From Adineta ricciae (lineage: Eukaryota; Rotifera; Eurotatoria; Adinetida; Adinetidae), in NCBI GenBank assembly GCA_905250025.1, contig CAJNOJ010000015.1:1-64000 (forward strand): DNA of 64,000 bases. The letters are read 5' to 3'. A model generated the notes under the pieces. The model was not told where the DNA came from and ran no database searches. It was given only the letters and a program-made list of their open reading frames with translations. This document shows, piece after piece, positions 1 through 64,000 of the stretch. A program made the translations under genes and the position numbers. Numbering within the stretch: the first letter of the stretch is position 1; each line of letters begins with the position of its first letter.

Positions 1-2136
1 ATGACCTTGCCTCGATATTTCTACTATGGCGAGGTCAAGTTATGAGCATTCGTGCAAAGGAACAACTAGATAAAGATAAACGAGAATTGATGGATGGTTA
101 AGGCTGAATTTCTTCTTCTTCTTCTTTTTCCATTATCGTTCTCGATGAACAACCTTGAACCAATTAGCAACTGAGTAACTTTCCCTTTCTCTTCGAACAC
201 GAAGAATCTTGTATCGTTCTCTATAGAAAAGTAGAACACACATACATAGCTCCTACTTTCCAATGACTTTCATATTACACAATGAAGAGAGAAAAACTTT
301 ACACAATAGTAATTGATACTCAATTTGACAAGAAAGAAATTGAACGAGAACATTAAGCTACATACATATATAAGTGCGCGTCTTAGCGACAAAAAGGTAG
401 GTTTTCATTCATACTCAACAACACACCTCGTCAACTAGTACGAGTTGATCATTTTCATAGTCGGCAAGAATGAACAATAAGTCATCATTCTCTTGATGAT
501 TTGCGTAAATGTAAAAAAGAAGAAGAAGGGGAGAAGACAAGATGTAAGACAAAATGCACTAATTACAGACAATGTTTTCGGCTAAAGAAACATGCACTAC
601 TGGTTAGTATAGTGTCGCACACACACACACACACATATACACATTTCATTTTGCAGTCCTTGTGCTATTGGAAGAACAGCAAATGATAGGGGAAAATGAG
701 AGAAAAAAGTAGGAATAGGAATGTTTGTCAGCCAAACAACGTACAGACATTTGTCTCTTCCCTACTACCGGTATACAAAGGAAAGATAGAGAGATAGATA
801 GAACGCGATCGGGAGCTGCATTCTCTACTATTGGAATACAGATAAACACGCACAGAGTATTGTCGCTGTCATTGTCATCGGTAGCATTGTCTATACAGAT
901 AGATATATATATATATATAAAGAGGAATAACAAAAGTACTGCCAGAATAACAATCGTATATAGTATGAGAGAGTAGGTAAACGATGGTAGTTTACAAATC
1001 ACGAGATAGACAATCGAAATCCTTTTTCTTTCATGCCCAAGCTGAGCTCTTCTTTTACTCGTTGTTAAGATGAATGGAGAGATAAACGAGGGCTAGTGTA
1101 TATGGCAAACATCAATTACATAATGAAAGAGATATATAAAGCCGGACTACTTTCTTCTTCTTATTCATCATCATCATCATCTACTTCTTCTTTTGTCGTC
1201 ATATGCTATTCGTCTATCGATGATATGTCAACAACGTGGACACGAAAAAGAGAGGGAGGATTAGTACAAAGAAAGTGGCTATTTTTATCGAGAGTGTATG
1301 TTTGCGGTCAGTCATTAGGATGCTTCCATTGTTATCTCGTGACATGCAACATTTTCCTTTTTTCTTCTTTCGACTGTCCCTGACAGATCGCCTCAAGTCT
1401 TTATATTTAATATAATCGCCCCTACTTTTCTTTTAGTTGACATTTCACTCTTACCTCTTTCTCTTCTTCTCGCAGCTCGTTTTTTAACTTTTATTGCGCA
1501 AGTCCAATTACAAGATGACGAGGTAGACAATCGCAATGACAGAGAACAAGGAGCCGAGAAAGAATGAAGTGCTTGCAGTAGTAGTAGTTACGAGTAGCAA
1601 TACAAAGGCATTAATGGCGCGGAAGAGCAAGCTATCGTCATTGTCGTACGTCTTGATAGCTTTCAAGAGAAAGTGATTAGAGCTGGCCAGTCTCAAAAGG
1701 TTTCAAATAATATTATTCTTGACTTTACTGTTATTTCGCTTCTTACATCAACGATAAACGTATATAACTGTAGTCTAGACTATATATACATATACACTAA
1801 ACCTTCAACGAGTATATTCAATCATATGGGGGGAGGGGGTACTATGGTCCAATCTGCATACATAATACTAGCTACGAACGAACTTTTTCGTTCTTTCGTC
1901 CTCTTTTTCTCCTCATCATTTGTTCATTGAACTATATGCACTTGTATGTACACTGTCGAGCCGATTGACATTCAAGTGTGCGAGAGAGAGAGAATTTCGC
2001 TCCTACTTGTCCGATCATTTTTTTTCTTCTCTCTTTCTGTTTCCTACATACACATCTGTGCCAGTATATGTACGTCCTAGAATAGAACATTTTCTCTTTT
2101 TTTTCAGTCATGGCCAATGTCTAGTAATCGACGAAT
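1..2136. other. Low-complexity intergenic flank
   Basis: I see no convincing gene here. The stretch is rich in pyrimidine/purine tracts, short microsatellites (AC and TA runs, TCT/CAT triplets) and short open frames on both strands that look like low-complexity translations. It is probably the upstream region of the coiled-coil gene that begins near 2137. An upstream 5' exon could be hidden here, because a good acceptor-like sequence (a T run followed by CAG) lies about 30 bp before that gene's first ATG. Confidence 0.6.
617..635. repeat. (AC)n microsatellite
   Basis: An uninterrupted run of CA dinucleotides in the low-complexity flank. A TA-rich dinucleotide run follows at about 903-919. 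Both are simple repeats without coding value. Confidence 0.85.
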
Positions 2137-5100
2137 ATGAGTATATTGCTCAAATGGAAGAATAAACTCCAGGATCCTTCGCTATACGAAGTAAATTCGA
2201 ATTTTATTCGATTATATTGAAATGTACTCTTTTCACTAGACGAAGATCCGTGAATTCGATGAACGTGTGTCACTTCTCAAAGATGAGAATGTCGAATTGC
2301 ACAAACGCATTGATCAGCTTGAGGCTTTGGTAAATAATATATATTATAAAAATATATTCCATCTGTGTTTCATATAACTTTTTCTTCTTCTTCTATCTAT
2401 CTATCAATTACTAATAGTGCACAACAAGTGTCGACACTCAGCAAACACGTTCCCTCCAAGAACATATCCGTCAGCTTGAACAAGAAAATGGACGATTATT
2501 TGTCGAAAATCAATGTCAACGACAAGAATATGAAAGTTTTCTAGATCAATTAACGACGATGGTTTTAAGAACAGCAATTATGCATGAGGTAAGCGAAAAA
2601 CGCCAAGAATGATAATGTACAAGCTTTTGCGTAATGATGTCTACTCTTAGAAAAGGTCAGTATCAATCCCATCAAAGCATGCATTGTTTGATAAAAACAA
2701 AGGAGAAAATCTGCGGCTAATTAGATCGAAAAAGACTTTGATTTCATAATCCGCCTTTTGGTCATTTCCCATCTTTACTATCACTGCCAAAACAATATAC
2801 AGAGCGGCATATGTCCTATAACAATTATTCCTCTCTTTCTTCGCCGGTCTTCGTTCTTTTCTCTCTTCTTCGTCATCGTCTTTCTTGTTGTTGATAGTTA
2901 ATGGTGTGCGGTCAGCAATCATGAGTAGTAGTTACTCTTTCCATTGAAGAGAAAACGGATGAACAACGAAAGCAGATGTGACAGAGTAGAAATAGAATAA
3001 GAAAAAAAAGAAGAAATCACCGGACATTGCTTCTTCTTCATTTGAACATTTTCATTTGTCTTATGAAAATGGTCAGTCGACCGACGACAACATCGCCATC
3101 TGAGGCATTCATTGTAAGTAAAACCATCTTTACGGTTCCTTGAGTTTTACTAATCGATAGAAGGTGATTTAATGTTGACAGTGAAAAAGAAAAGAAATGC
3201 TAAATTTCATTAACACGAGTTGAAAGACATATTTCTCGATGGCATCCTTCGCGATGCTTCAATGATCATTCCACTTGAAAAAGAAATGTCTGTCTGTCTG
3301 TCTATCTTTTCTTGTCAGTTGATTTCCGTTCATAAACTACACTCTGTCAATGGGTCAACATACGGCTCAGATTACCGTCTGTATCTCGACAGGTCACAGC
3401 ATCTTTTCTTTGAATAAATAATCAGGCGTAGCACATCGCAACTGATGGTCAAATTCAATGTTCAATTTCCTTCCGGGGATTTCACTCATTTTTATTCTCC
3501 TATCATCAATTTACCTTCTCTAATAACCTTCATTCTTGATGATGATGGACTGTATACCGAAAGTACACACACACACACAGCTCAGAGCATACATACAAAA
3601 GTGACACACGCATCTAATATTGTATTTAAGTGAGAAGGGTCGAATGAATATATACATTTTATGATGTAACTCTTTCATTCATTTTACACACATGCACAAA
3701 GTGATGCATCTATGCAAAAGTAGAAAAATGAATACAAAAGAGCAACTATTATTTGATGATCTTATCTGTTGATGACAAGGAAATATTTATTTATTTAGAA
3801 TATTCGCAAAGAATGTGCATCAATATATCATGTTATCGAACGACTATCAACATTAACTGCTGACGCGATTGAAGACGACCAGCGAAATCGAGTAATATTT
3901 AACAAATTGTAGGCGAGAGAAGATGTCGAACCGTTCGTTTGACTTCATAGATTGAACATCGAATCAAACATATCAGAAGTCTCTCATGGGAAAATTTCAA
4001 TCCACCATCTTGTGAACTGATTTCGAATTGTCAATATTTATCTCCTCCAAATATAACTGCTGAATTTATTCGACATCTCTATCAAAATCGATCATCTCTA
4101 TCCCCATCATCTTCATCGTCGTCATCATGTTCATCAACAACAACTCATTGTTCATTTTCTACATCGGGTAGTTGGACACTCGATCTGGTAAGTCAATCTT
4201 CACGTTATTTTGATAGAAACTTTCGAGCCAAAATGTTTTATTAACATAAATGACATCCGTCCGTTTTCTTTACTGACATTATTTATGATGTAACTTCATC
4301 ATTTCGAACAAACATTAGTTTAATAGATACTTTCTATTGCTTCGGGTCAAATTCATCTTCAACGGAAATAAGAATAATTGTCTCGTTTCTTTCGAAATAA
4401 AAAAAAAGAACTAGCCGATGTAGCGATCGAATAAATGAAACTTGTTTTTTTTTTGTTTTTCCTAGCCATTGTACAATCAAGATACAACTGTTCAATTACC
4501 TTTACTATCCATTACCAACAAAGCGATAGGTAGAAAGTCTTTTTCTCAAAATGCACGATAATCATAACTTGGAGAACCGTTATTTTTCTTCTAGAATCCC
4601 CAGTGGAACAAAAAGACGAACCAGAACAAGAGCAACGCGTTCTTCAACGTTCCGAAACATTCATAATTACAAAAATATCAGAAAAAGAGACACAAGAGGA
4701 AGCAGAAGTACCATCGTCAACTTTGCTTTCTAATGTCAAAACGATGACAACAAACGAGCGTACTCCAAATTCCAATGTTCAGCGTTGTTCATTAACACGA
4801 GCAATGCCTTCCTTAACAGCACCAGCTGTAATACGTCCCTCACGATTACCATCGCGTTGTTCAAACAATCGTCCACTAGCGAACGCAACTAACACTTCAA
4901 ATAATAAAACGCTGCCATTAAACAATAATAATAATAATAATCGTTCTCTTTCGGTTAAGAAAGCTTCGAAATTACCCATTCGGACAACGGCATCGTTAAC
5001 AAAACAAGTAGTACCCGTGAAAAAAGCCATCAATGTTCAGACATCTGTTGCAGCAAAGACAAAGAAAGATTCGACAGTTCCATCTTCTCGAGCTGTTGCA

Positions 5101-6871
5101 CCAGCGAACACAACAACGGCAAAGAAGACTATTCGACCGCCATCGACATCGAAACCATCTCTTGTACAAACTTCTTCGACCAAATGTCGATCACGTTCAA
5201 TAACCGCGGCTACTACGAATCCGCCGGGTTCAACAGTGATAAGTAAACGCACGCGCACCACACCGCCCGTAGTAAAGAAAAGCACCGTAGAACCAATTGC
5301 ATCTACGAAGAAATTCAATAAACCTACGGAAGAGAAGCCATTGTGTGCCATCGAACAAATGAACTCAACATCGAGTGAATCCAGTATTGAAGAAAATCAG
5401 CGACAAAATAAATTGTTAGCTATCGTCCAAGATGAAGGATATTCCACTTGGTCATCGTCCGATGTCAAGGACGAAATCATCTCGGCTAATGTAGTGAAAA
5501 ATGACACAAACGAAAGGCGACGAAGTACTGGACTTGTTAAAAGTTGGCTTGATACAACAAACGAACGATGTTCAAGAAAACCGGTGAAAGAAGGTTAGGA
5601 TCCATACGAATATTCTTTGATCTATCTTCTTTGTTCTCGATGTTTTAGTGGAGATGGATAAATTGGAAGAATTCACTCGAGAGTTATCCGATGGCTCATC
5701 AATTCTTTGTCCATTTGTACGTAATCGTTGTTCGAATGGTATTATCATTCCACTCGCTTCGACAACACTAACATCAACAGCATCACCACCATTACCATTG
5801 TCATCGAATCCACTCGACAAAGATATCTCAATTGATAGTCTCGAAGCTGTTGCTGCTCCTCCTAAGATGTCTCAACAAAAAGAACTAGCTTCCAAATCAT
5901 CACTCTCATCATCCTCGTCGTCATCATCATCGACGTTTTCTCGTTCTGAAACATTCGAAAAAATTCTAATTAATCATTCATTACCTGTTATCATCGACGA
6001 TCTTGCTGATTCGACCGATTCCACATGTTCAGATGTGAATCCATTATTCAACATGTCAGAATATATTGAAGACAATTTCCTCGATCACGATCACAGCTCT
6101 CCTGATCATTCTTCTTCGTTACAGCCACTATCGACTAGTAAAACCGAAATTGTCAAACCTGAAAAACGTCTCATGTTTCCTGGTTTATTCAATCGTTTGA
6201 TTTTCCTTCGCCGTGTTCTCTCAGATTCTGATCTTCAACAAAAGCTATGCTGTATAGCAGACGATGAAGTACAGTTTCATGTGTATCACTCAAATATCAT
6301 CCAGGAACATTCAATCGAACTGAATTTAATGAATACATATGGTTCAGATTCGGAATTACACGTCTGGTCACATGACTGTGCTGAACAACGAAGATTCGTT
6401 AACGAACGACAGCAACAACTCTTAATGACAGCAAAAGAGTCGACAGCAAAACTATCACACATTGAACGAATGGTAAAAGTCAACAAATTTTCTTGTTTCA
6501 GATTGATTTCGTCTCCTTTTCAATCTTAGATACGAATGAATTTTGATGATAATGGAGCAGATGAAACGAACGCCTTTGAATTAAATAGTGAAGAATATGA
6601 TCAACAATTAGCTGTGGAACGACAGACATTGCTTCAACAGATCTACGAATATCCTTGGTTGTTACAAGATGATGATATCGACCAAGTGCCTGTTTGTACA
6701 TCACCAAATAGTGAACAACCGTTATTATCGCCCTCACCTGATTTAGTTGTTCCATCACATAATCCAGATTTCTATCAATTATGTGCATTAACAAATAGTA
6801 GTTCATTTGCAACATCTTTTGGTACAAATTCTAGACATACAACACCACCCATAGCTTCATCTGTTTTATAA
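2137..6871 (+). CDS. Coiled-coil Ser-rich scaffold, NCKAP5-like N-terminus
   Basis: Nine exons join in phase to about 957 aa: 2137-2190, 2240-2329, 2418-2588, 3799-3891, 3951-4187, 4466-4529, 4595-5593, 5649-6472, 6530-6871. The first ~130 residues are a coiled coil. A segment of the form ENxxxxVENQxQRQEYESFLDQ, followed by an IRKECASIY heptad, resembles the conserved coiled coil of the vertebrate Nck-associated protein 5 family. The rest is Ser/Thr/Pro/Lys-rich and probably disordered, with a poly-Asn run near 4922 and a DEGYSTWSSSD motif. Intron 3 is unusually long (about 1.2 kb) for this window. The start is the first ATG that splices in phase; an in-frame stop lies just upstream. Family assignment is from remembered sequence only; another coiled-coil scaffold is possible. 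If related to NCKAP5 it would be a cytoskeletal (microtubule or adaptor) protein. Confidence 0.6.
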
Positions 6872-6931
6872 GAGATTTCTTTTTTTTGCCTTTTTTCTCA
6901 TTGAGTGTGTACAATGCTTTCTTTTTCTTTT

Positions 6932-6937
6932 AATAAA
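6932..6937 (+). terminator. Poly(A) signal AATAAA
   Basis: AATAAA lies about 60 bp after the stop codon of the upstream coiled-coil gene. The convergent gene on the other strand ends only 40 bp further on, so the two 3' ends nearly overlap. Confidence 0.6.
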
Positions 6938-6976
6938 AAAAAAATTAACAGAAGGATATATGCGACGTGTGTTCAG

Positions 6977-8552
6977 TTACGATTTGCGTAGCGCTTGTTT
7001 CAATCGGGGTGGATCGATCCATGTCAGGCCTTTGAAATCGAGATATTTTTCCTCTTCCTCGTCGAGTTTTGGAGGCGAGAGAACTGACATGTGAGTGCCT
7101 TCTACATGAAGATTCGCCGTTGGAGAAACAATAGTCTACAAGACCAGAAAAGAAAGAAATTCATTATAACGAAGACATGATACATACGGATTCATCATCG
7201 ATTGTTGCTAATCGTGGTGTATTTTTATCCAATTCATCTGAAATAGAGTTCTAAAGAGATATCTGATTGAAAGAACAAAGTAAAAACATACTTATTAATT
7301 GTTCGAATGTTTTCTCGCCCGTATCACTGCGTATTGTTAATTGTCCTAAATCCACTGCCAGCAAAGCATTGTTGCCGATATCCTTTGCGATATCATCCGC
7401 GAACAAATCTGTTACAAATGTGTTTCTATAGAAAACATTCAAGAAACATTTATATATTAGTTCGAGCATTATTACTTGAAAGCAGTTGTATCAGCAACAT
7501 GTGCGACATTCAATTTTTCGCTAATAACAAGATTTGTTTGTTCCAATGCTCGCACTTGTTCTTCAAGTTGTGTCACATGTTGTCCTTGTAAAGTGAGCTG
7601 TTAAATCAAAACCAATCTCGTGATTAGAAAAAAAGACAGAAGAGGAAGTTCTTCGGTTTACTTCATGTGTCATGTATTGATTTTCACTTAGCATCTTTTT
7701 CGTAAATTGATCGAGACCTAATGCCACTCGTTCGGTCGCTGCACGAGTCCTTTGATCAATTTTGTTCTGTGCTGTTTGTGTCAATGTTATCCGTTCTTCA
7801 TTCGTACTTGCTGCTAAGTATGCTAAAGAATATATTCATAAGTAGAGACGCAACATTTTAGAAGAGCCATAATCAAATACTTGTGAGCACTTCATAATTT
7901 TCTGTCATATTGGCGAGCTCGCGTTTTAATGAATCGATTGCGCGTTGTTCTTCAATTCGTGTGACATCACGATAGTTGATACATTGCCTGATTAAACTCC
8001 GGACTTTGAATATTTCGACTTCCACTCGAAGCATTTGCTCATGAATTTCTTCAAATCACACAGAAATATTTCATTTTTAATTAACAATCAAAATTTACTT
8101 CGTAATTCTGCTTCTTGTTCGGCAGCTGCATTCATCTTTTCATGTACAGCGGCGTGAACCTTCACACACAACGAGGAAACGCTCAGACTAAACACAATTC
8201 TACGAACGAAAAACTCACTTCTTCTCTGCCGATTTTCGGATACGTAACATTTTCTTTGTCGAATTGCAACGCATTGGTGACAAGTCTTTTCATAGACTCA
8301 GCACATTCTTCGCGTAGATGTGCATCACGTCCTGACAAAGCTTGATTTTCTTCTTCAAGTTGATACGCACGAAAACGCCACTCTTCCAATTCTTTGTCAA
8401 TCACAGTAATTCTTAGAACACAAATAGATAGCTAAAGATATGAACAGATTTTGAACGAATTCAACAAACTTGTATTCTAGTAAAGCTTCGTAGACATTGT
8501 CGCCTCCTTTCTTCTTCTTCTTGCCACCTTTTTTCTTCTTCTTTTCAGCCAT
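6977..8552 (-). CDS. DUF4515-type coiled-coil protein, BBOF1-like
   Basis: Nine exons on the minus strand (8470-8552, 8219-8411, 8099-8159, 7881-8048, 7662-7822, 7476-7597, 7292-7425, 7188-7237, 6977-7135) join in phase to about 376 aa. The N-terminus is a Lys-rich patch (MAEKKKKKGGKKKKK), followed by ~230 residues of heptad-rich coiled coil. The order of elements (basic start, long coiled coil, a TERVALGLDQF helix, and a C-terminal LDFKGLTW motif) matches the DUF4515 family, which includes the ciliary basal-body orientation factor BBOF1 and CCDC166. A ciliary or basal-body role is therefore likely; rotifers depend on ciliated coronae. Introns are 40-70 bp. The exact orthologue is uncertain, and another ciliary coiled-coil family remains possible. 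Confidence 0.6.
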
Positions 8553-8903
8553 GACTACTCTTTCTGTCTTTTAGCTTGACAAGATGGTGATTGAAGTTTT
8601 GTTGTTCGTTCAGGTGAAGAAAAAGAGAAGGGAGAAAAAACAACGACGTTGCTTAATGTCGCGTGCACACATGTTAAAAGTGCAGACATGCCGCGACATC
8701 AAATCCAAGGCAATTCCTCCTTGAACAATAACGAAGTGGCGCTAAAGTCTAGTGTATACGGCGATGAAATTAACAAGATTTTAATTGTCAAAGTACAATA
8801 TTGAGAGTACATATTGACTGATCAGTAATTTAGCTCTCTATTTTATCTTGAAATTATTGACAGACATCATTCATTTAATACCTTAGTCTCGATCGAGATT
8901 ACC
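8553..8903. promoter_or_regulatory. Short divergent intergenic region
   Basis: This 350-bp gap separates two divergently transcribed genes and should contain both promoters. It carries an AAGTGGCGCTAA motif at about 8734-8745, related to GATGGCGC motifs seen in other gaps of the window. No gene is seen in it. Confidence 0.45.
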
Positions 8904-9791
8904 ATGTTTCTTTTCTTCTTCATACTATATCTCCGAACATCAGCCGCTCTGTTAGTTTCTACACAAATTCGTGTGTCCACTCGAAACATCACATGCCAGA
9001 ATGGACCATCGGCAGGAAACTTGATATTCAATTGTGAAGCATGTCTTGTTATCGCACGTAATTACGATATTCGAACAACACTCTCTATCACGGGCGCGGG
9101 ACCAACGGGTTTTACTTATGCATGCTTGCAAGTAAATCAAATCGAAGCTTATCATGAGAATCTCGTTCGAGAATGCAACGATTTTCCCGCAGGTACTTTG
9201 AATGGCTATGATGATTTTTGTGTTGCTTCTCCCTTCAACAAACTACGCGGTTCGTATCGAGCATGCTTATGTAGCACGAATGCATGTAACTTAAACTATT
9301 CGGAATGTGTTCAACGTACGAAACCGTACTGGGATCAAAAGCCACCAACATTCAGTAATAGCATTAGATTATTAACTGATCGAGTGAAATGTTATCGACC
9401 ATATGAAGATTACCGACCACAGCCATATTCTAGTCTAACAGCGTTGTGCGCAACAAATGATTTAGAATGCAAAAACTTCCTATTTGATCATGGTGTGGCA
9501 TGTGTGATTAGTGTGGATCGAACAAATCAAATTACACGACAGACTTTATCACCGTCAATTTATTCGGCACAATTAATGAAATTTAAAATGACACTTTGCA
9601 AATCTTTTACGTGGACATCTAAGAGCATTTATTTTACTCAATGTCAATATGATGAAACAATATGTATGTGTGCTGTCGACGGATGTGACATAGATCTTGA
9701 AACATGTCGAACAAGCAGCGCGATATATACATCTATTCGTCACTATTCGTTTTCTTATTTTCTTTTACTTATACTAAATATTTACTATTAA
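8904..9791 (+). CDS. Secreted or GPI-anchored two-domain Ly6/three-finger-like protein
   Basis: This is a single-exon frame of 295 aa. It begins with a hydrophobic signal peptide (MFLFFFILYL then small residues) and ends with a hydrophobic tail (YFLLLILNIYY), as expected for a GPI-anchor signal. Between them are two Cys-rich units. Unit 1 (about residues 30-140) ends CLCSTNACN and unit 2 (about 155-275) ends CMCAVDGCD. A C-x-C-x4-C-N/D ending is the hallmark of Ly6/uPAR three-finger folds. Such proteins are extracellular ligands, receptors or regulators of channels; no specific partner can be named. Unlike most neighbours it has no intron. AATAAA lies at 9909. The distant possibility is another Cys-rich secreted fold. 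Confidence 0.65.
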   Translation: MFLFFFILYLRTSAALLVSTQIRVSTRNITCQNGPSAGNLIFNCEACLVIARNYDIRTTLSITGAGPTGFTYACLQVNQIEAYHENLVRECNDFPAGTLNGYDDFCVASPFNKLRGSYRACLCSTNACNLNYSECVQRTKPYWDQKPPTFSNSIRLLTDRVKCYRPYEDYRPQPYSSLTALCATNDLECKNFLFDHGVACVISVDRTNQITRQTLSPSIYSAQLMKFKMTLCKSFTWTSKSIYFTQCQYDETICMCAVDGCDIDLETCRTSSAIYTSIRHYSFSYFLLLILNIYY

Positions 9792-9908
9792 AACAAGAGA
9801 AGAATAGATTACTTTTTCTACTCATTTGAGTACGACAACAATCAGAAGTGCCGTAGATTTCGGGATTTATCTCTGTATTTATTTACAAAAAATCAAAACA
9901 AACCATAT

Positions 9909-9914
9909 AATAAA
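9909..9914 (+). terminator. Poly(A) signal AATAAA
   Basis: AATAAA lies about 118 bp after the stop codon of the Ly6-like gene, just before the 3' end of the convergent H2A gene. Confidence 0.6.
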
Positions 9915-9971
9915 CGTTGTGTATGAAACTTGATAGTTTATAGGGAAGAGGAATCATTCGTACTAAGATAT

Positions 9972-10609
<638 letters not shown>

Positions 10610-10895
10610 AGTTTTATAAAATGTGTGTGAAAATAAAGTTTCTGTTTCGTTCCTCTTTATATAGTGTCCAACTAACGTACAACTTTTTCGAATGTGATTG
10701 GTCGATATTCACCAATGGTGCTCTTGTTATTGCACCATGCAGAAATTGATCAATGAAATATAACCCTGCAAACGTCAACCATTGCGTTCTTTTACTTTTT
10801 TCCATTCTGTAACCAATCATTACCCAACAAATGTGTCTATAAAAGGAGCACCTCTTGTCTGCAATTGCATTTCATTTCAATTTCATCAAAATAAC
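10610..10895. promoter_or_regulatory. Bidirectional H2A/H2B promoter
   Basis: The 286 bp between the divergent start codons contain two TATA boxes facing outward. CTTTATATA at 10655-10663 reads TATATAAAG toward H2A, and CTATAAAAGG at 10837-10846 faces H2B. Each has a CCAAT box further in: ATTGG at 10697-10701 for H2A and CCAAT at 10813-10817 for H2B. This symmetrical layout is typical of coordinately expressed histone pairs. Confidence 0.8.
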
Positions 10896-11511
<616 letters not shown>

Positions 11512-11613
11512 ACAATTAAGTAGATATTCACATAGAACATCCCGTTTCTCCTTATTACTTATTTCATTTGAAATTGTACTTATGTTTTCATGATGATTTG
11601 CTCTTGTATATCA

Positions 11614-11619
11614 AATAAA
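11614..11619 (+). terminator. Poly(A) signal AATAAA of H2B
   Basis: AATAAA sits about 103 bp after the H2B stop codon, supporting a polyadenylated histone transcript. Confidence 0.55.
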
Positions 11620-11767
11620 TATTGTGAAACCTATGATCATTTTCTTACTGTTCATAATGAAAAGAAAATAATGTAGTTAGTCATCTATAACTAATATACT
11701 TCTCCAATTTATTTCATGTGTTAGTGTTTAGTGTTTCAAATGAACTAAAAATACAGAATGAAAGAGA

Positions 11768-12943
11768 TTAAAATTTGAAGACATTTTTCTCGGTAAAGCC
11801 AAGCTTTTTAAGAAGACCGGTCAGTTCACCCTAAAATAAATAGATTTTATACGTTAATAAGCGTGAAACAGTCGTAACTTTGTTCTGTAAAAAACCAACC
11901 TGTTTATAATCTTTGGTTTTCTCTCCACTGAGCAATTTCATGAATCCAGGCGGACCACAAACCATAATCAATAAACTCTCATCATCTTGCTTAGCTGGTA
12001 TCGGTATTAATCGTTTCAGCATATCAGGTGTGATGTAGCTAAATAATAGGTGCACTTCATGGAACATAGAATACGATGAAGTTCACTTACCCAACTTCGC
12101 CTTTCCATGCTTTTTTAGCATTCTTATCAGCAAGTTTATCAACTGTGTAATGAACCTTGAAACGATCTGGATATTTCTGAGCAAGTTTATCGATATCTTC
12201 TTTGAGAAGAATATCATCGGTAGTTGTATTTGCAAATAGAAGTGTAACTTTGGTTTTGTCATCCGGATTGAAGAGAACTTCTTCGATCATTTGAATCTAA
12301 TAGAATAGTGTATATTATTAACTGATTTCAAATCTGATGACGACTTGCCATTGGCGTAATGCCAGTACCACCAGCAATCAAACCAAGTTGTTGAAACTTA
12401 TTCGGTTCATATGGGTATTTTGGAACTAAAATACAATTAATTGAAACAACGATGTTCTTGATAGATATCCGAACAATTACTAGGTCCTTTGATTTCAATT
12501 GAGTCACCCTTTTTCATTTCATGAACATGTTTACTCATGACACCTTGTGGATAATTTTTAATGACGAATTCTAATTGACCAATTGTATTGGGTCGTGAAA
12601 TAGGTGTGTAAGGTCGAATTTCATCTTTTCCATTAACATCTGCTTTAAACACAACGCATGAAGCAGTTTTGCCATTATATTTTGCTTTCGGATCATCAAA
12701 TGCAAACGTAAATACATTTGTATTATGATTATACTTCTTTATATCTGCTAATTTGAATTTGCGAAATGCGTTTGGATCTAACGCATCAGGTGCTGCAGCT
12801 GCTTTCGACTGATCGCCTGATGGTTTTGTTTCAAGTACCATTTTTTGACCCGGTCCAAACTTGAGTAAGTAAGCAGCACCGGCAACGGCTAAGCCGGTGC
12901 CGACCCATATCCATTTTCGTGATGCACGAGCGGCTGCCGACAT
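11768..12943 (-). CDS. CYB5R: NADH-cytochrome b5 reductase
   Basis: Five exons (12481-12943, 12349-12425, 12091-12296, 11900-12038, 11768-11830) give about 315 aa, the usual size of the family. An N-terminal membrane segment (WIWVGTGLAVAGAAYLL) is followed by the FAD domain with the RPYTPIS flavin-binding motif near residue 100 and the YPQGVMS phosphate-binding motif, then the NADH domain with GGTGITPM and the nucleotide-site CGPPGFM. The C-terminus (NVFKF) matches the short aromatic end of CYB5R. It transfers electrons from NADH to membrane cytochrome b5 for lipid desaturation and related reactions, probably on the ER or outer mitochondrial membrane. Intron 2 has a GC donor (GCAAGT) instead of GT. 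The ATG was preferred over an upstream in-frame TTG codon. Confidence 0.93.
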
Positions 12944-13680
12944 AATAGAGCGATTATCTAGTTGCAATTACAATGACGAAAATAAAGTGATGTGATGTAG
13001 GATATGACAGGGCAAAATTTTTGGTATGCTGAGCGTCCTTTCCAATCATGTGAAAACGAAATAGAATAATTAGTGACATCTTTAACATGAAAATGTAGGA
13101 GATGGTTAACATATGGGATTGATTTTGACAAAAAAATGAAGATATGCACGCATAAGACACCATTCCTAAATCAGTCGAATTATGGTAACAACTCATTGAA
13201 TTAATTATCAGAAGTAATACATTTTAAAATATTTATGAATTGAAAATGTAGTATTTGTGGTGGGTGATGTAGAAACATAGAAACTCGATCCAGCTACAAT
13301 TGAGCAATCTTTTCACTCACTCTGTGCTGACGGTGCGCTTGACATATTAAATAAATATAGTGACATTGGCCGTTAGAGTGCAGGTGAATTACGATCGAAG
13401 TGGAGAGCGATCAGCATAAGTAGTCGAATTCTTTGCGGTGACTAGCGTCAGTGATCTTCACTTTTACGATCTTGTCGTTCGATACTACTCATGTCGGCAT
13501 AGAGATCTCGGTGTTTGTTCTTTGTCAATCTTTGACTATTTTCAATTGTGATGAATAGACGAACACTGAAAATAATGCTAAGACGTTAATTAGGTACAGA
13601 TGTGATTGTAATTGGAGTGTTTGTATAATAACATGTGCATATGAACTATTCGTCGGCAGCAAGTGTACAGCTAGCATAAG
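12944..13680. other. Intergenic region
   Basis: Short open frames on the minus strand here have no recognisable motif. I see no gene. The region should hold the CYB5R promoter. Confidence 0.5.
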
Positions 13681-15926
13681 ATGAGCATATCTACCTTAGA
13701 ATCGCTACCAACTGAATTGTGGTTATCTATATTCAATTGTTTGTCATCTTTCGATTTATTCAATGCTTTTTCTTTCGTTAGCAATGAACGTATTCGGCAC
13801 ATTATCCATACTCATTCCTTTATATTCTATCCCAGTTGAATACCATACTACAAAATGAATCAAATGCTCAGCATGCTTGCCTATTTTCTTCTCCTGCGAA
13901 CGATTGTTCGTGTGCTTCAAGGACTTTTTTTACATATTGGATGCAGGATAATTCTCCAGTAGATATAACGCCAAGTCTTGAACGGCTAATTGTAAAGAAA
14001 ACTCATTCCTAGACATATAGTGTCACTTGTAGTCTAATGAAACCGTTGTCATTAAGCAACTCTTTCCGCTATCTTTATCTAGTATTTTCCCAGGACCATA
14101 AAGACCGAACATGTATGATGATTCGCAAGAGTTTGACCGAAGCACAAATTTCATTTCATACAATGATATTTGCAACGCCGAGAGGCATGTGACTGTATGA
14201 TCTTAAATAATATTTTCAATGTTCGTCAAGCTGAACATGCTTGTTCTTTTTTAATTTGTGATTTGAATAATTCTGTTGACAGTGGTACAATGAAAGGAGA
14301 CAATTTTCTGACTTAGACGAACTGAAATATTTCCATTTGTTACACACAGTACAACTAACGTTCACTGTTCAGTTTCCATTCGAAATGATACTTGTTCTCC
14401 AGAAGAATGCTGTACCATTGTTAGAATATTTGTACATAACTGTTGAACAAGAGCGACTAGAAGAGACAAAACATCTGAGAGCTCCGCGACCTGAAGTCAA
14501 CCTTTGTAAAAATGATATCCGTTGAACGGCTGATACAACTCGACTTCGAACTCTAATTGTACGTCTTAATATATCTGTCCTGAAAAAATTAATACTTCTT
14601 GATATATTTGATAAAAGTATATTGTTCAGATCATGATGACACGCTTAGTTATGAGTCATTGTTTGACAATAACGCTTTTCGTTTTTCCAAGACATCTATG
14701 GAATGATGTCAAAGTTAGTAAAAACGTGTTTATTTTTATGTAGCACTTGTGCATTATAATGAATTTCGCCAAATTGTTAATCGAAAACACTTACCTCGTT
14801 TGCAACAATTCCACTTTTCTATTCGTTTTCCTGGATATCTATATGAAGATTTAAAAATGATTACTGTCGATAAATTTGATGCTACATGGCCCTTCAACAA
14901 CCTCGAGTATCATCTTGAAGTTCAACTTGCTTATTGGTATCGTAATTATAAAGAAACAGGTCGAGTCATTCTCTTCTATACGCGTCCATTGGATATATTA
15001 TTACAATATACACGTGCTGCCCATAATCACTCATTCGCACGACATTCAACCCAGATTAAGCGACCTTATTTCAAATGGATGAGTAATGACATTGGATGTC
15101 TAACTCAACTAACAACTACTTTCGGTAAGCTGGCCAATGGACATATACGTGTACTTCGCTTGAAATTCTACGAAATGAGGGTCAGTATCTGTACGAAACT
15201 GAAAAATTGAGCTCTTTGCGATGTTGTTTTTTGCAACAAAAAGAAAGCTGACAGAAGAAAGAAGTATTACGGCAGGTTTCAGATTTTAGGCGATATCTTA
15301 TGATTGTAATCGAACCTCAGTAATACCTAGTAGAGTTTTAACAGCATTCATGTCGATGGATCTTACTTTCCAAATATATGATCAATGCTATGTTATATCG
15401 GTAAGCATTTTTCTTATCATTGAGGTATGTCTCTTCAAATCACAGAAGATAGTAAACTATATTTTTCGAGTTATTCTTACGGAAAACTTAAATTTCTAGC
15501 CGTTTCTTCAAGACAATCAATCTACTTTATCGTGGTCTCATTTGTGCTTCACTTGGTTACATTGTTTCATTTTTGAATTTGATGATTTAGCAATTAGGCC
15601 ACCAGAGCGTGCTTACGTTGCTTGATCAAATTCTTTCTGCGTCGCTTCGGCTTTCACGACTCTTTGTAGAAGAGGATGATTTATGTCTATGCTCCCGATC
15701 TAATACAAGTGTAAAACATTTACGTCTTCTACTGTCCAGAAATGATCGCGATCCGAATGCGTTCATCAACATTGATCATCTCTTTCAATTACTACCAAGC
15801 ATACGCTGTTTCGAAACGACTGGACGCTACATAACATTTAATGAAAATCTCATGAATTTTATTGTGAAAATCGTCGAAACACTCGAGCTTGGAAATTCGC
15901 ATGAAAAACTGACTTTGTTCGTGTAA
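13681..15926 (+). pseudogene. Degenerate F-box / leucine-rich protein gene
   Basis: The start at 13681 encodes an F-box-like N-terminus, MSISTLESLPTELWLSIFNC, with the LPxELWLxIFxxL signature. It runs into a stop at about 13834. Further homologous-looking coding blocks occur at about 14337-14525, 14749-15210 and 15609-15926, in different frames and separated by stops that no convincing set of short introns resolves. The blocks are leucine-rich (FHLLHTVQL, LPRLQQFHF, VKHLRLLLSRN) as in F-box proteins with a C-terminal leucine-rich region. Bdelloid genomes carry many similar F-box genes, so this is probably a decayed member. A spliced functional gene is not fully excluded. Confidence 0.6.
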
Positions 15927-16150
15927 TCCATACCTTTTCTGTATCCATCAAATCAGTCAAGACACATGAAACGTGATGACTATTGAATCATCTTTCGCTT
16001 CTGAGATAGAATTTAGTATCTCAGTCAACGCTTTTCTTCGACAGTTACAATTTATAGAGTATTGAATTAATCCATGTATGTATGAAATACTACCATGATC
16101 ATCAAAAATTGATTATAACCAAAATCAAGAAAATTACAATACAAGAAAAC

Positions 16151-17132
16151 TCAATTGGTTGATGTGAATTCATCCAGCCATTTTAGAGATGCGTTACTTG
16201 AATCTAGAAAAAACGCGTAGAGACTAAAGGAGACTGCATTGATTTTCCTTACCATTATATTCTAAACCGATGTAATCTTGATAGAATGATGCAATGAGGT
16301 TAGATAGAAAATATCGATGATTAACTTCGCCATTTTCGTTCATAGGACAATCACGGTTTGGCGTTTGTGAAATTTGAACGTGTCCAACGAACGGAGCTAA
16401 TTCCTTACGATGAGAAAAGATGAACTGTGTTTGAAAACTAATCAGAATTCATTTCGAATACTTTAACTCTTTCAGTTAAGTTTCCATGTAATCGTTGAAG
16501 ATGGAAGGAATCCAACATGATTTTCAGATTATTGCTGTTAGATGACTGAACAATATTCATTGCTGTCGAATACGATTGTAAATAGTAGTTCGGCCGTGTT
16601 GAAAGTGGCTCAATCAGACATAAAATGCGATGTGGTTGAAAGAACTGAGCTGCCTGATGTACAAGATCGATGATCCTTGATCTTAACTCCGTGTAAATAT
16701 AAATATAAAATCTTTAGTATGAGAAATTCTTACCGATCCGAATCATTTTTTGCTTCTGTCATCACTAAGTGCACTTTATTGACGTTGAACATTTTAGCAT
16801 AATCAAGTGTACGATCAAGAACTATCTTTTTGTATTCGTTGAATGATGGAATCTCATTTGTTTGATCATAAAGCGGTAAACTATTGATTAATATCCATTT
16901 CAATGATCCGTCTTTCGCCATCACCTCTTTCCATGTATCAGCAGATACCTCATATGGATTTTGACATTCAATAGCGTCAAATCGATAGTCTTTTCTATGG
17001 ATGCGAGATTCATAAAACAAGAATGAAACTATTGGGATTTGTAAAAGATTACCGTTGTCCAACATGAATATACCGTTCGGTTAGTTTGGGTATATCATTG
17101 AATAATGTCGATAGATTCGCACAAAAACGCAT
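16151..17132 (-). CDS. HYI: Hydroxypyruvate isomerase family (HYI-like)
   Basis: Five exons (17053-17132, 16734-16994, 16462-16681, 16253-16424, 16151-16203) encode about 261 aa, close to the usual ~260-277. The protein is a xylose-isomerase-like TIM barrel. It starts MRFCANLSTLFNDIP (compare RFSANLSWLF in animal HYI). It carries a metal-site Glu in LCLIEPLSTRPNYYL, an LKIMLDSFHLQRLHGNL strand-helix with Asp and His, a GHVQISQTPNR strand, and ends GLEYN-DSSNASLKWLDEF. The family interconverts hydroxypyruvate and tartronate semialdehyde in glyoxylate-type metabolism. It is the last gene of the four-gene head-to-tail run. The NELF-C/D stop codon is 138 bp upstream and a splice acceptor (TTTTGTAG) lies 7 nt before the ATG, so the messenger may be made by trans-splicing. 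Confidence 0.85.
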
Positions 17133-17270
17133 GGAATTTCTACAAAATTCAACTGATGTTAAAGAAAGCAAGAACGATTTGTCCTGTGCTGTTTTTGTTT
17201 TTATTTCCATTTTGGAAAAGGAATTATTCTATACAAATCAAGTCATTAGAACACGAATGAAACATAAATT
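17133..17270 (-). promoter_or_regulatory. Intercistronic gap with acceptor and AATAAA (NELFCD-HYI)
   Basis: Read on the minus strand, this 138-bp gap contains AATAAA (about 17203-17210), then a pyrimidine stretch and TTTTGTAG whose AG falls at 17140-17141, 7 nt before the HYI ATG. A poly(A) signal followed by a 3' splice site with no obvious cis donor is the layout of an SL trans-splicing junction in an operon. Confidence 0.5.
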
Positions 17271-19663
17271 TCACGTATTCGATGAAACAATCGTCGACGT
17301 ATGGTCTACAAAGAAGAATTATATGTAAGAGAGAAAGTTTCGAAAGCGAGATTAACTTTACCAATAAATTCTTTCACACATTTTCGTTCTTCTTCGGTAC
17401 GAAGAGATATTGTTCCACCGATAGCTTCATTTTGAAGCAAAGGTAAAAATAATTGTACAAACGATGGCTCATAAGGAGGACCAATCATTTCCAAAACCTT
17501 GACACATAGAATGTTAACTCAACAAAAGCAATGACATCAATAATTTACTTCGAATACAAAATGACGAATCAGCGATACATCTGTGTCTTGTTGTTCCCAA
17601 CGTTTTTTTATATATTCCAATATTGGATGCACAAAGGAACAACTGAGCATGTGAACCATACGATCAAGAATCGTCTTTTTGAATTCCAACTAAAATGAAA
17701 CAACAAGGTTTATACATCATATAAAAGAATCTTTTGTTGAAGATCACTCACATGAATAAGTATGTCGAGTTCGGCAAATGTCGCTTCGAAAACACGAACT
17801 AATAATTCAAACGCTTTTTGGTGTAGTAAGAAATGCAAACTGACAATCTAATTAAAAGAAATAGTCGGTTATTAGATCACATGAAGTTCTCTCGGCACAA
17901 GCATACCTCGTCGATAATAATGAGATGAACTGGTGTTGTACCTTGATCAAGTTTAAAATAGCTTTGATCAAATATACGAAATTCAATCCAACGAAGAACA
18001 CACGCCGCAACAATTGGAAATCTATACAGTTAACTTAAGTGCTTGCCATGTTTTTAGAAAAGAGATTATACCGAAGACATTTATAGAGTTCATTCAAGTC
18101 ACTGATGAGGTCAACCGTCGATTTTGAACTAATGCATATTTCATGTGCTTTCTCAAGCGCTATAGTTGTTTGTGATAATTCTTCTTTACTATTGATTGTA
18201 CTCTTTCGAGAACTCTATACAAAAGATGACACAATCAATTTTGACTGACAAAGAAACTTACTTTCTTGTTCGTTTCAGCAACACTACAAGCATATGCGAG
18301 AAGAGCGATATATTTGGGTCGATGTTCTGGATTTAGTGTGGAATCGGGATCAAATAATTGGGTGATTAATAATTCTAGAAAAAAAAAGAATATTAAAAGA
18401 TGTTTCGATGGAAAAAGAAGAGTTTTTACCTATGAAAGCCGGCTTTCGAATAAGATCAACCGGTGGAGCATCGTTGGATTGATAGATTTTATAGAGCTAT
18501 TCGAAGAAAAGGTTTTCTTTTAAGCAAATGAAATCATCAAGATCACTTACAGTAGTTATATCAGCTGGATTTAATACTTTTTTCGACAACATTGTACAGA
18601 GTGGTTGATAGGCTTTCGGATAAGCAGTTGTGCCATCAAATGTTAAAGTAATATCTGTTACGTTATGACCTCTGAACGATGAAACAAAAAATATGAATAT
18701 TTTAAGAGTCGAATGCAATAGAAAAGGAATGATTTACTTTGCTTTGGCATGCAGTTCGATTTCTTCTGAAATTCGTCGAACAATCATCGATTTCGCATCG
18801 TTTGCCAATGACGCGAGAACACTTTGTGCATACAAATAAGTGTGTTCACTATGACAAGCCAATTGCTAGGGAAAAATTGACGTCTTTCTAATCTCATTCG
18901 ATGCACTATGGTTCTTACCACAAGTTCTTGAATGTTTCGTTGCCAATCATCAGGTTCACTATCGATAGTACGTTGAATAGTGGTCATCAAGACTTTAGTG
19001 AAGACTTCGACTTGTTGAGCTGCTACAGGCACACTTGTGATTTCATCTTCATGACCAGAATCGACCAAAAGCTATAGAGTGAAGGACGCCATTATCAATG
19101 AAAACCTCATTTCCAATCGATAGTGTTACTTTAATGGTGAAGTTCAACATTAAACAATTAGGATATTCTTCTGCTAATTTATAAATCATCGAACGCCAAT
19201 TCATATGTTCAGTCATGTCAGTTAGCCAAGATGGAACCTATTTGAGCAAAAGAATTCATCTTTAGCTTGACGAGAAAATCAAAATATACACACTCCTCCG
19301 GCTTCGAAAATACTATCTGCTTTTTTTGGTTCGAAATGTTTCTCAATTAATGTTTGTAAATGCTGCACAATCATATTGACAACATCGGCTGGTTCAACTC
19401 CTGTTAGAATCAACCAATCAGCCATCAACGTGGCTGTTTGCGCGATAGCCATATAGTTTTCTGATAACAATTCGATGACCTGATCAGGCGCACCTCCATG
19501 TCGAAAATAACTGAACAAAAGAAAAAATACAATTATGCATACAGATGCAATTCTCTTACTCCTTAATAGTATCAAAAACTTTGGATTCCATAATGAAATC
19601 TGTCGATGAGAATAACTGTACGCATTGTTTTTGAATTTGTTCATCTTCATTTTCGGCATCCAT
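17271..19663 (-). CDS. NELFCD: Negative elongation factor complex subunit C/D (TH1-like)
   Basis: Fourteen exons join in phase to about 558 aa (human protein about 590). Exon starts run from 19663 to the terminal exon 17271-17305. Strong family matches include [18 protein letters not shown] near the start, [60 protein letters not shown], a [12 protein letters not shown] helix, [13 protein letters not shown] and [20 protein letters not shown]. The C-terminus ([15 protein letters not shown]) has the same length beyond EFI as in vertebrates. The protein is part of NELF, which holds RNA polymerase II in promoter-proximal pausing in the nucleus. It lies third in the four-gene run, 89 bp after the CNPase stop codon, with an acceptor 19 nt before its ATG. 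Boundaries near 17550 may be off by one base. Confidence 0.95.
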
Positions 19664-19752
19664 TTCTAACTTTCAATCGAATCTGAAAGACACAGAAAAA
19701 AAAACAAAGCATGCTTTTTTTGTAAGGTGCAATTCAAGAAAACAAAATAGAA
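19664..19752 (-). promoter_or_regulatory. Intercistronic gap with strong splice acceptor (CNP-NELFCD)
   Basis: This 89-bp gap contains, on the minus strand, a long pyrimidine tract ending TGTGTCTTTCAG. The AG is at 19683-19684, leaving a 19-nt leader before the NELFCD ATG. There is no room for a normal promoter and 5' cis donor, so SL trans-splicing is the simplest reading. Confidence 0.55.
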
Positions 19753-21607
19753 TTAATTAAAGAATCCCGTAAAAATTGTTTCGACCGGAATAGGTTCTTT
19801 TAAATAGACGAAACAATGTCCATCACCGAAATATTTCATAACCATCTGTTCATTATCACTGTCCAGCACTCGAGTATTTCTTTGAAGACTATCACTTTCT
19901 TTTCGAATCATGTCGATCATATCTTGACCAGTTTGAGCTGCGCTAACACCTGGCCCAACACCACATGTCAAATGAGCTCGTGAAAGAAAACCAAATGTTG
20001 GATGAAGAAATGACATTTCTTCACTTTCATTGGATGGAGTAACTTTATCTACTAAAAGCACATCATCATCAGCTACGGATCGAACCATAGGTGATGTATC
20101 ATAATCATCATCATCAGTTGTTGTAACCTTTGACTTGTTATTACGACGAGGCCCACGATTTTGTTGTTGCTGCTGTTTTTTATTACCATAACCTCGGGCA
20201 TTATCATTTCTAGCTGTTGAAGTTGAATTTTTCGTTACAGTCTCATTATCATCTTGGTCCCATAGCGACCAAACATTGCGATCAGTAAAGAGAAGACGAG
20301 CACCTGAAATTCATAGACTTGTATGAAGAAAGGTGATGATCGCAATACTTGCCTAATGTACGTGGCGTAATAGCAAAACCAACAATATAACCAGAGCACA
20401 TTTTCCCTAGTAAATGTGAAACCAAACGGTTTCCAGCATAGTTTGAATATTCATTTCGAGTTTGATCTGTTATCTTTCCAATGAATTTGACAGTGCAGTG
20501 AAGAATCTTCGGCTGTACAGCCATATTCGATCGATGTAGTAGATTATTCACATGTATGTCTGTACGAAAGTAAATAGTTAAAAAAAACAAAATTTTATTC
20601 TCTACTCTTTACTTTTCGAACGGCTAACTTTTTCAAGATCTTTTCGTAGCTGTGGAAACATTTGTAGAGCTTGCTGATAATAACCGTATGCTTGCTGGAG
20701 GACATAGTTCGATTGCTCTTGATTGAGAAACAGACCGAAATAGAATGGAATCAGCGGACTATACTGACGTAGACGTCCTTCGATAACATCTGCTGGTACT
20801 TGATGTGTATTTCGAACTATTCAACGACAAAAAAAGAAATCTTTCAAAATCAATCAAAGAATCTTTCGTCTTAACCAACTATTCAGAACATTAGCATCAC
20901 GTTTCCAATTCGTTCGTGGTTCAACAATAATCACAATGTAACCATAAGTGGACGCTTTTTGAAAATATGGCCTACATTCATCCATTCGAATGTTTGTATT
21001 ATCAATAATCACAGCTAAGACATTATTTCTACAAGAACAACACATGTAGACAATCAGAAGAGACAATTTCTTTTCAGTTTTATACTTGCAAGCATCTTCT
21101 GCATGTTGCTGACATACGCGATGTGCGTCGCCAATGTTATCTCGATTAAAATTATACACACCTTGACTATCAAGGAAATAATTATCTGCCGAACAAATCA
21201 CAAATGATTGCGAATATATTCTTTTGAGAATATTCACCAGCGTGGATTTACCTGAGCAACAAAAGATAAATAAAGAAATAACTTTAACATTTCATATACC
21301 CGATCCAGGCAATCCTCGCATTAGAAACATTACCTAGAAGAAGATTTGAAAGGAGAATAAGTTTTGGCATGCATCGAAAAACGTACCTTCGTTTTCCGAA
21401 GGTGAGCAATGGTATTCGGACATTTTATAAATGGATGAGATAGAGAATATAAGTCATCTAACTGTTGAATATCAAGTATTCGAATTGGGGTTGAAGATTT
21501 CTAAAATTTTCAAGATATTCAATCATCTCGTTGACGAACAACTTTGAACTTACAGTAGACGACGTCGTATTTTGCATGAAAAAGGATGAAACAATCCAAT
21601 CAAACAT
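19753..21607 (-). CDS. CNP: CNPase-like 2',3'-cyclic nucleotide 3'-phosphodiesterase with P-loop kinase domain
   Basis: Eight exons give about 492 aa, starting at 21607. The N-terminal half is a P-loop polynucleotide-kinase-like domain: Walker A GLPGSGKST (split by an intron), CSADNYF, VIIDNTNIRM and an RNTHQVPADVI segment as in CNPase. The C-terminal half is a 2H phosphoesterase domain with two HxT motifs, LHCTVKF and AHLTCGV, and ends IFTGFFN, like vertebrate CNPase (IFTGYYG). It would hydrolyse 2',3'-cyclic nucleotides, possibly in RNA metabolism. A Gln/Asn/Arg/Asp-rich insertion (about residues 330-380) lies between the HxT motifs. The intron before the last exon has a GC donor. There is no obvious C-terminal prenylation box. 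The ATG directly follows a splice acceptor, 101 bp after the UROD stop codon. Confidence 0.88.
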
Positions 21608-21708
21608 CTAAAAATCGGATGATATCAAATGTCAATAGAAATTTCTATCAAATCTTGTGCGGAAATAGATACGCTGTTTAAAGAAAAACATTTTCAAAAA
21701 CCAAACTT
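21608..21708 (-). promoter_or_regulatory. Intercistronic gap with acceptor abutting the ATG (UROD-CNP)
   Basis: On the minus strand this 101-bp gap ends CCGATTTTTAG (AG at 21608-21609) directly followed by the CNPase ATG. A leaderless ATG after AG is expected if the 5' leader is donated by a spliced-leader RNA. Confidence 0.5.
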
Positions 21709-22830
21709 CTATAACGATTTGTTTGCATTACTATCATTATTCATCCCTTTGGAAATCTCATGAACAGCATCGATAAACCATTTGACATTGTCCACAGACA
21801 TATCTGGATAGATTCCATGGCCTAAGTTAGCAATGTATTGTTTCGTACCGAACACTTGTAGCATTTCATGAACCGTCTTTTCTAAGTTGTCTTTTGATGA
21901 GTAGAGTGCACATGGATCAAGGTTGCCTTGAAGAACTAGTTTTGAATTTTCATTTCTTAACGATTTGATACATGCAGATGTTATAGTCCAGTCTAAACTG
22001 ATCACGTCAAATAAACCAGTCGATGATAGATCTTGAAGACCGTAGTGTGCATCTTTAGCGAAGACAATAAATGGGACAGAAGCGATTTGCCGTTTGGAAA
22101 GTTCATCACGAACACCTTTTGCAATCTGAGACAAATATGGTAACGAGAAGCGATTGAATAAATCCGGTGTTAAACAAGCACAATGCGATTCAAATAATTG
22201 AACAAGTTGAGCACCAGCAGCGATTTGTTCGACAAGGTGATCAATAATAAACTTTGCGAGAATGCCAAGAAGATCATGTGATTCTTTTTCATAACTATAT
22301 AACCATCGTTTCGCTTTAGACATCGTCGAACTAGCCTTTCCTTCGATCATGTACGACATCAATGTCCACGGAGCACCACTGAATCCGATCAATGGACATT
22401 GTCCATCGAGTGTACGTCTCGTTAATGTAATAGCTTCGTAGACATACTTCAATTCAACGCTAGCTTGTCGTGTACGATCAAGTTTTGTATTGATATCATC
22501 GGGCGTTTTTAGTGGTTGAGGAAAGCAAGGACCTTCGTTTGCAACCATTTCCACTTGCATGCCAAGTGCCTGAGGTATAACGAGAATATCGCTGAAAATA
22601 ATTGCAGCATCGAGATCAAATCGACGGACGGGTTGAAGTGTAACTTCACATGCAAGTGACGGTGTACGACATACTTCGAAAAATGAATGTTGAGCACTAA
22701 CTGCTTTGTATTCCGGTAAGTAACGGCCAGCTTGTCGCATTATCCAAATAGGAACACGCTCGACGGATTCACCACGACATACACGAAGAATGAGATCATT
22801 CTTTAATGGAGGAAAATCATTCGATGACAT
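21709..22830 (-). CDS. UROD: Uroporphyrinogen decarboxylase
   Basis: A single uninterrupted frame of 373 aa has the full family length. The N-terminal signature VPIWIMRQAGRYLPEYK carries the substrate-binding Arg and the active-site loop. Next come PLRRF-type VRRFDLDAAIIFSDILVIP with the catalytic Asp, GFSGAPWTLMSYMIEG, QLFESHCACL, LDWTI, LQGNLDPCALY and NLGHGIYPDM with the conserved His. It decarboxylates uroporphyrinogen III to coproporphyrinogen III in cytosolic haem synthesis. The sequence looks animal-like throughout. It has no intron although its downstream neighbours have four to thirteen, so it may be an old retrocopy or have lost its introns. It is the first gene of the head-to-tail run; an acceptor-like TATTTTAG lies 15 nt before the ATG. 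Confidence 0.97.
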   Translation of the reverse strand: MSSNDFPPLKNDLILRVCRGESVERVPIWIMRQAGRYLPEYKAVSAQHSFFEVCRTPSLACEVTLQPVRRFDLDAAIIFSDILVIPQALGMQVEMVANEGPCFPQPLKTPDDINTKLDRTRQASVELKYVYEAITLTRRTLDGQCPLIGFSGAPWTLMSYMIEGKASSTMSKAKRWLYSYEKESHDLLGILAKFIIDHLVEQIAAGAQLVQLFESHCACLTPDLFNRFSLPYLSQIAKGVRDELSKRQIASVPFIVFAKDAHYGLQDLSSTGLFDVISLDWTITSACIKSLRNENSKLVLQGNLDPCALYSSKDNLEKTVHEMLQVFGTKQYIANLGHGIYPDMSVDNVKWFIDAVHEISKGMNNDSNANKSL

Positions 22831-24051
22831 TACTGTTTGATAGATCTAAAATATTCTTTCGCTAAAAAATAAGCGATTTGATTGATTTCTCTTGATTGAT
22901 GAAATTACTAGTCACATGATGCACTGATGAAATTCTACTCGCTATCGATGATAATAACATAGACAAACTTTTCAACTAGAGTAAGTCAAATTTGAAAACG
23001 AAATTTACAGCTGTTTGTCCAGAGTTATTCAACATTTCTCTCACTACTTTGTTACAGTCGATCATAGATATATAAATCCGTATTACAATTGGAAAAAATG
23101 AATCAATATCTTAACTTTTCAACGTTACAAATGAAACGAGCATTAACACCTATACTTTTGTATCATATGGATCATATTGGACGCCACTGTCAATGTTTGA
23201 TATTCTCGGCAAGTGGCATTGTCTTTTGAACTGTAAGTTACCGCCATCTGCCATAAATGCACTATAATCAAAAGAAAATCATTGGTAAGAGAAATATCAC
23301 CGTTCTTTTCTTTCTTTTTTTTTCTTCGTATGATATTTTTCTGTCTGTTTCTTCTCGTCCTCCTTTTCTCCTCTCCTCTCCTCTCCTCCGTTCGCGCTCG
23401 GCTTTTTCCTTTTTATTCTTTTTTGGCCTTTTTATTTTTCTTCGTTTTCTCTTCTTCGACTGTTTGCTGTCGTCGTCGTCGTCCGTCGTTGTCCTTGTTT
23501 CACTACCTCCCGTATTCTTCTTTCTCTCTTTCTATTTCTTCGTTTCTCTCGTTCGTTCGAACACACACATATACACTTATATCGACGACAACGCCCGTTG
23601 CGATCACTTCTTTTCTGTCTTTTTTCTATATGTTTAACGCTTAGAGAAGAGAGAAGAAAAACGAACGAGAGAAGGGAAGAACGAGAGCGATGGAGTAGGC
23701 AAAGGAAAAAAATCACTACTTCTTCCAACCGAACAGCACCTAGTGCGAAAATGTACGCTGATAGTTTGTTTCTGTCTTTTGACAATGTCGTTCTCTACTT
23801 TCTCCTCTTTCTTCTCCTATTTAAAATGTTAGAGTATTAGAAAAGAGAACACAAGACGTGTTTTGTCCATCCTCCTTTTTCCTGTTCTTTCTTTTCTGTT
23901 TTAGATAACTCATCATATAAATATATGTAATAGAAGACATAATTTTTTTCTCTTTTCGTTTGATCCTAAATTCCTTTTTTTCATATTCTTCGCTTTTGGA
24001 GACTCATCTCGTTGGTAGTCTCATTAATAAGAATAGGAGAGAAAGAGCTTC
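22831..24051. other. Divergent intergenic region with pyrimidine-rich leader
   Basis: This stretch separates UROD (minus) from the first zinc protein (plus). A CCGCCATCTG motif lies at 23241-23250. From about 23300 to 23560 the plus strand is extremely T/C-rich, followed by a purine-rich block at about 23640-23720. The long open frames here are translations of these tracts. It is probably promoter plus a long 5' UTR of the zinc gene. Confidence 0.5.
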
Positions 24052-25858
24052 ATGACGAAAAAGTCCGAACAGAATACCACCCAGCCGGGTGGCAGTGTTA
24101 ACGTCACTCCAATATCGATACCGACTTCAACAAGTACCACGACATCAAGTGGTATTGTTATTGTTCAACAACAACCTATCAGTGAACAACAACACTTCGT
24201 ATTGCCCACAGCAAACAATGTAGCACCGATGATTATAACTACACCTTTAGGTAGACAAGACGTTTTTTGTACAAATTTTCGACAGTAAGAGAATTTCATT
24301 TTCTAACTTAGCTGTTCCTTCCATGATTACCCAACAACAACTACAGACAACAACGGTTGTCCAACCACAAACAGTAGCAGCTGCTACCAGTACTTCAACG
24401 ACACTTGTTGCACCTTCAGCTGCTACGACTCCCGTTGCTAACAATACAACAGTTCAAAATAAAACAACTAAATCGCCAGGCCAAGATCGACTTGTTTGTA
24501 GCTTGTGCAACAAAGTCTATCGGTCATCTGCTGGTCTTCGGTATCATAAGAGAAAACGCCATCGAGGTATGAGAGACGAAAACTTGAGTCTATATTCATA
24601 TCTTATGTTCAGATGAAGGTATGCTTAAACCAACTCAATTGCATCGAGTGCGGTGTCTTGAAAGCGGATGTGCTTATCAAATGTTGGCCATATCTGATCT
24701 GAGAAACCACCTAGCTAATCATCATCTGAAAACGGATTACAAAACAACGGAAGAAAAGAAATTCAATTCGTTTGCTGGTAAGAGTTCTTTGCTGACCGTG
24801 ACATTCTTTTGGAGACTTTGAGTAATCTACACCAGAGTTACCGACAAACTTGATCACTCGATTCTCTTCCAAGAAAAGTTCGGATCATACTTTAGGGTAG
24901 ACATGATATTTTATTTTGTTCTTTCCGTGAACAACTCGATGGACTTGCCGCAGTTGAGATCGTATAGGAAATCGATCGTCATTAACTTCAGTGCATGAAA
25001 AGAAATGTCAAGAAGATTTTGATGACATTCAAACAAATTCTTCTCTAGATTAATTGATTTAGCGATTTCAATTGTTTGAAGTCTATATGCATAATATCTA
25101 TTTCTATCTATTTGATTTTACTTTTAGAATTTACTGAATGGAAATCATCATTCGAACAAAGTAGTGGCTCGAAATATGTGAAGAATTGTGGCTCCAAAGG
25201 CAAATCTGAGAATCAAACAACTGAATATTATTATTGCAATCGAACAGGACCATGTAAATATTTACTTGTGCCTCGAGAAAAGACTTTAAACATTGTTTTC
25301 TTCATCTAGATAAACAAAGTCGGCAAGGATGGCGTCGAAACTCCAAAGCTACTGAATCACTTCGTTGCGGAATTCATTGTACTTCCTCGATGAAAGTTGA
25401 CATCAGTCGCAATGATCAAGTATCCGTACAGTATTATCCTGCCCATTATGGTCATACAGCAGAACCACCGTTACAAGCTCCTTCATCGTCAACAACTACA
25501 AATACGGTTCTACCGACAACTAATGGTGAATTAGTTGAACAGTCATCTGTACAACAACAAACTATTCCGCCCATTCAAACAGTCGTACAAGCAGCTGTTC
25601 AACAACAAATACAAACAACGACGACAGACCATTGTGCCAGACTTCAGCATCAACATCATACGCAAACATCGAGTATTATTATCAATATTGCGCCAGTAAG
25701 TTATTTACCTTATGTACGAACGAATGAATGAATGGTATGGAAATAGAAAAAGGGAGAGAGAGAGAGAAAGAGAATCAAATATTTCATTGTTAGACATATC
25801 AAACTGACTTATATCATTTTTTTTCCAGGTGAATACAACAATTATCAAATGCGTGTGA
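24052..25858 (+). CDS. C2H2 finger plus WRKY/GCM-like zinc protein, copy 1
   Basis: Six exons (24052-24250, 24312-24566, 24613-24777, 25128-25253, 25310-25695, 25829-25858) encode about 386 aa. A Thr/Gln-rich, probably disordered N-terminus leads to a C2H2 finger (VCSLCNKVYRSSAGLRYHKR) and a second CxxxxC-H-H unit (RCLESGCAYQML then HLANHH). A third module runs FTEWKSSFE, SKYVKNCG, TEYYYCNR, LRCGIHCTSSMKV and YYPAHYGH. That Cys/Cys/His-x-His pattern with aromatic strands resembles the WRKY-GCM1/FLYWCH zinc folds, which are DNA-binding and common in transposase-derived regulators. A Gln-rich tail follows. A nuclear transcription-regulator role is inferred. A paralogue lies 1 kb downstream. The short last exon is the least certain part. 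Confidence 0.7.
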
Positions 25859-26871
25859 TAAACACGTCTATGTGCGTGTGTACTTGTGTGTTTTATAAAT
25901 GCACAAAGAAAAAGACTAATTTTCCTTTCTTCTCTTCTCCATCTAAATTATTCTAGCCTGAAGATCATCGAATCAACTCAACTCCAAGATTCCAAAAGAA
26001 AAGGAACCGTTGTGTTTTTAATATTTTTTTAAAAAAGTATTCATCGATCTAAGCAGATGATCAAGTTCATTTTTATTTCGATGAATAGTCTATAACAGTG
26101 ACTAGGCAAAAAGAGTATTGAAATAGACGAACGAGAGTTAGATACAGAAAGGAAAACTGAAAGTTTTTTTGTGCACGTTTTTTTTTTGTACAGTGGCTTT
26201 TTTGTGCTCTATACATACACATCTAACATCCGGTCTCTCTTTCTTTCCTTCTTTCTTTCTCAATAAGATACACACACATACGCATGTACACGTGTTCTTT
26301 CTATGTAGAACATATGATGAAATAGGAGCCTCGTCATTTTCATTTTGTTTTTTTTACTGTTGATAAACTCTTTCTCTGTTTTTGGCTTGTATCTTTCTTT
26401 CTCTCTTTCTTTCTCTTTTTGTGTATCTCATTCTTCTATTTGTGGCCTTTTGTTTTTGTCTTCTACACAAGTCGAGAAACTAGCTAGCAGTACACTTATT
26501 TGTGTTTTGCTTTGGTTTTTTTTTGTAGAGGTGCCTTTGTTTTTTCTTCTTCCAAGACATTTTGTTTGTTCGTTTTGTTCGTTGGTTTTTTTTCCGTTTA
26601 TTCATAACTTTTTTTTCCTTTTTTTATTTCGAATACAACCAAAAAAGAGAAAAAAGAAACATTGTACGGGTAAATCAGTTTTATTGACACAATCTTGAAA
26701 TAAGATTTCCTTGATAGCTCTTTGATTAAGAGAAAAAAAAGCGAAAACTAGATTATATATCAATAAAATCGAAACCATGTGTATGACTATTTTCTTTTGT
26801 TTTTAGATTTTTCTTTCTCCTCTTCTCTTTCTTCTCTTGGTTTTTCTTTTCTGTTCTTTCCTCTCAAAAAT
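25859..26871. other. T-rich spacer between tandem zinc genes
   Basis: This stretch consists of long T/C tracts on the plus strand. I see no gene. It probably holds the 3' UTR of copy 1 and the promoter and 5' UTR of copy 2. Confidence 0.5.
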
Positions 26872-28415
26872 ATGACAAAAAAAGGCTTGACGGGAGCCTC
26901 ATCACCGTCAGAGACCTATGATAATAGTGCGCCTGTCGGAGGTCGTTTCGTGTGTTCAATGTGTGCCAAAGTCTATCGATCTGGTGCTGGACTACGTTAT
27001 CACAAGAAGAAACGACATCGAGGTAGGTCAGTCTTATCTAGTAAAAATCAAGCTGAGGGATAATTTCTGACATAAGTCAAATATTGTTATATTAATTATG
27101 TCTATTTTTTTCCGTCGGGGAAGGCGTGGTCGAACCAACAGCGCTTCATCGAGTCAAGTGTCAAGAACCTGGATGTACATATCAAATGTTAGCTATTTCT
27201 GATCTTCGGTATGCTAAAAATCAAATTTGAAAACAAGTTATCGATGGTTTTTTTTTCGATTTCTTAGAAATCATCTATCGAATCATCATCAAAAACCAGA
27301 ATATAAGTGTACAGAAGAAAAGAAATTCACCAGTCATGCAGGTAAATGAATGGAAACTTGGTTTTTCTTGTTCTTATCGTCGTTTTCATTATGAAACAGA
27401 TTTTACTGACTGGAAATCATCGTTTGAAAGTCTAACTGGTTCGAAGTATGTGAAAAACTGTGGTGCGAAGGGCAAATCAGACAACCAAACCACAGAATAT
27501 TATTACTGTAATCGTACAGGACCATGTAAGTAATCCCGTTCTTTGTTTTGAAAATCCGCAACAATCTTGTATCAATTTTTAGTTAGTCAGGGTTTACGCC
27601 GAAATAAAGCTCAGGGTTCATTACGCGGTGGTATACATTGTACATCATCAATGAAAGTTGAAATACAGAATGACGAACATATTACTGTACAATATTATCC
27701 TGCTCATTATGGGCATTCAAACTTATCGGGATCAGATGATTTCCATTTGTCTGAGAATAGTATGACCATGGGAGGTGTGAATGGCAATTCATCGTCTATG
27801 ATTAGCAATGGCCACCAGCAGCAACAAGAACATGCACAACATGCTTCCAATCACTATTCGTCACAAGGTGGTGATTGTTCATCGTCTTCATCACCTGGTT
27901 CGGCATCAACAAGTCCATCAGGCGGTTCAAATTCGAATTCAAATTATCCACTGTCATCGTCAATAATGCAACCTACGGATCGTCAGTCTGTAACTACATC
28001 GAATATATCGATGAAAAACAATAATATGACTAATACTAACATTTCTCATAATCCTATTTCGTTACAAAACCAAATGTCGCATTGTATCATAATATCACCC
28101 TCATTTGTACTTGAAGAAACATTACCGTCACATTCCACTCAACATTCAGCACCGGTGCTTGCTATTCAACAACAGCCGCAACAACAACAACCACCACAAC
28201 AACAAACCAATCAACATCTATCAACAACTACCAATGCTACTTCCACAACAAATTTACTAGCCAAAAAGGACAAATGTGTATCGGATATAATGCACGAAGC
28301 TTTTCAAATTCTTTCCTATTGGCCATTGGATCATCATCACGGCCTTGTGACTGTCGAGAATGAATATCAAATACCTCATTCTCATGTTAATATGGACGAA
28401 CATCTTATGTTCTAA
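26872..28415 (+). CDS. C2H2 finger plus WRKY/GCM-like zinc protein, copy 2
   Basis: Six exons (26872-27022, 27124-27208, 27268-27341, 27400-27525, 27583-28415) plus phase-consistent joins give about 422 aa (five exons if the list is taken strictly). The module order is the same as in copy 1: C2H2 finger (VCSMCAKVYRSGAGLRYHKK), second Cys/His unit (KCQEPGCTYQML), and WRKY/GCM-like module (FTDWKSSFE, SKYVKNCG, TEYYYCNR, GGIHCTSSMKV, YYPAHYGH). The first Cys of copy 1's LRCGIHC is Gly here (LRGGIHC). The N-terminus is much shorter than in copy 1. The C-terminal ~200 residues are Ser/Asn/Gln/His-rich with a terminal acidic/aromatic stretch. The copies share intron positions around the modules, so they are a tandem duplication with diverged flanks. 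Function as a DNA-binding regulator is inferred. Confidence 0.7.
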
Positions 28416-29010
28416 CATTGTTTTCTTCCTTTTTATTTCGTAGTTTTCTCTTTTTCTGGCGCGCATCCTATCCAATGTGATCAAATAACATGCCTTTTGT
28501 TCTTGTTATTGAACACATTTAAAAAAAGAAACAGTGCTTGTTCTCCGATCAACATTGAACAAAACTCTTTTGTTTTTGGACATATACACATATCTACAAT
28601 CATTTGTTTGTTCTTTTTTCACTTCATTTCCTGTCCTACTTTCTGTCGTTCATTCCTTTCCTGATCAATTCTTTGTGTTTCGTTTTGTTTCCGCAAATAT
28701 CTCTTGCTCTTTCCTCCTGTGCTTGTTACACGTACACGGATAACTCGGATGATTATTTTGCACATGCAAATGAAAAAACGAATTAGATCTTTGTTTGGTT
28801 TTTCTTCTCTCTGCTTTTTCTCTTTTTTTTTCTTTCTTCCTTTCTTTCTACATTTCATTATCATCATTGTTGAGAAAGCAAATTCCAACATTTATTTAAC
28901 CAAACAATTACATTAGAAAGATTTTCAAATGTTGATAATGATTTTTTTATATTAATGTATCTTAAGAATGGCATGAATAAAAGTAAATGTTTAAGATAAT
29001 TCCTTTGCAG
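28416..29010. other. Intergenic region, T/C-rich
   Basis: Open frames here are translations of low-complexity tracts. I see no gene. TTTGCAG directly before the ATG at 29011 is a candidate acceptor for a leader or for trans-splicing. Confidence 0.5.
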
Positions 29011-31714
29011 ATGCTATTACAGTATAAAATTCGAGTTTCTCTTTGTTCAATGATTTGTTTACGATTACTGACGAGTACAAACGATACTTTTCAGAACGAT
29101 CAACAAATCACGAGTAATTTGTGTCGAGAATATGGTCGTCGAATGAAAACTCATCTTAATCGTGCTGAGAATGATCGAGTATTGAGTTTATTCGATGAAC
29201 TTATTCAGAAGCATCAAATCAAACCAACTTATATGAATTATCTACTTGCGATGCAAGCAATCACCGGTTCAAAACAGAGAATAGAAGCAGATCGATTGCA
29301 TGATCTCATAGAACAAGATGATTCGATTAGGAATGGAACTCAAGTGCAAAGAGGACTTGTTTACATGTATGCTGTCGCTCTTGGCGATGTTTCCCATGCA
29401 GAAAAACTCGTAGCGGCTATGCCTAAACCAACTCATATCAGTATATTCGCTACTCTTATGACTGTAAGCAGTCTTTTCTGAGTATCAAAGGAAAAGAAAT
29501 AAATATTTATGATTGTTAGGGATATATTCGTCATGGCACGCCTGAAAAAGCTGTGGAACTATTTACTAAAATTGAAAACGAAGGACAATTAACACATGAT
29601 CGATTTTCTTACAACGGTACATATTATTCTATGATAAATGAACGTATTCATACAATATTTTCATTTAGCAATGATCAATGCATGTTCGAAATTAGGCGAT
29701 TATGCTCGAGGAAAAGAAATCGTTGATCGAATTCTCGTAAATAACGATCCACATTTGCTACAGAACACAAATCTTATTACTACGATGATTGATATGCTCG
29801 TAAAATTGTTTCCTCGAAGACTTTCATTTTCGTGAGGAACTTTGTTTCTAAGGGTAAAGCTGGCAGTCATCTTCAACAATGTATTCAATTATTTAACTCT
29901 ATTCAATTGGAAAAACGCACACCATCTCTTTACAACGCGATGATGAAAGCATATAACAAATCAGCTGTGCCAAAAGAAACGTTGGCATTATTCGAACAAA
30001 GAATCGACGAACAATCTTATAAACCTGATCGCATTCATTTTCTTCTTGTATTCAATGCGTGTGAGTTCGAAACAGATAAACTATTAATAAGCTCTTCCCC
30101 AACTATTCAGGTGCAAAAATTGGACGCGTATGTTTGAAAGATGCACACAAATACTATCAAAGAATGCTGAATGATTTGCGTCCATGCGCACGAAATTCTC
30201 ATTGCCGAAACGCTGCTATTGACATGTACGTAAATCGATTCTTGACGTGATCGGAGATGTGACGCAAGTTCATTGCAGGTTTGGTAAGTGTGCAGATCTT
30301 CAAATGGCTAGGAGCATTTTCGAAACAAATCAAGATTTAAACGATATTGTGTCATGGGGAACAATTGTTAGTTTAAATTTCTATTTCAACAGTTGGATCG
30401 AAGGTCTCGACAAGAAATTTGTTTTAGCTCAATACTTATGCTCTGCATGCCAACGGACGACAAGTACTTCATATGTTTGAGCGTATGCAAATGGAAACAG
30501 AGATCAAACCGAATGCACAAATCTATTCCACAGTAGATTTCGTTTTTCAGTTCAGATCGAAGTCGATATTATTGATTGTTGCTACTAGGTGCTCAGTGCT
30601 TGTTCACATTCAGGTTTACTTGACGAAGCGAAGAAAATATTTTTACAATATAAGATTGAATTACCTGAACTTTGGAAATATATTACAATTGTAACGAAAA
30701 TAGAAAAAAAAGATAATTTTTTTCTCTAAGTAGCATTTAGATTGATGCATTAGCTCGAGCTGATCGATTCGACGAAGTAATACATTTAGTAAACATTACT
30801 CGTTTCTTTAAATTTATATTCTTAGGCATTAAAAATGATTGAAAAATACGAATTAACGAACCCACCGTCAATTACAATGTATATGTCCATACTGAGTCGT
30901 GCACGTCGCTGTGGTCTTGTATCAGTGGCTGAAACTATAGTTCGTCGTCTGGAGAATTTGAATACGTTCCGATCGGAAGATTTGAAAGTTGCTTACGTAC
31001 TGCTTGGTACTCTTGTTTGTTAGGTATCTGTTTGTTTTTCTTCATTGGATCTTTTCTCTAGCTAATCTTTACAATGCTCAAGGACGTCGAGAAGATGCTT
31101 TCAAGATTCGACAGTTAATGCGAGACAAGCAGATGAAGAAAATGCCTGGTTTAACGTGGATCGAGATCAATGGAACTTTACATGAGTTCTATTCAAATGA
31201 GTAAACTTCTAATTCTACTTTTCAACGATGTTTTAACCACTACTGTATCCATTTAGTCGTCGTCATAGCCAAACTGATGAAATCTATAAAGAAGTGGCTT
31301 GTATTGATGATGAATTAGAAAAAGATGGACATATGGTAGATAATAATTCTGTGCCTAGTGGTAGTGTACATAGTGGTAATAAAAGATAAATTTCACTTGG
31401 TTGCAACGGAGATTGGTCTGTTTAGAAAAACTAGCCATTGCTCTAGCATTAATTTCAACATCGTCTAGAAGTTCCCTTGTGCTGACAAAGAACTTACGCA
31501 TATGTCCAGATTGTCATGAAATGTTAAAACGCCTATCGAAATTACGCAATCGAAAGATTGTTTTCAGTAAGGAAACTGATAGCTTTCCCTTTGGAACAAT
31601 ACGGTGTCAGACTATGACGAAAAGTTACCAAACAATGTTCTTTTTTTCTTAGGAGATTCATTTCGATACCACGAATTCGACGATGGTCAATGTTCATGCG
31701 GCGATATTCTCTGA
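29011..31714 (+). CDS. Plant-type PLS pentatricopeptide-repeat protein with DYW domain
   Basis: Fourteen exons join in phase to about 658 aa: 29011-29463, 29520-29616, 29669-29799, 29853-30060, 30111-30225, 30279-30366, 30428-30532, 30589-30690, 30741-30776, 30826-31006, 31062-31200, 31257-31335, 31386-31566, 31653-31714. PPR helices are clear: GYIRHGTPEKAVELF, YNAMINACSKLGDY, MIDMLGKAG, YNAMMKAYNKSAVPKETLALF, AAIDMFGKCADLQMARSIF and VLSACSHSGLLDEAKKIF. An E/E+ region (LMRDKQMKKMPGLTWIEI) leads to a DYW cytidine-deaminase-like domain with CPDCHEMLKRLSKL and the terminal DGQCSCGDIL. DYW-PPRs edit C to U in plant organelle RNA; the Arg/Leu-rich start could be a mitochondrial targeting peptide. 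Deviations: the zinc/catalytic HSE is CLE, and the last three residues DYW are DIL. Likely acquired from outside animals. Confidence 0.88.
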
Positions 31715-32090
31715 TTAATCTCTTTTTAATGAACTTCTCAATTTATGCAGCACACAAAACCAATCGGTGTTACAAACAAAGCATCCCAAAATGAAACTTT
31801 TTTATGAGACATTTGTTTGCGCTGTAGTATCTGTCAGTCGGAATCACTTGATAAAACTTTGGGTTTTTTTTCATCCAACATTGTTAATTTATATTTATCG
31901 AACGAAAAATTTGAAGTTTGATTATTTGCATACGCCTACCATATTAATCTTTGAGAGTTCTTGTGCAATGTCTTTCTTTTCTTTGCAACCAAGAAGAAAA
32001 AGAAGTAATATTGTCTGTCGAGTGAAGCACATGTCTTTTTATTTTGCAAGCAGACATGAAGTAATTGTTTAGTGGGTAAATTGGTAACTA
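31715..32090. other. Intergenic region
   Basis: This 376-bp gap between two plus-strand genes shows no gene that I can recognise. TTGTTTAG at about 32063-32070 is an acceptor-like site 20 nt before the next ATG. Confidence 0.5.
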
Positions 32091-35000
32091 ATGTCGGACA
32101 AGAACCATCCTCAAAAAGATCGTCCAGTAAATTTAAATAGATGAACAGTTGTGAGTCTCTCTTTAATTTATGATCATTGCTTAGAGATTTGTATACGATC
32201 ACTCGCCATCTGGGGCTTTACCACCGAATGTAGTGGGAACTGAATCGTCAAAATACACAGTCTTGGTTAAACATATTCCTGCAAGGTGAGTCGGCAGACA
32301 ATTATTGATTTTGCCAGTCGCTTTGGAACATTACGCGCTGAACCTTACATTACTCAAAGTACAGGTACACTTTCAAGTAATAGTATTAGCTCATGTTCAT
32401 CAAGTTTATACTTTAGAAAAACTACGAAAACTTGCTTGTCTTACTTTTACGGAACAGGCCGCTGTTGAAAGTTGCATGAATGGCGATCGTCAAAGTTACA
32501 ATCTCAACGGCTATCCAATCTCTGTACAAAGATATCTTCCTGCTGGTCTGACGTTCACGGAAAGCTATCGTTTGCTGCTTAGTTTCATCGAAACTAGTTT
32601 GAATGTAGTACCGACCGAAGACGATATACGCTCTTATTTTGAGACGAATTATGGAAAGGTGAAAGCATTTGCTTGGACGTCGGAACACACAGCAATGATA
32701 GATTTTGAAGAGTAAGTTTGATTAGTCCTGTTGCTCTGAGAGTGTTCCCTTTTCCAGTTATGATGCCGTCGATCGAGCTGTGTTAAATTCAATTATACAT
32801 ACGATCAATGGAGCAAATATTCGTTTGGAAAAAGTCAAATCTTCGTTTGTGCGAGCAACATGTAAGTAGAATCATACATAATTGAGATCAAGTGCTTTGC
32901 ACCATCGTTGGATACAATCTCTATAGATCTACAGCCCATTGCCGATGGTACAAGATATTGTGTTCGTGTACGGAACATTCCTTCTCATGTAAGTGGTGAA
33001 CGACTGGCAACAGCATTTAACAGCAATGTTTGGGACGTTCTTATTCGCAAAGGAAGATTTCTTGAAAGAGATCCTATGGAAGCATGGATCTTGAACATTC
33101 CGACGATGTTCGAAGCTGAACAGTTAGCGTTGTCTGTCACTGATATTGATGAAGTCAATATTCAATGTGAAGCAATGAAAGAGCCAATAAATGAATGGAC
33201 TCTATGCAGTGGAAACCGTGATGGTTGGTGTAAGCATGACAGAGAATGTATCTATCGGCACATAACTTGTGTATCCGGAGACGAATGTAAAAATGAAGAA
33301 TGTCCATTTAGTCATTCGAAACAACGAAAAATCATTCCCGTGCCAAGGTACAGGCCAGCGGGGTACGTAGTCTATTATTGCCAGGATGACACATAGTTAC
33401 ATGAATATTGTGTGCTACTAGACCAGTTGAACAGCAATATCGTATAAAAATCGATGGGATACCTTACAATATGACACCAACGGAATTAGTCGTGGAATTG
33501 AAAAAACAACCTCCTAGTTTAGTTAAATTTATCGAAGCTCCTGAGGTACCAAAAGGTTCGACTACTCGTCATTTCTACGTCACTCGACAAGCAGCTGAGA
33601 AACTCGCTCGAACACGTGTTTTCCAATGGCATAACTATCCAATTCGCGAAAGTTATATTGTCAAATGTCAATTGGAGTATGATCGAATAGCGACAACAGA
33701 TCATTTGTCGGCTGCAGTCGAGGCCGACATACAAACGAACAATCAACGATTGAGATCCATGTTTGCACGTCAGTATTTATACACGACCTGTTTCTTCAAT
33801 TTTTATCAATTCATATATTCTTCTGTATAGCATTGTCACCTGGTCCAAAGGAAATCAATGGTATGCCATCGAAATGGATATGGACTAATCGTCTGTTGAG
33901 CAATGAAACCAGTCGTGTCTATCTAGTTTATCCATCGGAACTCGCAGACGATCGTTTAGGTGCAATGAAGTTATTTCGACCTGCAAATGATCTTGACTTA
34001 AAACGAGCAAAACGAGAGCTACTGGCTTTGAAAGTATTAGAAAATTCTATAACATCGTTAAATAATTCAGTTGTTGTACACGTCTATCAAAGTAATGTAC
34101 TTGATGCGACGCGCAAAAAGGGCCAACCATTGTGGATAATAACTCAAATTACATCCGAATTAACCTTGGAAGATTATGTTAACCAATACAAATCACAAGT
34201 GACTTTTGAAAATATTTTGAACATAATATGTCAATTACTTGAACTCATTCAGCAGTGTCACAAACATCACATTATTCATCGAAATTTACAACCAAGAAAT
34301 GTCTTAGTCGCACGTAATCAAGATCGAGTATCGTCTACATCTATTAAACTTACACTGATCGATTTCAGCGTAGCTTGGTTCGACCATCAGCAAAAATCGA
34401 CTGATGATCAAGATGATTTAAAAATAATTGAACAAGCTATTGACGAACATTCCAGTCGCACTGGGAACAATATGTGCAATATTCTACAGCGTCTGCTGAT
34501 GGCACGCACAGCGGAACAACGCCGTGATTCATCAATCGATTCACTTAGTATCTGTTACATCCTATTTTGGCTACTGACCGAAGAATGGCCTGACTGTGTA
34601 AACTACACTGGCTTTCCACATCGCGACGATGAGAAACAACAAAAGATTCATGAAAAACTAGGTAAAATTGTCATCTACATAATCTAAATTCTCTAGCCCA
34701 TTTGGATTTCTTAAAAATAATATAGGTGAATTTCAAAATACTGGGCATATTCGGCAGCAAATTATGCACATATTTGACCGTTCATTTGATCCATCTGACA
34801 AGAAATGGTCCGTCGATGAATTGTGGACTTATTTGAACGAAATTCACAAGTCTATGGTGGACTTTGAAGCAGCTCATTTGCATGATTTATTTCCATTAAT
34901 TCCGAACATTACCTCATTAGCAAAAGATGATCAATATGCTCGTTTTGTAACTTTAATAGCTTTTATTAAACAAAGATTCATTCAGCAATATTCTTCGTGC

Positions 35001-35309
35001 GTCAAATGGTCCAACAGTGGTAATAAGTGGTCGAACAAAAATAAAGACATAGAAGTCAAGAATACGGATGAACTCACTTATGGCTATCAAGACCGGCATT
35101 GTTCAACGCCGATTATATGTTTAGTACAATTCGATCTTGAACCTGCTACCTTTTTTGTAGGCAGCATGGACAGTATGGGAACAATGGATTTGAAAATACT
35201 TTGTAACGTGGAGAAAGGAACAGATGATATGGATGTCAGCATGCACTTCGATTTGGCTGTTAAAAGACTCGTTAGAGATAAATTGAAACAAGATTATTCA
35301 TTATTGTAG
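32091..35309 (+). CDS. Multi-RRM and CCCH protein fused to a kinase-like (pseudokinase) domain
   Basis: The model has exons 32091-32126, 32185-32285, 32318-32364, 32405-32711, 32758-32861, 32927-33347, 33422-33768, 33831-34661, 34726-35309 (about 925 aa). RRM-like modules: KYTVLVKHIPA with LACLTFTEQAAVESCMNG; YGKVKAFAWTSEHTAMIDFE; TRYCVRVRNIPSHVSG; and QYRIKIDGIPYNMTPTELV. Between the last two lie CCCH-type fingers (WCKHDRECIYRH and CVSGDECKNEECPFSH). From about residue 455 a protein-kinase fold follows: AMKLF holds the VAIK-type Lys, HRDLKPxN is HRNLQPRN, and DFG is DFS (LIDFSVAWF). The loss of the catalytic Asp argues for a pseudokinase. An RNA-binding regulator is inferred. I know of no named family with this order. 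A 32-bp 'intron' at 32286-32317 is doubtful (see findings). Confidence 0.75.
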
Positions 35310-37406
35310 TTCAATATTTTCGATCCAAAATAGATTGAAACTGAGCTCAGACTGCCAAACACAAACAAACGATATGTTAGTTAAAAATGTTTTTACTAAA
35401 TATGTCCCATCCATGCAAACTACACCATTTGACTCAGAATTTAATTGTACATCGAATGGTGGCACTTTTATTCACAGGACAAACTTTGAAAAAATTCTAT
35501 CTGGATTATAAATAGACCTAAAGGAAACGAACAAAGATATAGATAAAAAATCTTCCCAAATTTGTCCCGTGAATAAAAGTACCACCATTCGATGCAGAAT
35601 TAAATTCTGAGTCAGATAGTGTAGTTTGCATGGACGGGACATATTTAGTAAAAACATTTTTAGCTAACGTATCGTTTGCTCGTGCTAGGTTCACACCGAT
35701 AAATATATTCGATTGGATTTATCAAGTGGAACGAGAGAAACGCAAAATAAACGGACAAACCGATTAATCATTTTTCTTTGTGTATGAGACATAAGAGGAG
35801 GGCTAGTAGTAAGGTTCATCAAGAAAATTACCTTGAAAACATGTTCATGTTAACTAGAGCTATACAAATAAGCAAAGCATCAGCGATTTTTTTTAGATAA
35901 TGATGAACATATTGACAGTGATTAAGTTGACAGTATTCCATGCCATGTTTTTATCGCATTACCATGTGTTTTGGGCATCGTTCCATTAGAATTATTATGA
36001 TGATTGTTTGCATAAAAAGACGCTTAGCATTGTCGTGAAATCGTTGTCGTATTTTGTATCATAAATACTTGCACTTGCTGGTGTCACTATCGGTTATTGT
36101 GAACTGCTTGGTTTTCCAACAATTCTGTTCAACAAAATATTGAAAACCAGTATCACTGTGCTTTCCAGTCTCTATCTAGTGCTCATGTGGACAGATTACC
36201 ACGATAAAAATAGTGGCCTGATTGATTGAAAACCAAAGAGTTGATAGAAAACATTCATTTCTTTATAAACTTAGTCTTTCTGTTAATTGTGATTTTTTTA
36301 AAAAGCAATATGTTCTCTCATTACCTCACACCGATTGATACTAGGCAACGCAGATTCCATTGGAGTAATTTTATTGGCGCTCCTAAGTGAAACTTAAGAA
36401 ACACGTTAAGTTCTTCGAGGGGAGCTCTCAATGTGAATCTTTGATCTTGTTAAACACGACCGTTAGATAGAATATTAGTTCTCAATTATCTATATCGTCT
36501 TTCAGCACAGCACGAATCAATGTGAAGATATGTGCAGAGTTTGTTGTTAACTTCAACAATATAGTTACCACAGAATACTTGTTTGAATATTCGGATGCAC
36601 GTTTCAATCAAAATTTGTAAAGGTAATTCGACTTAAACAATTTCAAAATTTTGATGATTGTATGTGTACTCGACAATTGATAGCAATATCCAATGAAGCA
36701 TTTCGAAAAACTACTCGACTAAATAATATACTATGACGATACATTTTCAATTTAGTTAATTTTCGTTGTCTGTTGAACTAATTGGATATCAAGATGAATG
36801 CTTGTATTTCGGAGCAACATATGCAACTTTCTCGATATGATATGTTGAAGATGATAGCATATTTTTCGATGAGGAAACACGATGATCAAGTTCCTTTCGT
36901 TCTTCTTGAGAGTTTTTCTATTGAGATAAGAATGAAGATTACACTTTTGGCATGTTCGATTAATAAGTCCATTAATTTTTAACGAAATTTCTTTTAGATA
37001 GTTCCTCTGAAACAGACAAAACAATCGACTTGTTAATTAAAACTTGATCGAAACAATAACAGGCGCACCGCCTGTTTCTGTCAATCAATGATCAACAATT
37101 CTTGAAAAATACGACGAATGCAACCGACACAATTAGTCATCATTCAAGTGTCAAGAACGTTTGCTACTTGTCTGTTCGTTTTATTTTCTTTCTCTCCCTC
37201 GCTCGCTACTCTCTCTTTCCAGAGATTGTTTTAAGTACTACTGCAGAACTGAATTGTATGTTTGCACAGCAACAACACACAAACAATAAAGAAAAAATTT
37301 CGTCTATCAAAAAAACTACTGTTTTGAAAATAGAAAAACGATCAATTGATCTCCTGTCAACGTCTGCGCATATATACATACATACACAGAGATACAGTCA
37401 AGCTCA
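35310..37406. other. Gene-free spacer holding a foldback element
   Basis: There is no convincing gene in these 2.1 kb. A near-perfect inverted repeat occupies 35366-35678. The rest is AT-rich with scattered short frames; the last ~300 bp before 37407 are probably the leader of the ankyrin gene. Confidence 0.55.
35366..35678. mobile_element. Palindromic foldback (MITE-like) element
   Basis: Left arm 35366-35503 and right arm 35542-35678 are reverse complements over about 137 bp with a spacer of about 38 bp. Shared blocks include CAAACGATA at the outer ends, AAAAATGTTTTTACTAAATA, TCCATGCAAACTACAC, GACTCAGAATTTAATT and CATCGAATGGTGG, interrupted by scattered substitutions. No protein is encoded. 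This is the form of a non-autonomous foldback or MITE element. I could not identify target-site duplications or a parent transposon. Confidence 0.75.
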
Positions 37407-38774
37407 ATGCAAATATTAGAATCTAAAGTACTCAATGCCATACAGCGAGCACAATACAAGCAATTGGCGTTATACATTCGTCATAAATATAAACTGAATT
37501 TCGTCACCGAAGATGGGCGAAATGGTTTATTTTATGCACTGGATATAGCTGATGCTCATCAACGTCAAAAAATGATCAAATTTTGTTTAGATCATGGTAT
37601 TGACCCATTACAGAAAGAAACAACCAGTGGTTTCACACCTTTACACGAAGCGATATCTCGACAACAAGTGGAATCAGTTCAACTTTTACTAGCTAATGTT
37701 AGTGGAGAAATTAACTGGCGTGAATTCGATACCCAAGGTCGAACAATTTTACATCTAGCAGTTGAAGCGAATAGTATTCCTATACTTGATGCCTTACTTA
37801 ATGTGATGAATCACTATGGAGTATCAGTTGATATTCCCGATAGGAATGGCTTAACACCATATCTACTAGCAATCAAACTTCATTTACGTGACATGGTTCA
37901 AATACTTTTAAAAAAAGGGCATGCAAGTCGACGACAATGCGACTTACCTACCCATCGTAGTGCAAATGATTGGGAAATTGCAGGTATTGAAGATCATTCA
38001 CTACTCGTTCGTGATAAACTCCAACACGAGATCAACAATGCGATGAACGAAGGAAAAATCAGCAAAGCTAGACAATTGAAACAGATTTATGACACACAAT
38101 TGATTCCATCTAAAACTGAATCAATTCCACGTCGAAGTACTTTCTTATCTCCATCAATAACGTCTGGTTTGAACGTGAAATCGCGAACGTCCATCAATGA
38201 AATGATTGGTCAATTACCGGAAGGTGTCATACCTGATTCTTATGTAAAAAGTGAACAAGATTCTCAAACATTTCATTTAACCCAAAATTCATCTGGTACA
38301 CTATCTGCCTCATCACTCCTACCTCCAATATCAACAACACGACGGTACCGACCAACACTAACTGTCAACGCACTTGTGGATTTATTTCAGGTAGTCCAGT
38401 AAACGATAGAGCTCGAGTTGTTCTCTTATATAAAGAAAAACAAAGAAAAAAAGCAGGCTGATTTTTGATTTACTTTTCCCTTTCCATTGTTATCCTTGCT
38501 ATTCAATTGAAAACAAACAAACACACACCCTAGTGTTTTCGTTGCTCGTTTCCTCTCATTCTAACGATTTTATTTCTCACAGGTAGCTGCCGAACAGTGT
38601 GCTCCATCTTATCGCCCATCACATAAAACTATTATGAACAAAGCATTGGAGCAGCAGGCACGTCAAAAACAATTGTCTCAAACTCATCGTAGTACACTTG
38701 CAACGCTGAACAGCGTTACACATCCATCATCTACGTTGGGGTATCGGCGTTCTATTCATATTTCAAAACGTTAA
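37407..38774 (+). CDS. Ankyrin-repeat protein
   Basis: Two exons (37407-38390, 38583-38774) encode about 391 aa. The first ~180 residues hold about four to five ankyrin repeats: GRNGLFYALDIADAHQRQKM, SGFTPLHEAISRQQVESVQLLL, QGRTILHLAVEANSIPILDALL and NGLTPYLLAIKLHLRDMVQILL. The remainder is Ser/Thr/Pro-rich with a basic end (YRRSIHISKR) and is probably disordered. Ankyrin repeats mediate protein binding; no partner or pathway can be inferred. The stop codon overlaps an AATAAA at 38773-38778, and the convergent synaptotagmin-like gene ends only 58 bp later, so the 3' UTRs are minimal. No specific family is recognised. Confidence 0.8.
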
Positions 38775-38832
38775 TAAACGAATCGTTTAAATGATGAATA
38801 TGTGAAAGGATAATCTTTTATTTATAAAACTA

Positions 38833-40427
38833 TCATCCAAAGAACTGATACCATCCAAAATGGATTTGTCGAGGTTGTTCAATCATTCTTTGCCAGACAG
38901 ATTCATAACGTGTGAATTCACCAAAAAGAAACGTTCCACAGGATATGATCGATTGCTTATTTGTATTTAATTGATGTATAACAAGTTCGAAATGTACATA
39001 GATCGATTGAATATCGTTTTGAGGAATATTTTGGGTGATGATTTCATTGACTTCGTGTAAACTATTGTTTGTAGCTGATGTTCCGTCGAATGTCGGAGAA
39101 GAAAGCTTTTTATGAAAAAACCGATGACCTCGATGAAAGAACGTGGTCATCAGACGAGCATCTAGGATAGAGTGCACTTGAACGTTGATCTTCAAGCAAG
39201 AGAACCTTACCGATCTTTTCATCCTGGCTTGTTTTGAACAGATAACGTAATTTGCCAACTTTAATTGTGAACCTCTCTGCTGTTGGCAAGTAACTGATAC
39301 CAAGATAGATTTCTCCAAATGGAATCTGTTTAGAGGAAATTTGGTCAATATCAAGAGTAGTTTGATGTTTGCTATACCTGAGGAAGATCTTTAAATACGA
39401 TAGGTTTTTCAAGCGGTTCGATCAACGACAAATTCAAATCAATGACAGATTCAAACATTATATCTTGGACACCAGAACGATCGATACAGAAAAGCAAAAA
39501 TCGTAGGCACGATGATTTTGCAATATCTTTGTTGAATTCGAATGATAAATATTCATTATATGTTAATTTATCATCTGCTGTCCGGAGTAATTTTCTAGAC
39601 GAAAAAATATAGATAGCTGAGCATCTCATCGATCAGGATATATCTTACCTAGTCGTTTTTTCTTGTTGATTTTTCCACGTATTCAATTGTAAATTTGAAC
39701 GATGTTTACTTTGTATCGCATAAAACTTTCTCAATAGTTTAGTGTTTAGTAATTGGACATGAATAAAATATTCAGCTTGTTCATCGAATGCCGGGTGCGC
39801 ACATATATTCTCACCATTGATCACATGAACCATTAGCACATTTTTTATAGGATCAAACTTTAGCTCAGTATGAATTTTTGCAAATGGAGGACATAAATAA
39901 CCATTTGATGATTGCGTACCATTCGTAAATAAAGGGCCATCCTAGAAAAGACAACTTCAGCTACTAATGTAAATGTTCATGCATAATTATTTACATAATG
40001 TGTCTGAACACTTTCACTTTCTGATGCAGTTCCATACGATGATTGTCTGCTTGATCTCGAAAGTTGATGTTTTGTTGGTTTATTCAAAGCAATGACATTA
40101 CTAGTTCGAACAGCAGATTCATAACTCGGTAATTCAGACAATACCAATGTCTTTTCCATGCATAGTCCATTGCCTACATCAAACAAATATTAAAAATTAT
40201 TTTAACCATCATAAACAGGTACTGAATTTTGTTTTTGAACCATACTGTCGTCGTGAACGAGACCGCCAATGTATAAGATATAACAGTATACAACCAACAA
40301 AAGATAAGAACGTAATAACAAGAACAACAATCAAAGTTCGTTCATAGAATGTAAATGCTCGATGCCATGGCACGACTCGGCTCAGTTGATCAACATAATC
40401 CTCATCATCAACATTACTACTAATCAT
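38833..40427 (-). CDS. Synaptotagmin-like membrane protein with tandem C2 domains
   Basis: Starting at 40427, several exons with short introns encode a protein with an N-terminal luminal stretch, one transmembrane helix (TLIVVLVITFLSFVGCILLYL) followed by Arg-rich RSRSRRQYG, a Ser-rich linker, and two C2-like domains. C2A begins ELKFDPIKNVLMVHVINGENI; C2B begins IPFGEIYLGISYLPTAERFTIKVGKL and ends ESVWQRMIEQPRQIHFGWYQ, like the C-terminal helix of synaptotagmins. The aspartates of the Ca2+-binding loops are mostly missing, so Ca2+-independent binding is likely. A membrane-trafficking role is inferred. An apparent frame change in C2B is resolved by a 49-bp intron ending TATCCTAG. The exact synaptotagmin or E-Syt relation is uncertain. 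Confidence 0.65.
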
Positions 40428-41076
40428 GCTTACGTTGTTGTTTCATTCGTAAATTTTCATCTGATTCTTGATTATATACTTTCTTCAATACTTCGTTATG
40501 TATGTGAAAGTGAGACAGCTGTGTTATATATAAATATCAAACGCGTATTTTCGATAAAAAGCAGAAAAAAAACACTATATGAATTCAGCTTGTTACTACA
40601 CGAAACAGCTTTCTTCTTTCGTTATATCGAGATCACATCATGTGTTACGAATCCATATTGATTCAAGACGAAGCAATATCCGTTCTCGATGTGTATGTAT
40701 ATAAAAGACTCTAAGAAGTACGCATTTTGTTTTTCGTTTTCAGACAACCTCAATCGAAGTTGAAGAGGCAGAGAAAAAAAAAGAAAAAGTATTTGTTGAT
40801 CTTATGTTTGACATTGATTCATTATTGAATATACATAGTTAATCGCTATTTAAATACATAGGAAATCTTGATGTAGAAAAAAACAAATCATCATGCATGC
40901 ACGCACAGAATTTTTTGTGGATTTTATATACATATGGAGAGCTTGTATTAGTAAGAATGAAAAAGAAAAGATAAAGAAATAATGCAACTAAGTTGAATTT
41001 TTTTTTCGTGTGACATCACCGAGAGTTATTCGAGTTTGTCCCTTTTTTTGAATGTTTTGATACATTTATATAGAAT
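40428..41076. other. Intergenic region
   Basis: I see no gene. The stretch is AT-rich with short frames only. Confidence 0.5.
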
Positions 41077-41821
41077 TTAAGTTTCACGCAATTTTGCTAA
41101 TCGTTGGCTGAGCTCATCCTAGACACAAAAAATATATTGAATATGTCATGAAATTAATGCTGTGTCTTACTTGTTCTTTGAGAGCGACCGAAGTGCCCAT
41201 TGCTGGCGCCGCAGGAATATTAAGATTCAATTCAATGCCAGCTTCGTCAGCCATTTCTTGCATTAGATTAGTAACTTGGTCAACTGGTTGTTGTACACTT
41301 GTAGCATTTTGCATAGCATCATCCATAACTTTTGTTTTAACTTCAAGATCTTCGAAATTTTTCTCCAAACTATCCATTAATTTGGATGTTTCAGTTAATG
41401 GCATGTTCGCAGTGACTTTCGACATCAGTGACACTGTCTGTTTAAGACTTGCTGCCATCTAAAAATTTCAAATCGTTCAAATGAAATCTCTACGATCGAG
41501 AAAAACGATATTTACTTGTCGTTGGGCTGCCGAATTAGCAACACGTGCTTGTACACCATCAACGCGAGCAGCCATCCGTTTACAATTCAACGATTCACTA
41601 TGGTGCCGTATGGCATTTTCGGCATGAATCTTCGCAGCTTCGATATTGCCTTTCATTAAAGCTTTCTTGACTTTGTCACGTTCGACTTTTTCTTGCTTGT
41701 CATGAGTCGCTGCTTGTCGCTCAAGCATTTTTGTCTGCATTTTAAACTGAAACGCCAATTTATCTATGAAAATTAAAGATTAGTATAAATTTCATTTCAA
41801 TATGCACAACACACCCGACAT
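41077..41821 (-). CDS. CHMP1: ESCRT-III subunit CHMP1
   Basis: Four exons (41815-41821, 41516-41763, 41171-41458, 41077-41118) encode 194 aa; human CHMP1A has 196. The first exon is only 7 nt (ATG TCG G). The helix-1 stretch FQFKMQTKMLERQAATHDKQ, the segment KVKKALMKGNIEAAKIHAENAIR, AARVDGVQARV, VMDDAMQNAT and the C-terminal MIT-interacting motif DELSQRLAKLR are all typical of CHMP1. The protein polymerises on membranes and recruits VPS4 in endosomal sorting, cytokinetic abscission and envelope resealing. The CHMP1A/B split cannot be assigned. Confidence 0.95.
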
Positions 41822-42982
41822 GGTTACAGTTGTTCTTTATTGTTTGTAAATTGACAAATCTTATGGATAGAAGAGTAAATCTGAAATAGATAGAAAAGAT
41901 GAACCACATAATAGTCAATCGTAGAAAAGAAAGATGTGAACATAGTAGAACTTGTTTTGTTTCTACTGACAAGTTGTTTTCGACTGTTATGATTTCGAAA
42001 TGATTCATAGATTTTTCTTTACTTATAACGTAACGAACAGTTCCTGAACCAGAAACAAGGACTGTAAAACGTAACTCCACTTGGACATTAGATGTCGAGA
42101 TCTAAATAGCGAGTGTCAAACAAACAGCAACTCATTCGAGAAATAACCGATATGTATATGTAACCTACACTTTCAATGTATTTGTCAGTTTATATTCTGA
42201 CTCATAAATGACGCCGAGCGTGATTATGAATCATTCTCGAGAGTTTTTTTTTCTAGCGTTTACTAATTTTTATCAATGAAAACAAAAAAGTAAAAGAGCT
42301 TCGAAATCACCAAATAGATGCAAAGTTACGTGACTTTATGTTTTATAGATGGCGCCACTCTTTTGCGTGTCCAAAAAATACATCCCAATTAAGCTATCTA
42401 CGTGCTTTTTGTTTGTATATTGGTACTACGTTCATTTTCGACTATACAAACGACCATATATGGGAGAGTGATATACACCATCTGTAGCCATTCTTCCATC
42501 CCCTCACAATAGCCCCAGCTTGAGAAGTTACTGAGTCTGGTAAAATGCAAGATCGATGAATGCCGTTAAATTATTTAATTCATTGATGTGAACCGTTTTT
42601 AGAATGTTGTGTGCCACCGTTCAATCGGCTTCAAATCAATTTAAGCAAAACAGAGGAGTTGGATTCAAATGCTATTGAAATGCGCAACTTACAAACATTA
42701 TTAGTCGTAACGTGACTGGATTCATTCTCTTCTTTAGAACACAGAAGAATAAAAAGATCTATTATGGAATTAATTAAGCGAGTTTCATCAAGTGATAGGG
42801 TGAATCTACTTTGAAGATTATAATAAAGCAATTTGTCACCCTTATGAGACCTTTTTCCTTTAAGCACATAAGTTTATAGACTTTCTTGAGCAAGAATGTC
42901 TGTCTTATTGTGCGGGTGAATCGTGATATCAAGTCTGGTCGAGCGCTTGAAAGCAAAAGAAATAGAAAAAATCATTTAGTTG
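41822..42982. promoter_or_regulatory. Intergenic region with GATGGCGCC motif
   Basis: No gene is clear in this 1.16-kb stretch. It should contain the CHMP1 promoter. AGATGGCGCC lies at 42347-42356 and resembles CTCF/YY1-type core sites. A minus-strand frame at about 42631-42956 has no recognisable feature. Confidence 0.4.
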
Positions 42983-43282
42983 ATGGACCTCGTTCTCATT
43001 ACTCGTGGAGAGATTTTTATCACAATTACAGCTGGAGTAATATTAGGTGGCATGCTTATCAAGAAACTGAAGAAGTTCGTGGGTCTGTGGCTAGTAAAGT
43101 GGGTACCAGTACGAGAGTATGAGTAATAACTTACGGTAAGATCTGATTCTGATAAGATATCTGTTATTGAGTTAAAATACGAATTGGAACGGCGAATTGT
43201 AAAGCAAAGTGAGAAATTAAAAGATATACTGGCTAAATTCCAGACGAAGCGATATAAAAACAAGGAGAACGAAATGCATTAG
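42983..43282 (+). CDS. Small single-pass membrane protein candidate
   Basis: Two exons (42983-43093, 43157-43282), joined in phase across a 63-bp GT-AG intron, encode 78 aa. The protein starts MDLVLITRGEIFITITAGVI, giving one hydrophobic segment (IFITITAGVILGGMLI) followed by a basic KKLKKF anchor. The C-terminal half is a charged, probably helical stretch (IELKYELERRIVKQSEKLKD). An acceptor-like CATTTAG directly precedes the ATG (3 nt). I do not recognise a family. Support is the coherent membrane-plus-helix layout and clean phase only, so expression data would be needed to accept it. Confidence 0.4.
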
Positions 43283-45069
43283 CAAAAACCGTGGTTATAG
43301 AATAGAAAATGAAAAAAAGTTACAAACAAGAGAAAATTTATATGAGCATAACTTGCTGCTCTTGTTGCAATTGCTTAACACCGCTATTTATTCTCTTCAA
43401 GTTGGCAGAATGGTTCGCTGATCAAATTGTATTTTTCCTGCTACCTATTGCTACGGCCTCGCCATCCGAATCTTTCTCATCTAGTTTTTCACACTTCTAT
43501 TCTTTCTTCTGCTGTTATCTTTCACAAATATATATACATAACTCATGTTCAATTGTTCCTATAGTCGGCATGATCAGTGGGATTACTATTGCTAATAATA
43601 AAAAAGATGAAAAGATAGCTGACGATTATGACGCTGTTTCTACTAGAGATTATCGTAAGTTAATAATAATAAGAACTTTTATTCGATCGACAGTTCATGG
43701 AAACTTCTTTTAAATAGGTCTTCATAATAAATGCGGAACAATCCTGATTCTCGAGCTTCTAAATTTGGGTACAGTCAAATATGAAACAAATTGTTCTTCA
43801 TTCAAATAAATCTAATTTTTCTTTTCAGAAAATCTTGCTTAAAATATATTAAAACAAAATATTCATGTTGTCTATTTTCGAACGACTGCTGCGTAATAGA
43901 ACACATGGATAAATTCGACCAATATTCATCAAGTATCTCTTTTGGTATGAGATAGCCTCTCATTGTTGTTTGATTATGAAAGAACTTTCTTCATAGATTC
44001 TAAAAAATTATCAATAGAGGAAATAATATTCGCTGTTAAAAAGTATATATTAATATAGACCCTTATAACAATTGAGATAATTTAACGAATAAATATTTCA
44101 TTTTTTGTCTCATACGTGCTCGTTTGGTGAACCATATTACAGAGAGTAATCCAATTGACTATCTCTATTTTTCGCTTATTTATCCTTAATGTACGTTCAG
44201 ATGATATAGAACCAAATTTAATTACAGTGAAAAGAATGTAGTAAGTGTGCATTAATTATGCTATGAAATAAATAAGTTAAAAAGCGTAACTGAAACTAGC
44301 AAAGATAACTGAGGTTGTGGATAGTTTGCGAAGGATGCAATTTTTTTCAAGAATCCTTCAAAATGAATAAATCATTCAAACACTAATCTTTTGCTTGTAC
44401 TAATATATTTTGTCAACCGCTTATACTACTATTTTAGTGGCATAAATATCTCTATGGAGAATCTAAATCTAAAGAAAAATGGACTGGATTGTACTCATGC
44501 ATCTAGGCTAGACTTTTCCTCCTGAGTCCATAACGCGAATATTCTGTATATTGAAATCTCGATTGTGCTTTGTAAGCATCAATTACGAAAAAGTAACCAC
44601 AACCAAGAAGACATTTCATCATTTAATGAATGGAAAATTAAAAAATCTACTCCTCTATCTTTGTCTAACCCATGCCCAAATTTCACAAACAGGGAATCGT
44701 GCTAGTTTATCAGACTATTTTATATCACTAAAGCTGTGTAAGCTATAAGAAGGCGCCATCTGTTAAGAGTTAAGTAGTCGATGTATGAAACATATAACCA
44801 ATCAGGGCTCTTCGACTATTTTGTTGGTTTGTTAGTCTTTCGATTCAGAATTCGACTAATTCATAATATTTCTCGACTGCTGAATCACCGTGTACTAGCC
44901 TACGATGATCCACGGCAAGTAGATCTAATATAAATGCAATACAATTTTGACTATAAGATCGTAACACAGTCGAACATTATATATATTTATCAAAACTACG
45001 TCGAATACGATATACATATAAAATTTTGAATCTTATTTGTTTTGGATTTGTTTATTATAGAAAATAATC
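43283..45069. other. Mostly gene-free region; possible small Cys-rich membrane gene
   Basis: Between about 43342 and 43840 on the plus strand there are fragments that could form a small spliced gene: a Cys-rich hydrophobic start (TCCSCCNCLTPLFILF) and later blocks around DDYDAVSTRDYR and HNKCGTILILELLNL whose phases join across two short introns. The first join is not clean, so I do not call it. A GGCGCCATCT motif at 44752-44761 lies in the PSMA2 upstream region. Otherwise I see nothing. Confidence 0.3.
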
Positions 45070-45990
45070 ATGTCAGAACGTTATGGTTTTTCCTTGACAA
45101 CCTTTAGTCCATCGGGCAAACTTGTTCAAATTGAATATGCTTTAAACGCTGTCAATGCAGGTTCACCAGCGGTTGGTATCAAAGCCTCTAATGGAGTTGT
45201 GTTAGCGACAGAGAAAAAAAGCAAATCCTTATTACATGACGATCGTACAATTCATAAGGTCGAGTCCGTTTGTAAGAACATGGGCCTTGTCTATAGTGGC
45301 ATGGGCCCTGACTACAGGTAAGAAAAAATTTCTTCGCCTATTAGAAAATATTCGGAAATATACTTGTTTGTCTTAGACTACTCGTTCAGAAAGCACGTAA
45401 ACTAGCACAAGAATACATGCTTGTCTACGAAGAAAATGTACCACCAACACAATTAGTTAAACGAATTGCTGATGTTATGCAAGAATATACTCAATCCGGG
45501 TATGTACTTCGTTTTTTCTATCGAAGTGATCACTTATGAGTCATTCTAGTGGTGTACGTCCTTTTGGTGTATCCTTACTTATCTGTGGTTATGATTACGA
45601 TGAAGATCGACCATTCTTGTATCAATGTGATCCATCTGTATGCTCTTTATTCCTCACCTTCATTATTTCTTCTACTTTTCCGTTAGGGTTCTTATTTTCC
45701 ATGGAAAGCAACAGCAATCGGTCGTAATTTTGTGAATGGAAAAACATTTCTCGAAAAACGGTGCGATTCGATATCTTGCCTAGATGTTTTCTAACAAGAC
45801 GATATTCACATTTAGATATTCTGATCAATTGGCACTTGAAGATGCCGTCCACACTGCGATACTAACATTGAAAGAATCGTTCGAAGGACAAATGACTGAA
45901 GATAATATCGAAATTGGTATTTGTGATAAGGAAGGTTTCCGTCGTTTGACACCTGCTGAAGTCAAAGACTATTTAGCACAAATTGGTTAA
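45070..45990 (+). CDS. PSMA2: 20S proteasome alpha-2 subunit
   Basis: Six exons (45070-45317, 45377-45499, 45550-45637, 45687-45760, 45816-45990) by my joins encode about 235 aa; the human protein has 234 (five exon blocks listed). The N-terminal alpha signature [20 protein letters not shown] gates the 20S pore. The sequence continues [54 protein letters not shown] and [14 protein letters not shown], all highly conserved. As an alpha subunit it is non-catalytic and forms the outer heptameric ring that controls substrate entry in cytosol and nucleus. Nothing unusual is seen. Confidence 0.97.
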
Positions 45991-46624
45991 AATTTTTATC
46001 TTGACGGATGTCAAAAAAAAACAATTATCTTAAATAACTCAATCGATTTCAATTGATTAACATCCGTTTTTATATTTGTTATGTTTTCTTTTTCGCTCTT
46101 CTTTCTTCTGTTGCCTTTTCATTATCTTCTCTGCAGACACAGAATAAACACGAACTTCATTTTTTTTCCAAATTTGACATTGTCTTCATCAATCCATGGG
46201 AATGATGCCAATCATATTAACGACACCAAAGCTATACGCAGTGTAAAGCTTTTTCAGAGTGAATTAATCATATGCTATGAATGTGCTTTCTTGATGTTTC
46301 AGAGATACATGTTTATGAATAAATTATTTGCTGGGAGTATTTGTTTTGTTAACATCCAAGCATCGGAAACCGTGATTGTAACCTTTTGTGCCAGTTTTTT
46401 TTGTGTAGAGACAAAATCACGGAAATAAATTTGAATAAATATTAATTTAAGTAATTGTATTTTAGGCGCGTTGTCAAAAGTGATCCGCAAGATCTGTGAT
46501 AGTACGTGAATAGCAAGTTTCGTCTCGCTCAAATCATTTAATTTAACAAGTCCAAATCAATCTTTTATTTATGAAAGGAAATTATGTAAGTATAACAGAT
46601 AAGCAAAACAAAATCAACACAGTT
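45991..46624. other. Intergenic region between convergent genes
   Basis: No gene is seen here. The stretch presumably holds the 3' UTRs of PSMA2 and of the convergent disordered-protein gene; TGAATAAATATT at about 46431-46442 is a possible poly(A) signal. Confidence 0.45.
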
Positions 46625-48670
46625 TTACTCAATCGATGGTGTAAATTTCAAACGAGGTGACGGCGGAATAAAATAGTTGTGATTATCACCAGACGGTGAA
46701 TCTGGTGGTACGATTATATTATTTGCATTAGTTTTCGTTCGATGGCATGAATAGGTGATATGTGGTAATGTTTGAAGATTTGATGATGAATCGTCTGTAA
46801 TTGTGTTGTTCTGAAGAGAATTTTGACGTGAATTGGGTTTCGATAGAGAATGATTGCGAGATGGAGGAGCAGCACTTTCACCTCGTAGCACCGGCTCAAG
46901 AAAAGAAAAATCCATCGGAATAATAGTATCAGGCGCTTGGGAATGTACTCGAGTCGAGTTGAAATAATCCGTATTCGGCATTGATTGATGTTGTGTTAGT
47001 TTCGGTAAATTAAGATTTTCTAAGTGATTTGTTTGACGTTCATTAGTGGGCTTCAGATTTGGCGAACTGCTTCGATGTCGACGTCGTGACGGTGATCCAG
47101 TACGATGTAACGAATTATGAACAGGTGGCATGATGGGTGGCTTATCATCGGGAGTTTCGAGCACGATTTGCACGAAGGATTCCACAGGATCATCTATGGC
47201 TTTCGTTATTGCCTCAAGGGGTGTTAATAGTTCAAACGGTATAGTCGGTGCGGTGGGCGTACTGGGAATACGACCGTCATAAATAGTGACAACTCGTCGT
47301 TGATCATCGAAGGAGGCATTTGACAAGGATGATTCGTTTGAATTTGCTGTTGTTGATCGTAGATAGAGTGAGCCACTTGTGCCGTTTGGAGCGAGTTGTA
47401 CACTTGGATCTGGCTGGCCACAGTATGAAGCACGGCGAGCTGAACCAATTAAGCATTGAAAGGTTGTTGACGCTGTTCGCATCATTGAACTTGTGGAGTC
47501 CAAAAGCATGTTCAATGACGAATTTTTTCGTTTTAACATGCACGTATCACTGCCACCGAATTCACTTGGGTGATGATAATAATTGTAGGGATACGGACGA
47601 CGTAATGATAGTGGCTGAGGACCGTCGGAAAGACGTCGCTGTTCAGTCTAAATAATTATGAGTATTCATATGTGAAAGCATAACTTTCTTTCCTATAAAT
47701 AACATATCATTCGAAATGGCTTTAATCCTATGTCTCAGGGGGGAATAAATCTTCGTCAAAAGAACTGTCATCTTACAACAAACCAGTACATGTCTTCCTA
47801 TTTCATCTCAACTATATAGCACACCTGAAGAAAAGTTTTAAACTGACAAAACTTTAATATATACCCCTTGCCATTCATTTTCGTGTAGATTTCCGCGATA
47901 CTCACGAGCCAAGCACAGGAAGCTGAGCGAGATTCGGAAAATAGTATCAAAGGAATAATATAATCGACTGATCTTTTACCTTGCTCTGACATGCGAACTT
48001 ATTTTTTAACAAAGTCTAATGACTACAAATCCTCCTCGCTTCTCATGTATGCATTTTTTGCTATCGTATAATCTGCTCATTATGTTAAAAATTTTTTCTA
48101 ATGACGCTCGAGAACAAAATGACTAACAGTGAAAGAGAAAAAAAAACGTCAAATGAGCCTGCGTAACAATGGAGTTCCCTGAGAATCTTTTCAAAGACGT
48201 ATATATTCATGAAAGTAGCGAGTTACAACGATTATCACGAATACGCTTTAACCATCTCATTAAAGTTATTAATATTTCAGTCTGAATAAGTAAAACCTAT
48301 TTTCCTTTGACGACCTTAATTATTTGCATTTAATTTCTTAAAATAACTGCTTCGGTTTATCCAACACGAACGATCTGATTCTATACACTTTAAGAATAGA
48401 CATTCTAAATTTAACGTCACTGAGATAAATTCTCTAACAGACTTAATAGTTTTTCTTTCTTCTCTTTTTACGCCATACCCACACGGAAATGTTAAATTGA
48501 TTTTGAGAAAAGATTACGCATGCATCCGATATCTTCTATTGATTTATGCATAATCACGTTTTTTCCTTTTTGTAAATTGATTGTATACTTACACTAATTT
48601 GATCGAGATCTCCCATACGATCTGAATAACCAACAAAATTGGCGAAAACAGACAATCGTCGCGTATCCAT
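46625..48670 (-). CDS. Unrecognised Ser/Pro-rich disordered protein
   Basis: Two exons (48593-48670 and 46625-47647) separated by a ~945-bp intron join in phase to about 366 aa. Exon 1 encodes MDTRRLSVFANFVGYSDRMG and ends at a GTAAGT donor. Exon 2 opens TEQRRLSDGPQPLSLRRPYP. Both contain an RRLS motif, a potential kinase-site pattern. The rest is low complexity: Ser, Pro, Asn, Thr and His rich, with a moderately ordered patch around PFELLTPLEAITKAIDD and an IPPSPRLKFTPSIE end. There is no membrane segment and no known domain. The intron is far longer than is normal in this window. I do not recognise a family; a regulatory or scaffold protein is only a guess. Confidence 0.55.
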
Positions 48671-51600
48671 TTCTATGCTTTTAGGAAACGGCAGGAATAG
48701 GATAAGCGAGTAAATTACGTACAATAATTGTTCAAATGATTATAGACGAAACTGAGATTGCGAATCTAGCTATGTGGTTAATTTTACAATTGCTGTGTTT
48801 AGTTTCATATAAATATATTGTTTCACAGCATGACTGTTCTCCGATTGTTATAACTGGTGAAGAATCGGAGAAAGTTCATGGCGTAGAAAGGAGAAGAACA
48901 AGGATGAGAAGCCTAGAAAAATAGCTCTAATCATTTTTTCTGTTTTCTCTCCTTCGTTCTTCCTTCTTTTCCCCTCATTTCTGGTTAGATAATTCCTTCT
49001 CTCTCATGTTTCACATCACTTTCGTTTAAATGATAGTTATTAGTGTGTGAAAGCGTCAATTGATGAACGCGTTCTTATAAAACAAACTCAATGTAGGCGA
49101 GCGTAGTTCTGTTTCAACTGCTCATTGAGAGAAAACATATAATCTTGATGGTTTCTTCGTTCATATCGACCTAACATTATGAAACATTTTTTCGGCTTTC
49201 TCTGTTTGATAAATTAGTCAAACACTGCAAGAGAACAATTAAAAACATGTTGTCATCCGTGCATAAGTGGATGTACACTTTTAGATTGTGTTTTACAGTT
49301 GCTATAACGAGATGTTCTCGAGTTGACAATACAATATAAAAGAAGAAAGCCATCAATTGTTGACAATATAAATCGAAATTGTCATATACGCACGTCTAGA
49401 TCCTAACTTACAGTTTCTTAGACCGGATGGATGAAGCTGTTTCTTTTCTTCCGATTTACAACAATCCAATTATGAGCATGTCCGCAGAACGATGAGCATA
49501 AAGAGATATTGTTGTTTTTTCTTGATTCTCTGCACATATATACATATGATTGCCTATGCAAATTAACGATCTGACGCCGTATTCTCCATACGATATAAAA
49601 ATTCCACGGCAATATTTTTCTTTCTTGTTTTAATTAAAAATCTCACAATCATACTGCTGGGTTTTATCTATTCAGTAGTTATGCAAATACTCTGTGATAA
49701 AAAGCAAGATATAGTTCCTCGAACAGTCGACTCCATTTGTCATCTGACAGTTTATTTTCTGCAATCCATCATATTTCCCCTTTTTTTATATATGTATTCA
49801 TCTGGTGCGTTAGATTTCTTTTCCATCTCGGTGAAAAAAAGTATTCGGAAAAGAAAAGAACTATTAATAAAATCAGTTACACGATATGATGAACGATGAC
49901 ATGGATGAACTAGATTTTCCGTTTGCCCTAATTTTTTATTCGAATGCTATCGTTATCAATTAGATTTGCAGGAAGGAGAGAATAGAATGAAAAAAAGGAC
50001 ATAGTTAACTAAGTATAGCTGTGACCGAGCAACGAATACTCAACATACAAAGAAAACCTAAAACGTCATCAAAATTAATGTAATAAGAATATAAAATATG
50101 CACGTTGGAATTGATTGAGTATATATTGATCTAGTATTCATCAAAACGAGTTACCGACTCGACAAGAGTGTTCGATTTAATAATTTTGTTTCGATTGATT
50201 TTCTATTTTGATACACAGGTTAGGCGAGCCTAAGATTCTTTTAATAGACATATGTGAATAATGGAAAAGCTAAGGTTCAAATATATAGAAATGCGTGTTC
50301 ATCGAAGTAGTGTAGTATTTCCTTAACAAATCTCTTCTTTCTTTGACTAACACCTTCCTTTTGTATCCGCCTTCTTCTTTAATTTCCGATGAGATTAAGT
50401 GAATTCGACAAAAATGAATGATGTTCAAGCTGTTCAACAGTATTCAGCATCATATACTGTACCAAAACGAAAACAACCCTCGACACGCTGTCTTCTAATT
50501 GTCAGTCTTCCTACAAGGAACCTTGTTACATACCTGGTTGTTGTGACAAGCCACATTGGGTTCCGACTTACAATGTGTGTAATACGATGGTGGAGCAAGT
50601 AATTGATCACAACTATACGACGGATACAGATATTGACCATCGTACATAGTCGGTGATAAGAATGGTGTGCTCTGATTCGAAAACATTTCCGTTGAATTGC
50701 AACTAGCAATTGAACGTTAGTCTTGCAGCTGCTGGCTGTTTTGATTTTGTGAGCGACAAATAATGACTTGTCAAGGATTGCTTAAGCAAAAAGACACGGT
50801 GTATTTGAGTTCTCAAGAAAGAAAAAACAAAGAATATGTTATCTTGGTTATGTAGTTAAATGGTCTGATCTCTCTCAAAGCACCAGATTGCTATTTTCTA
50901 CTTTTCTAGATCTTCCTCGCCTTCTTCTTCTTCTTCTTCATCTTCTTCTTCCTTGAACATATAGATTTTTCTCGCTCTTCTTGCGTTTCTGTAACTAACT
51001 TTACATATCATAGATGCTGTTGTTATTGTCGTCATCTTTCTGTTCGAGAGTACGAGCAGAAATCGATGTACTTAGTCATTTTATATTAATAGCATTAGGT
51101 AGTATCCCATTTGAACGGAAACTGATACGGACCGTGGGAGACGCAAACAAACGAGTCTCATCTATATCTATTTAATGGTCTAGTAATTCAAGTCTCCTCG
51201 TCATTGCTTATATGATAATCATGAATCGAATTTCGAAAATAAGTCCAATTAATCTTACACTAGTAATTTTCTCTCGCATGGAAATACTAGTAATTGTAGT
51301 ATAGACATAAGAGACAAAAAGTGGGGAAAAGGTCGCAAGTTCTCTTCAACCATATGCATGAATACTTACTGTTTTTGATAAAGTAGTCAATAACACCTCT
51401 CAAGTGCTTCGTTATAAGACACGTTAGTATTTCATCTATACCTCGAAATGTTTTTCAAATCATTTTTTTTTCGATATGAATAAGCTCTATAGCACATTTT
51501 GACATATGCCTTTTGTGTTCTCTATCTATAGATGATTATGAATTGATGACAAGAAAAAATGAATACCTGGAGCATAACAACAATGTGAAAGCGAGGAAAA

Positions 51601-51808
51601 AATATCCCGCATCATGCAAACGGAAGCAAAAAATACTTCTGTAAATGACAACTGACGTATTTTCTTACTTTCACCGAAAGGACAGTATTGTAACATGGAA
51701 AATCTGTATGTATGGTTACCGTCAAAGTGACCAGAGTAATTTGCACGGAGGAAAGATTGGAAATAAAGAGATGTTTTCGTTTATTAGTATTTTATTCAAT
51801 TTTGTCAA
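48671..51808. other. Long gene-poor stretch
   Basis: I see no convincing gene in 3.1 kb. A short minus-strand frame (about 50503-50686) with Tyr/Cys-rich sequence could extend across a 39-bp candidate intron, but it has no family resemblance. A TTC/CTT repeat tract lies at about 50908-50955. The stretch may hold distal regulatory sequence or unrecognised small exons. Confidence 0.45.
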
Positions 51809-53413
51809 CTACGAACAAAATTCAACATACGAACTATTTAAAAGTTCATATGACTCCTTCTCTCGATGCCATTGTCTTAACAACTCGACCAATGCTTTGA
51901 AGTTTGGTCGTTGTTTCGGATCGAAAGATAAACATGGAAGGATAAAACGGTTGTAAAATTGATTCGAGCATTTCGCTGGTTTACTATGGACATATCCACC
52001 CCGAACGAGTGCACGAATCGATGAAAAATCTTTCTCATAAGGATAAGGATCAGCACCTTTTAGCCAAATTTCAATTAAAACGATTCCGAATGACCAAACG
52101 TCGGATTTAATTGAATAAACTTTTTGATCGGCAAGAACTTCAGGTGCCGTCCATCGTATAGGCAATCGTTGATAATAAATTTCGTTTTTTTGAATCGAAT
52201 TGTCATTACTAATACGCGTTGATAAACCAAAATCAGCAATCTTCACCGTTCGACCTTCGTTGCCTAATAAAATATTTCGGCAAGCTAAATCTCGATGTAC
52301 ACGTAACTGCTGTTCAAGAAATGTCATTCCACGACAGATATCATATGCGAACGAGATGACAAGTTTCTCTTCTGGGACGTCGATACTATCTTCTAACCAA
52401 TTTTTTAAATCTCCGTTTCCCATTAGTTCTGTTACGAGTAAGATTTCGTTTGTTTGAAGATCATGTGCCACACCGAAGAGAGATACAATATAATTATTTC
52501 GTAAGGTTTTCATTGCTTCTATCTCTTGATTATAACTCTTTAAGCTTGAGATATCTTGTCGTCGTTTATGTAATTTTTTCACTGCGACAGGTATTGATCG
52601 ATTTCCGTTTTTCCAAAGTGCACGCCAAACTTCTCCGAATTCACCATTACCTATATGGTATTGGATTGTTAAATGACGATGCGGAATATGCCAGAGATCT
52701 TCTTCAAATTCGATACGGTGCGGTATAGCATGTGTCAATGGAATAACTTCTCGGACTTTTTCGTTTTGTACAAGTTTTTGGAACGTTGGGAAAAACATTT
52801 GATTTAACTTTGATTCCTGTACAAAGTAAAAACAACGAGTTTTCGGATGGATACAAATTAAGTAATGCCAATCTTCGGCATTCGTTTGACTGGATATTTG
52901 AGAAATGCTTAATACAAACGAATCCAATTCATTTCGACTTCGACGAATCAGATATGTACCTGGTTTATTGTGTTGAAGTAAACATCGCTGAATAACACCG
53001 CGATCGTCACTACCCAAGCGTAGTGGAGTTTCACGATCGAGGAGTAAATGTTTCTGATCGATTGTACATTTCGTATTTGTACGCAAGTGACGAACATGAT
53101 AAGCGTCAGTACTGGTTTGACTGATTAACTCGAACTCGTCACCTTCATCACACGTATATTCATCTTTGACGACGAATGGACAACGAGCAACGAACACTGT
53201 CTTATACAGTTGTACACTGTTGTCTTTCTTAGCAATCGAATCACTTGGATGAATTATATTTGATGGTAATGGTAACGATTTAACATTGAGATCTGATGGA
53301 CGGAATTGATTCGTGTCGATGAGTTTATCTGACCGCGAATCAGTTGATAATTCAATGAATACATCTCGTTTGTTGAGAGTATCGTCATGCAAAACACAAC
53401 GATCATTCACCAT
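51809..53413 (-). CDS. Cytoplasmic SH3-SH2 tyrosine kinase
   Basis: A single-exon frame of 534 aa, with an in-frame stop upstream of the ATG. Domains in order: a disordered N-terminus of ~65 residues; SH3 (KTVFVARCPFVVKDEYTCDE, about 68-125); SH2 with the phosphotyrosine-binding GTYLIRRSR (about 140-230); and a tyrosine-kinase domain from about 250. The kinase has all key residues: GNGEFGEVW glycine loop, VAVKKLH Lys, HRDLACRN catalytic loop, ADFGLS and WTAPEVL. It should phosphorylate tyrosines in membrane-proximal signalling. Position 2 is Val, not Gly, so Src-type N-myristoylation is absent. A C-terminal Tyr (NSSYVEF) might be regulatory. The exact family (Src, Frk or Csk type) is unresolved. 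The absence of introns contrasts with the other kinase in the window. Confidence 0.9.
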   Translation of the reverse strand: MVNDRCVLHDDTLNKRDVFIELSTDSRSDKLIDTNQFRPSDLNVKSLPLPSNIIHPSDSIAKKDNSVQLYKTVFVARCPFVVKDEYTCDEGDEFELISQTSTDAYHVRHLRTNTKCTIDQKHLLLDRETPLRLGSDDRGVIQRCLLQHNKPGTYLIRRSRNELDSFVLSISQISSQTNAEDWHYLICIHPKTRCFYFVQESKLNQMFFPTFQKLVQNEKVREVIPLTHAIPHRIEFEEDLWHIPHRHLTIQYHIGNGEFGEVWRALWKNGNRSIPVAVKKLHKRRQDISSLKSYNQEIEAMKTLRNNYIVSLFGVAHDLQTNEILLVTELMGNGDLKNWLEDSIDVPEEKLVISFAYDICRGMTFLEQQLRVHRDLACRNILLGNEGRTVKIADFGLSTRISNDNSIQKNEIYYQRLPIRWTAPEVLADQKVYSIKSDVWSFGIVLIEIWLKGADPYPYEKDFSSIRALVRGGYVHSKPAKCSNQFYNRFILPCLSFDPKQRPNFKALVELLRQWHREKESYELLNSSYVEFCS

Positions 53414-55684
53414 TACCGTGCGTTTCTATCAAACAGACAAAAAACGAAGTTATTTTTGCTAGCCACCATCGACTCATGTCGAAATTATCTTTCCTATGTC
53501 AATATCACTCCTCTATGTAGATTACACGTTCGCAAAATGATAAAAACCCCACAAAACTCTTCTTTAAATAGACTTTTACCGTACTTTTTCGATGTCTTAT
53601 TATCTTAAAGTATGAGAAAGAATGACTTGTGTGCAGATAAACGACTGGTATAGCCATTTTGGGTGAGATATATTTTTCCACGGAAGGAAATTGCCGTCTA
53701 AATAGTTGGTCAAATGCAAATTCATGTAGCATGATGATTTGACCTTGTTTTTTTTTGCAGGATAATCAATTCAGTGAAAAAAATCTCTGAGAGTCAAACA
53801 TACGAACTAAATATTTCTTTTATAATTTTTTCAATTGCATTTGCTAAGCCGATTAGGATTAACTGTACTTCGCAGTAGTCTGATGAAAATGAAAAATGTC
53901 ATGACGGAAATTATCATGCAAAACAAAACTCGTAACGGAGATGGAAAATGATGAAATTTTCCTGTAAAGGACTAGAACAAATCAGCGTTTGCGTTTGCAT
54001 ATGATCGAAATCAATGACGATAGTCATGTGCGTTCGACATCGACAAATAAGAATAGCTTATTCAAGCGAATACCATTGAAATAAATTTCTCTTGTCAACA
54101 AACCAAACTTTTTAACCTTTCGGAATTAATTTGCGAATAGTAGGGAATAGGAAAATGAAATGTCTGACTCAGACTTCGCAAGTTGAATAGAAAAAGTGCA
54201 TATACAATCATTATAATGACGTGTTTCGAGAGAATATTATATATAATCATAATAATATTTATTTTCTTATTGAAAATATCAGCCCGTTATTAAATATGTT
54301 GAATCACTTTCCAGTACGTAAGTGTTTGTCTTCATTGCCGAAGGAAAATATCATCTTGAATGATTTATATCATGCATCTAAAGAAAACAGATGATTCTCG
54401 CTTTAGTTTTTCCTCGATGGAAATCGCTGATAAACTCTGTTTTATTTCTCTCGAAGGACAAAATGACAACAAAAATCAAATGATGTGTATCCCATTAATT
54501 CTATTATTGTCTTAATAGATCAAGAAAGATAAATTCACGTTAGGTGCTTAGGACCAAGTCGATTCCGACAGTTTGGCATTTTTTATCAGGCTTTTTTCTT
54601 TCTGTCAATTAATCGATATAGCACTTTCTCTTCGGTACTTTCCGATTCTCCGCGAATCAAACGCGATAGGAACGCTAAACACAATAGATCGTACTAAGCA
54701 AAAACTAGTCGGCACTACAGCACATCTCGTCTTCACTGACAAAATGAGCATATACAATAAGGTATTTCATAATTGTTGTATGCTACTTGAATTTTGCTTG
54801 ACTTTTTTAAAAGTTATTAAAGTAAGACGGACTCTGTTCGAGATCAGCGAAGCGGAAATTCATTTATGGTATTCTTTTTTATTTTGTAAAAAAGCATCGA
54901 CTTCATTGCCCACTACTTCTCATTCGGTTTCAGTCAAACTATAAAAATCCAGATGAAAACTCGATAGTAGCACCGAGAAATACCATTTCAAGGAAAACAA
55001 GATCGTTTGATCTTTAGGTGTTAGCATGAAAATGATGTCGACTTTCAAAGGTCATTCATTTTCTGTTTACGATCAGTAAACATATCGAGCTTGCCATATA
55101 ATCAATATATTATGAGAATACATCAAAGAATCGTTTTTGTTTTCTTAAACTAAATGCATGAATTTCAGTCGTTGAGTAACAAAATATTCTTTCTGTAGAA
55201 TCAAAATTTTAATTTGCCTTCCAATGATGGCATTTTCTTTGCCGTACCGGTTTGTCTCTATTTTCCTATCTAGTCTTCTTGGTTTTCTTTTACAGCATCA
55301 TCTGTCGTTTGTTGTGATCCTTATCATATCTCGTGCCATGCTTCTGCAACGAACGTTCAGTTTTCTTTTTTTAACACTTGCATTCAAACAGAATAGTGAC
55401 AAGCTGTCTCACCTTCGGCACAAATTTTCCTCACTAGACAGCACTGGCGGTGATGACGGTGTGCGCCGGAGAAAGAGGAAAGGAAACTTCGAATCCATAG
55501 CTGTTACTGCCGTTACCGTCATATATGTGAAAGTAAATTCTATAATTTCCTGAGATGAGTAGAAGAAAAAACAACATGCATGGAAAATAGTGTTTATATA
55601 AAGCAATTAGTTTAAGAAAATGCATTCGTTGTCTGGTAATTATTGTTTATATTTGTTTTTATTTAGTTCAGATTTCGCCGAAAA
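53414..55684. other. Intergenic region
   Basis: No convincing gene is seen in 2.3 kb. Short frames on both strands (for example about 54573-54944 and 55224-55553) have no recognisable features. The gap separates divergent kinase genes. Confidence 0.45.
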
Positions 55685-57598
55685 ATGACAAACAAATCTC
55701 CACGGCATGTTATTTCCTCAAGTACATCGAGTGATGCACCAGATTCACCAGCATTGAACACTTCAATAGCCAATGAAAACGATACGACTTTAATAGCAAA
55801 CAAGTTCAGTAACATTACTTTAGCAGAGCGTGAAGAACGTCAGAAAGCACTTGATCGTCTGGAAATTCTTAAAACAGTAAGTACATTTCAACACAAACAT
55901 CAAATATCGTTTCCATCTATTCTCTTGGGAGAATAATTGAGTGAGATGAACAGAACTCGTCTGCTGGAAACAGACTCTACTTCATCGGTAATGAAGTTTT
56001 GAAGAACTGTTCAGTCGGGAAGTCGGAGGATTAGATTTCCATTGTTAATCGACGAACTATAAGAAAATTAGGTTTATTTTATTCGATTACCTCTTGTCAA
56101 ACAGTAATCACCTGTTTTCATTAGTTAAAATCTATGTTTACCTGGTGTGAATTGCCTGCGAGCTTGAAAGATACAGCGTGGGAAGACAGAAAACTTATTT
56201 TTATCAACGTCAATCCTCTTTGAATGATTAGGGAAAATTTCGGTCCGTAATTATGAGTAATGGGTGTTGTCAAACTAATTGCGAAAAGCTACTAAGCAAA
56301 ATTAAAACGGATGTACATGGTTTTCTCTTTCAAATTCTGACTTCTCTGAAAGAATACCTGAGTTAAACTGTAGTAGACAAGTTAGACCCATTGAGAACGT
56401 GTCTCGGGAGAAATTCATCTATTTTCTAGAAGCGAATAGCTAATATTGCCTTATTTTTAGGTAGGAACCGGTTCCTATGGACGAGTTTTAGTTGCTCAAG
56501 ATCGTGAATCTTCCGTATATTATGCATTGAAAATATTTTCAATTACTCATGTCGTTCAATCTCGTCAAGTAAGAGAAAAAAGAACGAATTTTGTCGTATG
56601 AATAAAAAAAAAATGATGTCTGCTAGGTCGAACATGTCAAAAGCGAAAAAGAGATTTTATCAGGTATCAATCATCCGTTTATCATCTGTTTACATTGGAC
56701 ACATCATTCGGATCAATTTCTATACATGCTACTTGACTATGTACCTGGCGGTGAATTGTTTACATACATGAGAAAGAGAGGTACATTCGATTTGAAATCA
56801 TCATTGTTTTACATTAGTGAAATCACGTTGGCATTTGAATATTTACATTCACTACAAATCGTCTATCGTATGTTCAGTAGCTTGCGTTTTGCAAGGAAAC
56901 GACCAGCATGGTTTTATCATTTAGGTGATTTGAAGCCGGAAAACATTCTTCTCGATGCAGAAGGTCATGTTAAACTTGTCGATTTTGGTGAGTGAAGAGA
57001 AAGAGGCGCTCTTGTAGGAGTGATCTATTTTTGTCACATAGGATTCGCAAAGAAGATCTTAAATAAAACCTTCACAACATGTGGTACACCAGATTATCTC
57101 AGTCCGGAATTATTCAAAGGCACTGGACATCACAAGAGTACGGACTGGTGGAGTTTAGGTATTCTTCTATTCGAAATGCTCACTGGCTGTGAGTAACGAA
57201 ACGACATCTTTGTTTTCGAATTCTATCTGGTCTCACTTTTAGATACACCATTTAATCCGAATCAAAATGAAATCGAAATTCCCAGTCGTGTCTTGGCTGG
57301 TCGAATCTCATGGCCGCGTACTATCGACGATGTAACAAAATCCTTCATTAAGAAGTTATTAATACAAAATGCTGACAAACGTCTTGGTGCTGGTAAGAAT
57401 GGTTCACGCGAAGTCAAAGAACAAGCAATATTTTCTTCCATCAAATGGGACGATGTATATGCACGAAAACTCAAACCGCCTATAGTGCCTCCTCTAGAAC
57501 ATCCAGGTGACACGTCTTGTTTCGATGAATACAAAGAAGATTGGCGCTCGGTACCATTCGCATCGGATAAAGACCTTGATTTATTTGCCGATTTCTAG
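55685..57598 (+). CDS. PRKX/PKA-type AGC protein kinase
   Basis: Six exons (55685-55876, 56461-56568, 56627-56867, 56925-56987, 57042-57188, 57243-57598) encode about 368 aa. After a Ser/Thr-rich N-terminus of ~60 residues comes a complete kinase: [47 protein letters not shown], the activation-loop [12 protein letters not shown] and [15 protein letters not shown]. The C-tail has the turn FDEYKEDW and the hydrophobic FADF end. YRDLKPEN and FAKK followed by TxCGTPxYLxPE mark a cAMP-dependent-type (PKA-C or PRKX) kinase, and EYKEDW with KDLDLFADF fits PRKX best. It should be regulated by PKA regulatory subunits or PDK1-type phosphorylation of the activation loop. The first intron is ~584 bp. Confidence 0.9.
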
Positions 57599-57712
57599 TC
57601 TTCATTAAAATAATCTCGCCTTCTTTTTCTTGTATATGTATGTATATGCAAACACAAATGTACGTGAGGAATAAGCAGAAATACTTGTTTTACAACGAGC
57701 TGAGATGTGAGT

Positions 57713-60700
57713 TCATTTTTTTAATGAAGATTTTTTTGTTTTCGTCGGTGTTTGAGCCATCTCTTTCAACCGTTTAACACCATTGGGTGTTTTAGCATAC
57801 CAATTCTATAGGATAAGATTTCGTACACGAACTATCGAAGTAATTCATTTCATTGTTTTACTTTTATTTTATTTTCTTCATCAATAAAAACTGGCGTGTT
57901 CAAGCCAAGTATCGGAATAAAATCCTTTGCTGTACAATCGTTATTCACATATTTAGTTTTCTGTTTCATTTTGAGCACTTTGTAGATCGCTTCGAGAAGT
58001 TGTCCAGCTGTATAACCTTTTGAAATCGACGCCAAGATACTGAGCTCTACATCAGTGATATTCATATGATTTCGTTCAACTAAAATTTCATAACAAATTC
58101 CTATAAAACAAGAAAATGATTTGGATGGGATAGATAACGATCTTCTTACTACGCCGAGAACCATAGTTAGGTTTCGGAAAGAGAACAATATTTTGATAGA
58201 TTTGAAAAAGAGGTTTTATTCGAGCACGATATGGCTGTGATGAGAGACCAATGAACATGATTCGCTCGCCAGGTTTGATTCGTTTGATAAATCGCTGTAT
58301 GAGTCGTTTGAATCGTTTTGGTTCGTACTGTTTTTCCTGTTGTGTAAGCTTTTTTGAAAAAAGTAGTTCGGTGTCGCGAATCATACAAAGGATTGGAGAC
58401 ATTGTTAATACCAACTATCACCAAAAAGAAATTAAAGTTGGATTTTCAAACAAGGACAGCAGAGCAGACTCGTTTAATCATTGCGAAGAGTATTTTTAAA
58501 CCATCAGCTAAAAATAAATGAGACTATAATACAGTTTCTTGCTGCAAGAAAAATGAATTTCACCAGACTGCGTATCGAACAAGCAAGTCAGACTGAAATT
58601 CTCCTAAGGCTTCGTTTCCGTACATGTATTAAAGGATTTCATCAGATTAGCAGGTGAAAGATCGAGTAGTAGACCACCTAATTCGTTGCATGCAATATGC
58701 ACTAATAATTCCTTTCCGCTGCCATGTGGTCCAGCCAGAAGTATAGCTTTGTATGGTGCGAGATTCAAATGCACTTCCTGCGAGCCTATCTGGGTAGAAT
58801 GTATAAGTTGAGCGGAAAAAATCACGTTCATATTGTTACAAAGTGGAAAAACGATTTGTAAATTAACTAGTTGCTGACAGTCGAGTAACGATGGCATCGG
58901 TTCTTTTTGGTTAAAACGTATAGTTTCCGCTGAGTATTGATAATCGCCGATAAAATCATGTTGACGAACGAGCTCAGTTGGTAGAATGATCTTCGTTTCC
59001 ACAAGTTCTTCGAAGATTGAATCGAGTGTTCTATTAGTCGTTAAGAAGTTTCTTTATAACAAATTGATTTAAATCAGTGCTTTCGTTACCGGTTTGAAAC
59101 TAAATCTTTCCCTTTCTTCTTTCTTTGCCTTTTTTTCTTCTTCTTCTTCTTCTTTGATTTCTTCATTGGCTTATCTTCAGTATTATCAATAGCTAATTTC
59201 AGATAGACTAATTCATTGCGAAGAATATTATCGACATCATGCCGTAGTTCTTCTTCTACTGCCGGTCGAAACTCATCCATTAATAACAATCGATCGTACC
59301 GTTGTTCACTATTGTAAGACTCATCTCGTTCATAGAAAAGATCTTTGTAAACACCTAATTGATTATTTATCATCGGAACGAATTTTGAGGGTTCTAACGT
59401 ATTCAATTGTGTTTTCTAGATTGAGAACGAAAGAGATCAGACTGAGACTGTGAATATTGAAATACTTGTTTAATTGGTTTCTTGTTGTTTTTTTTCAGCT
59501 GTTTTTTGTTCCCCTTTCGCTTGGATTTCTTGTTTTTCAATGCTTGTGCTTGCTGTCACAAGATACAAATGAAAAAAAGAACAAATCGAAAAAGAAGTGA
59601 TTTCCTCTAGCCAACTTTAGTCACGAATTCTTGAACTTCCGTCATAGTTAGGTTTTTGAATAGCGTCGCAGATCCGTTGATATCTCCAGATGGATAGATC
59701 GGGAATTGTCCATAGAGTTGTCGTGATTCAAGTAACCATTGAATAAGGATATGTTCTAACCGTAGTTTCATTTCTGTTTCTTCATATTGGCTCAGTTTCA
59801 GTTTGATATGATCTGGTGCTTCGTCTAATTCTTGTTGATATTCTATCTGAATATTTCGTCTGGTTTGATCCCAGTCAGTCGTACGATTATCGCTCGAGGG
59901 ATTTCTTCCAGGTAAAACCTACATAGAGAACTTTTGATCAATTCAAACACGAAACCGATGTGTACTCTCGTTCTCCCTCACCATGTCCAACAGTTTGACA
60001 TGTTCAAGTTTTCTCTGATGAAATCTTTTTTCTGCATTTTTCTGTCTCCATATAGTTTGAATAATTAAACAACTGTCACTGAGATTATTATCATTGAATG
60101 CCTTCGTTTCAACTGTTTTCACGTCCTTTTTCATTTGTCGCATGAAGTGTGCGTGCACACGTCCTTGCCGAGCACGTTCATGAGCTTGTATAACACGTAC
60201 AGCATGAGCTAATGTGATTGTATCAATCTGATCTGACTTTAGTGCTATTAATAAAGAGTTTCTTGGAAGATAATCCTTCTTCGATTGTTCCAAACGATCG
60301 AGGATTAGTTTGATCATTTGGTTTCGTTGTTCAATGGCTTGAAAACGATCCTGTGCGAAATAACGTGGGATTTCAATGCACAAATCATCCTAGAAAATGA
60401 TGTGGACAGTAAATCTTCTCTCTAAGTATCTATACCAGTGTTTTATTATGATTAAGTGCAATATCTTCAAAATAGGTGTATTCACATCCATCGAACTTCA
60501 TCATTTCCTGTTTCAATTCAATCAATCGTCCAACTAGACCATCGAGTAGAATTTTTAGAATCAAACGCTTTTGCGGATGTAATATTGTCACGTATACTTC
60601 GTCTAGTCTTTTTAATAAATCATTGTATTTAACAAACAAATGACGCACATGGTTATAAGCTTGTCGTTTATGATCAAAACCTTTCGGTGCTGAGATTTCT

Positions 60701-60768
60701 GATGTAATTATACGGGATAATTTTATTTGTGTATTAGACCATAAGAACAGCGTTGATTTTTGTGACAT
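57713..60768 (-). CDS. IQCA1: IQ and AAA protein, dynein regulatory complex subunit 11 (IQCA1)
   Basis: A multi-exon minus-strand gene starting at MSQKSTLFLWSNTQ (60768), matched to the start of animal IQCA1; an upstream in-frame ATG at 60819 is less likely. Landmarks in order: HPQKRLILKILLDGLVGR, IPRYFAQDRF, AERVRQGR-like HERARQGRVHAHF, an IQ motif (IIQTIWRQKNAEKR), Lys-rich linkers, EPMPSLLDCQQL, Walker A AGPHGSGKELLVHIA, a degenerate Walker B (CMIRDTELLF), PGERIMFIGLSSQPY and the end NWYAKTPNGVKRL. The protein sits on the axonemal nexin-dynein regulatory complex and controls ciliary beating. One intron of 37 bp is required near 58440. The Walker B acidic pair (ED in vertebrates) is RD, so ATP hydrolysis may be weak or absent. 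Some exon joins are approximate. Confidence 0.88.
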
Positions 60769-61301
60769 AGTCGAGATATTGATTATCGAAAAGCGCCAGT
60801 TGTCTAGCAATTCGAACATTGTGTATAATCATTGTGATACTTGCTCTAACTGAAAGCAGTTTCATAATTATTCAGTAAAAACAGTCGATGAACTTCTGAG
60901 TCAATAAATACTGATTAGGTGATTGTAACAAGAATAGATTAATGATTCTTATGAATTACGTTCGAAAGAATAACAACGGATTTATTAATATAGTCTCAAT
61001 TAATAGTAGGTCAACAGTATGAATCTAGGGCACGCTAATCAAGGACTCCAGGGAGAGAATAGTACTTTATAGGGTACGCCACTCCATGATGTTAATCTGG
61101 AAGCTTTCGGTTAGTGTCTTTTCCGACCAATCATTTTGATGTTGTTGATTATTCTGTTCTGTTTACATCTGTTACTCTCGTCATTGCAACTCGCGCATTG
61201 TCACGATTTCTTTTCAATTTTGTTCCTATATTAAGTAGGAAAATTATCTAGAAAACTCTATGAAATAATTTTGATTTTGTGCTCTTTCTCTAGATTGAAT
61301 C
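60769..61301. other. Divergent promoter region DRC11/KSR
   Basis: This 533-bp gap lies between two divergently transcribed genes. I see no gene. TTTCTCTAG lies 8 nt before the KSR-like ATG, a possible leader or trans-splice acceptor. Confidence 0.45.
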
Positions 61302-64000
61302 ATGAGTTCAGATGAGGTGCCTGGAAATGAGAATGGCGATGATAAACCTCTCGTACCGATAACTCCAGTTACATCAATACCATATGATCGAACAGTGTCA
61401 CAGAATTTACGCTATCTCGACGATGCTCTGACTCACGCTATCGATCAGTTAAATAAATTTAACAGTGAAACCATGTCGGATCTGTCGCTCAAATACGAAT
61501 TGATACGAAATAATGAAGTAGGTTACTTCAGTCCAGAATATCACAGAAAACGATCTTGTTCTATTTTCTTTTTATCTAGAGTCGTGTTATCGGCTTTTTT
61601 GCTCACCAACTCATGTTAGTACAAATGCAAAATCCGGCCGGACAAAATGGCGGATTTCATAGTGATTATCCCAAACTCGATCGATTCCTCTCTGTTGTCA
61701 ATATAAACAAAAAATCCATTGAAGTACAATTCATTAGATCTACTTCAGACGTCGTTGTATGCTTGCTTTTGATTTTAGTATATTGTACAGCGCATGACAT
61801 TTGATGATCTTTTGAATGGAAAAGCGGCCGTACGCGAAAAGCTTTTATATGACGCTGGAACAACTGAAATTGAACGTAAAGACTTTCGCAATGCATTCAA
61901 TGCGCTGAAAGATTGTCTTGGTATGTCTTATCAAGCAGAATTAATTTGTCATACTTATGTCTCTTGTATTCGTAATAGATTACTTTCTTCATGGTGGTAC
62001 CAACGATCATGGACGTTTCTATTGGCATATAGAAACACCATCAGCACCAGTGATGACACCTTACGCCGCGCGTCAGCATCGTTTGTCAGATACAGGTATA
62101 TTGAAATATATGACTGAACGGTAATGTGACGTTATTCGAGTGTTAATTAGTACTTTCAGTACCACTCAGTACGGATTCTGAGAGATCGTCGTCGGTGTCT
62201 GCGTCTCTATCAACCGAATTTGGAGCTGTCACAAATACAAGCACACCAATGACAACAACAGCAACAACAAACAATCCAAGACGACACTATCGTAAGATAC
62301 TGTTTACGTCAATGAACTCTGAAAAAAGCCTTTGTTGATCTTCTAGCGACACCGACACCACCACCACCTACACGTTCGACACATTTATCCGTCAATGGAA
62401 AAAGAAAATGTGAACATCCCAGCAAAAAAAGCTCAGTTGATCCTTCGATATTTGCCAAGTACGTTTGAGTCAATGATTTATAAAAGGTGAATTCTATTTT
62501 CTAAGTAGTGTGAATCCGTCACGCACTATGGATTTACAATTACCGGACGATAGTTCAACATCTCGTCGGAGCTCGTATGGTTCAGATACGGATAACCGAT
62601 TGCAATCCGGTAAGCATAAACTAATATCAACAAGTTAAAAGAATCGTCCTCCGAAATTAGTTTGGAATTCCATGTGAACTATTTAATATTATTTATGCAT
62701 AACTGTAACTTAGCTTGACGGAGATGCATGTTTGGTTCAAAAGCGTGGTAGCGAGACCGCCCTCGCATTCAGCAGATGTCTTGAATATCCAGAATATGTG
62801 AATAATAAGATCGCGTGCGGGAGCGCAAAACATCTGTTTAGATAGATTATATTCGATGATCATTTGAAGAAAATCACTTTTCCTTCTAATAGATGTCGAG
62901 TACAGTAGTACTGAAAATGAAATATACAATCTTCCGTATCAGCTGGCAAAGCGTAAACTTTCAATAAAAGCCTTCGATAAATACTATTACGCGAAAGCAC
63001 TTTCAAAATTGATCCATCAAAATGCAACAGCGTCGGAATCTGAACAAACTGACGTAAATAACATCCTGCCATTGAATTCATGTAATCGCAAACATCATGA
63101 CAATAAACTTGTCACGAAACTTGCCAAGAATCACTTATGGAGTAGACCTGCTTTCACAGGGGGTTAGCACACATTCCTATCTGCTCGATTGCTCGAATGT
63201 TAATGCCTACTCCTCAACTAATGCGTTTACTAATATAATCATCCCCAGCTATGTATCCTTGAAGTCCTCACATTTGTTATGTTAATAGGAACGGCAACAC
63301 CGAAATCACCAACGATACGTTCACCAACTATGCCCGGTTCGCCGATGGGTTCCACACATAATAGTGATACAGAAAATGACCCTAAATCACCAGGTAGATC
63401 GTATTATTCAAATGTTCATGTTTCTTTTCAATGATGAACTATCTTTCAATAGATACACCATTTTACAACACACAGTCTCCCGTTATTCGTCATCGAATGG
63501 CACATAAAATTCAGCACAAGTTCGTATTTTTACACGAATTAGATTAGTTGCATCTTCTGCTCATGTTCACGCTTTCGCTTCTTGTCACTCTTATTCTTTG
63601 TCATTCTACTAATCCTGGTGATCGTTATAGTACACATAACTCTACATAGAATTGCTTCTACTAATCTTCAACAACATTTTCATGACATTTTCTTTCTTTC
63701 TATCTCGTTCTCAGATGGACTAATCTGATGAAATTATCAACATGTAATGTATGCACAAAAAAGATCTTCTTTCTCGGTACCAAATGCAACAATTGCAAGT
63801 AAGATATATCTATGAACAAAATTTGTCCACGTGTTCGTCATCATGTATTGCTTTTTTCTTCTTCTTCTTCTATTTTCTTTTTGCGAAGCGAACTGAGCGA
63901 ATAATTGCATTAGATGAATAAAGACAACGAGAGTTTTTTGTTGTTGTATTATATTCTTCTAGGTTCGCGAAAACACGGGTTTTCAAATTTTCATTATGTG
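61302..64000 (+). CDS. KSR: KSR-type scaffold of the Raf-MEK-ERK pathway (5' part, cut by window end)
   Basis: Exons include 61302-61517, 61580-61723, 61791-61920, 61979-62095, 62160-62291 and onward; the gene runs past 64000. The N-terminal CA1-like region carries LRYLDDALTHAIDQLNKF, FFAHQLMLVQMQN and MTFDDLLNGKAAVREKLL followed by FRNAFNALKDCLDYFLHGG, which parallels the KSR CA1 helix LTLDALLEMNEAKVKETLR. Next is a Ser/Thr/Pro-rich linker (TPTPPPPTRS). At about 63480-63800 a C1-type zinc domain begins: HKIQHKW, then CNVCTKKIFFLGTKCNNCK. The kinase-like domain expected at the C-terminus lies outside the window. KSR scaffolds bind RAF and MEK at the membrane. Part of a Raf itself is less likely because the Ras-binding domain is absent. 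Confidence 0.75.

Follow-up and report, generated by a model that had tools for sequence, protein, structure and literature searches.

What is a gene for a plant-type RNA-editing factor doing in the genome of an animal, how did it get there and is it still at work? Pentatricopeptide-repeat (PPR) proteins with a DYW domain are C-to-U RNA-editing factors of land-plant organelles, and the bdelloid rotifer Adineta ricciae carries a gene of this kind in the window analysed here, a stretch of 64,000 nucleotides (G000:C15:1-64000) from an assembly of 130.46 Mb in 1033 contigs. That DYW-PPRs occur in bdelloids, as the initial annotation had stated, is already in print: passages of PMC4202320, following Iyer 2011 and Schallenberg-Rudinger 2013, report them from A. 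ricciae and Philodina roseola, group Naegleria with the rotifers and propose a transfer from early land plants. The heteroloboseans Naegleria and Acrasis kona, which are protists, also carry DYW-PPRs outside plants; in Acrasis, two of six predicted mitochondrial C-to-U sites were confirmed (PMC4202320, in part). Our search of the open-licence literature (titles, abstract starts and passages) found no paper on a DYW expansion, on the window gene or on editing in bdelloids, and no such report stands in the passages seen of PMC4202320, PMC5295000, PMC5982333, PMC3482391, PMC4758236, PMC3426538 and PMC3499245.

An intact gene maintained by selection

The gene was modelled by in-frame splicing, and the model is backed by Pfam matches and by a second genomic copy with equal exon lengths.

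29011-31714, + strand: DYW-type PPR gene, 14 exons, 658 amino acids plus stop
29011-29463, 29520-29616, 29669-29799, 29853-30060, 30111-30225, + strand: exons 1-5
30279-30366, 30428-30532, 30589-30690, 30741-30776, 30826-31006, + strand: exons 6-10
31062-31200, 31257-31375, 31426-31566, 31653-31714, + strand: exons 11-14, including the stop

Each of the 13 introns has GT-AG ends and a length of 49-86 nt, with phases 0, 1 and 2 all represented, and the coordinates and the fourteen exons joining in phase to about 658 residues given in the initial annotation are correct. The PLS-type PPR, E and DYW architecture that it proposed is borne out by motif segmentation and by Pfam, with matches to PPR (7.3e-27), PPR_2 (8.3e-21), E_motif (3.9e-11) and DYW_deaminase (6.6e-26, residues 589-657). 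The gene matches the NCBI protein P0001 (649 aa, 'unnamed protein product [Adineta ricciae]'), which starts at residue 14 of our model and has GTLVS in place of A at intron 10 but is otherwise identical. Immediately 5' of the ATG stands ttcctttgcag (29000-29010), with an AG likewise in the second copy; it possibly marks the acceptor site of a trans-splicing event or an untranslated exon further 5'. The 64-kb window gave no matches in Rfam and tRNA scans.

The second copy lies at C9:556387-559097; 14 of its 14 exon lengths equal those of the window gene, and the splice sites are conserved. The two coding sequences differ at 106 bases, 65 of them at third positions (dN 0.028, dS 0.168), and dN/dS is 0.17 (bootstrap 0.11-0.26), with 0.13 in the PPR part, 0.16 in the E part and 0.12 in the DYW part. 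When 106 base changes were placed uniformly at random, 99.6% of 2000 simulations produced a stop, and replacements averaged 80 and never fell below 65, compared with the 39 observed. The reading of the intact frame as functional, or recently so, is upheld by this constraint: the window gene is intact and has been maintained by selection.

The protein is divided as follows.

29011-29130, + strand: N-terminal 40 residues, fast evolving, putative mitochondrial presequence (MLLQYKIRVSLCSMICLRLL...)
29131-30867, + strand: PPR tract, residues 41-459 (hand segmentation on canonical positions, Pfam PPR families and AF2 helices)
30868-31141, + strand: E1 and E2 motifs, residues 460-532 (Pfam E_motif at residues 500-540, and segmentation)
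31145-31711, + strand: PG box and DYW deaminase domain, residues 534-658
31333-31368, + strand: beta-finger of the gating domain, shortened to 12 residues, residues 578-589
31369-31427, + strand: HSE catalytic motif, residues 590-592, split by intron 12 (31376-31425)
31503-31517, + strand: CPDCH zinc motif, residues 618-622, identical in the C9 copy
31691-31714, + strand: CSCGDIL terminus with the second-zinc CxC (residues 652-654), the DIL triplet and the stop

By hand segmentation the PPR tract comprises 12 motifs in four triplets, P-L-S three times and then P2-L2-S2, of which motif 1 is weak. In plants the target cytidine is found four bases 3' of the S2 motif. The initial annotation had advised predicting the target from the PPR code; the pairs can indeed be read, with the standard N,D pair at two P/S motifs and T,T at one, but standard pairs are too few for a useful prediction. 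At the N-terminus there are three K/R and two D/E within 35 residues, and the amphipathicity expected of a presequence is not significant (p 0.47; compare 0.035, 0.016 and 0.28 for members of the bdelloid family, and 0.056 and 0.29 for the genes on C45 and C131 described below). The presequence signal is weak, and the NCBI start would remove part of it. Residues 1-60 evolve fast between the two copies (dN 0.074, dS 0.053), which would fit either a presequence or residues upstream of a later true start.

The deaminase domain and its shortened gate

The domain is preceded by the PG box (PGLTWIEINGTLHEF, from residue 534) and carries the HxE(x)nCxxC signature of a deaminase (H590, E592, C618, C621). 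The CPDCH and DGQCSCGD motifs are present as claimed earlier, and HSE (H590, E592), which the initial annotation did not mention, is reassembled across intron 12. H590, E592, C618, C621, H622, H645, C652 and C654 are found in both genomic copies, and the P0001 columns for the catalytic and zinc residues are invariant in a 63-row alignment. Counted on the alignment, K613 corresponds to K915 of the plant editing factor OTP86 (At3g63370; 7o4e, 7o4f), a lysine whose partner in the inactive state is the catalytic glutamate, according to passages of PMC7611903. Land-plant PLS-E-DYW editing factors such as OTP86 differ from the window gene, which resides in an animal and has 13 introns. The best match to the window protein in both sequence and fold is a synthetic PPR-DYW protein (9kfx), though 9kfx was designed and has a full gate.

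One departure of the window protein from OTP86 concerns the gate. The gating domain of OTP86 spans H837-G891 with a beta-finger at 870-891, and a full gating domain is described as common to all land plant clades (PMC7611903, in part). The window gene encodes less than a full gating domain: from G-H/Y to HSE its finger has 12 residues, as against 22 in OTP86, 23 in P0183 of the bdelloid family and 20 in the C45 gene. Measured from the W of the PG box, HSE lies at a distance of 52 residues in the window protein; among the rows with a measurable W, none of the 91 from the family and 5 of the 79 from plants and others have a distance of 53 or less (the HSE motif was found in 251 of 264 rows, and W was measurable in 173 of those 251). 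Because those five rows are similarly short, we count the short gate as variation within the DYW family. The DYW profile matches the window protein from position 24 onward only, probably owing to some 10 residues absent before HSE. At the C-terminus, D-Y-W is replaced by DIL in the window gene and DFL in the C9 copy; among 120 rotifer family proteins the triplet is DHF in 77 and DYF in 20. The triplet varies, and the window protein matches the DYW domain profile.

Replacing OTP86 residues 875-890 with three glycines markedly lowered editing (PMC7611903, in part), and by analogy the shortening of the finger may loosen the gate or reduce activity. Alternative splicing of intron 12 does not restore the finger: retention runs into a stop, and among the GT/GC-AG pairs tried only the modelled one keeps the frame. 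This intron lies inside HSE, directly after the shortened finger, and its gain and the deletion in the finger may have been a single event. A plant DYW clade (P0079, P0099, P0106, P0111 and P0117; 100/100) has a similarly shortened gate. As a donor of the window gene it was rejected, since joining the two costs 23.7 log units and the clade stands separate at 100/100; the corresponding AU p of 0.033 is only slightly below 0.05, for a plant set named after the gate lengths were seen. Convergence of the two short gates is the preferred interpretation.

The reading that we favour, with a probability of roughly 0.55, is that the window gene encodes a working PLS-class PPR editor of the mitochondrial C-to-U kind, stemming from one old shared acquisition and equipped with a shortened gate. 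Its PPR array would read a short RNA sequence, and its DYW domain would convert the target cytidine into uridine by deamination. The RNA concerned would most likely be mitochondrial, as we propose by analogy with plants and Acrasis. With its gate shortened, the domain would be expected to deaminate under less autoinhibition, or more weakly, than a canonical DYW does. A less probable alternative is that the protein has been repurposed, its PPR array still binding RNA while the DYW domain either does not edit or edits a non-mitochondrial RNA (transposon or cytosolic). The retention of every catalytic and zinc residue, and a constraint on the DYW part that is no weaker than that on the PPR part, speak against it, as does the existence of a plant clade of similarly short gate. 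Repurposing would be in line with a short gate like that of the OTP86 glycine variant, whose editing was markedly lowered (PMC7611903, in part), with the terminal DIL and the weak presequence, and with the fact that no literature report on editing in bdelloid mitochondria was found among titles, abstract starts and part of PMC4202320.

Relatives, introns and origin

The initial annotation was right that a DYW-PPR gene is present in an animal genome, but the gene is far from a lone one. A DYW profile search of the assembly gave 127 matches, merged by hand into about 81 loci, and related families are found in Rotaria and other Adineta. This locus count is of plant-like size, Arabidopsis having some 80-90 DYW genes. 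The number of distinct genes is smaller, perhaps half, because the assembly may contain a region in each of its two homologous versions, as it does for the window and C9 copies. Sixty-seven of the 81 loci were fetched and 14 left out. In 53 of the 67, HxE...CxxC can be read in a single frame with no stop in between; to these the window and C9 genes, with intron-split signatures, are to be added; two of the remaining loci have HCE or an intervening stop, and 10 are without HxE...CxxC, mostly partial profile matches. Five tandem DYW-PPR loci occupy C461:1-19980 (L037, L038) and are 82-94% identical over the long stretches compared; C311 and C322 each bear a cluster of several. The C45 gene (C45:188737-186423, - strand; L030) is an intact 7-exon DYW-PPR gene of 665 aa with a basic, acid-free N-terminus. 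The C131 gene (C131:198393-200231; L031) has two exons and encodes a PPR protein of 583 aa whose DYW core is divergent (HTE, CNECH, CSC) and which lacks most of the E+/gating region; the gene lies close to open frames that resemble, by eye, a PH domain and a kinase. The UniRef names of P0216 (A. ricciae) and P0211 (A. steineri) cite extra domains (OTU; DNL-type); these may be genuine fusions or gene models run together.

Many of the 81 loci belong to a bdelloid DYW-PPR family (P0121-P0236) that is like the window gene in its animal host, its domains, one intron position and two near ones, but has an SSWITRP...VLCG finger that the window gene lacks. When a Rotaria protein served as query, the 120 listed of 1611 matches all bore the name of Rotaria, A. 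steineri, A. ricciae or A. vaga. With the window protein as query, the best other rotifer protein had 34% identity among the 120 listed of 1187 matches, and no close orthologue from another rotifer was among them.

The phylogeny of the DYW domain that had been advised as a check was run with plants and rotifers, as three trees built on the C-terminal region and lacking an outgroup (34, 26 and 27 plant and other rows and 34, 23 and 16 family rows, from 261 proteins; Naegleria, Acrasis and fungi are absent from all three, and the long-branched C131 row was omitted from the third). The family forms a clade in each (100/100 with 34 rows, 100/99 with 23, 100/98 with 16) and the window gene falls outside it every time, between the family and the plants; the C45 gene is sister to the family in two trees (99/86 and 100/98). 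Two trees place all sampled rotifer DYWs on one side of a branch (99/98 and 99/97), and in three trees the plants form one side of a branch that excludes the window gene (99/97-98). When the C131 row is included, the window gene is set apart from the rest of the rotifers and joins the plants at 98/77, which makes its exact place unsure; an arrangement with the window gene, the C45 gene and plants as one side is not rejected (AU p 0.32).

The introns offer a second line of evidence.

30691-30740, + strand: intron 8, phase 0, at nt column 750, present also in the C45 gene and in 5 of 5 modelled family genes

Two further positions are close: 531 in the window gene compares with 532 in the family and C45, and 443 with 443, 447 or 448 in the family and 434 in C45. 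Of six C-terminal family introns, one is thus shared exactly and three lie within 4 nt. Under random placement such sharing has a probability of 0.053 (exact), 0.009 (within 1 nt) and 0.007 (within 4 nt), values that depend on the alignment and on tolerances picked after the positions were seen, exact sharing alone being borderline. The case is clearer for the C45 gene, with 2 of 3 introns exactly as in the family (P 0.00005).

Since intron sites are shared or near and rotifer DYWs lie on one side of a branch, a single acquisition common to the bdelloid DYWs, the window gene included, is favoured over a separate gift from a plant. The family and the window gene would then descend from one old plant-type acquisition, and the introns would have been gained before the bdelloid DYW lineages split. 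All this is compatible with horizontal acquisition, presumably in the direction from plants to rotifers. A later, separate acquisition of a plant DYW gene, with introns gained afterwards, is a rather unlikely alternative; it concerns origin only and overlaps with either functional reading. It draws on the nearest tree rows by path, which are plants, on the 98/77 grouping, on the missing close orthologue among the 120 listed matches and on an E+DYW search whose 26 non-self proteins (19 named plants, 7 unnamed) include no rotifer, an absence that is weak evidence, as the search requires shared 5-residue words. It would have to explain the one shared intron position and the two near ones, the branch that splits off plants without the window gene and an identity to plants that does not exceed 42% across the final 330 residues (tree rows) or 46% across E+DYW, and 13 introns require time. 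A single shared acquisition accordingly remains part of our favoured reading.

That the window gene is a contaminant or a decaying pseudogene, as the sporadic distribution of DYW outside plants and the lack of a close protein in other rotifers among the matches listed might suggest, is refuted for practical purposes by the C9 copy and the dN/dS of 0.17. The initial annotation had tied contamination to the lack of a close homologue in other bdelloids, together with missing long-read support of the flanks; the first of these is indeed what the listed matches gave, but contamination is countered by other evidence and is very unlikely, because the intact C9 copy is collinear (flanks 93.3% identical over 9.9 kb), the neighbours are of animal type (4 of 7 neighbouring frames have a Pfam match, including an SH2 tyrosine kinase) and the 13 GT-AG introns are short.

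A probable editing factor of plant type in an animal

If the window gene edits, A. ricciae would be an animal with site-specific organellar C-to-U editing of the plant type, to our knowledge the first such case in an animal. It is conceivable, if on balance improbable, that bdelloids run a whole organellar system in the plant style, with a repertoire of plant size, and that the window gene is a naturally ungated member, at odds with the autoinhibited ground state that has been proposed for DYW domains. A repertoire of this size would itself imply either many unnoticed sites or another role for the family, and either would be new. The mitochondrial coding sequences of A. ricciae came from transcriptome libraries according to passages of PMC3426538, so that comparison with mitochondrial DNA would expose any editing sites; in A. 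vaga the mitochondrial genome measures about 14 kb (PMC3426538). For the moss factor PPR56, expression in E. coli has served as an editing assay (PMC10482289).

The model in which a gate controls DYW catalysis finds a natural test in this short gate, which is under purifying selection. As a pair, the window and C9 genes illustrate a plant-type gene in an animal genome, with many short introns and lasting constraint. The gate of the window gene is unusual, and the question that the gene raises is larger than the gene itself.
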